Below are positions 1 through 50,443 of a DNA stretch of 50,443 bases, in pieces; position 1 is the first letter of the stretch; each line of letters starts with the position of its first letter. The stretch is from assembly GCA_005778355.1 (NCBI GenBank), contig SXON01000115.1:1-50443 (forward strand), given 5' to 3'. The translations under genes and the position numbers were made by a program. This DNA comes from Pseudomonadota bacterium. GTDB lineage: Bacteria; Myxococcota_A; UBA796; SXON01. The notes beneath the pieces are model-generated. The model was not told the DNA's origin and ran no database searches. It saw only the letters and a program-made list of their open reading frames with translations.

Positions 1-346
1 CGCCTTCGGTCAACCTGGCGAATCTGCCGGTTGACGCGATGGTCTCGGCCACCATGCCGCGGTGGAGCACCTGCCCGCCAACCAGCTGCACGTCGAAGTG
101 CCTCATTTCCATCGTGCGCCGACCGGCCTCTCGCACCACGGCGAAGGCGTCGGGAAGCAGATCGTCCAGCGGAGCGCCGTTGTCGAGCCTCTGGCGAAAC
201 GCTGCGGTCTGAGAGCGTAGTTGCTCGTCGGACATCGGCTTGTAGGTGCTTTCGAGCTCGTTGATGCGCGCCACTGTGGGCTGCATGCGACGGACGAGCC
301 GGTCGGCGGGGGAGCCGATCACTCGGCGGATGAGGTCGTTGATCAT
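1..346 (-). CDS. secA: SecA preprotein translocase ATPase, N-terminal fragment running off the window
   Basis: SecA is the ATPase motor that drives unfolded preproteins through SecYEG at the inner membrane. The ATG at 346 opens a typical SecA N-terminus: the IGSPADRLVRRM start, RINELE, PMSDEQLRSQT, DLLPDAFAVVREA and MRHFDVQLVGG blocks appear in family order over about 100 residues. SecA normally continues from AE(M) into the TGEGKT Walker A motif. Here, from residue 102 (about position 43 downward), the reading becomes AETIASTGRFARL and no Walker A appears, although the frame stays open to the edge. I infer a chimeric or low-quality contig end rather than a real SecA variant. The gene lies 90 bases downstream of the PP2C gene on the same strand. 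Confidence 0.85.
   Translation of the reverse strand, partial: MINDLIRRVIGSPADRLVRRMQPTVARINELESTYKPMSDEQLRSQTAAFRQRLDNGAPLDDLLPDAFAVVREAGRRTMEMRHFDVQLVGGQVLHRGMVAETIASTGRFARLTEG
9..35. repeat. Hairpin at the window edge
   Basis: GTCAACC-T-GGC pairs with GCC-GGTTGAC around a six-base loop, giving ten base pairs with one bulged T. It lies inside the stretch where the secA reading stops resembling SecA, so it may be part of an assembly or amplification artefact rather than a working structure. Confidence 0.5.
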
Positions 347-436
347 GGCAACCCTAGCGGCAAGCCGGCGCGCCTATCCGGAAACAGGGGGAACCGCTTG
401 GCGCGCGCGGAGTAGTAGGCACCGCGCGAGGGCCGA

Positions 437-1198
<762 letters not shown>

Positions 1199-1213
1199 GT
1201 CGCCGTGGTGCTT

Positions 1214-1993
1214 CTAGCCGGAAACGCTCGGGAACGCCGCGGCGAGGCGGTGCCAGTCGGGCACCGAGACGGTTTCTGCCCGGGCACCGGGGTCGATGCC
1301 ACAGCCGACGAGGAACTCGCGCGCGCCGTCGCGACCGAGCGCGGCGGTGAAGGTGTTGTGGAGCGTCTTGCGGCGCGCCGAGAAGCCCAGGCGCACGATC
1401 CGGTCGAATCGCAGAGGATCGAACTCAATCCTGCGCGGTTCGAAGCCCACGACGGCGGAATGCACTTTGGGCGCCGGGTGAAAACAGCCCGGCGCGAGCG
1501 ACACCAGTCGCGACACACTGGCGCGGGATTGGATCTGCACCGAGAGTGATCCGTAGGTGCGGGAGCCGGGTTCGGCCTCGATACGGTCGGCCACCTCGCG
1601 CTGGAACATCAGTGCCATGGGCACGCGCAGCTCGAGCAGGCGCAAGCAGAGTGGCGAGGCGACGTTGTAGGGCAGGTTGGCGACCACGCGGTCGACCGTC
1701 GGGAGGGCCACCCGCATGGCGTCGCCCTGAATGAGCTCCACGCCCGGGGCCACCTCGGGCAAGGCTGCGGCGAGGTCGCGGTCGAGCTCGATGGCCACCA
1801 CGCTCGCCCCTGCCTTCTGGAGGGCCTCGGTGAGCACCCCGAGGCCGGGGCCGATCTCGAGCACGCGCTCCCCGGGACGCACCCCCGCGCGGGTGACGAT
1901 CATCTCGGCGATGCCGCTCGCCACGAGGAAGTTCTGGCCGAAGCGACGCCTCGCCCGGGTTTCAAGCTCGCGAAGTCGCTCGGCGGGATGCAT
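1214..1993 (-). CDS. rsmA: 16S rRNA dimethyladenosine transferase RsmA (KsgA)
   Basis: RsmA uses S-adenosylmethionine to dimethylate two adjacent adenines in the 3'-terminal helix of 16S rRNA late in 30S assembly. Seen in order: RRRFGQNFL (residues about 15-23), the SAM-binding VLEIGPGLGVLTEAL, the acidic IELDRDLA, QGDAMRV, and the catalytic NLPY in VVANLPYNVASPL. The C-terminal small domain is present. I chose the ATG at 1993 (MHPAERL) because it matches usual N-termini. A GTG at 2017 would add eight residues. The left inverted repeat of the RAYT element ends only a few bases upstream, so the natural link with tsaD has been split by that insertion and expression may need another promoter. 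Confidence 0.95.
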   Translation of the reverse strand: MHPAERLRELETRARRRFGQNFLVASGIAEMIVTRAGVRPGERVLEIGPGLGVLTEALQKAGASVVAIELDRDLAAALPEVAPGVELIQGDAMRVALPTVDRVVANLPYNVASPLCLRLLELRVPMALMFQREVADRIEAEPGSRTYGSLSVQIQSRASVSRLVSLAPGCFHPAPKVHSAVVGFEPRRIEFDPLRFDRIVRLGFSARRKTLHNTFTAALGRDGAREFLVGCGIDPGARAETVSVPDWHRLAAAFPSVSG

Positions 1994-2020
1994 GGAGCCG
2001 AGGGCTAACCGGTACACAAA

Positions 2021-2050
2021 GGTGTCGGAGGTTAAGGGTTAAGACTTAGC
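2021..2050 (+). repeat. Left inverted repeat of the RAYT element
   Basis: Carries CGGAGGTTAAGGGTTAAGAC. It is the inverted counterpart of 3014-3043 with two mismatches (positions 5 and 29 of the repeat). Read on the plus strand it encodes VSEVKG-stop, nearly the same as the VPEVKG-stop that ends tsaD on the minus strand. Confidence 0.9.
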
Positions 2051-2065
2051 GCTCCCGGAGCCCCC

Positions 2066-3025
2066 ATGCCCCGCCCTCCCCGGCTTGATTACAAAGGTGC
2101 AAGGCACCACGTCATGAATCGCGGCGCTCGTCACGAGCCGATTTTCGTCGACGACCAGACCTGCGCCCTCTTCCTCGGAGGTCTCGCCGAGCTTCCGGTG
2201 CGCTTCGGCGTGCGTGTCCACGGGTACGCGCTGATGCCCAATCACTACCACCTGATGCTTGAGACGCCAGAGGGGAACTTATCCCGTGCAATGAGGCATT
2301 TTCAGGCTACATTCTCGCGCGATTTCAACCGGCTTCACCCCGGTTTCGATGGTCCACTCTTCCGGGGGCGGTTTCACAACCGCCTCGTCGACGACGAGGA
2401 CTGGTGGACGCATCTCCTCGCCTACATCCACCTCAATCCGGTGGAGGCGCACCTCGTCGCGAAGGTGGACGACTCGATGTGGACCAGCCACGCCGCGTAC
2501 GCGAACCTCGGCGACACTCCGGGCTGGCTGTCGACCGGGGAGCTGCTGGCCCTGCACGGCGGCCGCGAGGCCTATCGGCACTACCTCTGGGAAGTCCAGG
2601 TGGGGCGCCGTCCGGGTCCCGAAGACTTCGACGCCGAGAACTTCCGTACTCGGCGGGTGTCGTCCCCCGTCCCAGCTCGCGCGCGTGCAGCCGCACCGGC
2701 GCTCGAAGCTCACGAGGTACTCGCGACCGTCTGCGCCGCCGTGGGGGTCAAACGGGATGCCCTCCGCCGCCCGGCGCTAGGCCCCGGCGGCAACCAGGCC
2801 CGGTGGCTCGCCGCTCACTGGCTCGTCTACGCGGCCCATCTCAAGCACCGCGAGGTCGCGGACCTGCTTGAAGGCTCAGTGGTCACGGTGTCTCAATGGC
2901 TGGCGAAGGTGAGCGAGAAGCGGGGGACTGACGTGGAGTTTCGCCGCTCTTTCCTGACCATCGAGGAGAAGATCTCGGAGATGCTCGAGGGTGGAACTCT
3001 CGACGTGTCAAGAGTTAAGTCTTAA
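2066..3025 (+). CDS. REP-associated tyrosine transposase (Y1/HUH family)
   Basis: A 319-residue member of the IS200-like Y1 nuclease family. The HUH metal site is HYH at residues 60-62 inside YALMPNHYHLML. The likely nucleophile is Tyr120 in AYIHLNPVEA, the conserved block that carries the catalytic tyrosine in RAYTs. These enzymes cut single-stranded REP hairpins. The N-terminal half (to about 150) is the nuclease. The C-terminal half is an extra region with a possible helix-turn-helix around 270-300 (HREVADLLEGSVVTVSQWLAKV). All key residues are present, so it looks intact. It reads opposite to its neighbours and is flanked by 30-base inverted repeats. Its last codons run into the right-hand repeat. 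Confidence 0.92.
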   Translation: MPRPPRLDYKGARHHVMNRGARHEPIFVDDQTCALFLGGLAELPVRFGVRVHGYALMPNHYHLMLETPEGNLSRAMRHFQATFSRDFNRLHPGFDGPLFRGRFHNRLVDDEDWWTHLLAYIHLNPVEAHLVAKVDDSMWTSHAAYANLGDTPGWLSTGELLALHGGREAYRHYLWEVQVGRRPGPEDFDAENFRTRRVSSPVPARARAAAPALEAHEVLATVCAAVGVKRDALRRPALGPGGNQARWLAAHWLVYAAHLKHREVADLLEGSVVTVSQWLAKVSEKRGTDVEFRRSFLTIEEKISEMLEGGTLDVSRVKS

Positions 3026-3043
3026 CCCTTAACCTCCGGCACC
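3014..3043 (-). repeat. Right inverted repeat of the RAYT element, overlapping the tsaD stop
   Basis: Inverted partner of 2021-2050 (28 of 30 identical). It contains the perfect palindrome GTTAAG-T-CTTAAC and, on the minus strand, the last codons and TAA stop of tsaD. Confidence 0.9.
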
Positions 3044-3996
3044 GTGTGCGCGGTAACTCCGAACGGAGAGGTCGAAAAGCCCGCCTCCAGACGACGGATC
3101 GCCACGTTGGCAATCATCGCGGCATTGTCGGTACATCGCGCACGGGGGGGGAGGAACGTCCGCAGCCCGGTCGCGATCATGGCCTCGCGGATGGCGGTGT
3201 TGGCGGCGGCTCCGCCCCCGATGGCGATGCTGTCGAGGCCGGAGCGGTCGGCGGCTTCGCGCACCCGCGAGGCGAGGTAGCGAGCGACGGTGGACTGGAA
3301 GCTCGCCGCGACGTCGGCCGGCGATGCGCCGGGATTTCGCTCGAGATGCTGGCGAACAGCCGACTTCAGCCCGGAGAAGCTGACGTCGTGCGGTCGCCCC
3401 GTGGGCCGCGGCATGGGGAACGGGATGCTGTCGCGGCCCTCCCGCGCGAGTCGCTCCACCCCGGGACCGCCGGGGTAGCCAAGCCCGAGCATGCGGGCGA
3501 CCTTGTCGAAGGCCTCGCCCACCGCGTCGTCGACGGTGGTGCACAACACCTCGTACTGGCCCACGCCGCGTGCCGCGTAGAGCGTGGTGTGACCGCCGCT
3601 CACGACGAGGGACAGGAACGGGAAGGCGGGCGACGGGTCTTCGAGGAGCGCGCTCAGCAGGTGTCCCTCGAGGTGGTGGACGGCCATCAGCGGCACGCCC
3701 CAGCCGATGGCCGCGCCCTTGGCGTAGGACAGGCCGACGAGAATGGCGCCCACGAGACCAGGTCCCGATGTGACGGCCACCAGATCGGGTCGCGACACCC
3801 CCGCCTGGTGCAACGCGGCGCGCACAGTGGGCACGATCTGCTCGCAGTGAGCCCGCGAGGCCCACTCCGGCACCACGCCGCCGAAACGCGCGTGCACCGC
3901 CTGGGAGTACACCACCTCGGCCAGCACCTCCCGCGGCGCGCGGACCACGGCTGCCGCCGTGTCGTCGCAGCTCGTCTCGATGGCGAGGACGTTCAC
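3022..3996 (-). CDS. tsaD: tRNA N6-adenosine threonylcarbamoyltransferase TsaD
   Basis: TsaD transfers the threonylcarbamoyl group from TC-AMP to A37 of tRNAs decoding ANN codons, working with TsaB and TsaE. The 324-residue product starts VNVLAIETSCDDTA, has the metal-binding HHLEGHLLSALLE (HxxxH), the SGGHT nucleotide loop, GEAFDKVARMLGLGYPGGP, SFSGLK and the C-terminal CTDNAAMIANV with the third metal ligand. The GTG start at 3996 overlaps the cytochrome stop as GTGA, so translation is probably coupled. The last codons and stop lie within the right inverted repeat of the RAYT element, so the original C-terminus may have been altered by the insertion. Confidence 0.96.
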   Translation of the reverse strand: MNVLAIETSCDDTAAAVVRAPREVLAEVVYSQAVHARFGGVVPEWASRAHCEQIVPTVRAALHQAGVSRPDLVAVTSGPGLVGAILVGLSYAKGAAIGWGVPLMAVHHLEGHLLSALLEDPSPAFPFLSLVVSGGHTTLYAARGVGQYEVLCTTVDDAVGEAFDKVARMLGLGYPGGPGVERLAREGRDSIPFPMPRPTGRPHDVSFSGLKSAVRQHLERNPGASPADVAASFQSTVARYLASRVREAADRSGLDSIAIGGGAAANTAIREAMIATGLRTFLPPRARCTDNAAMIANVAIRRLEAGFSTSPFGVTAHTVPEVKG

Positions 3997-5501
3997 GGCG
4001 AGCTGTGTACCACCTTCGGGCGGTAGGTGGCCTCGTTGAAGCGGCCATCGTCCTGCTTCTTGTCGTGACACTGCGTGCACTGCGAGGCAGGCGGGTTGAC
4101 GACGAGCGGCTTCTCCGCCGGAGACAACATGTGGTCCCGACCAGCCCCGTGACACGACTCGCAGCCCACGTTGACCAGCCCGCCGAGGCTCCGGGGCTCG
4201 CCCGGCCCCTCCGGCGAGAAGGCGCCCGTGGCGTGACAACGCCAGCAGTCCGCGTCGAACTGCCGGTTGACCGCCTCGAGCGACGCCCACGCCCGCGCGT
4301 GCGGGGTGCCCTTCCACTGTGCCGTCTCCGCCGGGTGACAGCCCGCACAGGCCTCGCTCCCCACGAAGGCGCCGCTGTAGGCCGGCGGGGGCTCGCCGCT
4401 CTCCACGGCGCCCTGAGTCATGGGTGTCGCTTCGCTGAGCGTGGCCTTCACCGCTTGCACGCGCTCGTGGGTGCGCGCGTGCTCGCCCACGTCGTCGCCG
4501 AGGGCGACGAGTTCATTCTGCGCCTCGTGGGCAGGGCCTGCAGACTGGACCGTCGCGGCAAGCTCGGCGTCGAGCTTGGCCAGCCGCGTTTCCCAGAACT
4601 CACGCTGGCGCGAGAGGCGCTCCTTGGCCTTGTCGTCCGGCGCTTCGCGAATGCGCCTGTCTACCTCCGAGAGCCGCTCTCGCGCGCTGTCCACCTCGGC
4701 CGCCTTGGCGGCCCGCGTGCCCGCGTCGCGCCACGCCGTGGCACCGGGGAGGAGCTGGCCGCTCAGCACGCCCAGCATCTTGCCGCGCGAGCCGTTCGAC
4801 AGCCGCAGGCCACCGTTCGGCAACGGTTCCGGCACCCGGAAGGGAGAGGCAGCGTCGGCCACGACGATGAAGTCGATGGCAGGGACGGCAGTGGCCAACG
4901 CGAGGTCCTGCGCCTCCTCCTGGTCGGAGAGCACAATCACCACCGTGTCGCCCGCCGGGGCACTCGCGAGCGCGCGCGCCGGGTCGGACGCGCGGCAGGC
5001 TGGTACGCTCAACTCACCCGACACCACGCCGTAGATGGCGAAGTTCACGCCCCCCTTCGAGCTCTCGATCACCGTTGGCCAGGCCATGGGGGTGCCGCAC
5101 TCGAGGTTGCTCACGACGTAGGGGAGCTTGTGTTCGGTCGCGACCGCTTCCACGAAGGCACGCCCCAGAGCGAACTCTCCGCGGGCCGGCAACATCGCGT
5201 CGATGCCACCCCACGGCGTCGTCTCGGCGATCAGCCGGGCCTTGGCCTCGCGCTCTGCGCGCTCCCCTTCGGGCACCGCGCGTCCCTTGTAGAGCAGGTT
5301 GCCGGCGTCGACCACCAGCGCCTCGCCGAGCTCTTCCAGCTTCTTGTTCCTGCGGGACAGACCGCCCTGCGGGTGTCGCGGTCAGCCACAGGGCTCGATC
5401 TCGCCGGCCACGCCGCCCTGGTAGGCGAGGACGAACTTGCCGTCGCCCACCGGCGCGGTCGGCGCCAACTCGGTGGCACAAGCCAGCACGAGGCCGATCA
5501 C
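3993..5501 (-). CDS. Candidate selenoprotein: UshA-like tetraheme c-type cytochrome lipoprotein with in-frame UGA
   Basis: Read through one in-frame TGA (5384-5382, residue 40) this gives 502 residues. The N-terminus (IGLVLAC, lipobox ending at Cys8) suggests an exported lipoprotein. The region to about 250 resembles the UshA/5'-nucleotidase fold, with EPCG-U-PRHPQGGLSRR then VVDAGNLL. In this family the motif normally reads PCGC..GGL/I.RR, so the UGA replaces the second Cys. A charged, probably coiled region follows (about 265-320). Four heme motifs end the protein: CAGCH (385), CWRCH (419), CESCH (447), CTQCH (475). The GTG start overlaps the upstream stop (GTGA) with GAGG ten bases before it; the stop overlaps tsaD. 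A SECIS-like hairpin follows the UGA. Likely a periplasmic redox protein; substrate unknown. A nonsense mutation is the alternative. Confidence 0.82.
5349..5384 (-). promoter_or_regulatory. Candidate bacterial SECIS element following the UGA codon
   Basis: Counting from the base after UGA, bases 10-18 (CCGCAGGGC) pair with bases 24-33 (GUCCCGCAGG) around the five-base loop GGUCU (bases 19-23, positions 5363-5359). There are eight pairs, one A-C mismatch and one bulged A. As I recall the E. coli fdhF mRNA, the loop bases GGUCU also begin 18 bases after its UGA, and in both the loop is read as Gly-Leu. Bacterial SelB needs a G at the start of the apical loop, at about this distance, which is met here. 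Confidence 0.75.
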
Positions 5502-7069
5502 TGGGCGGGGGCCTCGGTTTCCAGCCGGTCCCGCTCTTTCTCCGCCTTGACTTCCTTGTTCTTCTCGATTCGCTCCTGCCGCTCCACCTCGCGCTCCTTC
5601 TTGCGCTCGGCGTCGATGCGGGCCTGCCGCTCCTCCTCGGCGGCCTCGCCGCGGGCGTGGCGCCCGTGTTCACGCATGAGGTCTTTGACCACGTCGACCA
5701 GTCCGTCGGTGACGATGTACACCTCGGGGTAGGCCGCGTGCTTCGCGTACCAGCGCGGCCGCTCGTGGCCCTCGTCGTCGACCGTCGGCGCAGCCGCCTT
5801 GCCGATGAGGATGGTGGCGGACTTGCCCTCCTGGTCGACCATGTCGACCTTGACGGTGGGCGCGTGGAACCCGTAGCTGGCGTCGCTCCCGCCGTCGCCG
5901 ACGAACTCGTCGCTGTCGATGTCAGCGGCCCGAGAGGCCACCCGGCGCGGCGTGGATCCGGGCACGATCACGCCGTCGTCCCACTGCCACTCCCCCACGG
6001 CCTGCCGCACCACAACGGTACCGGCGAGGTCCTTGTCGTCGGGGTCGACGGGTGCAAAAGTGGCGGAAAGCGAAACGAGCTTGTTCTGGTCCATCCGCCC
6101 GAACTGCGTGAGGCGCAGCTCCTTCGGGTCGATCATGTAGTCTTCTAGGAAGACGTCGCGCACCTTGTAGACAAAGGGCTCACCCCCGAGTCGCGCGTAG
6201 GCCAGTGGGTACTCGCCATCTTTCTCCCCGGTGGGGGCGCCGAGCTCCAGCGTGATCGGGTCGCGACCACCGGAGAAGCGGATGGTGATCCGGGCTCGAG
6301 GCGGCACTAGGCCCTGCGTCGCGGGGTCGGCCGTCTCGTCGCCGAACTGGATCGCCTTCATCGCCGAGATTCGGCCAAGGAGCCCCCTCACCTCCATGTC
6401 GCTCGCGGAGAATTGCACCGGCTCCAGCAAGTCCCAGTTGCGCTCGCCGCTACGCTGGATCTTCAGCCGTTTGCCGCCCGGCAGCTCCGCCTCGAGCCCA
6501 TCGACGTCTTTGCTGTCGAAGCTCGCGAAGCGCCGTTCACGAAATTCGGAGAGAGAAAGGGAGTAGTAGTCGACCGCCGACTTCTTGACCGTGTAGATCA
6601 CGTCGTCTTGCTTGCGACGGATGTAGAAGCTCACGCCGGACGGGTTGGGGTCGCCCGCGTAGAACTCGCGGATGCTCCCGTCGCGCATCGTGAGCTTGAC
6701 ATACACGGCGCTCTCGCCGAGCCCGTAGAGCGCGGGCTCGCCGGGGTCGTCGACCACGATGGCGCGCGACACGAGGTCGTGAAGCTGGTGCTTCACCCGG
6801 TTGACCATCTGGCGGCTGGCGCGCATGTCGGTGCCCTCGATCCACCAGGAGTCCGGCTTCTCCACCAGCGTGATGGTGCCGTCTGCCCGCGTGACGTCGA
6901 CGCGCACGAGGTCGGCCTTCTCGAAGGCGAACAACTTCACGCCTTCCTCCGCCTTCATGAGCTCCTTGCGCTCCTTGGGCGTGAGCTCCTTTGGCTTGAG
7001 CCCGACGTACGCCCCGACGAGAAGGCCCAGCGCCACCAGCGCGATGATCGTCCCCCGGAATTGCTTCAA
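5498..7069 (-). CDS. DUF4340-domain membrane-anchored protein
   Basis: A 523-residue protein with one N-terminal membrane helix (about residues 5-22, RGTIIALVALGLLVGAYVGL) and a large extracytoplasmic part. It resembles DUF4340 proteins, which typically sit beside GldG-like ABC genes. Repeated beta-rich units appear (for example SWWIEGTDMRASRQMVNRV, then YTVKKSAVDYY). The last 70 residues are a highly charged Glu/Lys/Arg region, probably a long helix. The TTG start at 7069 overlaps the GldG stop (TTGA), with GGAGG five bases upstream. Its own stop overlaps the next start as GTGA. The biochemical role is unknown; by context it works with the ABC system. Confidence 0.85.
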   Translation of the reverse strand: MKQFRGTIIALVALGLLVGAYVGLKPKELTPKERKELMKAEEGVKLFAFEKADLVRVDVTRADGTITLVEKPDSWWIEGTDMRASRQMVNRVKHQLHDLVSRAIVVDDPGEPALYGLGESAVYVKLTMRDGSIREFYAGDPNPSGVSFYIRRKQDDVIYTVKKSAVDYYSLSLSEFRERRFASFDSKDVDGLEAELPGGKRLKIQRSGERNWDLLEPVQFSASDMEVRGLLGRISAMKAIQFGDETADPATQGLVPPRARITIRFSGGRDPITLELGAPTGEKDGEYPLAYARLGGEPFVYKVRDVFLEDYMIDPKELRLTQFGRMDQNKLVSLSATFAPVDPDDKDLAGTVVVRQAVGEWQWDDGVIVPGSTPRRVASRAADIDSDEFVGDGGSDASYGFHAPTVKVDMVDQEGKSATILIGKAAAPTVDDEGHERPRWYAKHAAYPEVYIVTDGLVDVVKDLMREHGRHARGEAAEEERQARIDAERKKEREVERQERIEKNKEVKAEKERDRLETEAPAQ

Positions 7070-8520
7070 CGGCCCCTCCGCGATGCCCACACGCCCAGTC
7101 CGAGCAAGACCACGAGGATCGGCCCCATGCCCAGGGCTAGGAAGCGAATCTGCTCGCTGTCCTCGGCGGTCAGCGCGAGTCGCCGAACGCTGGCCGGTCG
7201 GCCGACCACGCTGATCCGGCCCTCGTCGCCCACGAGCCAACGCACCGCGTTGAGCGCGAAGCTGGCGTTGCCTGGTCCCTCGGCGAGCAGGGTGTTGGTG
7301 AAGACGTCGGCGTCGCCCACCACCAGCACCCGCGTGCCCTTCTTCTTCACGAGACCCGAGCCAGGAGACACGTCGAGCGCCACCGCCATTTGCGCGGGGC
7401 CCTCGCCGTCGACGCCCGGCTCGTAGAGGCCCTGGCCGTTCTTCACTTCGCCGCCGCGGTCGATCCATCCGTCGCGACTCGTTTCGAGCACGATGCTGGA
7501 GCGGACACCCTCGATGGGCGGGACCGCCGCCTGGATCGGGGCCACCCCCGCCACCACCGTCACGAGGCTGTCTTCCGACAGGTCTTTGGTGATGGGGTGC
7601 GACTTGTACCGGGGAACCGGCCGATCCGGGTAGGGGAAGACGAGGAGTTTGTCGAGCACGCGGCCGCTCGGAACCACCACGCCGAGTCGCGACAACAGCG
7701 ACGGCACGGGAGACTCGGGATCGACCGCGAGCAAGACGGGGCCGCCGGTGGACAGGTAGGCGAGGAGAAGGTCTTCTTCGAGCGCGGGAATCGCGAACTT
7801 CGGGCGCAAGACCAGGACCGCCGCTGCGTCGTCGGGCACGCGGGGGACCGGCATGTCGCGCTGGCGCACCAGGTCGAGTCGCTTCAGCTCGTAGTCGTCC
7901 TGGTCGAGTGCCCCGGCAAGGTCGGAGAGGCCACCGGGCTCGTGACTCTCGGGGTCGAGCTCGCCGTGCCCGACCAGCGCGTAGACCACCCGCCGGTTGT
8001 CGGCCATCAGCTGCGCGATGGCCCGGTTGACGGCCGCCTCTCCGGTGAACTCGAGGTGACGCTCCTCGCCCTTGCCCACGCGCTTGAACAGCTCGCGGTC
8101 CTTGAGATCGACGCGACTCTCGCCGCGCTGCACCACGACCGCCCCGTACTCGGTGACGCCGAGCTTCTCGGCCGTGAGCCGATCGCGGTCGAAGTCGACG
8201 AACTCCACCTCGACCACCTGCGAGGCGTAGTCGAGCTCGCCGAGCAGGTCGCGCAGCGCGCGGTCCTTGAAGTAGGCCTCTTTCTTCCCGGCCTGGGCCG
8301 AGAACGCGGTGACCCTTACCGCCTCGCCGGCCTGATCGAGCAGGGCCAGCTTGGTGCGCGTGTCGTCGAGGAGGATGGAGCCTTGGTCGGCGCTCAGATC
8401 GACGCGGACTCGGTGAAGGTCGACGATGGCGTAGCCCACGCACGCCGCCGCGATGGCGAGCACCGAGACGAGGAGCGCGTTGCTGCCCGCCGCGAGACGG
8501 CGCTTGGACTGGTTGCTCAC
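7066..8520 (-). CDS. GldG-like ABC-associated membrane protein
   Basis: This 484-residue protein has an N-terminal membrane helix (about 11-33), a long periplasmic-type region with a GldG/IFT52-like fold (VVYALVGHGELDP, LVLRPKFAIPALEEDLLLAYL, VLLAVDPESPVPSLLSRLGV), and a C-terminal helix (FLALGMGPILVVLLGLGVW). In Bacteroidetes GldA, GldF and GldG are linked to gliding; in proteobacteria homologous sets are of unknown function. The GTG start at 8520 overlaps the permease stop as GTGA, and its own stop overlaps the DUF4340 start. The tight coupling argues that all four proteins form one complex. Confidence 0.88.
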   Translation of the reverse strand: MSNQSKRRLAAGSNALLVSVLAIAAACVGYAIVDLHRVRVDLSADQGSILLDDTRTKLALLDQAGEAVRVTAFSAQAGKKEAYFKDRALRDLLGELDYASQVVEVEFVDFDRDRLTAEKLGVTEYGAVVVQRGESRVDLKDRELFKRVGKGEERHLEFTGEAAVNRAIAQLMADNRRVVYALVGHGELDPESHEPGGLSDLAGALDQDDYELKRLDLVRQRDMPVPRVPDDAAAVLVLRPKFAIPALEEDLLLAYLSTGGPVLLAVDPESPVPSLLSRLGVVVPSGRVLDKLLVFPYPDRPVPRYKSHPITKDLSEDSLVTVVAGVAPIQAAVPPIEGVRSSIVLETSRDGWIDRGGEVKNGQGLYEPGVDGEGPAQMAVALDVSPGSGLVKKKGTRVLVVGDADVFTNTLLAEGPGNASFALNAVRWLVGDEGRISVVGRPASVRRLALTAEDSEQIRFLALGMGPILVVLLGLGVWASRRGR

Positions 8521-9227
8521 CGCCACCGGCGTGACTCCAGCGAGCGGAAGGTGAGGAACAAGAAACACCCGGCGAAGGCGAGGAAGTAGAACACGTCGGC
8601 GCTATCGATCACGCCCCGGTTGAAGCTCTCGAGATGGCTCAGCACGCCGAAGGGCTGGATCTTCGCCGCCAGTTCGTCTCCCACCAGGGCCTCGGCGCGG
8701 CCGACGAGCCAGAAGGGCATCAGCATGACGATGCCGATGAGGCCTGCGGCGAGCTGATCGTCGACGAGCGACGACGAGAAGAGTCCCGCCGCGCAGAAGG
8801 CCGCCGCCACCCCGAAGAGCCCGAGGTAGGTGGTGAGCACCACGCCCCAGTCAGGGTCGCCGTAGTAGGCAAGGATCAAAGGGAGGATCAGCGTGCCGAG
8901 AAACATCAGCAGGCAGAGGGTGAGCGAGGCCAGCCACTTCCCCAGCACCAGTGCCATCGGCGACACCGGCGAGGTGAGCAACATCTCGAGCGTGCCCTGG
9001 CGTCGCTCCTCGGCGAAGTGGCGCATCGTGAGCATCGGCAACACGAAGAGCTCGGCGATCGCGAGATTGCTCGCCAGGACGCGCATTGACGCCTCGCCGG
9101 TGAGCGTGATGCCTAGGTAGAAGAAGAGCCCCGCGAGGAACATGAAGACGGCGAGGAAGGCGTACGCGGTGGGGTTGACCGCGTAGACCCGCAGCTCTTT
9201 CTTCCAGATGGTGAGCACGCCTCTCAT
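8517..9227 (-). CDS. ABC-2 type transporter permease, GldF-like
   Basis: A 236-residue inner-membrane permease. It begins MRGVLTIWKKELRVY, the cytosolic coupling start typical of ABC-2 permeases, then shows about six hydrophobic helices (AYAFLAVFMFLAGLFFYLG; LTLCLLMFLGTLILPLILAYY; LAAGLIGIVMLMPFWLVG; FYFLAFAGCFLFL). The family segment RHFAEERRQGTLEMLLTSPV is present. The ATG at 9227 overlaps the ATPase stop as ATGA. It should pair with the ATPase just upstream. The substrate is not known. Confidence 0.93.
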   Translation of the reverse strand: MRGVLTIWKKELRVYAVNPTAYAFLAVFMFLAGLFFYLGITLTGEASMRVLASNLAIAELFVLPMLTMRHFAEERRQGTLEMLLTSPVSPMALVLGKWLASLTLCLLMFLGTLILPLILAYYGDPDWGVVLTTYLGLFGVAAAFCAAGLFSSSLVDDQLAAGLIGIVMLMPFWLVGRAEALVGDELAAKIQPFGVLSHLESFNRGVIDSADVFYFLAFAGCFLFLTFRSLESRRWR

Positions 9228-10150
9228 GCGACGCCCTCGCGGCCGACAATATCGATGAAGGCTTCCTCGAGTGAGGGAAGCCGGGACTCCAGCGCGCGCA
9301 GGCGGAACTCGCCAGCGGCCGCACGAGCCGCGAGCATCTCGCGAGGGTCGACCGGCGCCCGCACTCGAAACGCCGCCCAGCCGTCGACCGGCCCGACAGG
9401 CTCCACCAGTTCCACGCCCGGCAAGCTGCCGAGCCGGGGGCCGTCGATGCCCTGCACCTCGACATAGGTGTACGCCCCGCCGCGAGCCCTGCCGCGAATG
9501 CTGGCGATGTTGCCCTCGGCCACGAGGCGTCCCTTGTTGATCACCACGGCGCGTGGGCACACCGCCTCCACCTCGGAGAGGATGTGGGTGGAAAGGATCA
9601 CCGTGTGCGATCCAGCCAGCTCCTTGATGAGGTCGCGGATGCCCACCACCTGCGCGGGGTCGAGGCCGCTGGTGGGCTCGTCGAGGATGAGCCCCGGGGG
9701 GTCGTGCACGATGGCCTGGGCGAGGCCGACGCGTTGGCGGTAGCCCTTCGACAGGGAGCCTAGGAGGCGTTTCTCCCATCCACGCAAGCCGACGCGCTCC
9801 ATCACCTCGCCGGTCCGGGAGGCCCGTCGCGGCCGCTCCACGCCGCGGAGCTCGGCGCAGAACAGCAGATAGTCGCCCACCGTGAGCTCTGGGTAGAGTG
9901 GCGGCGTCTCCGGCAGGTAGCCCACCCGCGAACGCACGGCGTAGGGGTCGTCGAACACGTCGAAGCCCGCCACCTTCACCTCGCCGGACGTGGCCGGGAT
10001 GAAGCCGGTGAGGATCCGCATGGTCGTGGTCTTGCCGGCGCCGTTGGGCCCGAGGAAACCCACCACCTCGCCTCGCTGCACCTCGAAGCTCACGCCGCTC
10101 ACCGCCACGCGGGGGCCCCAGGCCTTGTGCAGGTCAACGACAGAGATCAT
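9224..10150 (-). CDS. ABC transporter ATP-binding protein, GldA-like
   Basis: A 308-residue ATPase that would power the neighbouring ABC-2 permease. Walker A is GPNGAGKT (34-41), the signature is LSKGYRQR (133-140), and Walker B is LILDEPT (154-160), followed by SGLDPAQ and the switch histidine in LSTHIL. A C-terminal regulatory region of about 90 residues (VEVQGIDGPRL...) is typical of this subfamily. I chose the ATG at 10150 because MISVVDLHKAWG aligns with family starts. It is first in the gene train leading to the cytochrome and tsaD. A promoter should lie in the 25 bases before the divergent gene at 10176 or inside that gene. Confidence 0.96.
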   Translation of the reverse strand: MISVVDLHKAWGPRVAVSGVSFEVQRGEVVGFLGPNGAGKTTTMRILTGFIPATSGEVKVAGFDVFDDPYAVRSRVGYLPETPPLYPELTVGDYLLFCAELRGVERPRRASRTGEVMERVGLRGWEKRLLGSLSKGYRQRVGLAQAIVHDPPGLILDEPTSGLDPAQVVGIRDLIKELAGSHTVILSTHILSEVEAVCPRAVVINKGRLVAEGNIASIRGRARGGAYTYVEVQGIDGPRLGSLPGVELVEPVGPVDGWAAFRVRAPVDPREMLAARAAAGEFRLRALESRLPSLEEAFIDIVGREGVA

Positions 10151-10175
10151 GGCCGGCGCGGTTAACCGGTCCCTC

Positions 10176-10661
10176 ATGTGGTGGATGGCGCTCACGACGG
10201 CGCTCGCCGATCCGGTCGAACGGGTGGTCGTTTTCGCCGGCGACCGCATCGTCACCCAGACGGACGTGGCGTTTGAGGCCTTCTTCTCGCCTCGTGATCT
10301 CAGCCCCGTCCCCGCGTTTGAGGACGAGAGCTACACGGTGGAAGACAAGCTGGTCGACATCGCCCTCGCTCGCGCCCTCGCCGGCGACCTCGTGATCTTC
10401 CGCCCTTCCGACGCCGAGGTTCGAGCGCGACGCGACGCGTTCCTCGCCAGCTTCGCCGAGCCCGAGGAAGGGCGGCGTCGCCTCGCGGACTGGGGCTTCG
10501 ACGGCGAGGAGTTCCTTGGTTTCCTGTACTCGCGAATGGTGGCGGAGCGCTGCGTGCTCCGAAGCGTGGTGGCGAGCACCTCGGGTGCCGACTGGCCCGA
10601 GCGTTACCAGGCGTGGAGGTCGGAGCTCCGTCGCCGCGCCCCGGTGCGGCGGGCGCCGTGA
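10176..10661 (+). CDS. Small exported SurA-like chaperone-domain protein
   Basis: A 161-residue protein beginning with a short hydrophobic leader (MWWMALTTALA, likely cut before DP). The mature start VERVVVFAGDRIVTQTDVAFEA resembles the N-terminal region of SurA/parvulin chaperones (VNGxVIxxSDV). The next 100 residues look helical, with LADWGFDGEEFLGFLYSRMVAE like the SurA helical core. No PPIase domain is present, so it is at most the chaperone part. The leader has no positive charge, which is unusual. It overlaps rimI by four bases (GTGA). Role in outer-membrane protein handling is inference. Confidence 0.65.
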   Translation: MWWMALTTALADPVERVVVFAGDRIVTQTDVAFEAFFSPRDLSPVPAFEDESYTVEDKLVDIALARALAGDLVIFRPSDAEVRARRDAFLASFAEPEEGRRRLADWGFDGEEFLGFLYSRMVAERCVLRSVVASTSGADWPERYQAWRSELRRRAPVRRAP

Positions 10662-11107
10662 CCGCGACGCCCACCCCCCCAATCCGCGAGGCGACGGCGG
10701 CCGACGTCGAACGCCTTCTGGAGTTGCAGCGCCTCTGCTTCGGCGCCGAGGCATGGACACGAGGCATGGTCGAGGAAGAGTTGCGACGGCCGGGCTCGAT
10801 CTTCCTCGTCGCCGGGAATCTGATCGAGGGGTTCGCCTGCGCCTGGGCGGTGATGGACGAGCTTCACCTCCTGCAGATCGCAGTGCACCCCGGTTCGCGA
10901 CGATCCGGCCTCGCCTCGCGACTACACGCCTCGCTACTCGACGCCGCGCGCCGCCACGCTACGGCCGGGTGGCTCGAGGTTCGCGCCGACAACGTGGGCG
11001 CCATCGCCTTCTACGCGGGCCTCCGCTGGGAGATCGTCGGAAAACGTCCGCGGTACTACGCCGACGGTTGCGATGCCTTGGTGTATCGCCTACCGACGTT
11101 GAACTAG
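10658..11107 (+). CDS. rimI: GNAT acetyltransferase, RimI-like
   Basis: A 149-residue GCN5-related N-acetyltransferase. Start IREATAADVERLLELQRLCF, the acetyl-CoA segment LHLLQIAVHPGSRRSGLASRL (Q/RxxGxG/A-like loop) and the C-terminal LEVRADNVGAIAFYAGLRWEIVGKRPRYY match RimI, which acetylates the N-terminus of ribosomal protein S18. The GTG at 10658 overlaps the upstream stop as GTGA. RimI assignment over other GNATs rests on the last motif; related peptide acetyltransferases remain possible. Its TAG stop is interlocked with that of the convergent gene. Confidence 0.85.
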   Translation: MTATPTPPIREATAADVERLLELQRLCFGAEAWTRGMVEEELRRPGSIFLVAGNLIEGFACAWAVMDELHLLQIAVHPGSRRSGLASRLHASLLDAARRHATAGWLEVRADNVGAIAFYAGLRWEIVGKRPRYYADGCDALVYRLPTLN

Positions 11108-12060
11108 TAGCCCGCAGCGTACCGGAAGGTCTTCTTGACCGGGAAGTCCTTGGCGATCTTGCCGAAGGTCCACGCCCCGACCACTCGACCGATGCAAGCC
11201 TCCACCTCGGCGTCGGCCTGCGCGAGGGGATCGACCTTCACCTTCTTGACGGTGCCCTCGGGCTGAATCGTGAAGGACACCTTGAAGTCACCCTTGAAGC
11301 TCTCGTCGAGGCGCAACCGCTGCTGCACGCAGGTTTCCACCTGCGGCGAGTAGGCGGCAATGACCTCCTTGGCCATGGCGAAGATCGCCTCCTCGTCCTT
11401 CAAAACGTCGGTGGCGACTCGCGTGACGCCAATGTCGACCTTGCCGAGAGACACGCCGCCCTGACCACCGCCATCGACACCCACGGCCATGTCGCCCCCG
11501 CCCGCAGCCGTGGGCACGTACTTCACGGCGTGCTTGGACGGCGCATTTCCTCCACCCTCGACGGCCGCGGCAGGGAGCGCGGCCTCGGTGGGGTCGACTT
11601 GGCGCGGTCGGGGAGCCCGGCTTCCGCCCGTCTTGCTGGCCACCACGCCGCCGTCGGCAGGCTGCGCCTTGACCGCCGCACTCGCCGCCGTGGGGACGTA
11701 GGGTTCGTCGATGTCGTAGACGAGCTCCTCTTCCTGGCGCTGCAGCTCCAGGTAGGCGACGGCCCCCGCGCTCAGGAAGAGCAGACCGAGAACGCCGGTG
11801 AGCAGGCCGCGGCGCCGCTTGGCAACCTTCGCGACCTTCGCCGCCTCCGCCTCGTGCTTCTTGCGCATCTCGAGGCCGGGATCGGTCGGCGCCTCCTCCC
11901 CGGGGATCTCGAGCATGCAGTGCGGGCAGTTGCCCCCAGCGCGCGCCAAGTCGGGCGGAACGACCCCCTTGCAGAAGGGGCAGACAGGCGCTGGCTTGGC
12001 GTGTGCAACCACGGTGGCGTGCGAAGGTAGCAAGCTGGGCTGCGTATCGGCAACGGCCAT
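11104..12060 (-). CDS. AgmX/PglI-type C-terminal domain protein with zinc ribbon and membrane helix
   Basis: A 318-residue protein in three parts. Residues about 27-50 form a zinc ribbon (CPFCKGVVPP...NCPHC). A Lys/Arg-rich stretch precedes one membrane helix (about 85-105, GLLTGVLGLLFLSAGAVAYL). A Pro/Ala/Gly linker leads to a C-terminal domain with two Cys (VETCVQQRL, VEACIGRVV) and the TonB-like VSFTIQPEGTVKKVKVD, ending WTFGKI..FRY, as in AgmX/PglI C-terminal domains of myxobacteria, linked there to motility or envelope energy transfer. It is last of a three-gene minus-strand set. Its TAG stop shares the palindrome CTAG with the rimI stop. Confidence 0.8.
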   Translation of the reverse strand: MAVADTQPSLLPSHATVVAHAKPAPVCPFCKGVVPPDLARAGGNCPHCMLEIPGEEAPTDPGLEMRKKHEAEAAKVAKVAKRRRGLLTGVLGLLFLSAGAVAYLELQRQEEELVYDIDEPYVPTAASAAVKAQPADGGVVASKTGGSRAPRPRQVDPTEAALPAAAVEGGGNAPSKHAVKYVPTAAGGGDMAVGVDGGGQGGVSLGKVDIGVTRVATDVLKDEEAIFAMAKEVIAAYSPQVETCVQQRLRLDESFKGDFKVSFTIQPEGTVKKVKVDPLAQADAEVEACIGRVVGAWTFGKIAKDFPVKKTFRYAAGY

Positions 12061-12066
12061 GCGCGA

Positions 12067-12942
12067 CTACAGGGGCCCGGAAATCTTGGGGCCCTGCCAG
12101 TCCGTCATGCCGCCAATGACGTTGTACACGTGGGATGCCCCGATGCTCGTCATGAACTCCGCTGCGGCGGCGGATCGTCCCCCACCCTGGCACACGAATA
12201 CGATGTGGGTCGTCTGGCCGAGCTCGGCGTAGCGGTGCGGCAGCTCGTCCACCGGGATGAAGTGGCGCGCGAGGCCGCTGCGCTCTCGCTCGACCTCTCC
12301 CCGCGTGCGCACGTCGACCAGGATGAAGGGGCTGTCGGCCTCCTCGAGCAGGGTCATGGCCTCCTTGCTGTCGACGTCCTTCACCGCAGCGGGCATCGCG
12401 CCCGGCGTGCGCAGGTTGGTGTCACCCACCGGGTGCTCGACCACCGGCGCCACCGGCGGAGGCGCCGCACGCCCCTCGACGCCGGACACCAGGTCGATGA
12501 GGCGCTCCACGTCGGGCAGCCCCCGCTCCGAGAGCTTGACGTTGCCGTCCTTGCCGATGATCACCACCTGGTCGCGACAACGCGGCAGCACGCGACCCGA
12601 GGCCCGGTAGCCGCGCGCCGCCATCGCAAACGGATCGTAGAGGAGGAAGAACTCGAGGCCTACCTCCTGCCGCCAGGCGCGGAGTGCGTCGGTGCGGGAG
12701 GTATTGACGCCAAAAACGGCGCAGTCGAGCGACTCGAAGCGCGCCCGTTGCGCGTCGAGGCGCCGCGCCCACGTGGCGGTTGGCTCGTCGAGCGACTGAA
12801 AAAACACGAGGAGCACGTGGAGGTGATCCTTGAAGTCCGGCAGCTTGATCCACGTGCCATCGTCGGCGGTGAGCGACAGGCCAGTGGCGGGCGTGCCGGA
12901 AGCGCGGGGCTTCCAGCGGACGAGATCGACGAGGCTCGGCAT
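12067..12942 (-). CDS. Peroxiredoxin-like domain fused to a C-terminal rhodanese domain
   Basis: A 291-residue two-domain protein. Residues about 15-155 have an AhpC/TSA-like thioredoxin fold (GLSLTADDGTWIKLPDF, VLLVFFQSLDEPTATW, FLLYDPFAMAARGYRA, VVIIGKDGNVKL). At the place of the peroxidatic Cys (PxxxTxxC) there is only SLDEPTAT, so normal peroxidase chemistry is unlikely. Residues about 190-288 are a rhodanese domain with LVDVRTRGEVE and an active loop CQGGGRS (Cys251), so sulfur transfer is plausible. It lies 39 bases after the DUF4388 gene and six before the AgmX-like gene on the same strand. Confidence 0.82.
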   Translation of the reverse strand: MPSLVDLVRWKPRASGTPATGLSLTADDGTWIKLPDFKDHLHVLLVFFQSLDEPTATWARRLDAQRARFESLDCAVFGVNTSRTDALRAWRQEVGLEFFLLYDPFAMAARGYRASGRVLPRCRDQVVIIGKDGNVKLSERGLPDVERLIDLVSGVEGRAAPPPVAPVVEHPVGDTNLRTPGAMPAAVKDVDSKEAMTLLEEADSPFILVDVRTRGEVERERSGLARHFIPVDELPHRYAELGQTTHIVFVCQGGGRSAAAAEFMTSIGASHVYNVIGGMTDWQGPKISGPL

Positions 12943-12981
12943 GGCGCCCCGCTATCGTGACGCGCGCCCCGGCGCGGCGCC

Positions 12982-15015
12982 CTACCCGCTCAACTCGGCG
13001 CGGGCCTCGTCCCGGCGCCGCAGCGCCTCGAGGAGCAAGAACTCCGAGGATCCATGGATGTTGGTGGCTCCGCTGTCTTCGAAACGAACTTCGAAACGGC
13101 CGTCGGATAGCGTGGCGATCGAGAAAAGCGCCTCCTCGCCCGCGCGCCGACCGTACTGCCCGGCAACGATCTGGCCGTCACGAACCTGGATGCCACCAGG
13201 TTCCGCTGCGCCGGTGACCTGGACCACCGCCGTCTTGCCACCGAGCGTCAGCGTCTGGAGGAGGTCGATGAGCGACAGGTCGGCCAGTGTGCCGGTGATG
13301 CCCACCGAGGCCTGCGGGCGTCGAGCGACGGCTCGCCGGAGTTTCGCCACGACGACGTCCGGGTGAATCGGCTTTTCAAGAACGTCTTCAGCGCCCAGCT
13401 CGAGGCCGCGGGCCACGTCGCGCGCCCCGCCCTTGTCGGTGAGCAGGATCACAGGGATGTGTCGCGTGGATTCAAGCCGCCGCAGCTCGAGCAGGAGCGA
13501 GATCCCGTCCTTCCGGGGAAGGCGCTGGTTCGCGATGATCGCGGCGGGGATCAGGTTGCGCGCGAGTTGAGCCGCCTGCTCGCCGTCGGCCGCCACCACG
13601 ACGTCGAAGCCGGCGGCGCCGAGCCGAGCCTCCAGGGCCGTGAGCACAGCAGCCTCTCTCTCAGCCAGCACCACCGCGCTTGATCCCCCGCCTCCCGCCG
13701 CCACCTGGTGACGCAAGCCCTGGCGGCGAAGCACCTGCGCGAGCGCCCGGAGCACCCGCGCGTCGTGCCGGGCGGCCTCGGCTCCAAGCGCCTGCACCGG
13801 GTCGCCCCCGTCGAGCACCGCCGCGCGCACCGCGGCGCGTGCTGTGTACAGGATCTCCACGCGCAGGTCGCGACCGGGACCCTCCTGCCCGCTCAGTCGC
13901 CGCTCCACCGCGGTGAACAACTCCCCGAGGTCCCACGGGGGGTCGAACTGCCGAAGCACGGTCAGGGCGAGCGCGAAGCGACGACCTTCGTCCTGAGTGT
14001 CGAGTACGCCCGTGATAATGCTCAGCTCGTCGAGATCCGCGAATAACGCACCGAGTTGTACGGCATCGCGGTCCTCCGGCCTCAGATCGAGCTCCTCCGC
14101 CAGCGCCACGCAGATGCGCGTGGTGCGGCGAACGCGGGCTCGGGCGTCCATCTGGCGCCCCTCCCCAGCGAGCAGGAGGAACTCCAGCATGCCGAGGAAG
14201 AAATGTCGGCTCCGATCCTCTGGAATGGCCGAACGCCCTCCCACGCCGAAGCCATCGACGGCGCACACGCGCAAGCCGGGGCAGGTGCGTCGCCAGCCAA
14301 CGATGTATGGCTCGAGCGACCGAGCGACCGCCCGGCGAAAAAATAGACGGACGGGCCGATCGGCCGTCAAGAGCGCGGCCACCGCGTCGGGATCGCTCAC
14401 CACTTCGGCATCCCCACCCTCGAGTGCGTCCATCCGGCGCACCGCGTTGCCAAGCTCCGCGTGGGGCTCGACCACGATGGTGATGGGCTCGTCGGGGTCG
14501 AGCTCGCGCAGCTCCGGGAGCCGCCGCAGGGCGGTCGACGAGGTCTCCCCGCCGCCCACCTGGGGTACTGCCCGCTCCACTAGCCGCCGCAAGGCTGGCT
14601 TTGACGCCACGAAAAGCCGAAGGCGTGAGGCATTGGCGGCCGCCTGCACCTGGCGCAGGGCGGGAAGGTCCGTCGGGTCGGCCGTCAAGAGCGACAGCAC
14701 TCGCTTCTCGGGGTCGAGGAAGGTGGGAACGAGGAGCCTGTCGCGCATCAGTTGCGGCGGCAACAGCGCCACGACGTCGGGGCCGATCTGCAAGCGCTCC
14801 ACTCGATCATCGGGGACGAGGTTGAGTCGAAACTGCTGGGCGAGCGCGCGCGCCAGGCCCGCCTCGTCCAGGAGTCCCATGGCGACCGCGAGCTCGCCGA
14901 AGCGCATCCCCGCCCCGACCGCGCCGTCGGCCAGCCGGGAAAGCACCTGATCGACGTCGACCGGGCGCAGCAGGCCCAGGTTGACGCAGATCTCGCCCAG
15001 GGGGGTGTGGCTCAT
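12982..15015 (-). CDS. MshEN-like / degenerate receiver / DUF4388 regulatory protein
   Basis: A 677-residue cytosolic protein. Residues 1-150 resemble the MshEN/GspE N-terminal domain (LGEICVNLGLL, FGELAVAMGLLDEAGLARALAQQF), a fold that often binds c-di-GMP. A helical middle follows. At about 450-565 is a receiver-like domain (VVLAEREAAVLTAL, IIANQRLPRKDGISLLLELR, VLEKPI) in which the phospho-acceptor Asp is Asn and the acidic pair is reduced, so it probably cannot be phosphorylated in the usual way. The C-terminus is a DUF4388 domain (GTLADLSLIDLLQTLTLGGKTAVVQV). The start at 15015 has a good AAGGAG-type site upstream. Confidence 0.82.
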   Translation of the reverse strand: MSHTPLGEICVNLGLLRPVDVDQVLSRLADGAVGAGMRFGELAVAMGLLDEAGLARALAQQFRLNLVPDDRVERLQIGPDVVALLPPQLMRDRLLVPTFLDPEKRVLSLLTADPTDLPALRQVQAAANASRLRLFVASKPALRRLVERAVPQVGGGETSSTALRRLPELRELDPDEPITIVVEPHAELGNAVRRMDALEGGDAEVVSDPDAVAALLTADRPVRLFFRRAVARSLEPYIVGWRRTCPGLRVCAVDGFGVGGRSAIPEDRSRHFFLGMLEFLLLAGEGRQMDARARVRRTTRICVALAEELDLRPEDRDAVQLGALFADLDELSIITGVLDTQDEGRRFALALTVLRQFDPPWDLGELFTAVERRLSGQEGPGRDLRVEILYTARAAVRAAVLDGGDPVQALGAEAARHDARVLRALAQVLRRQGLRHQVAAGGGGSSAVVLAEREAAVLTALEARLGAAGFDVVVAADGEQAAQLARNLIPAAIIANQRLPRKDGISLLLELRRLESTRHIPVILLTDKGGARDVARGLELGAEDVLEKPIHPDVVVAKLRRAVARRPQASVGITGTLADLSLIDLLQTLTLGGKTAVVQVTGAAEPGGIQVRDGQIVAGQYGRRAGEEALFSIATLSDGRFEVRFEDSGATNIHGSSEFLLLEALRRRDEARAELSG

Positions 15016-15077
15016 CTCCGACTCCTTATTCGGCCCGGGTCGCCGCGTCCGCGCCAACGCGCCGGGGATACAAGGCC

Positions 15078-16838
15078 GTGATGCGGCTCTCCCGCCCCTC
15101 CGACCGCGCCGCTTCCGACGCCACCCGCGCCCAACTCACCGCGACCAACCGGCTCAAAGATGCGTTCGCGGCGTTGCTGAAAGACGCCAAAGCCGCGCGC
15201 ATGTACCAGGGCTTGCAGGCCGACCAGACCGCCAAACGCGACCGTTTCCAGAGCGTCTACCTGGGAGGAATCCGCGACGCGCTGGCCGAAGTGCCGATGG
15301 TGATGCTCGAGGTCACCCCCGACGCTCTGTTCTTCGGCGACGCGGTCGTGCTCGAAGGCAGCGAGCGCCGAGGCGACGTGCTGGAGGTGCTGTTCTCCGA
15401 GGGTCTGCGCACCCTGTCGATCGAGGCAGGCGCGAGTGACGACGAGTTGCTCACGATGGCGCGGCTGATGCTCACGCCCTGGCACGAGCACACCGCCAGC
15501 GAGCCCGACCTGGTCACCACCGCCTGGCAGGCCGACTTCGCCCACGTTTACTTCGAAGTGGTCGACAGCCTGGCGGATCGCGAGGACGAGGATCACGGCG
15601 AGAGCCCGGTCGTCCGGGAGCTGCTCGGACTCGTCAAGGAGATGAACCTCCGGGCCAAGGAGGACGACGACCTCGCCCGGATGCGGCAGAACGAGTTCGC
15701 CGTGCTGCTTCGGCTGCAAGACCACGTCCAGTTCGACGGCACGACGGGCGAGGAACTACCGCGTATCGAGGCGAATATCAGTCCCGGCCTCGCTGCCGAA
15801 GTCCGCGCGCTGCGTGACAACGCCGACCTCGATGGGGCCGACGTCGCTGGCCTGCTCACCGCCTGCCTGGAGCACTGTGACGACCCACGCCGCGCGCGCG
15901 TCGTGGGCGAGGCCATCTTCTCCTACCTCGTGAACGCGCTCGCCTCGGGGTCTTCGGCGGAGCACCTCGTCCATCGCGCACAGGAGCTGCTCGACGAGGA
16001 GCTCACCCCGAACCTGCCGCATCGCGACACCGTGCGCGAGTCGGCCACGGTCATGGCGCAGGAGCCGCTGCAGTCTCGCCTGGGTCGGATGTTTAGCTCT
16101 TTCGAGCCGAAACAGGCCTTCGGCACCGCATTCTCGCTGTTCTCCCTCCTCCCCGGTGAAGACGAGGCCATCGCGCTCGCCGAGGCGCTGCCGCTCTGGG
16201 CGGTCCGCGTGCTCGCCGACACCGTGCTCCTACGTGCGGCCCCGGAACCCCTCGTGGCCATCGACGTGCCCAAGCGTTTCTGCCAGGGGCAGAGCAAGGG
16301 CTCGGTGCTTCTCGGCTTGGCCATGATCGCGCGGCAAGAGGACCCCCGACTGATCGAGTCGGTCTTGGCCCATGTGAAGAGCGACCACGACGAGGTGCGC
16401 GAGGCCGCGCTCCTAGCCCTGCGCGCCCAGCAAACACCACGGGTTCGAGAGGCGGTTCGAAAGGCACTTTTCGACCCGGCCGAGTCGGTGCGCATGGAGG
16501 CCTTACGATACTGCGTGGCCTACCGCGACGCCGAGATAGCGACCGGCCTCGAATCTAGGCTCTGCGACCGCGCGCTCGGAGACATCAGCGTGGTGGAGCT
16601 TCGCGGTCTCTGCATTGCCTACGCGAGACTCGCGCCCGATCGAGCCGAGCCTCTGCTCGGCGACTTCGCGCTGGGGCGCCGGGAACCGACCCACCCCGAG
16701 CTTCCCCGCCTTGCCCTGCACGGCCTTCGCGCGGCCGCGACCCCCACCGCCCGCTCCCTCGTAGAGCGCATCACGCACACGATTCCCGCGCTGACCGACG
16801 AGGCGCAGAACCTGCTCACACACTGGAGCCGCGCGTGA
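15078..16838 (+). CDS. HEAT-repeat-like helical protein
   Basis: A 586-residue protein (GTG at 15078, or ATG at 15081). The first 200 residues contain MVMLEVTPDALFFGDAVVLEG, a pattern also seen in the paired gene at 16835 (ELDQGVLVINGTPV). From about 400 on, short helical repeats resemble HEAT/PBS lyase repeats (HVKSDHDEVREAALLALRAQ, FDPAESVRMEALRYCVAYRD). No enzyme motif or membrane segment was seen. It overlaps the next gene by four bases (GTGA), so the two are likely translated together. A scaffold role is inference. Confidence 0.75.
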   Translation: MMRLSRPSDRAASDATRAQLTATNRLKDAFAALLKDAKAARMYQGLQADQTAKRDRFQSVYLGGIRDALAEVPMVMLEVTPDALFFGDAVVLEGSERRGDVLEVLFSEGLRTLSIEAGASDDELLTMARLMLTPWHEHTASEPDLVTTAWQADFAHVYFEVVDSLADREDEDHGESPVVRELLGLVKEMNLRAKEDDDLARMRQNEFAVLLRLQDHVQFDGTTGEELPRIEANISPGLAAEVRALRDNADLDGADVAGLLTACLEHCDDPRRARVVGEAIFSYLVNALASGSSAEHLVHRAQELLDEELTPNLPHRDTVRESATVMAQEPLQSRLGRMFSSFEPKQAFGTAFSLFSLLPGEDEAIALAEALPLWAVRVLADTVLLRAAPEPLVAIDVPKRFCQGQSKGSVLLGLAMIARQEDPRLIESVLAHVKSDHDEVREAALLALRAQQTPRVREAVRKALFDPAESVRMEALRYCVAYRDAEIATGLESRLCDRALGDISVVELRGLCIAYARLAPDRAEPLLGDFALGRREPTHPELPRLALHGLRAAATPTARSLVERITHTIPALTDEAQNLLTHWSRA

Positions 16839-18187
16839 ACATCGACCGGAGCCAGGAGGCGCGGATGCTGGCGCGCCACCTCGGCGCGATCACCCGGGCC
16901 ATCCGGATCCACGACGTCGGCAATCGCGCGGTGACGCGCCTCATCGAGTGGTGTGCCCGCGACCTCTCGGAGCTGAGTCGGCAACACGCCGAGGCGCGCG
17001 TCGAGCTCGACCAGGGCGTGCTGGTGATCAACGGGACGCCGGTCCGCATGAGGCGCGACGTCCGAACGCAGCTCGCGCCGCTGTCGAACATGATCCGCGA
17101 CATCAACGCCGGCGGCTTCCGCATCACCGGCGCCGTGGCGCCGACCCAGCTCAACACGTTGTTTCGCGGCCTTTCCACCCTGGGAAAGGGTACGGAGAGG
17201 ATCGCGGCCCAGAAGTGGCTTGAGGAGCACGGCGTCACCTCGCTGCAGTTGCTCGCGCCGCGGTCTCTGGTTGCGGGGATGTCGAGCGGGCCGGGCGAGG
17301 CGGTTCGTCTCGCCGCCAGCACCGCGCTCCAGGCCTACATCCGCGCTGTGCTGGCCGTCCAGGAATCACGCGAGGACGGCTCTTTCCTCCGCGTACCCCC
17401 ACCCGTTTTCAGGGCGGCGCAGGCGCTCGCCGAGCTGGCCGAGGAAGATCCTCGACATCATATCGCGCTCACGACGCTGAAGGAAGACCTCGAGTACGAC
17501 ACCCGGCACCCGGTTCACAGCCTGATCTTCGCGATGGCCCTCGGTCGCCGTCTCGGCCTGCCGCGGCAGCTTCTCGTGGAGTGCGGACTATGCGCGGCCG
17601 TGGCAGCGACCCTGCCCGACGAACCCAGCGCCGGCCACATTCTCGGACTCACGCTCGAGATGTTGCAGTCGAGCCGCCTCACGTTGACGCGCGCCCGTCG
17701 CATGCTCGCCTCCTTCGAACTGCACGCGGGGCTCGACCGGACCGGGCCGCCGTTCATCCCGCTCGATGCACCGCTCCACCTCTTCAGCCGGGTGGCGGCG
17801 ATCACCGTGCGCTTCGACGCCCTCACCACCACCGGCCCTGGGCGCGAGGGGCTGCTCGCCGACGAGGCGCTCGGGCGCATGCAGGAGGAGGTCACCGGTC
17901 GCTATGATCCCGAGCTCCTACGCCTCTTCGCGGCGTGCGTGGGACGCTATCCGCTCGGAACGGCCGTCACGCTGGATACTGGCGAGGTCGCGGTGGTGAT
18001 CCACACGCCCTCCGACCCGGCGATGGCGGCCAGGCCGCTCGTGCGGGTGGTACGCGACGAGCGGGGGCGTGAGCTACGACATGGCCCCCTCGTCGATCTC
18101 GCAGACCCGAGCGAGCCCCGTCGCGTTGTTGGCGCGGTCGACGCTGCCTCCCTGGGCATCGACGCCCGGCGGGCGCTGTTCGGTTAG
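16835..18187 (+). CDS. Degenerate HD-GYP-like protein
   Basis: A 450-residue protein. The last 250 residues follow the HD-GYP phosphodiesterase scaffold: HPVHSLIFAMALGRRLGLPRQLL, FELHAGLDRTGPPFI, VRFDALTT, YDPELLRLFAACVGRYPLGTAVTLDTGEVAVVI. The catalytic HD pair is replaced (LCAAVAATLPDEP), and HHExxDGxGYP is reduced to ELHAGLDRTGPP. It therefore probably binds or senses rather than cleaves c-di-GMP. The N-terminal 150 residues share the DQGVLVINGTPVRM pattern with the upstream HEAT protein. The GTG start overlaps that gene's stop. Function unknown. Confidence 0.72.
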   Translation: MNIDRSQEARMLARHLGAITRAIRIHDVGNRAVTRLIEWCARDLSELSRQHAEARVELDQGVLVINGTPVRMRRDVRTQLAPLSNMIRDINAGGFRITGAVAPTQLNTLFRGLSTLGKGTERIAAQKWLEEHGVTSLQLLAPRSLVAGMSSGPGEAVRLAASTALQAYIRAVLAVQESREDGSFLRVPPPVFRAAQALAELAEEDPRHHIALTTLKEDLEYDTRHPVHSLIFAMALGRRLGLPRQLLVECGLCAAVAATLPDEPSAGHILGLTLEMLQSSRLTLTRARRMLASFELHAGLDRTGPPFIPLDAPLHLFSRVAAITVRFDALTTTGPGREGLLADEALGRMQEEVTGRYDPELLRLFAACVGRYPLGTAVTLDTGEVAVVIHTPSDPAMAARPLVRVVRDERGRELRHGPLVDLADPSEPRRVVGAVDAASLGIDARRALFG

Positions 18188-18198
18188 CCACGAGCTCA

Positions 18199-19038
18199 GT
18201 GACCGAGCTGCAGCGACTTCACGCCATCCTCGCCGAGATGGACTCGGTGCTCGTGGCCTACTCGGGCGGCGTGGACTCGAGTGTGCTCCTGGCTGCCGCC
18301 ACGGAGGTCCTAGGCGATCGCGCAGCCGCCTTCACCGCCGAGAGCGCGACCCTCGCCCCGGGGGAGGCCGCCGTCGCGGACGTGGTCGCCGCCCACATCG
18401 GAGCGCGCCGCATCGTCGCCGCATCGCACGAGCTCGATCGCCCAGGGTACCGTGCCAACCAGGGTGATCGCTGTTTCCACTGCAAATCGGAGCTGTTCGA
18501 CCTCGCGGTGGCACAGCGGGCGCAGCTCGGGTTCCGCTGGGTGGCCGACGGGACTATCGTCGATGATCTCGGCGAGCATCGGCCGGGGCTGAGGGCAGCC
18601 CTGCAACACCACGTGCGCCACCCGCTGGTGGAAGCAGGCTTCACCAAGGCGCAAACCCGCGAGGCCGCGCGCCTCTACGGCCTCCCGAACGCGGAAAAAC
18701 CCTCCATGCCCTGCCTCGGCAGCCGGTTCGCGGCGGGCACCGAGGTCCGCGCGGAGCGGGTGCGGCGCGTGGCTGCGGCCGAGGCCTCGATCACCGGGCT
18801 CGGGTTCACCGTGGTGCGGCTGCGGGTGATCGACCTGGGCTCGGCGGAGACCGCCCGCGTGGAACTCGGCTCCGACGAACTGCATAGACTCGACGAGCCT
18901 GGGGTCCGCGAAGCGGTCCTCGCAGCTTGCCGTCAAGAGGGATTCGCTTGGACCCACATCGACCCGAGGGGCTACCGGAGGGGGAACGTGGCCCTCCCCT
19001 CACCGCACTCGCTCCCGGCGACCGCACGGAGCGCGTAG
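18199..19038 (+). CDS. larE: ATP-dependent sacrificial sulfur transferase LarE-like
   Basis: LarE adenylates the pyridinium dicarboxylate precursor of the nickel-pincer nucleotide and donates sulfur, from its own Cys or an iron-sulfur cluster. The 279-residue product has the PP-loop SGGVDSS (22-28), NQGDRCFHCKSELF (C92, C95), LVEAGFTKAQTREAARLYGLP and KPSMPCLGSRFA, where C172 aligns with the sacrificial Cys region. LarB, LarC and lactate racemase are not in the window, so the client enzyme is unknown. It starts 11 bases after the HD-GYP-like gene, and its 3' end overlaps the CPBP gene. Confidence 0.92.
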   Translation: MTELQRLHAILAEMDSVLVAYSGGVDSSVLLAAATEVLGDRAAAFTAESATLAPGEAAVADVVAAHIGARRIVAASHELDRPGYRANQGDRCFHCKSELFDLAVAQRAQLGFRWVADGTIVDDLGEHRPGLRAALQHHVRHPLVEAGFTKAQTREAARLYGLPNAEKPSMPCLGSRFAAGTEVRAERVRRVAAAEASITGLGFTVVRLRVIDLGSAETARVELGSDELHRLDEPGVREAVLAACRQEGFAWTHIDPRGYRRGNVALPSPHSLPATARSA

Positions 19039-19856
19039 CGCCGGGCGACCGGCGGCGCGTCTTCATCGAACTCACCGCCTTGTGGCTGGCCACCCTGCTG
19101 GCCATCCGGCTGGTTGTGCTCGTCCAGGGCCTCGGGCTTCCCGACGTCGTGCTCGCCGCCGTGCCGTTCCTTTTCATCTACGCCCCGGTGTGGCTCTGCA
19201 ACTACCGCCGCGTCGACAGCTACGGATACCGGCTCGCCATCCCCGCATTTCGCGACTTCGCCGCGTGGGGTGCGTCAGCGCGGCTGTGCGGCGTGGCGAT
19301 CCTGATCGTGATTGTCCCCTGGCTCGTGGGCTACCACCTCTACCAGAACCTCGTGGCGGCATTCCTCCACGCGGCGGGCCCTTTGCGCGACCTGGACGAT
19401 GTCGTGCGGGCCCTGTCGCGACTCGTGCACGGCGAACTTGGCGTCCTCGGCGACGATCCCATCGCTACGCTGACACGCACGGTTCACCCGAGATGGCGCG
19501 TGCCGAAGGACGCCTGGCTGCTGGTCCCGTACCACCTCTTCTTCGTCGCGATCCCCGAGGAGCTCTTCTACAGGGGCTACTTCCAGACGCGCCTGAACGA
19601 AGTGTTCCCCCGCAAGTTCTTGATCTTCGGTGCGCCGCTGGGCTGGGGGCTGGTCATCGCCTGCGCCTACTTCGCCTTTGGCCACAGCCTGGTGACCGTG
19701 CGCTGGTGGCACTTCGCCACCTTCTTCCCGGGGCTTGTCTTCGGGTGGATGAGGGAGAAGAGCGGGGGACCGCTGGCCGGGGCGCTCTTTCACGCCTGGG
19801 CCAACGTCACCGTGACCGTGCTCGACACCTTCTACGGGATTCGGCCGCCCGCCTGA
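18948..19856 (+). CDS. CPBP-family (Abi/MrtX-like) intramembrane metalloprotease
   Basis: A roughly 302-residue polytopic membrane protein. Catalytic motifs: PEELFYRGYFQ (Glu204-Glu205 and Arg209), FAFGHSL (His246) and HAWANV near the C-terminus, with several hydrophobic helices (LWLATLLAIRLVVLV, VAILIVIVPWLVGY, GLVIACAYFAF). Myxobacterial exosortase-type CPBP proteases look similar. There is no ATG or GTG near the first helix. I chose the TTG at 18948 because GAGGG lies six bases upstream, which places the first 30 codons inside larE in another frame. TTG at 18927 is also possible. It converges with the TPR gene, stop codons two bases apart. Confidence 0.85.
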   Translation: MDPHRPEGLPEGERGPPLTALAPGDRTERVAPGDRRRVFIELTALWLATLLAIRLVVLVQGLGLPDVVLAAVPFLFIYAPVWLCNYRRVDSYGYRLAIPAFRDFAAWGASARLCGVAILIVIVPWLVGYHLYQNLVAAFLHAAGPLRDLDDVVRALSRLVHGELGVLGDDPIATLTRTVHPRWRVPKDAWLLVPYHLFFVAIPEELFYRGYFQTRLNEVFPRKFLIFGAPLGWGLVIACAYFAFGHSLVTVRWWHFATFFPGLVFGWMREKSGGPLAGALFHAWANVTVTVLDTFYGIRPPA

Positions 19857-19858
19857 GA

Positions 19859-21790
19859 CTAGCGGACGAGGAGCTGCAACCCGCGCAACCTAGCTTCCAC
19901 CTCGCCCGTCCGGTACTGGGGCGCCAGGTCGCGCAACTCCTCGAGGAGGCGCTGGGCAGACCGGTGTTTCTGGGTGGCCATATACAGCCCCGCCAGGTCG
20001 AAGAGCGCTTCGGGGTAGGCCGGGTCGTCCTCCGCGGCGTCATTGGTTGCCTCGCGCAGTACATCGAGCGCCTTCCCCAGATCGTTCATGGCGCGCCGGG
20101 CCTGGGCCTCCACAACGCGCGCCTCGAGCCCCTCGAGCCCGCGCGCGATCGCCAGGGCCGCCTCGCCCTGGCCCACGGAGGCGAGCGCACGCGCCTCGCC
20201 GATGCCGCCTTCGGGCGACACCTCGTCGAGCGCCTCGGGCTCAACCTCCGCAAAGGTGCCCTCGAACGCCTTGGCGGGCGCCCGAGATGCCAAGGGGGTC
20301 GACGCGGGCGGTGGTGCGGTCGAGCGCGCCGCGTTGCGCAGCTCGGCGATCTTGGCGAGGACACCCTCGTTGAGCGGATCCTCGGCGAGCGCCCGGCGCC
20401 AAGCCAACAGCGCCCCGGCGAAGTCGCCGCGCTTGGCGAGTCGATCCCCCTCGACCTCCGGACCGTCGGCCACGGCGGCGTCGGTGTCGTCGTCGGGCAA
20501 GGGCTCAACCGGGGCCGAGCGCGGGTCGTTGGTGAGCTCGTCTTCATCGAGGAGTTCCCCGTCGAGCGACGCCGCCGCAGGCATGCCCCTGATCAAGGCC
20601 ATGCGGTCGATCACCGCGTTGGCATCGACCCCAGCCCGCGGCAGGAGTCGCTCCATCCAGGGGAGGGCCTCCGTGCTGCGGCCACCCGACACCAGCACCT
20701 CCGCGAGCGCCGCGATCAGGGCAACGGAATCGCCCCGCGACGACAAAGCCGCTCGAGTCTCGCTCTCGGCACGGTCGACCATCGCGTAACGAGCAAACAC
20801 CTCCGCCCGCACCACGACACGGAGCTCCTCCTCGTGCACGGGCTGGGCGAACTGGAGGCTCGTGAGCTTCTGCTCGAAGCGGCCGAGCCGTTCCTCGGCG
20901 TTGGCCAGTCGCGACCGAATATCTTCGTCGTCGGGGACCAGTGCCGCCGCGCGGCGCAAGGCCTCGACCTCGCCCTTGATCTCGGCGCGATCGGCCGCGA
21001 CCCGCGACAGCTCCACCAGGACCTTCAACGCGCGGTCGGGCTGGCCGGAACCCTCGAAGGCGCGGGCGAGCAGGTCGAGCGTCCGCGGCTCCTTAGGCGC
21101 GGCGGCGAAGGCGGGCTGCAGCGCCTGCAGGGCACGTTTGAAGTCGCCCGACGCGATGCGGGCCTGCGCGGCGTCGAGCCAGAGGCCGACGTCGTCAGCT
21201 TTGAGCGCCAGCGCCATCTCGGCGACGCGCCCCACCTCGTCGAGTCGGCCGCGTCGCCGGAACTCGTCAATCACCTCCTGGTAGGCCGCGAGTGCCCCGG
21301 CGGTGTCGCCCCCAGACTGGAGCAGCTCCCCCACCCTCAACCGGAGCGTGACGTCGCCCGGGGTGGCCTCCGCCACCCTTCGCGCCGGCTTGGCCGCCAG
21401 CAAGGGCTTCCCGAGCGCCGTCCAGCCACGAACGGCGGCGTCGAGCGCGGCGCGGGCATCCGACTGGTAGCCCCCCGCCAGGTAGCACTCGCCGAGGTCG
21501 GACTGGATCTGGGGATCGTCGGGGCGGAGACCCGCGAGCTGCTTGAGCACCGAGACCGCCGCCCGGTGACTCCCCTCTTTCAGCAGAGAGTCAACCACTT
21601 CGCGCAGGTGCTTTTCGGCATCGGCGCCCTTGCCCTGGCGAAGGTAGATCTCACCCACCTTCTGCCGCACCCGCCGATCTTTTGGATCGAGGCGAAGGAT
21701 GTGCAGATAGGCCTTGAGAGCACCATCGGTGCTCCCGCGGTTGAGCTGCTGGAGAGCTTCTTGCTCGAGTCTCTGGCGTTCGTTGCTCAC
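19859..21790 (-). CDS. Large tetratricopeptide-repeat protein
   Basis: A 643-residue soluble protein made mostly of TPR helices. Repeats seen include ALKAYLHILRLDPKDRRVRQKVGEI (as 34-residue units), HRAAVSVLKQLAGLRPDDPQIQSDLGE, ALAAYQEVIDEFRRRGRLDEVGRVAEM and, near the end, YPEALFDLAGLYMATQKHRSAQRLLEE. A Pro/Ala/Asp-rich stretch (about 400-460) looks unstructured. There is no signal peptide. Gene order (just after accC in the pilM to accC run) resembles myxobacteria. It probably scaffolds protein interactions; the partner is unknown. Confidence 0.85.
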   Translation of the reverse strand: MSNERQRLEQEALQQLNRGSTDGALKAYLHILRLDPKDRRVRQKVGEIYLRQGKGADAEKHLREVVDSLLKEGSHRAAVSVLKQLAGLRPDDPQIQSDLGECYLAGGYQSDARAALDAAVRGWTALGKPLLAAKPARRVAEATPGDVTLRLRVGELLQSGGDTAGALAAYQEVIDEFRRRGRLDEVGRVAEMALALKADDVGLWLDAAQARIASGDFKRALQALQPAFAAAPKEPRTLDLLARAFEGSGQPDRALKVLVELSRVAADRAEIKGEVEALRRAAALVPDDEDIRSRLANAEERLGRFEQKLTSLQFAQPVHEEELRVVVRAEVFARYAMVDRAESETRAALSSRGDSVALIAALAEVLVSGGRSTEALPWMERLLPRAGVDANAVIDRMALIRGMPAAASLDGELLDEDELTNDPRSAPVEPLPDDDTDAAVADGPEVEGDRLAKRGDFAGALLAWRRALAEDPLNEGVLAKIAELRNAARSTAPPPASTPLASRAPAKAFEGTFAEVEPEALDEVSPEGGIGEARALASVGQGEAALAIARGLEGLEARVVEAQARRAMNDLGKALDVLREATNDAAEDDPAYPEALFDLAGLYMATQKHRSAQRLLEELRDLAPQYRTGEVEARLRGLQLLVR

Positions 21791-21797
21791 TCTGGCA

Positions 21798-23144
21798 TCA
21801 CCCCGGTCGGCTCCGCAGCCACTCGTCGATGAATCGGGTGTGGAAGGTCACCGCGCTAAACGCCGGGTCGGCAAGGAGGAGCTTCTGCAGCGGCAGCGAC
21901 GTGCGAATCCCTTCTACCACATACTCGTCCATCGCCCCGAGCAGCTTGCGGATCGCCGTCTCGCGGTCGGGCGCGTAGGCCACAAGCTTGGCCGCGAGCG
22001 AGTCGTAGTAGGGCTGCACCATGGCGCCCTCGTGGATCGCGCTGTCGACGCGGATCCCCGGGCCACCTGGCGCGTGGTAGCCGGTGACGCGCCCGGGCGA
22101 CGGCGTGAACTTCCAGGGATCTTCCGCGTTCACGCGCACCTCGATGGCGTGCCCGCGCAGGCGCACTTCGGACTGCGAGAAGGGCATTGGCTCACCCGCC
22201 GCGAGCCGGATCTGCAACTGCACAAGATCGATCCCCGTCACCATCTCGGTGACCGGAGGTTCGACCTGGATGCGCGGGTTGACCTCGAGGAAAAAGAACT
22301 CGTCGTCTTGGACGAGAAACTCGCAGGTGCCAACCGTCACGTAGCCGGTGCTCGCCACCAGGCGGGCCGCCGCGCCGCGGATGCGGTCGCGTAGGCCCTC
22401 CGCGAGGTTGGGCGCGGGCGCCTCCTCGATGATCTTCTGGTGACGCCGTTGCATCGAGCAATCGCGCTCGCCCACGTGCACGGCGGCCCCGAAGCGATCA
22501 CCCGCGAACTGCACTTCGACGTGCCGTGGCGTGCGCAGGAATCGCTCGAGGAAGACCGAGCCTGAGCCGAATGCCGCGAGGGCCTCGGCGCTGGTCACCG
22601 CGAAGACCTTTCGGAGTTGTTCCTCGTCTTCCACCACCCGCATGCCCTTGCCGCCACCGCCGGCGGCAGCCTTCAGCATCAACGGGAAGCCGACGAGGCG
22701 GGCAACCTCGACGCACTCGTCGAGGCTGTCGACTGCACCGTGACTGCCGGGCAAGAGCGGCAGGCCCGCGGCGCGCGCCGCCGCCTTGGCGCTGAGCTTG
22801 TCGCCGAACTGCCGCAGATGCTCGGGCGAGGGACCGATGAAGGTCATGCCGTGGGCGTTGACCGCCTCGGCGAAGGTAGCGTTCTCAGCCAGAAACCCGT
22901 AGCCAGGGTGGATGGCGTCGGCCCGTGTGATGTCGGCGGCCGAGATGACGGCGGGGATGTTGAGGTAGCTCTGCCGGGCCTGGGCCGGGCCGATACACAC
23001 GCTCTCGTCGGCAAAACGCACGTGTAACGCGTGACGATCACACTCCGAGTACACGCCTACCGTTCGGATTCCGAGCTCGCGACAGGCACGGATGACCCGC
23101 ATCGCGATCTCGCCCCGGTTGGCGATGAGGACCTTGCGGAACAC
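21798..23144 (-). CDS. accC: Acetyl-CoA carboxylase, biotin carboxylase subunit AccC
   Basis: AccC uses ATP and bicarbonate to carboxylate biotin on AccB, the first step of malonyl-CoA synthesis. The 448-residue product has KVLIANRGEIAMRVIRACRE, the glycine-rich ATP-grasp loop AAAGGGGKGMRVV, ERDCSMQRRHQKIIEEAPAP, the metal/catalytic segment FFLEVNPRIQVE and GHAIEVRVNAEDP. After RIQVE the usual H-P of EHPVTE is Pro-Pro (EPPVTE), an unusual change next to the catalytic residues. It starts three bases after accB, as a usual accBC pair. Confidence 0.96.
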   Translation of the reverse strand: MFRKVLIANRGEIAMRVIRACRELGIRTVGVYSECDRHALHVRFADESVCIGPAQARQSYLNIPAVISAADITRADAIHPGYGFLAENATFAEAVNAHGMTFIGPSPEHLRQFGDKLSAKAAARAAGLPLLPGSHGAVDSLDECVEVARLVGFPLMLKAAAGGGGKGMRVVEDEEQLRKVFAVTSAEALAAFGSGSVFLERFLRTPRHVEVQFAGDRFGAAVHVGERDCSMQRRHQKIIEEAPAPNLAEGLRDRIRGAAARLVASTGYVTVGTCEFLVQDDEFFFLEVNPRIQVEPPVTEMVTGIDLVQLQIRLAAGEPMPFSQSEVRLRGHAIEVRVNAEDPWKFTPSPGRVTGYHAPGGPGIRVDSAIHEGAMVQPYYDSLAAKLVAYAPDRETAIRKLLGAMDEYVVEGIRTSLPLQKLLLADPAFSAVTFHTRFIDEWLRSRPG

Positions 23145-23147
23145 GGC

Positions 23148-23600
23148 CTAGCCCGCCGTGAGCCGGAACAAGTCTTGCCCGAACTGGACGGGCTGGGCGT
23201 TCTCCACGAGAATCTCCGCGACGATGCCGTCGAGGTCGCTCTCGACCTGGTTCATCAGCTTCATCGCTTCCACGATGCAGACCACCTGGCCCTTGCGCAC
23301 GCGGTCGCCCAAGTTGACGTAGACCGGGGCGTCGGGCGAAGGCGAGCGGTAGAAGGTGCCGACGATCGGCGAGCGGATGGCCCGGCCATCGGCGACGGGC
23401 TTCGCTTCCGCCTTGGCCACCGGTGGAGCGACGGCAGGCACGCCGCCGACACTGGCCGCCGCTGGGGCCGCGACCGCCAGCGGCCGCCCCTCACCCGCGA
23501 AGCGAACGTGAAGCTTGAACTCGCCGCTTTTCCACGTGAACTCGCCGACGCCGGCCCGCTTCATTTCGCGGACGAGCTCGCGCACTTCCTTCCGGTCCAT
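23148..23600 (-). CDS. accB: Biotin carboxyl carrier protein AccB
   Basis: A 150-residue biotin carrier. An N-terminal helical region ([25 protein letters not shown]) and an Ala/Pro linker lead to the biotinyl domain: [16 protein letters not shown], and [13 protein letters not shown] with the Lys that receives biotin. I chose the ATG at 23600; a GTG directly before it is equivalent. It lies between aroQ and accC on the minus strand, 24 bases after aroQ. Confidence 0.96.
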
Positions 23601-23624
23601 CACCGTCTCCAGGGCGCCCAGGGC

Positions 23625-24074
23625 TTATCTCCCGGCAGGCGACGATGCGAGCCGCGCGACGAGTCCTCGCAAGCCCAGCGTGTAGGACACCGCCCCGAAA
23701 CCGGACACTACCCCGGTCGCGACGTCAGAAAAGTAGCTGTGACGCCTGAAGGGCTCGCGCGCATGCACGTTGCTCAGGTGCACCTCGACGAAAGGCAGGC
23801 CCACCGCGAGCAGCGCGTCACGCAGGGCCACGGAGCTGTGCGTGAGCCCGCCCGGGTTGATGAGCACGCCCGCCCAGCGCCCACGCCCCGCATGGATGGC
23901 ATCGATGAGGGTCCCCTCGTGATTCGACTGCACGCAGTCAACGGTGGCGCCGAGTTCAGCCGCGAGCACGGCCAACGACGCGTTGATCTCGTCGAGTGTC
24001 GCGACACCGTACTTGTCGGGCTCGCGGGCGCCGAGCAGGTTCAGGTTGGGCCCGTGGACGACGCCGATGACCAT
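23625..24074 (-). CDS. aroQ: Type II 3-dehydroquinate dehydratase AroQ
   Basis: AroQ converts 3-dehydroquinate to 3-dehydroshikimate in the shikimate pathway. The 149-residue product has the type II motifs in order: [17 protein letters not shown] (with the active-site Tyr), [43 protein letters not shown], and [11 protein letters not shown]. The ATG at 24074 follows the TPR gene stop by two bases. It lies between the aroK-aroB genes and the accB-accC genes, so three shikimate steps are in one run. Confidence 0.96.
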
Positions 24075-24076
24075 GC

Positions 24077-24805
24077 TCAACTCCAAGCCCAAGCGGGTGC
24101 GGCGCGAGGTCGCGGTGCGTCGGCGACGTCGTCGCATAGCGCGCCGCAAACCGCCGCCACCCCGGGTAGCGACGGTCCTTCACCGGCGCTGCGCTCGCGC
24201 TCGCCCTCCGCGTCACCGCGACCCTGCGCCGCTCGCTCCAACTCGCTGAGCCGATCGCGTGCGCGCGGATCGGACCGGTTGAACATGCAGATTCGCTGCC
24301 ATGCGGCGCGCGCGCGCGCATAGTCTCCGCGGCGGGCGCAACGTTCCGCCCAGGACTCGCTATCGAAGGGGTCAGACGGGTCGCCGTGGAGCGGTCGGGG
24401 CGGTGGGTTGGCCCGGTGCATCAGCGCGGCAAGCGTCGTGTCACCGGGATTCGCACGCGCAAGGCGGTCGATGAGTCCGCGCGCCTCCCGGAGTCGGCCC
24501 TCGTCGACCCACAGCTCTGCCAGCAGCGCACCGGCGGCGAGGTTCTCGAGGTCGTGCTCTACGACCTCCTCGAGGACCGACATCGCCAACGACCGGGCCC
24601 CGGCATCGAGGTGCAGCCGGGCGAGCACGACGCGCGCCGCCGCGTGCTCCGGCCGTTGCCGCAAGCCGGCACGAATCACAGACAGGGCCTCGCCACCACG
24701 ACCCGCCTTACGCAGCAACTCGGCGAGAGGCACAAAGGCGAGCGAACGCGGCTCGTCGCGAAGCCGCTTCCGAAGGCGGGCGATCTCGTCGTCGGGTGCG
24801 TCCAC
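24077..24805 (-). CDS. TPR protein
   Basis: A 242-residue soluble protein with at least three TPR units: [42 protein letters not shown], and [23 protein letters not shown]. Residues about 150-190 add a further unit ([21 protein letters not shown]). The C-terminus (after about 195) is charged and low in complexity. GTG start at 24805. It is 15 bases downstream of a lipoprotein gene and two bases upstream of aroQ. Function unknown. Confidence 0.8.
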
Positions 24806-24819
24806 CGGTGACCTCGGCG

Positions 24820-25419
24820 CTACGCGTCCTCTGCGGCGACCGTCGAGATCAAGATCAGGTCGGTGTCGACGCCGATGTTGAAGGTGATGGAGAAATCGCT
24901 GTCGGCACCGGGCAGACTGTCGAAGAACAGGTAGAACGGCACGATCCCGCGACTGTCGGTGACGCCGCGAAGGAAGTTCGGGCGAAAGCTCACGCCGCTC
25001 TCGCTGTCGTCGGCGAGCAGGTACTCCCCGCTCACCTCGTAGTACTGGGAGCCCGACTCGTCCGAGTAGAACGTGTCACAGAGCTCCGCCGTCTCCTGGT
25101 CGGAGATGCTGCCGGGATTGGCGCACGCCTCCTCGAAGTCGGACACCGTCTTCACCGCACCCTCGGGGAGGATGTACACACCCGGCCAGTGCGACTGCAC
25201 CTCGACCTCCACGCTGGGCAGACCCACAGCGCGGCCGTAGCGATCCTCGCCGGTAATCTGGGCCTGCTCGGCGTACACGTAGCCGAGCCCGTCTTCGAAA
25301 TAGAAGTCGGGGTTCCAGGTGAATGTGTACGACGACGTCGTGAGCTGGATTTCCGATGAGGGGGGCGCGGCGAAGGGTCCATCGGAACAGGCGACCAGAA
25401 GCGACAGCAACAACATCAT
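24820..25419 (-). CDS. Hypothetical lipoprotein
   Basis: A 199-residue exported protein. MMLLLSLLVAC is a short signal ending in a lipobox (LVAC, Cys11). The mature part is acidic and beta-rich (YTFTWNPDFYFEDGLGYVYAEQAQI), with two further Cys (EEACANPG, ETAELCDTFY) that could form a disulfide. A VEVEVQSHWPGVYILPEG segment suggests an Ig-like or carboxypeptidase-regulatory-like sheet. No family recognised. It follows a second lipoprotein by 14 bases. Confidence 0.78.
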   Translation of the reverse strand: MMLLLSLLVACSDGPFAAPPSSEIQLTTSSYTFTWNPDFYFEDGLGYVYAEQAQITGEDRYGRAVGLPSVEVEVQSHWPGVYILPEGAVKTVSDFEEACANPGSISDQETAELCDTFYSDESGSQYYEVSGEYLLADDSESGVSFRPNFLRGVTDSRGIVPFYLFFDSLPGADSDFSITFNIGVDTDLILISTVAAEDA

Positions 25420-25433
25420 CGACCTCGCGGCAG

Positions 25434-25940
25434 CTATTGTACCACAGGCATCCCGGGGGGCTCGAGGTCGAGGAACCCGAACTCCACGGAAGCCATCGCG
25501 TCGCCACTCTGCGCAAAAAAAGCCACGCTCGCGCCGGAGTCTGGGGCAACGTCTATAAACGCATCGACCAGCACGCGACCGTCAGCGCCAGTGGTGGCCT
25601 CGACGTAGGTGCAGGATGGGCTCGCGTCGGTGGCACAGGCGCGGAGCGCGCGTACGCCTCGGCTGCCCAGGTCCCACACGATGACCTCGCCGGCACCGGT
25701 GTCGTCGACCGGATGGAGGGAGGCGCCGTCCCATGCTGCGGTGACGCCCACTCGCACGCCCGCCGCGGGGTTGCCGTCGGGCCCGGTCACGACGACGTCA
25801 ATGGGGAAGATCTCGCCGACCCCGTCGTCCTCGACGAACGCCTCGCTCCATGGCACGTCGAGGTCGTCGGGGAGGGCAATCTCGCTGCCTGCCTCGGCCT
25901 CCGGAGGCGCGCAGGCCAGCACGATGAGCAGCGCCATCAT
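25434..25940 (-). CDS. Hypothetical lipoprotein with Big-1/carboxypeptidase-regulatory-like fold
   Basis: A 168-residue protein: MMALLIVLAC gives a short lipoprotein signal (Cys10), then an acidic mature part with DVVVTGPDGNPAAGVRVGVTA, an invasin/Big-1-like beta-sandwich pattern, and a Cys pair (RACATDASPSC). It is similar in style to the next gene, and they may form a pair. The ATG at 25940 overlaps the aroB stop (ATGA). No enzymatic motif was seen. Confidence 0.78.
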   Translation of the reverse strand: MMALLIVLACAPPEAEAGSEIALPDDLDVPWSEAFVEDDGVGEIFPIDVVVTGPDGNPAAGVRVGVTAAWDGASLHPVDDTGAGEVIVWDLGSRGVRALRACATDASPSCTYVEATTGADGRVLVDAFIDVAPDSGASVAFFAQSGDAMASVEFGFLDLEPPGMPVVQ

Positions 25941-27016
25941 GCCCGGACCCCTAGCTCGGCGAGGGCACGCAGCTCCGCCTCCGGGAGCGACTCGAGACGG
26001 ACTTTGCCAGGTTCGGAAAACACGACCAGACGGACCATACCACGTGCACGCTTCTTGTCGAAGCCCATCGCCGCGTGCAGGTCGTCGGTGCTTGCCCCGG
26101 TGGGTACGCGCGTGGGAAGGTCGAGTCGACCGACGAGCGCCTCGACCCGTGATGCCACGCCAGCACACGTCCACCCCCGGAGCACGCCGAGTCGAGCGAT
26201 GGCCACGATGCCGATCGCGACGGCCTCGCCATGACGAACGGCACCGTACCCGAGCACGGACTCGACCGCGTGTCCCAGGGTGTGGCCCAGGTTGAGAATC
26301 GCCCGCTCGCCGCGCTCGAGCGGGTCGCGTTCGACGATAGCTGCCTTCACTCGAACGCTGTCGGCGATCACCGTCGCGAGAGCGCCTTTGTCGCCCGCCA
26401 GCAGATCGAGGCCGGAGGCCTCCAGGCGCGACAGCGCGTCGCCGCCCGCGATGATCGCGTGCTTCACGATCTCTCCGAGGCCACAGCGGAGCTCCTCGGG
26501 CGGCAGGGTGTCGAGGGTGGACAAGGGCGCCCACACCAGGCGCGGCTGGTAGAACGCACCCACGAGGTTCTTCCCCTGCGGGACGTTCACTGCAGTCTTT
26601 CCCCCGACCGAGGCGTCGACGGCCGCGAGCACGGAGGTGGGAATCTGCACGAACGGGAGGCCCCGCAGCACCGTGGCTGCCGCGAACCCTGCCATGTCGC
26701 CCACGACACCCCCGCCGAGCGCCAGGACGGGTACCTGCCGGTCGGGCCGCGCCTCGAGCATCCGGGCCACCAGGCCCCGCCACGTCTCAAGCGACTTGTG
26801 TGCCTCGCCCTCAGGGACCTCGAGCCAGGTGATCTCCACGCCGCTCAGCTCGGCCTCGATCGCGGCCCCGTGCCAGCCTCGGATACGCGGGTGCGTGACG
26901 ACCAGCGCGCGGGTACTCCCCGGGAGGCAAGCCTGTAGTTCGCCCTGGAGCCCGGCGAAATCCCCGGCGAGCACGACGTCGTAGCCCAGGCTGAGGGTCA
27001 GGCGTTGGTGCGGCAA
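25937..27016 (-). CDS. aroB: 3-dehydroquinate synthase AroB
   Basis: AroB converts DAHP to 3-dehydroquinate using NAD and a divalent metal. The product (359 residues from the TTG at 27016) has PEGEAHKSLETW, the NAD-binding ALGGGVVGDMAGFAAATVLRG as adjacent blocks, PTSVLAAVDASVGGKTAVN, LGEIVKHAII and the metal ligands in NLGHTLGHAVES and VRHGEAVAIG. No ATG or GTG exists near the expected start. TTG 27016 has GAGG ten bases upstream and overlaps aroK; a CTG at 27001 would overlap the aroK stop as CTGA. The stop overlaps the lipoprotein start. Confidence 0.95.
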   Translation of the reverse strand: MPHQRLTLSLGYDVVLAGDFAGLQGELQACLPGSTRALVVTHPRIRGWHGAAIEAELSGVEITWLEVPEGEAHKSLETWRGLVARMLEARPDRQVPVLALGGGVVGDMAGFAAATVLRGLPFVQIPTSVLAAVDASVGGKTAVNVPQGKNLVGAFYQPRLVWAPLSTLDTLPPEELRCGLGEIVKHAIIAGGDALSRLEASGLDLLAGDKGALATVIADSVRVKAAIVERDPLERGERAILNLGHTLGHAVESVLGYGAVRHGEAVAIGIVAIARLGVLRGWTCAGVASRVEALVGRLDLPTRVPTGASTDDLHAAMGFDKKRARGMVRLVVFSEPGKVRLESLPEAELRALAELGVRA

Positions 27017-27441
27017 AGGGACAAGACCTCGTCGATGACGGCGGCGATATCCCGGCCGCCGGTCTGCACCAGTGGCCCGCAGCGTGCCCACACGTCGGCA
27101 CGCTCGGCGAGCAGGCGGTCCAGTTGGGCTGCGAGGGGGCGCCCCTCGCCCGCGCCCACCCGGTCGGCAAGCACATCGCGGGGGGCCATCAGCACCACCA
27201 CGGTCCAGCCCTCCAGCACGGTGCGGTTGCGCGTGTCGACCAGGGTGCCCCCGCCGAGGGCGATCACTCCGGACCCGGCGACAAGTCGCGCGAGGGCCGC
27301 CCGCTCGCGCGCGCGGAATCCGGACTCCCCCTCGGCTGCGAAGATCGCCGGAACGTCGCCGATTGCCGAGTCCAGGTCGACAAAGGTCACGCCCACGCGC
27401 TCGGCAAGGCCTCGTCCCACGGTGCTTTTCCCGGCCCCCAT
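26998..27441 (-). CDS. aroK: Shikimate kinase AroK (start uncertain)
   Basis: AroK phosphorylates shikimate at O3. The ATG at 27441 gives 147 residues starting MGAGKST, cutting into the P-loop. The upstream in-frame sequence LRLALGGP fits the missing first strand and loop, so a start at the CTG at 27480, overlapping the pilQ stop as CTGA with GGAG nearby, is more sensible. Other motifs: FVDLDSAIG, FRARERAAL, VIALGGGTLV, GRPLAAQ (lid), and ERADVWARC. It follows pilQ directly, as in many proteobacteria. Confidence 0.92.
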   Translation of the reverse strand: MGAGKSTVGRGLAERVGVTFVDLDSAIGDVPAIFAAEGESGFRARERAALARLVAGSGVIALGGGTLVDTRNRTVLEGWTVVVLMAPRDVLADRVGAGEGRPLAAQLDRLLAERADVWARCGPLVQTGGRDIAAVIDEVLSLCRTNA

Positions 27442-27476
27442 GGGGCCGCCCAGCGCGAGCCGGAGCGGCGCGGGCC

Positions 27477-29741
27477 TCAGGACTCCGGCACCACGCGCGG
27501 GGTGATGAACACCAGCATCTCGTTGGAGCGGTTCGAGCTCAAGCTGTTCTTGAACAGGTAGCCGAGGAGCGGGATCGAGCCGAGCCCGGGCACGCGCTCT
27601 TGCGACCAGGCCTCGTCCGTAGCGTACACGCCACCGAGCACCGCCGTGTCGCCGTCCGCGACCAGCACTTCCGTCTCGATCTCCTTCACGGCGATGGCCG
27701 GTCGGCCTTGGACCGTCACGGAGAAGTCGGGGCGGTTGTTCTTGATGGCCACCTTCAGCGACACGTTGCCATCGGTGGTGACGTGTGGGCTGACGGTGAA
27801 CTCGAGGGCGGCGTTGATCAGCTGCACCTGAGTGCCGCCCTGACTGACCGTCTCGAAGGGGATCTTCGAACCCTGAGTGATGCTGGCCGAGCCGTTGTCG
27901 ACGATCGACAATCGCGGGCTGGACACCACCCGACCCCAGCCTTCCTGCTCGAGTGCGCTGAGACGAGCATCAAGGTCGATCAGGCCGGGGATGCTCCCCA
28001 GGGAGAAGGACAGGGCGCCGCTGGAGCCCGAGGAGGGCAGATCGACCAGAAGGGACTGCTGGTCGGGAGAGTAGAACTGCTGCGCACCAGCCGTATCCAT
28101 GCCGCCGGACACCCCGATGTCGTTGGGGAAGAAGAGGCCGGTCGAGTAGCCAGTGCTGCTCGAGGCATCGAGTTCGCCGCCCCACTGCACGCCGAGGGAG
28201 CGCGTGAACGCCGAGGTGGCCTCCACGAAGCGCGCCTCGATGTTGACCGCGCGGTTCTGCTTGTCCATCCGCTTGAGCAGCTCGCGGACCTGGGCGATGC
28301 TCGCCTCCACGTCCTTGATGATGAGCTGGTTGGAGCGATCATCCACCTGGACGCTGCCGCGCGGGGTCAGGAATGCCTTGATCTGCGTCGAGACCTCCTC
28401 TGCATCCGCGTAGTCGAGAGGTGCCACGTAGATCTGCAAGGGCTCTAGATCATCACGCGCTTTTTTTGCTTCCAACGCGGCTTGCTGCTCCGCCTTGATC
28501 GTCTCGATCGGCGCCACCCGGATGATGTTTCCGAAGCGTTGCGCGCCCATGCCCTTGGCCTGCAGGACCGCGGCGAGCGCCTGATCCCACGGGACGTCTT
28601 TCAGGCGAACCGTGACCGTGCCCTTGACGTCGTCGCTCGCGACGATGTTGAGCTCGGCCGTGTCGGCGATGAAGCGGAAGACCGTGTGAATGTCGGCGTC
28701 CTGGAGGTCGATGCTCATGCGGCGACCCTTGAAGCGCATCGACGACGAGCCGGGTGCATCGTCCGCGAAGGAGAAGGAGCTCGGATCATCTGCGCCGGAG
28801 CCGGAACCGAACTTCGCCTGAGGGTCGGCGGTGCGACCGCCCGCCCCGATGAGCACCTCGCCACCCGAGGCGTTGCCCAGCCCCTGCCCACCCGACGTCG
28901 CGGGCGTGGACGGGGCAACGATGGGCGAAAGCTGAGGCGCCTCGGCGCGTTTCGCTAGGAGTTCAGGAGGGTTGATCACCTCCACGACATAGAGGCTGCC
29001 GTCGCGCTTGACGCTGTACTCGGCGTCCTGCCGGAGTTCGATCTCCACGCGCGTGCCCGCGCGCGTGGGGCGCGCCTTCACCGAGGCGATCGCGCTGGCG
29101 AAACGACTCGAGTCGATCTCGCGCGAGAGCGAACTCGGCATACGTGCGCCCGGCAAGTCGATGGCGATGAGTCGCGACGACGGCTGGGAGGTGGAGGGCT
29201 CCGTGGCCTGCAACCCAAGCACCACGCGCGAGGACTTGTCGTCGTAAGCGAAATCCAGCGTGGTCAGCGCGGGGCCGTCGATGGGTGCGCTGGGACCGCT
29301 CAGTCGGCCCGCATCGCCCGAGAGGGCTTGAGCCAAAGGGTCAACCGCGGCGCCCGGGACCATGCTCACTACCAGGTCGGAACCGTCCTGACGGAATTCG
29401 TGCGTGAACGGGCCGTTCACGAAGAAAATGAGCCGCACAACCTCGGAGCCATCGTTGAAGGTGGCGATCTCGCCCTTGCTCACCATGCCGCCCGTGGGGA
29501 TGACCGCGCCCGGGGCCACACTGCTGGCCGTGAGATCGACAATGAGCCGATCCGGGCTCGACGCCTTGAAGGCACTGTAAACAGGCGCGGGTCCGGTGAG
29601 CGGGATGCGGATCTCGGTCCGGTCTTGCGCGCCGCTCACCTGTAGCGAGCCGACCGTGGTCGGCGCCGCCGCAAGGGCGAACGAAGGCGCGAGGCCCATC
29701 CAGCACAGCAGTCCCACGCCAACGAGCACGTGAGGCCTCAT
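27477..29741 (-). CDS. pilQ: Type IV pilus secretin PilQ
   Basis: PilQ forms the outer-membrane channel through which the pilus leaves. The 754-residue product has a signal peptide (MRPHVLVGVGLLCWMGLAP, cut near ALA), AMIN-like peptidoglycan domains (about 25-260), a Gly/Ser linker, an STN/N0 domain (MSIDLQDADIHTVFRFIAD), an N1 domain (LQIYVAPLDYADAEEV) and the secretin domain (VSSPRLSIVDNGSASITQGS, then FITPRVVPE). The ATG at 29741 has AAGGGAG five bases upstream, which decides it over the ATG at 29765. It follows pilP and precedes aroK. Confidence 0.96.
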   Translation of the reverse strand: MRPHVLVGVGLLCWMGLAPSFALAAAPTTVGSLQVSGAQDRTEIRIPLTGPAPVYSAFKASSPDRLIVDLTASSVAPGAVIPTGGMVSKGEIATFNDGSEVVRLIFFVNGPFTHEFRQDGSDLVVSMVPGAAVDPLAQALSGDAGRLSGPSAPIDGPALTTLDFAYDDKSSRVVLGLQATEPSTSQPSSRLIAIDLPGARMPSSLSREIDSSRFASAIASVKARPTRAGTRVEIELRQDAEYSVKRDGSLYVVEVINPPELLAKRAEAPQLSPIVAPSTPATSGGQGLGNASGGEVLIGAGGRTADPQAKFGSGSGADDPSSFSFADDAPGSSSMRFKGRRMSIDLQDADIHTVFRFIADTAELNIVASDDVKGTVTVRLKDVPWDQALAAVLQAKGMGAQRFGNIIRVAPIETIKAEQQAALEAKKARDDLEPLQIYVAPLDYADAEEVSTQIKAFLTPRGSVQVDDRSNQLIIKDVEASIAQVRELLKRMDKQNRAVNIEARFVEATSAFTRSLGVQWGGELDASSSTGYSTGLFFPNDIGVSGGMDTAGAQQFYSPDQQSLLVDLPSSGSSGALSFSLGSIPGLIDLDARLSALEQEGWGRVVSSPRLSIVDNGSASITQGSKIPFETVSQGGTQVQLINAALEFTVSPHVTTDGNVSLKVAIKNNRPDFSVTVQGRPAIAVKEIETEVLVADGDTAVLGGVYATDEAWSQERVPGLGSIPLLGYLFKNSLSSNRSNEMLVFITPRVVPES

Positions 29742-29764
29742 CGCGACTCCCTTGCAGTAGTTCA

Positions 29765-30277
29765 TTACTTCTTCCGCACCATTCCGAATCGAATCGATAC
29801 AGGATTGACCACCAACTCACCGTCGATGGTCCGGTATTCCTCGGTGACGACGATGCCGTCTTCGGCGATGGCCGTCACTTTTCCCCAGTTCCGCCCCACG
29901 TAGGTGCCCATGCGCACCACGTGGCCAATCCCCTCGGGGTCGACCAGCAGCGCGCGCGGCACGTCAACCGCCCAAATCACGCCCGTCAGGGAGAACTTGT
30001 CGGTGTCCCAGCGCTGCAGTGGCGGCGCGTCGGGCGCTACGGTGGATGCGACAGCCTGCCGGGACACGAAGGACGCGAATGGATCGCGCTTGCCCGCCGG
30101 ATTGTAGAACCACTGGGCGCGCGCTTCCGCCTCGGGATCCACCTCGGCTTCCGGCTTCTTCGGCGCCGTAGGGGCGGCCTTCTTCGCCGGCGCCTTTTCG
30201 ATGGACTCACCGCAACCAGCGACGGCGGTGATCGAAATCAGCAGACAGGCGAGGCTCAGGCCCTTGGAGATGCTCAT
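29765..30277 (-). CDS. pilP: Type IV pilus inner-membrane lipoprotein PilP
   Basis: PilP links the PilMNO platform to the PilQ secretin. The 170-residue product has a lipoprotein signal (LISITAVAGC), an unstructured Lys/Glu/Ala linker, and the beta domain RDPFASFV, LTGVIWAVDVPRALLVDPEG, VVRMGTYVGRNWGKVTAI. The ATG at 30277 overlaps the pilO stop as ATGA. Confidence 0.95.
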   Translation of the reverse strand: MSISKGLSLACLLISITAVAGCGESIEKAPAKKAAPTAPKKPEAEVDPEAEARAQWFYNPAGKRDPFASFVSRQAVASTVAPDAPPLQRWDTDKFSLTGVIWAVDVPRALLVDPEGIGHVVRMGTYVGRNWGKVTAIAEDGIVVTEEYRTIDGELVVNPVSIRFGMVRKK

Positions 30278-30915
30278 TCCTCAGCTCCCTTCTTCCCCTT
30301 GCCCTTCTTCGTGGCCGAGGCTGCCTTCGCTGCCTTCTCGAGCTCGTCCTCGGTCAGGAATCGATAGGTCACCACTTTGCCCTCGACGGTGAGGTTCACC
30401 TCGGAGACGCCCTCGATCGGGTCGGTGAGGTGGATGTCTTCCACCGACACGATGCGGCCCATCTTCCCCACGCGGTCGAAGAAGATCGCGACCTCGTGGA
30501 ACCCACCTTCCATCACGATTTGCACGGGGACGTCGGCGTAGTACTCGTGCATCGCTTCGGGCAACGGCTGGAACTTCCGGACCTCGAGGCCCGACTTGCG
30601 CGCGAGCGCGTCGATCTCTGAGAGCAGCCCCGGGATCTCGCGATCATTCGGGAGCTCTTTGAGGGCCTGCTTCAGGTCGGCGGTGAGCTCCTCGAGGTCG
30701 GCCTCGAACTGGGCGCGGTTCTCGGCGCGAGCCCGCACTTCGTCACGACGCTTGGACAGCTCGTCGCGCTTGGAGGTGGCGGTATCGATCCCGTCGATCG
30801 CCGGCCCGATGAGCGCGAAGAACAGGATCACGGCTAGCAGCAGGTAGCTCACCCCGTACAGGGCGATTCGCTGTGAGCGCGGCAGACGGCCGAGGCGGTC
30901 CATGAGCTGGTTCAT
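30274..30915 (-). CDS. pilO: Type IV pilus assembly protein PilO
   Basis: PilO pairs with PilN in the alignment complex. The 213-residue product has a short cytosolic start, one membrane helix (about 17-40, LYGVSYLLLAVILFFALIG), a coiled-coil stretch (about 45-95) and a periplasmic ferredoxin-like domain (LEVRKFQPLPEAMHEYYADV). A Lys-rich tail is unusual. The ATG at 30915 overlaps the pilN stop (ATGA). Confidence 0.95.
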   Translation of the reverse strand: MNQLMDRLGRLPRSQRIALYGVSYLLLAVILFFALIGPAIDGIDTATSKRDELSKRRDEVRARAENRAQFEADLEELTADLKQALKELPNDREIPGLLSEIDALARKSGLEVRKFQPLPEAMHEYYADVPVQIVMEGGFHEVAIFFDRVGKMGRIVSVEDIHLTDPIEGVSEVNLTVEGKVVTYRFLTEDELEKAAKAASATKKGKGKKGAEE

Positions 30916-31595
30916 TGCGTGCCTCCCCCACCGCCCTCAGTCGCGTTGACTTCGGCTTTCTCGTCCTTGGCCTTTTCCTTCTTGGCCTTTCCATCGGTCG
31001 CCGATCCCGAGTCTCGCGCCCGCGGTGTCTCGGGGTTGACCAGTCGGGCCGTGAGCGCGAATTCTTTGACCACCACCGACGCCGAGGACTGCTTCTGCGC
31101 CGACTTGCCGGTGGACGCCTCAATATTCTGTAGGTACACGGCCTCGAAATAGTCAGACGCCTCGAGCGCGCGTAGGAACTGCGAGATGATCTCGTTGGAA
31201 ACGGCCGCCCCCTCGATGGTGACGGCGCCGCCCGTCTCGACGACGTTCATCAGCTGCAGTTTCTCCGGGGCGGCTAGCGCGAGCTCTTCGAGCATATGGG
31301 CCGGGCCGCTCTTCTTCGCGCGGAGGCTGTCGATGACCTCAAGCTTCCTCTGCAACTCCGCTTTGTACTTCTCCATTTCGTCGACGCGCTTTACGTCTTC
31401 GGCGAGCTTGGCGATCTCCGCGTCGAGCTTCTCGTTCTCTCGCTTCACCGAGGTGAGCCGAATTTCGAGGCCGGCCCACACGAACAAACATCCACCGATG
31501 ACCGCCGCCGCGAGAACGCCGGCCAACGCGATCTCTCGCCGAAGCGCTTCGAGCTTGCGGGTCTGCCGAACGGGAAGGAGGTTGATCCGAATCAT
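30912..31595 (-). CDS. pilN: Type IV pilus assembly protein PilN
   Basis: PilN's N-terminus (MIRINLLPVRQ) is the conserved segment that inserts into PilM. The 227-residue product then has a membrane helix (about 25-47), a coiled coil and a periplasmic ferredoxin-like fold (LQLMNVVETGGAVTIEGAAV). The C-terminal 40 residues are Lys/Asp/Glu-rich and probably disordered. The ATG at 31595 overlaps the pilM stop (ATGA). Confidence 0.96.
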   Translation of the reverse strand: MIRINLLPVRQTRKLEALRREIALAGVLAAAVIGGCLFVWAGLEIRLTSVKRENEKLDAEIAKLAEDVKRVDEMEKYKAELQRKLEVIDSLRAKKSGPAHMLEELALAAPEKLQLMNVVETGGAVTIEGAAVSNEIISQFLRALEASDYFEAVYLQNIEASTGKSAQKQSSASVVVKEFALTARLVNPETPRARDSGSATDGKAKKEKAKDEKAEVNATEGGGGGTQ

Positions 31596-32662
31596 TTGTC
31601 GTCTCCCCGGCGCAGGCCAAGGCCGACGGCGATCGCGGCCTGGGCGGCAGCGTCCTTCAGGAAGTTCGGGTTGAAAGCGCGCTCGTCGACCGAGATGCGG
31701 CGGAAGGGGTCGACTCGGGTGACCGGCGCGCCGCAGATGCGCTCGATGGCCGCGGCGAGGCCCGGCGTCGGCGCCGCGCCGCCGCTGAGGTAGACCTGTG
31801 CGAGGCCCGCTCCACCAGACGTGGACAGGAAGAAGTCTAGGGAGCGATGCACCTCGGTGGCGATGCTCTCCGACACGGTGCTGAGCACCCGCTCGACCTC
31901 CTCGGGAACCACTGCCGCGCGGTCCCGATCACCACCGCCGACCTTGAAGGCCTCTGCTTCCTCGAAGCTCACGTTCAGCGCCCGCTGCACTTCCTCGGTG
32001 TAGAGTCGGCCACCCATGCCCACGTCGCGGGTGAAGGCGCTGGTGCCGGCGCGCAAGACGTTGATGTTGACGGTGGACGCCCCAACGTTGACCAGCGCCA
32101 CGGGCTCAGGGAGCGGGTCGTAGTTCAGCGAGTACATGTTCTCCAGCGCGAATGCGGCCACGTCGATCACCGCTGGCCGTAGTCCCGCCTCGACGAGGAG
32201 AGTGCTGTACTCGTTGATCAGGTCTTTGCGAGCGGCGACGAGCAGGACCTCCATCTGCCCGGCCTCGTCGGCCTGCTGGGAGAGGATGTGCACGTCGATG
32301 TTCACATCGTTCACGTCGAAGGGGATGTACTGCTCCGCCTCCCACGTGATCGACTCCTCGAGCTCGTCTTGCGACATCTGCGGAAGCGAGATGCGCTTGA
32401 TGATCACCGAGTTGCCAGACACGGCCACGCACGCTTCTCGCGTCTTCACCTTGTGGCGCGCGAGCAGCTCGCGGATGGCGCCCACCACGGCGCTGGTGTT
32501 CATGAACGAGCCGTCGACGACAGCCTCAGGCGGCAACGGGGCAACCCCGAAGTGCTTGAGGCGGTACTTTCCCGGCCGCTCGACGTCGAGTTCCAGCATC
32601 TTCACGTGACTGGACCCGATGTCGAGCGCCACGGCGCTCCGGTTGCGGGCAAGCAGAGCCAA
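31592..32662 (-). CDS. pilM: Type IV pilus assembly ATPase-fold protein PilM
   Basis: PilM is an actin-like cytosolic protein that binds PilN. The product (356 residues from TTG 32662) has AVALDIGSSHVKMLEL, the family phosphate loops, NVGASTVNINVLRAGTSAFTRDVGMGG, and YLSGGAAPTPGLAAAIER. I chose TTG 32662 because AAGGA lies six bases upstream and a promoter-like pair (TTGACC / TACAAC) lies just before it. The GTG at 32722 would precede that promoter and leave only 20 bases to the divergent gene. First gene of the pilM to accC run. Confidence 0.92.
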   Translation of the reverse strand: MALLARNRSAVALDIGSSHVKMLELDVERPGKYRLKHFGVAPLPPEAVVDGSFMNTSAVVGAIRELLARHKVKTREACVAVSGNSVIIKRISLPQMSQDELEESITWEAEQYIPFDVNDVNIDVHILSQQADEAGQMEVLLVAARKDLINEYSTLLVEAGLRPAVIDVAAFALENMYSLNYDPLPEPVALVNVGASTVNINVLRAGTSAFTRDVGMGGRLYTEEVQRALNVSFEEAEAFKVGGGDRDRAAVVPEEVERVLSTVSESIATEVHRSLDFFLSTSGGAGLAQVYLSGGAAPTPGLAAAIERICGAPVTRVDPFRRISVDERAFNPNFLKDAAAQAAIAVGLGLRRGDDK

Positions 32663-32686
32663 GTCGAATCCTTTCGAGGCGACGTC

Positions 32687-32716
32687 GTTGTACCAGGGCG
32701 GGTGGGAGTCGGTCAA
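32687..32716 (-). promoter_or_regulatory. Candidate sigma-70-type promoter of the pilM operon
   Basis: On the minus strand TTGACC (32716-32711) and TACAAC (32692-32687) are separated by 18 bases. The -35 box matches 5 of 6 and the -10 box 4 of 6 consensus bases. It lies 24 bases before the TTG start of pilM at 32662. Confidence 0.45.
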
Positions 32717-32742
32717 CGCCACCCCACGCCCGCGCTAAGTAG

Positions 32743-35619
32743 TTGGCCGTGCGAACCACCGTCCCGCCTGGCCTCGCGGCCGCCCTTGCCGCAGTCGCCG
32801 CAGGAGCCGCTTGTGGCGTGGCAACCCGCGCGATTCGCGACGCCTGGGGGGCCGCACCACTCCCGCTCGCATGGGCGGTGCTGGTGCCTTGTCTGTTGAT
32901 TGCCTGGGCGCCACGAGGGCGGCGCGCGGCGGCGTGGGTAGCGGGGCTCGGTGGCGCGTGCATGGTGATGACCTGGCCCTGGTGGGCCCGCGTGCTGACG
33001 CGCGGCGGTCACGCCGAGGAGGTCGCGGTAGCCCTCCAGTGGCTGCTACCGCTGGGCGTCGCGGCGCTGCTCCTCCCGAGCGCCCACATGGCCCGGCGCG
33101 CCGCGCCCGTCCTCGCCGCGGTGGGCACGCTCGCGGCCGTCGCGGTGGCCGCGATGGAACTGCCGCTGGGGCTGGCGGCCGTAGCTGTCCTCAGCTTCGC
33201 CGGGAGCCGGGTTGATCCTCCTCTCGACGCGGAGGCGGGTCGGCGGACGAGGACGCCGCTCCCGGGGGCGCGGGCCCTCGTGGCCCTGGTCGCCGCTATC
33301 GTGATGGCCAGCGCCCTCGGCGGCGCGTGGTGCCTGCGCACGAGCTTCGCTCCCGCCGGTGCCGACCTCCTGCCCCTCGCCCTCGGCGTCGGTGTAGGAC
33401 TGGCGGTGCCCGCGGTGGCCTACCGGAGGTCGGGCGGGATGGCACTTTTCGCCTCGCTTGCCGTGCGCCTCGGACCGGCCACGCTCGCGACGGGATTCCT
33501 GCATCACGTCTTCGTGCGCGACCGCGGCGTCGAGTGGGCAGGCCCGGCGTTCGCGGCGGCGGGGCTCGCGCTCGGCCTCGGCGCAAGAGCCGTCAGCGCG
33601 CGGACCGCGACTGGCCTGATGGCGCTATTGCTCCTCGCATTCCCACATCTTCTCGAGCAGCTTCCTCCCGCCCTGGCCCACCGGGCCGCGAAGTCAGTTG
33701 TCGGACTGCCCGTGGGCGACGGGCGCCTCGTCGAGGCCGTAGAGAAAGGACGCGCGGGGGCCACGGCCAGACTTGGGCCCATGGGCGGCGGGATGGCTTG
33801 GCGGCTCGGCGATCGCGTGGTGGTGGAGCTCGATGGCATACTTTCCGGGGCCTCTGCCCGAGCGCGGTCGGTCGAAACGCTGGCAGGGGTGCTCGCCGGT
33901 TGCGGCACCCCAGGGCGCGCACGCCTCGTCGTCACCGGTGACGAGCTTGGTCTCGTAGCCTCGGCAGGCCGGGAGCAGGGATTCTCGGGCATCGACGTCG
34001 CTGCCGCCGGCCCCGTATTCGGCGATGTGGCCCAGCTCGATCCCGGGGCGCGCCGTACATGGCTGGCGGCCTCCACGCGCTTGCTCCGCGTCCCCGGACC
34101 CGCGCTGCTCCGACTCGGCGACCACGCGAACGCCGTGGTGATCGTGCAACGCGCCGGGCACGCGAGCGGCGCGGGGGAATTCGCCGACCGGGCAAGCTTC
34201 GCCGCCGCTCATCGACTTGCGCCGGGCGGCGTGACCGTGCTCCTCCTGCCGGCGCTGGGCCTGGAGCCATCAATCCTCAGGGAGGCCATGGCGAGCTTCG
34301 CCGAGGAGTTCGCGGTCGCGACGCTATGGCTCCCGCCTGAGGGCGGCGAGCAGGCGCTTCTGGTCGGTACCGACGCGGTGATCGAGTGGTCGTCGATGGT
34401 GCAGTGCGCGGCCACTAGCCTGCCTTTTCTTGCGGCTCGCGGGCTCGCCGCGCCCGAAGACCTGGCAGCCCTTGTGGTCGCGGACGGCGATTGGCTAAGG
34501 CTGCTCGGGCCGCGAACCCCGGTCGGCTGGTCGCGAAGCTCGATGCTCTCAGCGGGCGACGCCATCTCGCTGGGTCGGCTCGGGCTCGACCAGGCCCCGC
34601 CGCCCCGCCCCTGGAGTGATGACGCTCCGACCGACGAGATCCTTCGGCGGCGAGACGGTCGCCGCGCCGCGCTCGCGGTGCTCGAGGCCAGCGCGCAGGG
34701 AAACATCGCCGCCGCGCTGGAGCAGGCGCGCGCGCTCGCGAACGATCCGACCGCTCAAGCAGCTCTGGAGCCGCTCGTGGCCCCGATGCTCGAGCGTGCG
34801 CGGACAACCGCCGAGGCGGCGGCGCGCGAAGGCGTCGATTCCCCGCGCTGGGCGGAGGCCGACAACGCGATCCAGGCGGCGTTGCTCCTGCATCCTGGCT
34901 CGGCGGCGGCTCACTGCGCACGCGGCGAGGTCGCATTCGCACGGAAGCGGCTGGACGAGTCGCTCGCCGCCTACACCGATTGCGCGGCGCAGGCCCCCGA
35001 GCGCTTGGAGGCCTGGGAGGGCCTGGCCCGGTCCCGGCGTATCCAGGGCGACCTGGCCGGCGCCGAGACGGCGCTCCGACAGGCGGTCGCGCTGGCGCCC
35101 GAGCGGCTCCAACCAGCTTTGCACCTGGGGATTATCCTCACCGACGCAGGCCGGGCGGAGGAGGCCGAGCACTGGTTGCGGCGCGCCGCCACGTTGGCGG
35201 CGGAGGCCGAGCTCCCTGACCGGGCGCGGGCGCACCTCGCGCTCGCGCGCTTCCTCGTCGTCTCGGGGCGAGCGCAGGCGGCGCTTCCCGAGGCTCGCCG
35301 GGCCGATCTCGACGCCCCAAGCGCCGACACGGCTTACTGGCTGGGAGCTTCCCAGTACGCGCTCGGAGCGATGGCCGAGGCCGAGGCGTCGTTCCGCGTT
35401 GCCCTTGGTCGCGACGCGCGGCACGTCGGCGCGATCAACGACCTCGGCACCTGCCTGGCCGAGCGTGGCGCCTACGCCGAGGCCTCACAGTCCTTCCGTG
35501 AGGTGCTCATCATCGAGCCCGGCAACCGCACAGCCACGATGAACCTGGAGCGCCTGCGGCCATTTGTCGCGGGTGAAGGCGCGCCGCCCTCGATCGCGCC
35601 TGGAGCGCCCGGCCCCTAG
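32743..35619 (+). CDS. Polytopic membrane protein with spermidine-synthase-like middle and C-terminal TPRs
   Basis: A 958-residue protein. Residues 1 to about 310 are about eight to ten hydrophobic helices. Residues 340-560 recall the spermidine synthase-like fold (RVVVELDGILSGASARARS, ARLVVTGDELGLVASAGREQ, VTVLLLPALGLEPS), as in fused MFS/spermidine-synthase proteins, but without a clear catalytic Asp pair. From about 640 to 930 there are TPRs (AAHCARGEVAFARKRLDESL, PALHLGIILTDAGRAEEAEH, GAINDLGTCLAERGAYAEA). The GTG start at 32743 has a weak ribosome site. Its TAG stop lies in the CTAG target site of the IS element. Function unknown. Confidence 0.72.
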   Translation: MAVRTTVPPGLAAALAAVAAGAACGVATRAIRDAWGAAPLPLAWAVLVPCLLIAWAPRGRRAAAWVAGLGGACMVMTWPWWARVLTRGGHAEEVAVALQWLLPLGVAALLLPSAHMARRAAPVLAAVGTLAAVAVAAMELPLGLAAVAVLSFAGSRVDPPLDAEAGRRTRTPLPGARALVALVAAIVMASALGGAWCLRTSFAPAGADLLPLALGVGVGLAVPAVAYRRSGGMALFASLAVRLGPATLATGFLHHVFVRDRGVEWAGPAFAAAGLALGLGARAVSARTATGLMALLLLAFPHLLEQLPPALAHRAAKSVVGLPVGDGRLVEAVEKGRAGATARLGPMGGGMAWRLGDRVVVELDGILSGASARARSVETLAGVLAGCGTPGRARLVVTGDELGLVASAGREQGFSGIDVAAAGPVFGDVAQLDPGARRTWLAASTRLLRVPGPALLRLGDHANAVVIVQRAGHASGAGEFADRASFAAAHRLAPGGVTVLLLPALGLEPSILREAMASFAEEFAVATLWLPPEGGEQALLVGTDAVIEWSSMVQCAATSLPFLAARGLAAPEDLAALVVADGDWLRLLGPRTPVGWSRSSMLSAGDAISLGRLGLDQAPPPRPWSDDAPTDEILRRRDGRRAALAVLEASAQGNIAAALEQARALANDPTAQAALEPLVAPMLERARTTAEAAAREGVDSPRWAEADNAIQAALLLHPGSAAAHCARGEVAFARKRLDESLAAYTDCAAQAPERLEAWEGLARSRRIQGDLAGAETALRQAVALAPERLQPALHLGIILTDAGRAEEAEHWLRRAATLAAEAELPDRARAHLALARFLVVSGRAQAALPEARRADLDAPSADTAYWLGASQYALGAMAEAEASFRVALGRDARHVGAINDLGTCLAERGAYAEASQSFREVLIIEPGNRTATMNLERLRPFVAGEGAPPSIAPGAPGP

Positions 35620-35634
35620 CAGACCTCGGGAGAG
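35620..35634. repeat. Left terminal inverted repeat of the IS element
   Basis: CAGACCTCGGGAGAG, preceded by CTAG (35616-35619), which also holds the stop codon of the upstream 958-residue gene. Confidence 0.88.
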
Positions 35635-35823
35635 AGGGGTCCTGCGGCGTCGCTCGAGGAGGGCAGGCCGACGCCTTCGGTCCGCGGCCGGGACGCCTCG
35701 CCGCGAGCGCGGGTCTGTGGGGCCCGCACCGGGGCCCCGGGGAGCCCGCGCCCCGGCGTCCCAGGGCGCACTTCCCCGTCGCCGCGGTGCCGCGACCTTC
35801 GCCCAGTGTCCCGTGGTGCCGCC

Positions 35824-37553
35824 CTACGCTGCCTTGGTGGTGGCCTCCGGCTTCGCCGCCAGCTGGCGTGCAGGCAGGCGCAGATCGTGGACGCCGACGG
35901 CGCAGTGCGCCTGCAGGCTGGCGTTGTCCAGGCCCCACGCCCCAGCCCGGCGAGCTCCCCGGCGGGTCATCTCGCGCACGAGGCGCTCCCCCTCGGTGCG
36001 TCGCCGGTAGCGCTTCCGCGTCTCCGGCTTCGCCCACTCGGCGCGGATCTCTCGCAGCCCCCGTTCGAGGGGGTGGCGCTTGAGGTGGCGGCGGCGATCG
36101 CGATGAACCGGCACGTGTCGACGCACGCGCATTCACTCGACGACTCCTTGGACCACGTGAACATCGGCGTCTCCTCGTCGCCCTCCTTGGCGAGCTTCCA
36201 CTCGCTCGTTGCCACCCCCCCAGGACACGTCGCGTGCATCGCGTCGAAGTCGATGGCGAAGTCCTCCTTGCCGAGCCCTTCCCCCTTCCGGGAGTTCGCG
36301 GCGGGCGGCGCAATCACCCTCACGCCGAGTTGATCCTGTGTGGTCGTCCGGATGCCGACGCCGCCGTAGTCGGTGTCGGCGAGGAGCTCGTGAAGATCCT
36401 CGCGGAGCTCGCGGGCGCGGGCGACGAGCGGATGAAGCTGTGTGCTGTCGTGCGCGCCTCCGGGCGTCACCGAGAGCGAGCGCACGAGCCCGCTCATGGC
36501 GTCCCCGGGCGCGTGCATCTTGAAGCCTGAACACACCTTGCTCTTGCTCTTCCGGAGGTGCTGCGCTTCCGGGTCCGTGTAGCTGATGAGCCGGGCGCTC
36601 GTCGTCCGCTCGACGACCTGCATCGCGCCCTTGGCGTCGGCTTCGAGGTCCTCGCTGACGACGCGGACGAGGTTGCGTGCGAGCCGGGCCAGCGGCACCC
36701 GCTTGTTCTCCCGAACCGACTCCAGTCCGGCGAGCACGAACTCGGCGACGCGCGTGACCGTCTGCGCCAGCTTCGCGAGGATGCCGCTTCGCGCATCGTC
36801 GTCCGCCCAGTCCGTCCCTTCGAAGTACCCCTTTGTGCTTCGCGCGAGCAGGAGGGGCTCCCTCCACTCCAGCGCCACGATGGCGAGGTCGGTCTTCCGT
36901 GCGCGGGCCCACCGCTTCCCGAGGCTGCGGAGGCCATCGCCCATGAGCCGGACCGTGTCGAGCACGGCGCCGAAACACCACATCGGCGTGGAGTCGATCA
37001 TCCAGACGGGGTCCGCGCCGACCACCTGGCGCTCCAGGCAGAGTCGCGTCCAGTGCTCGCGCGCGAGTTCGAAGCGGGGCCGCCTCAGGGTCGGGTGGGG
37101 AGCCCGCGGAAAGGCCTCGAACTCCCGCGGGGTCTCCTCGTCGGGAGGGCCGCTCGTCCACGGAAGCCGAAGAGCGGCACGCCAGGCCGCCTCCGTGTTG
37201 GCGCGCCGCACGGCGCCCACCTGGCTGAGCCCGGCCTCCGAGCGGCGCAGCAGCAACAGCGCGAACAGGAGCGGCGCTGGCCACGCGGCGCGTCCGCCCA
37301 GCGTCGCGGCCCGCCACCCCTCCACGAGCCAGGCCGGGAAAAGTAGACTCGAATGCTCTCGAAGGAGCCAGGCAAGGCTGCCCCGCTCGACCAGTCTGTC
37401 GTCCACGAGGACGCGATCTTCGAGGGCCAGCGCGGAGAAACGCTTGAGCGGCCCGGGTGCTCCGGTGACGGCGCCTTGCAGGTCATCGGGAGGCGGGTGA
37501 TACCTGCAAGGCCCCGGTCGGTTGAGGGTGATGGGTAGGTCGCAACTCCCCAA
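35824..37553 (-). CDS. IS1182-family DDE transposase with a frameshift near the C-terminus
   Basis: The main frame (37553 to about 36100) has the family blocks: an N-terminal domain with FALLLLRRSEAGLSQVGA, the first catalytic Asp in WMIDSTPMWCFGAVLDTVRL, SYTDPEAQHLRKSKSKVCSG, LLADTDYGGVGI (second Asp), GLGKEDFAIDFDAMHATCPGG and ECACVDTC. After this Cys pair the family tail (HLKRHPLERGLREIRAEW, then KRYRRRTEGERLVREMTRRG) continues only in the -1 frame, to a stop at 35824. The switch falls near a GCC repeat (about 36085-36110). If the shift is not programmed, the main frame ends at 35967 with a false tail and the enzyme is probably dead. The start codon is uncertain; TTG 37553 or GTG 37406. 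Confidence 0.82.
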
Positions 37554-37631
37554 TTCCCCGTTCCGGCCGGGGTGTCAACCCACAAAAAAGTGGCGTTCGC
37601 GGATAGAGATCGGCGAACGTCTGCTTTCGAG

Positions 37632-37646
37632 CTTTCCCGAGGCCTG
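37632..37646. repeat. Right terminal inverted repeat of the IS element
   Basis: Reverse complement reads CAGGCCTCGGGAAAG; followed by the second CTAG copy at 37647-37650, four bases before the stop of the PilY1-like gene. Confidence 0.88.
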
Positions 37647-37653
37647 CTAGCGT

Positions 37654-40600
37654 CTAGTACTGCTCCATCCAGGCCACGGTGGCGGTGCCGTGGAAGGGGT
37701 CGTCGACTGCGGTCACCACCTGGATGTCGATATCGGTCGCGCCGCTGTAGTAGAGCTTCCCATTGAGCCCGATCGACGGCGACGAGACATACCCAGTCTG
37801 CTCCACGTAGGCGGTGTCGGCGCTGCTGGCGGTTCCGTCGCCATCGGTGTCCATACCGGGCGAACAGTCGAGGAAGTCCAGCGCGTACAGGCGACCCACG
37901 CCGATCTCGCAGCTGTCGGTGCTCGGGGTGTAGGTCGGGAAGTACACGGCGCCGGAGTAGACGAGGGGGTCGTCGGTCAGGCGCTCTCCGCCTTCCAGCT
38001 GGTAGAATCCGCCCTTCTCGGAGCCGCAGGTCATGGCCTGCGCGGGCGTGGCGCAGGTCGTCGGGTCGGCGTCCTTCATCATGAAGAAGGCGCCTGGATC
38101 GCTCGTGGACGCGGAGAGGAAGGGCGAGCCAGTGCCCCAGTAGACGCCGAGTTCGCCAGACTTCAACCACGACGTGGTGATGGCGTAGAAGACCTCGGGA
38201 CGACTGCCGTAGGGGATGGCCGAACCTGTGCTGCCGTCGTTCTCGTTCACCGCGCCATCGTAGGGATCGTAGAACTCGCACCACTCGAGATTCGACGGGT
38301 CGGCGCTGTTCAGCAAGGCCTTGTAGATCCAGGTCGCGCCCTGCGTCGTCGTGCTGCCCGGGCCGGAGTCCGGGTCGTAGGTCACGGTGAGCGGGAAGTA
38401 GGCCACGTCAGCGTCACCGTCGGAGTCGTGGTCGACCACGGCGGGGGGCGCGGAGATGTAGGTGTACTCGAGCTTCCCGTCGCCATCGACGTCAAGCGAA
38501 CTCAAGTAGGTGCTGTCGGGGTGCTCACTGGCCTCGATGTTGTCGCCCGACACCGAGTAGCCCCCGCCGTCGGCGCCGCCGCTGAAGACGTCCTCGCCGA
38601 TGTCCCACATGTAGAGGCTGCCCTCCACGGAGTCGAAGTAGTCCGTCGTGAGCGAACTGTAGTCGGCGGGTCGACCCGAGCCCCACATCGCCACCCAGCG
38701 GTCGCGCGGTGACGAGCCGCTCGCGTCGTAGACGTTGACGAGGGCCGGTCGGCTGGTGGTGTACCCCATGGCCGAGGAGTCGGCGGTGTTCGTCTGCTCC
38801 CAGAGGAAGGTCGGCGAGTCGGTGTACGTGATGTCGAGCGCGAGGGTGCGCGTGCCGCCGAGGCCCTGCTGCACCACGACCACGCGACGCCACTCGCAGT
38901 CATCGAGGTCGGCTCCGCACTCCTTCACACCGTCGCCATCGAGGTCGATCCACACATCCTGCACGACGGGGGTGCCGTCAAAGAGGAACGTGCGCCCATA
39001 CCACATCATGTCGATCAGGCCGCCGGCCCACTCCGCGCCTCGATCCCGGAGAATCAGGCTATTCGGAATCCAGGCCCAGAGCTCCTCGCCCGCTTCGTCG
39101 GAGGTGGGCGTCGTGTCGTCATCCTCGAGGGCGAAGGCGTGGAGCATGCCGTCGTTCGCGCTCACGAGGACGATGTCGGGCATCACCTCGTTCTCCACCA
39201 GGCCGAGGAAGTTCCGGTAGGTGTCGGAGTTCGAGAAGACGTCGTTGCGCTTGGTGACGATGGCGGGTGAGGAGTACGGCGAATCACCAAGCTTCCACCG
39301 ACCATGTTCGAGGTCGATGTACTTGAACTCGGTCGTGTAGACGCCGCGCGTGAAGTCAACCAGAGCCTGGAGGTCGTCGCTGAGCACCAGCCCGTCGTCA
39401 GTCAGGTCGTAGGCGTCGTTCGTCAAGGCCCCAAGAATGTCGGTGGAGTCGTCCATGACGTTGCTCAGCGTGCCCGAGAGCACCACGGAATCGACGAACT
39501 CCTTGTCGAAGCTCATCCGCCTCTCGGAGGCATCGGTCAGCATGTAGGTCTCGAGCGACGTGTCGTAGAAGAAGATGTCTCGGTGGCTGAAACCGTCGAG
39601 GTCGTCGTCGTTCGACTCCTCCGCCTCGGCGACGCGGCTGTATAGCTTCCAGCCGGCGTCCCACTGCGCGCCGTAGTAGTCGTCGTAGGGTGAGCCTGCG
39701 TAGTAGATGAGCTCGCCGTAGGTGCTCGACTCCGGGTCGTCGTCGATCTCGTAGGCGAGCACGTGGCCCTGCGCCAGCGGATGGTCGCCGGTCAACTCAT
39801 AGTAGGTGTAGATGAGGTAGCTGCCGTTGTTGGCCATCACCGGCGAAGATCGGCTGTAAATGCCAGACAATAGGTCGGCGAGCACGTCGAGTACGCCCGC
39901 CATCGCCTCTTCCTTCGTCGCGGCGTTGGTGTACATGCCGTCGCCGCCTGTCGCGTCTGCGGCGCTCTGGAACATCAGGTCCGCAGTGGCTTCACCGTAG
40001 GTGTCGGTGGTGTCCAAGCCGAGGCCGATGGTCGACACCGTCATGCGCTGGGTGTCGGTGAGCGAGCTGTGGTCGTGGTTGTAGACGTGGGTGACCAGGT
40101 TGTCGTAGTGGCACTCCACGTCGGAGCCGAGCGTGCCACCGCTGGTGTCGCCCGTGGCGTCACAAATCACGTCGGATGGGGGTGCGGCAGCGAAAGACGC
40201 CATCGTGCCCTGGTCGTCGTAGACCGCGCGCCCCGACGAGAGCACGATCATGTGCGCGGACGAGCAGTAGTATTGGAAGGGCGACTCTCCCCAGTCGCCG
40301 TCGTAGCCGTCGCCGTCGCCGTCAGTCCAGTCCTCCGCCGTGCTCTGCTCGAGGTAGTTGCTGCCGACGAGCTCCACCACCTCGGAGAGGTTGCGCGTGT
40401 CGGTTGACCAGGCGGTGAGCGCGTCGAGCGCGGTCGCCATGTCGGCGTAGGACGTGCCCACCGGCACGATCTCGTAGTACGAGAAATCCGAGTCGTTCTC
40501 CGCCGTGCCCACCACGCCGTAGCGCACGTCGGTGAAGTGTCGCGACACCTGCTTCACCACGTCGATGGTGTCGGCGAGGCAGGTGTTGCTGGTGTCGGTG

Positions 40601-40764
40601 AAGCAGTTGCTGCTCATGTTCGCCGACAGGTCGATCACGAAGATCACCGAAGGCGGCACCATCTGGTTGGTGCTGAGCTGTTCGCTCACGCTGTCCGAGG
40701 TCGTGGCCGCCGCAGGGGAGGCCAGGAGCGCGAGCAGGGAGAATGGGATGAGGCGAGCGGTCAT
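37654..40764 (-). CDS. pilY1: PilY1-like type IV pilus tip adhesin
   Basis: A 1036-residue exported protein: signal peptide (LIPFSLLALLASPAAA), a von Willebrand A-like domain (about 38-300) whose MIDAS is DLSANM instead of DxSGS, and a C-terminal beta-propeller (about 480-1036) with VSANDGMLHAFAL and SGRPADYSS typical of PilY1. Several Asp-rich calcium-loop-like motifs are present: DGDGDGYDGD, DLDGDGVKE, DVDGDGKLE, DHDSDGDAD, DTDGDGTAS. It is very acidic. It is last in the minor pilin cluster, as in most PilY1 loci. It would act at the pilus tip in adhesion, calcium-controlled retraction or assembly. Confidence 0.9.
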   Translation of the reverse strand: MTARLIPFSLLALLASPAAATTSDSVSEQLSTNQMVPPSVIFVIDLSANMSSNCFTDTSNTCLADTIDVVKQVSRHFTDVRYGVVGTAENDSDFSYYEIVPVGTSYADMATALDALTAWSTDTRNLSEVVELVGSNYLEQSTAEDWTDGDGDGYDGDWGESPFQYYCSSAHMIVLSSGRAVYDDQGTMASFAAAPPSDVICDATGDTSGGTLGSDVECHYDNLVTHVYNHDHSSLTDTQRMTVSTIGLGLDTTDTYGEATADLMFQSAADATGGDGMYTNAATKEEAMAGVLDVLADLLSGIYSRSSPVMANNGSYLIYTYYELTGDHPLAQGHVLAYEIDDDPESSTYGELIYYAGSPYDDYYGAQWDAGWKLYSRVAEAEESNDDDLDGFSHRDIFFYDTSLETYMLTDASERRMSFDKEFVDSVVLSGTLSNVMDDSTDILGALTNDAYDLTDDGLVLSDDLQALVDFTRGVYTTEFKYIDLEHGRWKLGDSPYSSPAIVTKRNDVFSNSDTYRNFLGLVENEVMPDIVLVSANDGMLHAFALEDDDTTPTSDEAGEELWAWIPNSLILRDRGAEWAGGLIDMMWYGRTFLFDGTPVVQDVWIDLDGDGVKECGADLDDCEWRRVVVVQQGLGGTRTLALDITYTDSPTFLWEQTNTADSSAMGYTTSRPALVNVYDASGSSPRDRWVAMWGSGRPADYSSLTTDYFDSVEGSLYMWDIGEDVFSGGADGGGYSVSGDNIEASEHPDSTYLSSLDVDGDGKLEYTYISAPPAVVDHDSDGDADVAYFPLTVTYDPDSGPGSTTTQGATWIYKALLNSADPSNLEWCEFYDPYDGAVNENDGSTGSAIPYGSRPEVFYAITTSWLKSGELGVYWGTGSPFLSASTSDPGAFFMMKDADPTTCATPAQAMTCGSEKGGFYQLEGGERLTDDPLVYSGAVYFPTYTPSTDSCEIGVGRLYALDFLDCSPGMDTDGDGTASSADTAYVEQTGYVSSPSIGLNGKLYYSGATDIDIQVVTAVDDPFHGTATVAWMEQY

Positions 40765-40767
40765 GGA

Positions 40768-41301
40768 TTACCTCTCGATGCAGGAACTACGCATCACTTT
40801 GCGCACGACGGCTGTCGCGCGCGCCTCGGACGCGTTGAGTTGGCTATCGGAACCGGAGTTGTCTTCGAACCACGCGTGGGATTTCATCTCCCAGTAGTCA
40901 CTGCGGAAGAAGACGTTGCCTTCCTCGGTGCTGTAGCCCGGAGGCGGAGAAGCGCACTTGGTGAACGAGGCGCCGACATCGTAGGTGCCGAGCGGCAGGT
41001 CGAGCGACTCGCCCTCGAACCAGCTCTCGGACTCGCCCTCTTCCACCCACGTGATCGGCGCGCCGGTGTCCCAACCCTCGTTCTCGGGCACGTCGAAGAA
41101 CAGGTTGTACCGAGCGTGATGGGTGCCCGCGTCGGCGGCGTCGGTGACCGCCACGTGACGTCGAGTGTAGGCCGCCACGCGCTGATCGACCCCGGCGATC
41201 GACAGCGAGGTGGCGCCGATGATGGTGACCAGGGCGATCAAGATGAGGGCGACCAACATCGCGTAGCCGCGACGGCGGGGGAGAGAGCGCATCTTCACCA
41301 T
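40768..41301 (-). CDS. pilX: PilX-like pilus assembly protein
   Basis: A 177-residue protein with a positive N-terminus (KMRSLPRRRGYAMLVALILIALV) that ends in a membrane helix like minor pilin PilX. It lacks the usual G-F-T-L-x-E cleavage site but has RGYAMLVALIL, as in PilX (GxALVxxLxxL). The acidic mature part has two Cys (TKCASPPPG, RSSCIER). It sits between pilW and pilY1, the standard PilX position. It overlaps the pilW stop by seven bases. Confidence 0.8.
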   Translation of the reverse strand: MVKMRSLPRRRGYAMLVALILIALVTIIGATSLSIAGVDQRVAAYTRRHVAVTDAADAGTHHARYNLFFDVPENEGWDTGAPITWVEEGESESWFEGESLDLPLGTYDVGASFTKCASPPPGYSTEEGNVFFRSDYWEMKSHAWFEDNSGSDSQLNASEARATAVVRKVMRSSCIER

Positions 41302-42359
41302 TGCAGGGCCCTCATGTTGCGGACAGACACCTCGGAGCTGAGGACCTGCCGGTAGTAGTGATCGGCGTCGCCGCTGCCGCTGTTGTTGGCGAGCGACAAT
41401 TGCGCCCCCGTGTAGAGGTGGCGAGGGTCTTCGCGCGAAGACCGCGAAACCACCGACATGCGCATCATGTACACGTCATCAGGGTCGTTGCCATCGTCGC
41501 CATCGCTGTAGGTGTCGACGCTGTCGTTCCAGGAGCCCGAACCGCAGGGCTCGTCGTTCGCGAAGCAGTATTCGACTTGCAGGTCCTCGATGTGATCGAC
41601 CACCGGCACGTCGTCGTCGTCAGGCGACTCGTAGTCTAGATCCATCATCAGCACGGGGTGCTCGGTGGAACCCGCGCCGACGCCGTCGCTGTCGTTCGCG
41701 TCGATGTAGAAGGTGACGATCTCGGCCCGCGAGCACTCCATCGAGATCGGCATGTTCTCGCCAGACTCGCACACCCCCGCGAAATCGGCCGTGAGTCCCG
41801 ATGCGGCGTCGACAGTCACCTCGCCGGTCGTGTCGTCCGTAGCCGTGATTTGCCACATGTACGCAGCGCGGTCGGACCTCGCCGTGCCGTCGTAACATAG
41901 CAAGTACTCGCCAACCTCAAGCTCCGACACCTTGTCTTTGTACGACGGGGTGGTCGGGTCGAAATGCACGCTCGTGCCGGTGCAGTCGGTGAGGTAGTCC
42001 GCGTCGCTGTACATCACCAGCTCGGGGTCCATCGACACGAGCGTGACCGCGTCGGAGCCGAAGGGGCCGTCGCCGTCGTAACTGATAATCACAGGCAGGC
42101 TGGAGTCGGTGTTGCCGGAGAGCCCGAGAGCGCCGAGCACCTGGCCGTTGGTCCCCATGCCGGTGTTGCGCGCGCTCCGGGTGAGCACGTCCATCGCGAG
42201 GCGGATGTTCTGGTGCATCTCCATCTGCAGGTCCTGATAGAGGAACTGCTTGAGTTGCACCGTGAACAAGTTGTAGAGCGCCGCGACCACGAAGGTGCCG
42301 ATGGCGATCGCGATCAGAAGCTCGATGAGCGTGAATGCTTGCCGATGGCGAATGATCAT
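41295..42359 (-). CDS. pilW: PilW-like minor prepilin
   Basis: A 354-residue prepilin with the class III signal RHRQAFTLIELLIAIAIGTFVVAAL (F-T-L-I-E with Glu at +5 if cut after Ala; Ala replaces the usual Gly). The acidic mature region has paired Cys (YLTDCTGTS, YLLCYDG, FAGVCESG, SMECSRAE, EYCFANDEPCG). ATG 42359, or GTG 42362, overlaps the pilV stop. Part of the minor pilin set that primes pilus assembly with PilY1. Confidence 0.88.
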   Translation of the reverse strand: MIIRHRQAFTLIELLIAIAIGTFVVAALYNLFTVQLKQFLYQDLQMEMHQNIRLAMDVLTRSARNTGMGTNGQVLGALGLSGNTDSSLPVIISYDGDGPFGSDAVTLVSMDPELVMYSDADYLTDCTGTSVHFDPTTPSYKDKVSELEVGEYLLCYDGTARSDRAAYMWQITATDDTTGEVTVDAASGLTADFAGVCESGENMPISMECSRAEIVTFYIDANDSDGVGAGSTEHPVLMMDLDYESPDDDDVPVVDHIEDLQVEYCFANDEPCGSGSWNDSVDTYSDGDDGNDPDDVYMMRMSVVSRSSREDPRHLYTGAQLSLANNSGSGDADHYYRQVLSSEVSVRNMRALQW

Positions 42360-42886
42360 CACGCGTCCCTGAAGCGGAAGGTGGAGATCGTCGTCCCGTG
42401 CTGGGTGTCGAAGGCGGCATCGTCGTAGGTGCAACGCACCCGGACCCGGGTCCAGGTGGCGTCGTCGTCCATGTCCTCCATGTCCCAGCTCAACATGTAG
42501 AGCATGGGACCGAGGTCCTCGGTGTACTCGAACGCGGCGTTGACCTTCAGCGGCTCGCCGTCGGCGTCGGTGCCCAGATTCCAAGTGAGCGGCGACCACA
42601 TGGTCATCGCCGTGTCGTCGATGTAGCCCTCGCTGAGGTCGCTCGGCCGGCCCGCGGCCTCGGTCCAGTCCATGGCCAGGAGGCGCTCCATCTGGGTCTG
42701 CGCCAGGTAGGTGCAGTCCGTGAGGCGACGGGCGTTCATGTTCGAGCGAACCGCCTGACTGTGGAAGCCAAACATGACGATGAGCGAGGCCCCGAGAATG
42801 GCCGAGGCCACCATCACCTCGATCAGGGTGAACCCCCCCCTCGATCGCCTCCCCGTCGACCCCCGTGCGAGAAGCTTGGCGCTCAT
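42359..42886 (-). CDS. pilV: PilV-like minor prepilin
   Basis: A 175-residue prepilin: basic leader RGSTGRRSRGG then FTLIEVMVASAILGASLIVM, a perfect type IV signal (G|F-T-L-I-E). The mature part has DCTYLAQTQMERLLAMDW, typical of PilV, and a Cys pair. ATG 42886 overlaps the FimT stop (ATGA) and the gene ends in a GTGA overlap with pilW. Confidence 0.9.
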   Translation of the reverse strand: MSAKLLARGSTGRRSRGGFTLIEVMVASAILGASLIVMFGFHSQAVRSNMNARRLTDCTYLAQTQMERLLAMDWTEAAGRPSDLSEGYIDDTAMTMWSPLTWNLGTDADGEPLKVNAAFEYTEDLGPMLYMLSWDMEDMDDDATWTRVRVRCTYDDAAFDTQHGTTISTFRFRDA

Positions 42887-43518
42887 CGGCTCGTTGCCCC
42901 CGATCCCACCGAGCCCTCGGGCAGTTCGCTGCGCTCGCCGAACTCCAGTCGGACGAAGCCACTGCGCGCGACGCGCAGGGTGCCCCGCTGGTCGAGTCCC
43001 TGGGCCAACGCCCGCTTGTTCACGATCGCCAGCGTGATGTAGCCCCCGTCGAAGTCGCCCGCCGGGTTGCCCACCCAGCCTCGGGGCGTGAAGACGATGC
43101 TGTCGTCCTCGATGTCGCCCCACATCGCGAGGCTGATGCCGGCCGTCTCGTTCTCGCCGTCGATCTCGAGGCTACGGATGCCTTCCGACTCGTTGATGAC
43201 GCCGTCGAGGTCGGCGGGGAGCGTGTCCCACTCGGTGCTCCCGCTCGACCGGTCGCCCAGCTGCAACCGCCACGCCCCGTGCTGGGCGTCAGAGGGGTCG
43301 AGTTCCGCGTCGCCTTCCACGAGGAGAAGCCGGGTTTCCCGGTTGCTGTCGACCGCGAGGGTCCGGAGGGTGACGATGTCGTTGTAGAGCATCTTCGAGG
43401 CGCCGATCATCCTATGAGAAGAGATGCGATCTTGCAGTACCCCCCAGCCGATGGCGCTGAGGATGCCCACGATGGCGACGGCGATGGAGAGCTCGACCAA
43501 AGTGGACGCACCGCGCAT
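42883..43518 (-). CDS. fimT: FimT/GspH-like minor prepilin
   Basis: A 211-residue prepilin. The signal is MRGASTLVELSIAVAIVGIL; cleavage after Ala3 or Gly3 would place Glu near +5 (the site is atypical, GAS instead of GF). The mature part has the GspH pattern LYNDIVTLRTLAVDSNRETRLL and VFTPRGWVGNPAGDFDGGYI. First of the minor pilin genes. A sigma-54-type promoter match lies directly before the ATG. Confidence 0.85.
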   Translation of the reverse strand: MRGASTLVELSIAVAIVGILSAIGWGVLQDRISSHRMIGASKMLYNDIVTLRTLAVDSNRETRLLLVEGDAELDPSDAQHGAWRLQLGDRSSGSTEWDTLPADLDGVINESEGIRSLEIDGENETAGISLAMWGDIEDDSIVFTPRGWVGNPAGDFDGGYITLAIVNKRALAQGLDQRGTLRVARSGFVRLEFGERSELPEGSVGSGATSR

Positions 43519-43521
43519 GTA

Positions 43522-43537
43522 TGCAAGAAACGTTCCA
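43522..43537 (-). promoter_or_regulatory. Sigma-54 (RpoN) -24/-12 promoter match upstream of the minor pilin genes
   Basis: The minus strand reads TGGAACGTTTCTTGCA, matching the consensus TGGCACGNNNNTTGC(A/T) at all fixed positions but one, with the GG and GC pairs at correct spacing. A sigma-54 activator gene lies two genes upstream. The expected transcript start (about 43511) is seven bases inside the called FimT start, so either the start codon or the promoter call needs correction. Confidence 0.5.
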
Positions 43538-43604
43538 CCAGGAAAGACCCCTTCCCGCCGTCGACACGCGCCAGGCGGAGGGAAAAGTTTTCCCAGTTGG
43601 CGAA

Positions 43605-44393
43605 TCACTGCCCACTCCCGGCTGGACCGGCGGGGCAGGAAGCGTCGAGGTAGGCTCGCCGCCGACGCACCTCGCGGCGCGCGTCTGCCACTTCCAGCGC
43701 GTGGATGCCGGCCGCCTGCGCCCGGTCGAGCTCGGCGTCGGCCTCGAGAAGCCAGGCACGGACCGGCCCCGCGTCGCCACAGTTGTCGCGACCGACCCGA
43801 CCGTCGCTACTTGCCATCAGGGCGTGGGCTCGAGTGAGCTGCGCCGTCGCGCGCTCGCGCGGCGTCCCGGCGCTCGACACTGCACGGTCGGCCGCTGCCA
43901 GCGCGTCCTCGGGGCGACTCGCCCGCAGGAGCACCGCCGCCTTGGTCTGATGTGCCACGGTGTCTTCGGGCTCGAGCGCTAGGAGCGCGTCGAGTCGCGA
44001 CACGGCGGCGTCGTACTTGCCCTCGCGCATGTCGAGCAACGCCACTGACTGCACGGTGCGGGCATCGGTGGGCGCGAGAACGAGGGCAGCTTCGAAGTGT
44101 TTGCGCGCGGCGGGCACATCGCCCCGCGCCGCAGCGACACTCCCGAGGCCACGGTGGCCGAGCAGACTCTCCGGGTGGGCGCGCGTCAGTTGCACGAAGG
44201 CATCCTCGGCGGCCGGCTGCTCCCCCGCCATGTAGAAGGTCCAGCCAAGACCGTACAGGGCCTGCGCGTCGGCCGGGTCGGCCTCGAGCGCGGCACGGAA
44301 CTCGCGCTCGGCGCCCACGAAGTCGTCGTGACTGAGAGCCTCCTCTCCACGTTCGACCGCGCTGCTGCAGGCCAGCAAGAGCGCGAGGATCAT
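43605..44393 (-). CDS. TPR lipoprotein, PilF/Tgl-like
   Basis: A 262-residue protein: MILALLLAC is a lipoprotein signal (Cys9), followed by TPR units (DDFVGAEREFRAALEADPADA, MAGEQPAAEDAFVQLTRAHP, DVPAARKHFEAALVLAPTDA, KYDAAVSRLDALLALEPEDT). Small outer-membrane TPR lipoproteins of this type (PilF/Tgl) help PilQ reach the outer membrane; that role is inference from the pilus context. The ATG overlaps the response regulator stop (ATGA). Confidence 0.8.
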   Translation of the reverse strand: MILALLLACSSAVERGEEALSHDDFVGAEREFRAALEADPADAQALYGLGWTFYMAGEQPAAEDAFVQLTRAHPESLLGHRGLGSVAAARGDVPAARKHFEAALVLAPTDARTVQSVALLDMREGKYDAAVSRLDALLALEPEDTVAHQTKAAVLLRASRPEDALAAADRAVSSAGTPRERATAQLTRAHALMASSDGRVGRDNCGDAGPVRAWLLEADAELDRAQAAGIHALEVADARREVRRRRAYLDASCPAGPAGSGQ

Positions 44394-45742
44394 GGCTCGA
44401 TCCCGTAGTCGCGGATCTTGTAGAGCAAGGCCTTGTAGGACAGCTCGAGTGCCCTGGCCGCAGCGGACTTGTTGCCCTCGTGCAGTCGGAGGGCCTGCTC
44501 GATCAACGACTTTTCCAGCGCCGCCGTGCGTACAGGGATTGACAGCACATCGTCACCTGGCGCCCCTCGGGGCGCGCTACGAACCTCGGCGGGGAGCGCG
44601 TCGACCTCGACCACCTCGCCGTCCGACAAGAGCAACGCCCGTTCCAGGGCATTTTCAAGTTGCCGCACGTTTCCCGGCCACGGGTGCGCCAGCACGGCAC
44701 GCATCGCCTCCTCGGCCAGTCTGGGCCGGGGCAAGCGCATCCGCGCGCTCACCGCCGCGAGGAGGTGGTCGACGAGAAGCGGAATGTCGTCACGACGTTC
44801 GCGCAAGGGCGGCAAATGCAGGTGGACCACCGCGATGCGGTAAAAAAGGTCCTCGCGGAACGCAGGCGGCTGCAGCGATCGAGCCGTGGCGGTGACGATG
44901 CGCACGTCGACGCGGGTGTCGGACGTGTCGGCGAGGCGGCGCACCGATCCCTCCTGGAGCGTGCGAAGCAGCTTCGATTGGAGCGCCGCGGGCAGGTCGC
45001 CGATCTCGTCGAGGAAAAGTGTGCCCCCGTCAGCTTGCTCGAAGAAACCCTCGTGATCGCGGACCGCCCCGGTGAACGCTCCCCGCCGGTAGCCGAATAG
45101 CTCGCTCTCCAGCAGCGACTCCGGGATGGCGGCGCAATTCACCGCCACCCAGGGACGATCTCGTCGGGGCGACAAGCGGTGGATGGCCCGCGCGAGCAGT
45201 TCCTTGCCGGTGCCGCTCTCGCCCGTGAGCAGCACGCTGCTATCATGGGTCGCGACACGGCTAAGCACGCGTAGCACCTCCCGCACGGCGGGCGATCGCC
45301 CCACGAAGCCCTCCACGGGCTCACCCGAGCGCTCGGCCAGGCGGGCATTTTCCAACGCGAGACGGCTGCGCTCGGCGGCGATCTGCTCGCGCTCCACGAG
45401 CTTACTGAGCGTGAGCACGATCTCGTCGGCCTTGAAGGGCTTGTTGACGTAGTCATAGGCGCCACGCCGCATCGCCTCCAGCGCTGTGTCCATGCTGCCG
45501 TAGGCGCTCATCATCACCACGGGGGGGGCGCCAGCCGGGAGGGCGTCGAGGAAGGCCAGGCCATCCATTTCGGGCATGCGAATGTCACACAAGACGATGT
45601 CGGCGGCCTGCAACTTGCCCAGCGCCTCGCGCCCGTTGGACGCCGTCACCACGGCGTAGCCGGCGCGGGAGAGGATCAGCTCCAGGAGATGGCGCAGGTT
45701 TTCCTCGTCGTCGACGACGAGCACCCGCAACACGGGCAACAT
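44390..45742 (-). CDS. Sigma-54-dependent response regulator, PilR/NtrC type
   Basis: A 450-residue activator. An intact receiver domain (LVVDDEENL, phospho-Asp in VLCDIRMPEMDG, Lys in VNKPF) is followed by an AAA+ domain: Walker A LLTGESGTGKE, the sigma-54 contact loop GAFTGA, Walker B GGTLFLDEIGDL, and the arginine finger region FREDLFYRI. A Fis-type HTH ends the protein (NKSAAARALELSYKALLYKI). No sensor kinase is adjacent. It probably controls the downstream minor pilin genes through the sigma-54 site at 43522-43537. The ATG at 45742 follows GGGG. Confidence 0.94.
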   Translation of the reverse strand: MLPVLRVLVVDDEENLRHLLELILSRAGYAVVTASNGREALGKLQAADIVLCDIRMPEMDGLAFLDALPAGAPPVVMMSAYGSMDTALEAMRRGAYDYVNKPFKADEIVLTLSKLVEREQIAAERSRLALENARLAERSGEPVEGFVGRSPAVREVLRVLSRVATHDSSVLLTGESGTGKELLARAIHRLSPRRDRPWVAVNCAAIPESLLESELFGYRRGAFTGAVRDHEGFFEQADGGTLFLDEIGDLPAALQSKLLRTLQEGSVRRLADTSDTRVDVRIVTATARSLQPPAFREDLFYRIAVVHLHLPPLRERRDDIPLLVDHLLAAVSARMRLPRPRLAEEAMRAVLAHPWPGNVRQLENALERALLLSDGEVVEVDALPAEVRSAPRGAPGDDVLSIPVRTAALEKSLIEQALRLHEGNKSAAARALELSYKALLYKIRDYGIEP

Positions 45743-45757
45743 CGCCCCAAGGATACC

Positions 45758-47026
45758 GTGTCTGGCGTGCGTGTCCTGCAACTCGTCCACGGCTACCCAC
45801 CGCGCGAACGCGCGGGGACCGAGGTGTACGCCGCTCGCCTCGCCGATCGCCTGCGGGCACTGGGTCACGACGTGCATACCCTCGCCGCGACCCAGCGTCC
45901 CGGCGCGCCGATGTACACGCTCGAGGAGGAGCCCGGCCTCGGTCGGGTGGTGCAGAACGCGCCCTACGCCGGCATCCGAGCGGGCGAGCGCGACCGTGCC
46001 GTAGAGCACATCGTCGAGGCGTTGACGGCGCGTACTCGACCTCACCTGATCCTCGTGCAGCATCTCCGCGGACTGAGTTGTCGACTCCCGGTCGAGGTCC
46101 CCGTGGCCTGGATGCTCCACGACGCCTGGGCCTGGTGTCCCGCCGGCGGGCTCCTGCTTCGCGATGGCGCGCCGTGTCCAGGACCGGGCGTCGCATGCCC
46201 AGCCTGTGCCTCGCGGTGGGCAAAGGACGGCCTGCTCATCGACGCGGCCCTCGGCATCGCCGGACGACTGTCCCGGGTTGTGCCGGCCGAGGCGCTCCAC
46301 CGGGCCTACCGGCGTCTCCCGGCGTCGTTGCGCGCGACCGCAGCCCGTGGATCGCGGCAGCTCAGCCCCCAGGCGCTGGCCAGCCGAGACGCGAATATCC
46401 GGGCACTCGCCGCCCGAGCGAAGCTCTACGCCCCCTCGACTTGGCTGGCCGAGGCCGCCGCGAAGCAGGGCTTCCCCCGGCCCGAGGTGCTTCCTCATGG
46501 CATCGACGCCCCTCGCCTGTCCCGCCGCGACGGGCCTTTCGTCTTTCTCGGCACGATCGCGCCACACAAGGGCCCCGCGCTGGTCGTCGAGGCCCACCGG
46601 CGCTCGGGGATGTCGCGACAGCTGATTATACACGGCCCCCCGGGCCCAGACGCCGCATACAACGCGGCCGTGCCCTCGCGCGGCCCCGTCGACGATCCTT
46701 TCCCCCTGCTGGCGGGCGCCCGCGCGCTGATCCTGGGCTCCATCTGGCCCGAGAACGCGCCGCTGGTGGTGCTCGAGGCCCGCGCAATGGGCTGCCCGGT
46801 GGTCGCGCCGGCCATCGGTGGCCTCCCGGAGATCGTGACCGACGGGGTGGACGGGTGGCTCTACCCGCCCGGAGACCTCGATGCTCTCGCGGCCTGCCTA
46901 CGCAGAATCGAGCAGGAACCCAGCCTCCCCGTGACGCGACCGCCGAGCTTCGCGGACCACGTCGACCGGCTGGTGGTTAGCCTTGAGGCATGGCTCAGTC
47001 GCTCGAAGAGGCGCAGTCCGTCGTAG
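45758..47026 (+). CDS. Glycosyltransferase family 4 (GT-B)
   Basis: A 422-residue GT-B enzyme that would transfer a sugar from a nucleotide-sugar. N-terminal domain: VLQLVHGYPPRERAGTEVYA, an acceptor-side loop; a middle segment with CPGPGVACPAC, two Cys pairs possibly binding metal; C-terminal domain: YAPSTWLAE, FVFLGTIAPHKGP, and WPENAPLVVLEARAMGCPVV, with the catalytic E-x7-E. The GTG at 45758 follows AAGGA. It is divergent from the response regulator (15 bases apart). It overlaps the YbjN-like gene by 37 bases. Product unknown; likely surface polysaccharide. Confidence 0.9.
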   Translation: MSGVRVLQLVHGYPPRERAGTEVYAARLADRLRALGHDVHTLAATQRPGAPMYTLEEEPGLGRVVQNAPYAGIRAGERDRAVEHIVEALTARTRPHLILVQHLRGLSCRLPVEVPVAWMLHDAWAWCPAGGLLLRDGAPCPGPGVACPACASRWAKDGLLIDAALGIAGRLSRVVPAEALHRAYRRLPASLRATAARGSRQLSPQALASRDANIRALAARAKLYAPSTWLAEAAAKQGFPRPEVLPHGIDAPRLSRRDGPFVFLGTIAPHKGPALVVEAHRRSGMSRQLIIHGPPGPDAAYNAAVPSRGPVDDPFPLLAGARALILGSIWPENAPLVVLEARAMGCPVVAPAIGGLPEIVTDGVDGWLYPPGDLDALAACLRRIEQEPSLPVTRPPSFADHVDRLVVSLEAWLSRSKRRSPS

Positions 47027-47430
47027 ACAGCTTCTTGATGCGCCTCGGGCTCGACGGCGACGTATCGGACGAGGGCTTCTGGACCGCGCGCTGTGGCTCC
47101 ACGGTGCTGGTCTTGTCTGCCTTCACCGCCGAGGGCCACCACTACGTGCGCATCGCGGCTCTCGTCGTGCTCGGCGCCCGCGGGAGCCTCGATCTCCTCA
47201 CGCGACTCTTGCGACTCAATGCCGAGGCGCGGCTGGGCGCGTTCCAGCTTTTCGACGACCAGACCGTCGCCTTCACCCACACCCTGCAGCTCGATGGGCT
47301 CTCCTTCGAGCATTTCGAGAACGCGCTCCACTACGTGGCCCGCGTGGCCGACGATCACGACGAGGCCATCTCCGCGCTCGCTGGGGGCATGCGCGGCGAC
47401 GACCTGCTCGAAGCCCGCGGCGACGACTGA
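46990..47430 (+). CDS. YbjN-like / type III secretion chaperone-like small protein
   Basis: A 146-residue soluble protein. The pattern SVVDSFLMRLGL, WTARCGSTVLVLSAF, YVRIAALVVLGARGS, LLTRLLRLNAEARLGAFQL and then VAFTHTLQLDGLSFEHFENAL matches the YbjN (CesT-like alpha/beta) fold. Role unknown. It is held between two glycosyltransferase genes: it overlaps the first by 37 bases and ends eight bases before the second. Confidence 0.78.
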   Translation: MAQSLEEAQSVVDSFLMRLGLDGDVSDEGFWTARCGSTVLVLSAFTAEGHHYVRIAALVVLGARGSLDLLTRLLRLNAEARLGAFQLFDDQTVAFTHTLQLDGLSFEHFENALHYVARVADDHDEAISALAGGMRGDDLLEARGDD

Positions 47431-47438
47431 CACCCGGC

Positions 47439-48560
47439 ATGCGCATCGTCCACGTCTCGCACGCGTGGGAAGGCGGGGGTAGCGGGCTCTATGCGGCGGC
47501 CCTCGCGGACGCGCAGCAACGCCTCGGTCACGACGTCTCGCGGTTCGGACCGGTCCGGCGGCGGGAGCGTGGATTCCGGGCCTCCTGGTCGTCTCCCGAG
47601 GTGGAGTTGGCCTTCGCCGATGCCGCGCGGGGCGCTGAGATCGTTCATATTCACCACCTCTCTGGGCTCTCGCTCGACCTGCCGCGGATGGCGCGCGAGG
47701 CGGGCGCGGGGGTCTTCGTGACCCTGCACGACTACTGGCTCGCCTGCGCGCGCGGACAACTCGTCGACGCGGGCGGCGAGCGCTGTCCTGGACCCGACAT
47801 CGATCGCTGCGCTCGGTGCCTCGCGCCTCACCTCTGGGCCCCCTTGCCCGCGTCGACCCACCTCCCGCTGCGGCGGGCCCCCGTCGCCGACCGACTCAAC
47901 GCATGGTCACTGATGCGCGAGCAGGTCGACACCTTTCTCGCGCCGAGCTTGCATGTCGGGAAACGGCTCATCGTCGATGCGGTGTCCTGCCCACTGCCGC
48001 TGTTGCACCCCATCCGACCTGCGGCCACCGCCGCCCCGGGCCCGATCCGATTCCTCTTCGCCGGGGCGTTGATCCCCACCAAGGGACCTCACGTGGTGCT
48101 CGAGGCCTTCGCCGCCTTGCCCGCCGGCGCCGGGACGCTCCGCCTGCTCGGACCCGCACCGCCCTACGATGGGCGCCGCGACTACGCCGAGCGCCTTGCG
48201 CACCGGGTGGCCGAGTTGCCTGGAGCCAGCCTCGAGCCCGCTGCCCCGCACCCAGCGATGGAGGCGATCCTCCACGAGGCCGACGTGCTGCTCGTACCTA
48301 GCCTCTGGGAGGAGAATGCACCCCTGGTGGTGATTGAGGCACTCGCGGCAGGGCTGCGCGTGGTGGCCAGCGATCTCGGTGGTATCAGCGAGATCGCGCC
48401 CACGGCGACGCTCGTGGAGCCCGGCACGGCGCGCGCCTGGCGCTCAGCCATGGCGGCCGAAATTCGCCGCGGGCGGGGTCGAAACTCACCGATACTTCGC
48501 GACGACATGCCCACGCACGCCGCTAGACTGCTCGCGCTCTATGCCCGACGCCGCACCTGA
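47439..48560 (+). CDS. Glycosyltransferase family 4 (GT-B), second copy
   Basis: A 373-residue GT-B enzyme. It starts MRIVHVSHAWEGGGSGLYAAAL, and has VHIHHLSGLSLDLP, VTLHDYWLACARGQL, CPGPDIDRCARC (like the Cys cluster of the first enzyme), FLFAGALIPTKGPHVVLEAF and WEENAPLVVIEALAAGLRVV. The two glycosyltransferases share layout and motifs and may add successive sugars to one product. The ATG is eight bases after the YbjN-like gene. Confidence 0.9.
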   Translation: MRIVHVSHAWEGGGSGLYAAALADAQQRLGHDVSRFGPVRRRERGFRASWSSPEVELAFADAARGAEIVHIHHLSGLSLDLPRMAREAGAGVFVTLHDYWLACARGQLVDAGGERCPGPDIDRCARCLAPHLWAPLPASTHLPLRRAPVADRLNAWSLMREQVDTFLAPSLHVGKRLIVDAVSCPLPLLHPIRPAATAAPGPIRFLFAGALIPTKGPHVVLEAFAALPAGAGTLRLLGPAPPYDGRRDYAERLAHRVAELPGASLEPAAPHPAMEAILHEADVLLVPSLWEENAPLVVIEALAAGLRVVASDLGGISEIAPTATLVEPGTARAWRSAMAAEIRRGRGRNSPILRDDMPTHAARLLALYARRRT

Positions 48561-48566
48561 GGCCCC

Positions 48567-49583
48567 ATGCTCCTGACGCTTACGCTCGCGCTCGCCGACG
48601 ACGCCACATTGGCCGCCTGTTGCCGGGCCGGTGGTGCGAGCGCGTGTCCATCCACGCTCGCCCTGCGCACGGAGAAATCGTCGCTCGACGCCATCGGCCT
48701 CGGCTACGAACTGGCCGGAGCCTGGCAGCTCAGCTGCTCAGGAAAGAGCAAATGGGACGGCGGTTTTCTCGCCGACGTCGACAATGACCCGGGCTTCGGA
48801 CAGGTACTGACCGCCGTCACACCCCTGGCGATGCACTGCTTCGCGCAGGCCTGTGCTCTCCCCGAGGGCGCCTGCATCGGCGACCCTGATGCCAGCGGCA
48901 ACTTCGCGGTCATCGACTGTGCCTCGAGCCTGCCTGTCGACCACGGCGGGCTCGCGAGGGCGCCCCAGGGCGACAAGGACGCGAAGACAGTGGTGGTGAT
49001 CGACGGCAAGCCGCTGGTCGCGGCCACGGTGGTGGGCACGCCGCCGCCGGCTGCCTACACGCCCCAGCCCGCGTACGAACCCTCGTCCTACGCCGCGCCC
49101 GCGTTGACGACACCCGCCTACTCGGCGCCAACCGCGCCGCCTCCACCGGTCGCGCCCGCCGCTCCGGTCGCGCTCGACCTCCCCGCCGACCCGCCCGACC
49201 CTTGCACCCCGGCGCCCGACGCCGTTCGCGCGGAGAGTCGCAAGCGGGTGGGCACGGGCGACGAGTACCGCATCACCGGCCGCGTCGACGAGGCGCTGCG
49301 CGACTACAAGGCCGCGCTCACGATGGACAAGTGCAACGGCTACGCCTGGATGAGCCTCTCGATGCTCGCCAACGGGCAGGGACGCACCGACCTCGGCATC
49401 CGCGCGCTGCGCAACACCACCCGGCTCTTGCCCGCCCACCCCGGCGCCTTCCTCATGCTGGGGAAGGCCTACGAGAGCTTCGGCCAGCGGACCCTGGCCG
49501 CCGACGCGTACCGCAAGGCGAGTGAGCTCGCGCCGTCCAACGCCGAGGCCATCGAGGGCTACATGCGCACCCGCGGGGGGTAG
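48567..49583 (+). CDS. Exported protein with Cys-rich domain, Pro-rich linker and TPR domain
   Basis: A 338-residue protein with a short N-terminal leader (MLLTLTLALA, cut before DD). Residues about 15-125 hold about ten Cys (AACCRAGGASACPS, HCFAQACALPEGACIG), suggesting disulfides and export. A Pro/Ala/Tyr linker (about 150-205) leads to TPR units (ITGRVDEALRDYKAALTMDK, NGYAWMSLSMLANGQGR, GAFLMLGKAYESFGQRTLAADAYRKA). It lies just before tolQ-tolR, so an envelope role is plausible. Function unknown. Confidence 0.78.
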   Translation: MLLTLTLALADDATLAACCRAGGASACPSTLALRTEKSSLDAIGLGYELAGAWQLSCSGKSKWDGGFLADVDNDPGFGQVLTAVTPLAMHCFAQACALPEGACIGDPDASGNFAVIDCASSLPVDHGGLARAPQGDKDAKTVVVIDGKPLVAATVVGTPPPAAYTPQPAYEPSSYAAPALTTPAYSAPTAPPPPVAPAAPVALDLPADPPDPCTPAPDAVRAESRKRVGTGDEYRITGRVDEALRDYKAALTMDKCNGYAWMSLSMLANGQGRTDLGIRALRNTTRLLPAHPGAFLMLGKAYESFGQRTLAADAYRKASELAPSNAEAIEGYMRTRGG

Positions 49584-49604
49584 GCGGAGGATAAGCGCGC
49601 CGGC

Positions 49605-50293
49605 ATGACGCCCGCCCCCGACGACGGCTTCAGCATCGTCGAACTCATCTTCGCCGCCGATCTCGTCGTCCAGCTCGTACTCTTCGGCCTCCTCGGCATG
49701 TCGATCGCCTGCTGGGGCATCATCCTCAACAAGTGGAACGTGGTGCGCCGCGCGCAGGCCCAGTCCGCCGGGTTCACGGAGGCGTTCTGGAAGGCCGCCA
49801 GCCTCGACGACATCTACCAGCGCACCGGCCGCTGGCCGAGCAGCCCCGTCGCCGAGGTATTCAAGGCCGGCTACGTCGAGCTGGGGCGCCTGACCTCCGG
49901 CGGTCAACACGGACAAATGGACCTCGGCCTCACCGAGAACATCGAGCGCGCCTTACGACGCGCCGCCAACGTGGAGCTGGCGCAGCTCGAGCGCCTCATC
50001 CCCTTCCTCGCCACGACCGGCAGCACGGCGCCGTTCATCGGTCTGTTGGCACCGTCTGGGGGATCCTGCGCGCGTTCCAGAAGATCGGGGCCACCGGGCA
50101 GGCCAACATCCAGACCGTAGGCCCCGACATCGCGCACGCGCTCGTGGCCACGGCGGTGGGTCTGCTCGCCGCCATTCCCGCCGTGATGGCGTACAACTAC
50201 TTCAACACCCGGATCAAGCACGTGGCCGGCGAGATCGACGCCTTCTCGTCGGACTTCCTGAACATCGTCAAGCGTCACTACCGGGGGAGGTAG
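49605..50293 (+). pseudogene. tolQ: TolQ/ExbB-family proton channel, interrupted by a one-base deletion
   Basis: TolQ with TolR uses the proton motive force to power TolA at division sites. Frame 1 (from ATG 49605) gives FSIVELIFAADLVVQLVLFG, LLGMSIACWGIILNKW and ATTGSTAPFIGL, then ends after a nonsense tail. The rest (GTVWGILRAFQKIG, VATAVGLLAAIPAVMAYNYF) reads in another frame to 50293. Restoring one base at 50046-50048 (CTG TT- GGC ACC) gives the expected FIGLFGTVWG and a 229-residue protein, normal length. It may be a sequencing error, because it is near the window end, or a recent mutation. Confidence 0.85.
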
Positions 50294-50296
50294 ACC

Positions 50297-50443
50297 GTGG
50301 GCATGTCGGGGCCGTCCCGCGACGGCGGCATGATGTCGTAGATCAACGTCACGCCGTTCGTCGAGGTGTTGATGGTCTTGCTCATCATCTTCTTGGTCAC
50401 CGCGCCCTTGATGGTCACCGGGGTGGAGATCGACCTCCCGAGC
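50297..50443 (+). pseudogene. tolR: TolR/ExbD-family protein, partial, with an in-frame TAG
   Basis: From GTG 50297 (or ATG 50303), after a strong GGGGGAGG site, the frame gives SGPSRDGGMMS, then TAG (50339-50341), then [22 protein letters not shown] and on past the edge. The family reads S-E/D-INVTP here, so GAG to TAG is the simplest change. The TolR membrane helix and the downstream TolR segment are otherwise intact. It lies four bases after tolQ. The double lesion in the last 400 bases suggests poor sequence quality. Confidence 0.8.

Follow-up and report, generated by a model that had tools for sequence, protein, structure and literature searches.

A likely selenocysteine at the in-frame UGA of an UshA-like tetraheme protein gene

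The window, i.e. the whole stretch of DNA that was analysed (50,443 nucleotides, contig SXON01000115.1), carries a gene for an UshA-like protein with four predicted heme sites, whose frame is interrupted by a single TGA. Upstream lies a gene set for an ATPase, a permease, an ABC_transp_aux protein and a DUF4340 protein, and downstream lies tsaD. The genes and the features of the central gene are the following.

9224..10255, minus strand: ABC transporter ATPase gene, upstream
8517..9272 (start approximate), minus strand: ABC-2 type permease gene, upstream
7066..8568, minus strand: ABC_transp_aux (GldG-like) gene, upstream
5498..7090 (start approximate), minus strand: DUF4340 gene, upstream, ending in TGA
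3993..5501, minus strand: UshA-like PCGU tetraheme gene of a predicted selenoprotein, with GTG start at 5501, TGA stop at 3993-3995 and a match to NF041198
5478..5480, minus strand: predicted lipobox Cys (MIGLVLAC), residue 8, proposed from the sequence; signal peptide unusually short
5382..5393, minus strand: PCGU motif (CCC TGT GGC TGA), aligned with the PCGC of relatives from other classes
5382..5384, minus strand: in-frame TGA, likely read as selenocysteine (Sec); residue 40 counted from the GTG
4335..4349, minus strand: heme motif 1, CAGCH
4233..4247, minus strand: heme motif 2, CWRCH
4149..4163, minus strand: heme motif 3, CESCH
4065..4079, minus strand: heme motif 4, CTQCH
3022..3996, minus strand: tsaD, downstream, its GTG start overlapping the stop of the central gene

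At the site the minus strand reads GAG CCC TGT GGC TGA CCG, and the TGA at 5384-5382 is the sole interruption of the frame that runs from the GTG at 5501 to the stop at 3995-3993. Read through, the protein around the TGA is VAGEIEPCG-U-PRHPQGGLSRR, and the four CxxCH motifs (predicted heme sites of a tetraheme cytochrome c) follow further on. The packing is tight: the GTG at 5501 overlaps the DUF4340 stop as GTGA, and tsaD begins with a GTG that overlaps the stop of this gene. An earlier note on this DNA had described the frame as uninterrupted around the UGA, with the GTG overlapping the upstream stop and four CxxCH motifs, and all of this was seen again. The predicted lipoprotein signal peptide (5478-5501) has seven residues before the Cys (MIGLVLA-C) and looks about as short in some near relatives of the genus. 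Elsewhere in the window, at 2066-3025 on the plus strand, an ORF starting DYKGARHHVMNRGARHEPIF has no Pfam match at 1e-5; its start presumably resembles those of REP-associated transposases.

The read-through protein is matched by the NCBIfam model NF041198 (UshA_like_PCGU, 'UshA-like (seleno)protein') at 2.2e-74 and 250.9 bits, below the curated cut-off of 275 bits. The match extends over nearly the full model (positions 21-514 of 519), including the PCG[UC] motif and the C-terminal hemes. Among 377 genomes of the phylum surveyed, 324 match NF041198 at 1e-20, with paralogs and true nucleotidases among the weak ones; the cut-off is passed in 22 of the 377, with Sec forms in 19 and Cys forms in 3. 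Among the matches listed (to about E 5e-63), 50 full-length ones come from the window's class, window included, and each has exactly one in-frame TGA, so that, judged from the sequences, the pattern is not chance; every row listed from outside the class is free of in-frame TGA. In 49/49 scored Sec genes (window plus 48) the TGA falls on the U of PCGU, and the same was read by eye in L022, which contains some N. The 21 relatives fetched from other classes have PCG-TGC (18) or PCG-TGT (3) and never TGA. Thus the UGA stands where homologs have Cys, at the second Cys of PCGC as the earlier note had placed it, and the PCGC that it had named for this family is found in all 21 fetched relatives. Aligning homologs, as that note had proposed, also bears it out: the TGA recurs in relatives, and CxC/U is invariant in all 39 rows of the protein alignment (28/49 Sec and 11/21 Cys proteins, picked for spread and also used for the model).

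These data bear directly on the alternative that UGA is a true stop, through pseudogenization, an assembly error or a restart at GTG 5315, and that the full-length protein is not made. A shorter ORF of 440 aa does begin at GTG 5315, downstream of the TGA, and is the product to be expected from automatic annotation. However, the identical TGA in the 50 full-length class matches listed, with motif and hemes kept, the fixed synonymous sites behind it and the Sec machinery of the genome make this alternative extremely improbable; a stop codon, pseudogene or sequencing error was rejected in view of the TGA in those 50 matches. A read error at the TGA is itself unlikely, judging from the sequences, because two near relatives, VGRQ01000035.1 and VGRE01000027.1 (87% and 88% identical; probably L064 and L056 of the class set), have the same TGA.

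The machinery for Sec insertion is present in the genome of the window (85% complete, 6.6 Mb), where tRNA-Sec (61.8 bits, UCA anticodon), selA (468.8 bits), selB (293.5 bits) and selD (392 bits) all score over their cut-offs; these are the genes that the earlier note had proposed to look for. In 14 control genomes the cut-off was passed in 5 (tRNA-Sec), 1 (selA), 2 (selB) and 2 (selD). Only matches over cut-off were counted as machinery genes, since weaker ones occur in up to 14/14 controls. The selD gene has one in-frame TGA of its own (L012, G000:C38, 10260-11177; GGGUGCKL) and is a second likely selenoprotein gene of this genome. Across the other genomes, selA was matched in 43/49 with Sec forms (window's excluded) and 10/21 with Cys forms (42 and 10 over cut-off), and selB was over cut-off in 43/49 and 10/21, respectively. 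One or the other was found in 48/49 Sec genomes, the exception being G317, in about 1,020 contigs, and in 11/21 Cys genomes, so about half of the latter use Cys at PCGC although they possess Sec machinery.

The UGA could also be read as another amino acid (e.g. Trp or Cys) through suppression or a changed code, and mere readthrough would keep the frame as well. A changed genetic code was rejected as unlikely because both the gene itself and its DUF4340 neighbour upstream end in TGA, and tRNA-Sec, selA and selB, together with the conserved hairpin described below, account for the site better; this alternative is very improbable.

Just downstream of the TGA, the mRNA would form a SECIS-like element:

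5352..5370, minus strand: SECIS-like hairpin GC.GGGC / GUCC.GC, with loop GGUCU at 5359-5363

The sequence of this element is conserved. Codon six after the TGA is GGC in 49/49 Sec genes and codon seven is GGT in 48/49, while those Cys genes that also encode Gly draw on all four of its codons for position six and mainly on GGC for position seven. An apical stem of four pairs, in any of three registers, can form behind this site in 49/49 Sec genes and 0/21 Cys genes, and GGUCU falls at the loop in 48/49 and 0/21, respectively. The SECIS loops of E. coli formate dehydrogenases have GGUCU too. A covariance model of the hairpin matches the window at 2.6e-12 and L022 at 6.4e-9; the window hairpin is its only match at E<=0.1 in the whole genome (150 of 8,643 candidates scored). 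In control loci it gave six weak matches (E 0.03-0.79), away from the motif. Held out from training, 8/8 Sec genes were recognized (E 5.5e-15 to 8.5e-7; kin of the training set), and 0/6 Cys paralogs were matched. The model gives no match at the selD UGA, so it is specific to the UshA-like gene family rather than a general SECIS detector. An Rfam search returned no SECIS match, its single chance match being mascRNA at E 4.1. A SECIS-like element directly behind the UGA is predicted, but its covariation is weak and other folds compete with it: at minimum energy, the 45 nt of the window adopt another hairpin (-12.7 versus -7.5 kcal/mol), and the unconstrained consensus fold of 49 Sec sequences is a third one. 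Covariation was dropped as main proof, because only one pair is altered on both sides and a control slid by -2 scores higher.

A single branch (SH-aLRT 97) sets all Sec forms apart in a tree built from 92 proteins (49 Sec and 43 Cys), and this Sec branch, which includes the window protein, holds 18/19 of the Sec genes over the NF041198 cut-off; the nineteenth is L022, absent from the tree since no motif was scored in it. The tree, obtained by a quick method, implies one change of state between Sec and Cys and, being unrooted, gives no direction. The present analysis thereby adds that a single Sec/Cys switch probably took place at class level. Besides the two near relatives, 30 named loci (L086-L115) were considered, of which 21 were placed in the tree. 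Named relatives were found with patterns having Cys in place of Sec, which lean to Cys forms, and for this reason they were excluded from the Sec/Cys ratio. Absent from the tree are L084 and L085 by choice, the loci with few hemes (L099, L103, L113 and L115) and, though they have PCGC, L088, L095, L110, L112 and L114. NCBI assigns several related records to Myxococcota, and the two near relatives are titled Deltaproteobacteria.

A further 21 genomes of the order, with weak or no match in the survey, gave eight more Sec forms (L126, L128, L131, L132, L133, L134, L143 and L144) and, in five of them, a separate Cys paralog with PCGCPT.P.GGF (L125, L127, L136, L137 and L148). L125 and L127 are full-length class matches without TGA that fall outside the matches listed (to about E 5e-63). 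In all, a Sec form occurs in 58 of 71 surveyed class genomes (50 from the main survey and 8 later). Two (G302 and G310) have a small fragment with one TGA only. No Sec form was seen in the remaining 11, some of which have other paralogs; many of the 71 genomes are fragmented. The window's own genome encodes a Cys paralog as well (L118, G000:C2, 74906-76198; EPCGCPTTPYGGF, four hemes, 515 aa), which lies outside the Sec clade and is at most 48% identical to the other Cys forms of the tree. It is in turn the closest relative of L097 (CAMAWH010000005.1), a PCGC tetraheme form titled Klebsiella pneumoniae, a title that is probably wrong for this metagenome-assembled genome. The gene order around the Sec forms is also partly kept: in the flanking DNA that was fetched (about 2.6 kb at most), 33/48 Sec loci and 0/21 Cys loci have a DUF4340 relative upstream, and 34/48 and 0/21 have a tsaD relative on the same strand. 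Of the 15 Sec loci without a DUF4340 relative, some end too soon, and the rest belong to different families within the class.

The earlier note had called the protein a likely new selenoprotein. Sec at the second Cys of PCGC is well supported, but the newness does not stand: from the parts of the literature consulted, the Sec form of the UshA-like family is already known, because NF041198 exists and the motif CxU was printed in a marine survey of 2008, which lists 'COG0737, UshA-like' with 76 selenoproteins and 92 Cys homologs (PMC2398784). The excerpted text of that survey places UshA-like among twenty families making up about 95% of its selenoproteins and names it, with SelD and FdhA, as one of three exceptions without conserved Cys-based redox motifs (PMC2398784). 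An UshA-like selenoprotein also appears in the tables of reviews from 2022 (PMC9312934) and 2026 (PMC13188914), as far as the accessible portions go. The open-licence PMC literature yielded neither a more specific account of it nor a paper on Myxococcota together with selenoproteins.

The nature of the protein is approached through its predicted structure (AlphaFold2, pLDDT 89), which upon structure comparison is close to 5'-nucleotidases and SoxB in its N-terminal domain:

4724..5432 (ends approximate), minus strand: domain with predicted 5'-nucleotidase/SoxB metallophosphoesterase fold, 0/8 mapped metal-ligand positions kept

The window protein has no metallophosphoesterase match in Pfam at E 0.01, so the fold was assigned from profile and structure comparisons. 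The eight metal-ligand positions of functional UshA/5'-nucleotidases were mapped by profile alignment as DxH, GD, GNH, H and GHxH, the list that we take to apply here; none is retained in the window protein. The C-terminal part is matched by Pfam PF13435 (Cytochrome_C554) at 5.6e-14. Loss of the metal ligands from a predicted nucleotidase fold suggests a selenol-thiol redox protein.

Two alternatives accept Sec insertion and differ on function. According to one, the protein has remained an UshA/SoxB-like enzyme, a phosphoesterase or thiosulfohydrolase that depends on metal, and hemes and Sec are accessory. The likeness of the predicted fold speaks for it, as do the 3 to 5 of 8 ligand positions kept in some class members and the separation, in the part of the 2008 survey available, of UshA-like from families with Cys-based redox motifs (PMC2398784). 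The absence of all eight ligands in the window protein and in 16 other rows of 39, set against a CxC/U invariant throughout the alignment, leaves it as an unlikely though serious alternative. According to the other, Sec serves as a selenium or sulfur carrier or in assembly (a persulfide/selenide or protein-bound intermediate, compare SoxB with SoxY), the hemes forming a separate electron-transfer module. SoxB shares the predicted fold, and heme-less Sec forms exist: L143, L144 and L132 have Sec and a hairpin match, and no ORF with hemes appears in the stretches fetched for them. Yet the annotated neighbours, an ABC exporter set and tsaD, include no sox gene, and every one of the 50 class members in the main set has at least four heme motifs, which makes a carrier role rather improbable.

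The same three loci led us to reject hemes as an obligatory part, and we caution against a strict need for them. L132 moreover reads EPTGU, with Thr at the first Cys, so Sec can persist after the loss of both the hemes and its partner Cys, and not all forms would be wired to hemes. Among Cys forms, L115 and L113 (Bdellovibrio-titled and Proteobacteria-titled records) are PCGC UshA-like ORFs without heme motifs.

We favour, with a rough probability of 0.7, the reading that the UGA is decoded as Sec via the SECIS hairpin in a tetraheme UshA-like selenol-thiol redox protein built on a nucleotidase-type fold without metal ligands. It draws on the frame, the Sec/Cys exchange, the Sec machinery genes, the conserved hairpin-forming sequence, the four CxxCH motifs and the substitution at eight ligand positions; the assignment of UGA 5382-5384 to Sec is, from these comparisons, its strongly supported part. 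SelB would deliver Sec-tRNA at the predicted hairpin just downstream, so placing Sec at the second Cys of PCGC. The protein, given its predicted lipoprotein signal, would be exported and lipid-anchored outside the cytoplasmic membrane. Its C-G-Sec pair would sit in the loop that follows the first strand, at the place of the metals in a nucleotidase, and may exchange electrons with the four hemes, reducing or oxidising some thiol, sulfur or selenium substrate. More tentatively, with odds somewhat short of even, a secreted nucleotidase/SoxB-type enzyme may have become a new heme-wired selenoenzyme, by losing the metal site, acquiring Cys-Gly-Sec instead and gaining electrons from a tetraheme tail; Cys would have changed to Sec once, at the class root, and Sec would have been kept where hemes or the partner Cys were lost. 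For the window protein and its relatives, a redox role is what the invariant CxC/U, the four hemes and the substituted metal ligands point to. A natural experiment is offered by the class-wide Sec clade, the Cys relatives in other classes, the Cys paralog that this genome also encodes and the Sec forms that lack hemes. Gene callers that take UGA as a stop would truncate such genes.

Compared with known systems, the window protein is nearest to NF041198 and the 'COG0737, UshA-like' family, with which it shares PCGU, a match that includes the heme part, and members of both the Sec and the Cys kind that exceed the cut-off; it differs from NF041198 by its score. The consulted parts of the literature file UshA-like under an esterase COG with no mention of hemes or of a function, whereas the window protein has four CxxCH. 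In the literature listings consulted, NF049981 (UshA-like selenoprotein family 2) is likewise Sec-containing and UshA-like, but with CxxU instead of CxU, and NF040886 (ExtKL-type Sec multiheme cytochrome) likewise combines Sec and multiple hemes; at E 0.01, NCBIfam matched the window protein to neither. UshA / CD73 and SoxB have metal ligands, whereas here all mapped positions are substituted, the Pfam nucleotidase domain finds no match at E 0.01, and four CxxCH and CxU are present. Cytochrome c554 resembles the C-terminal part, by matches to PF13435 and to PDB 1bvb; however, only residues 384-452 fall within the best PF13435 stretch, and most of the remainder of the protein is nucleotidase-like.
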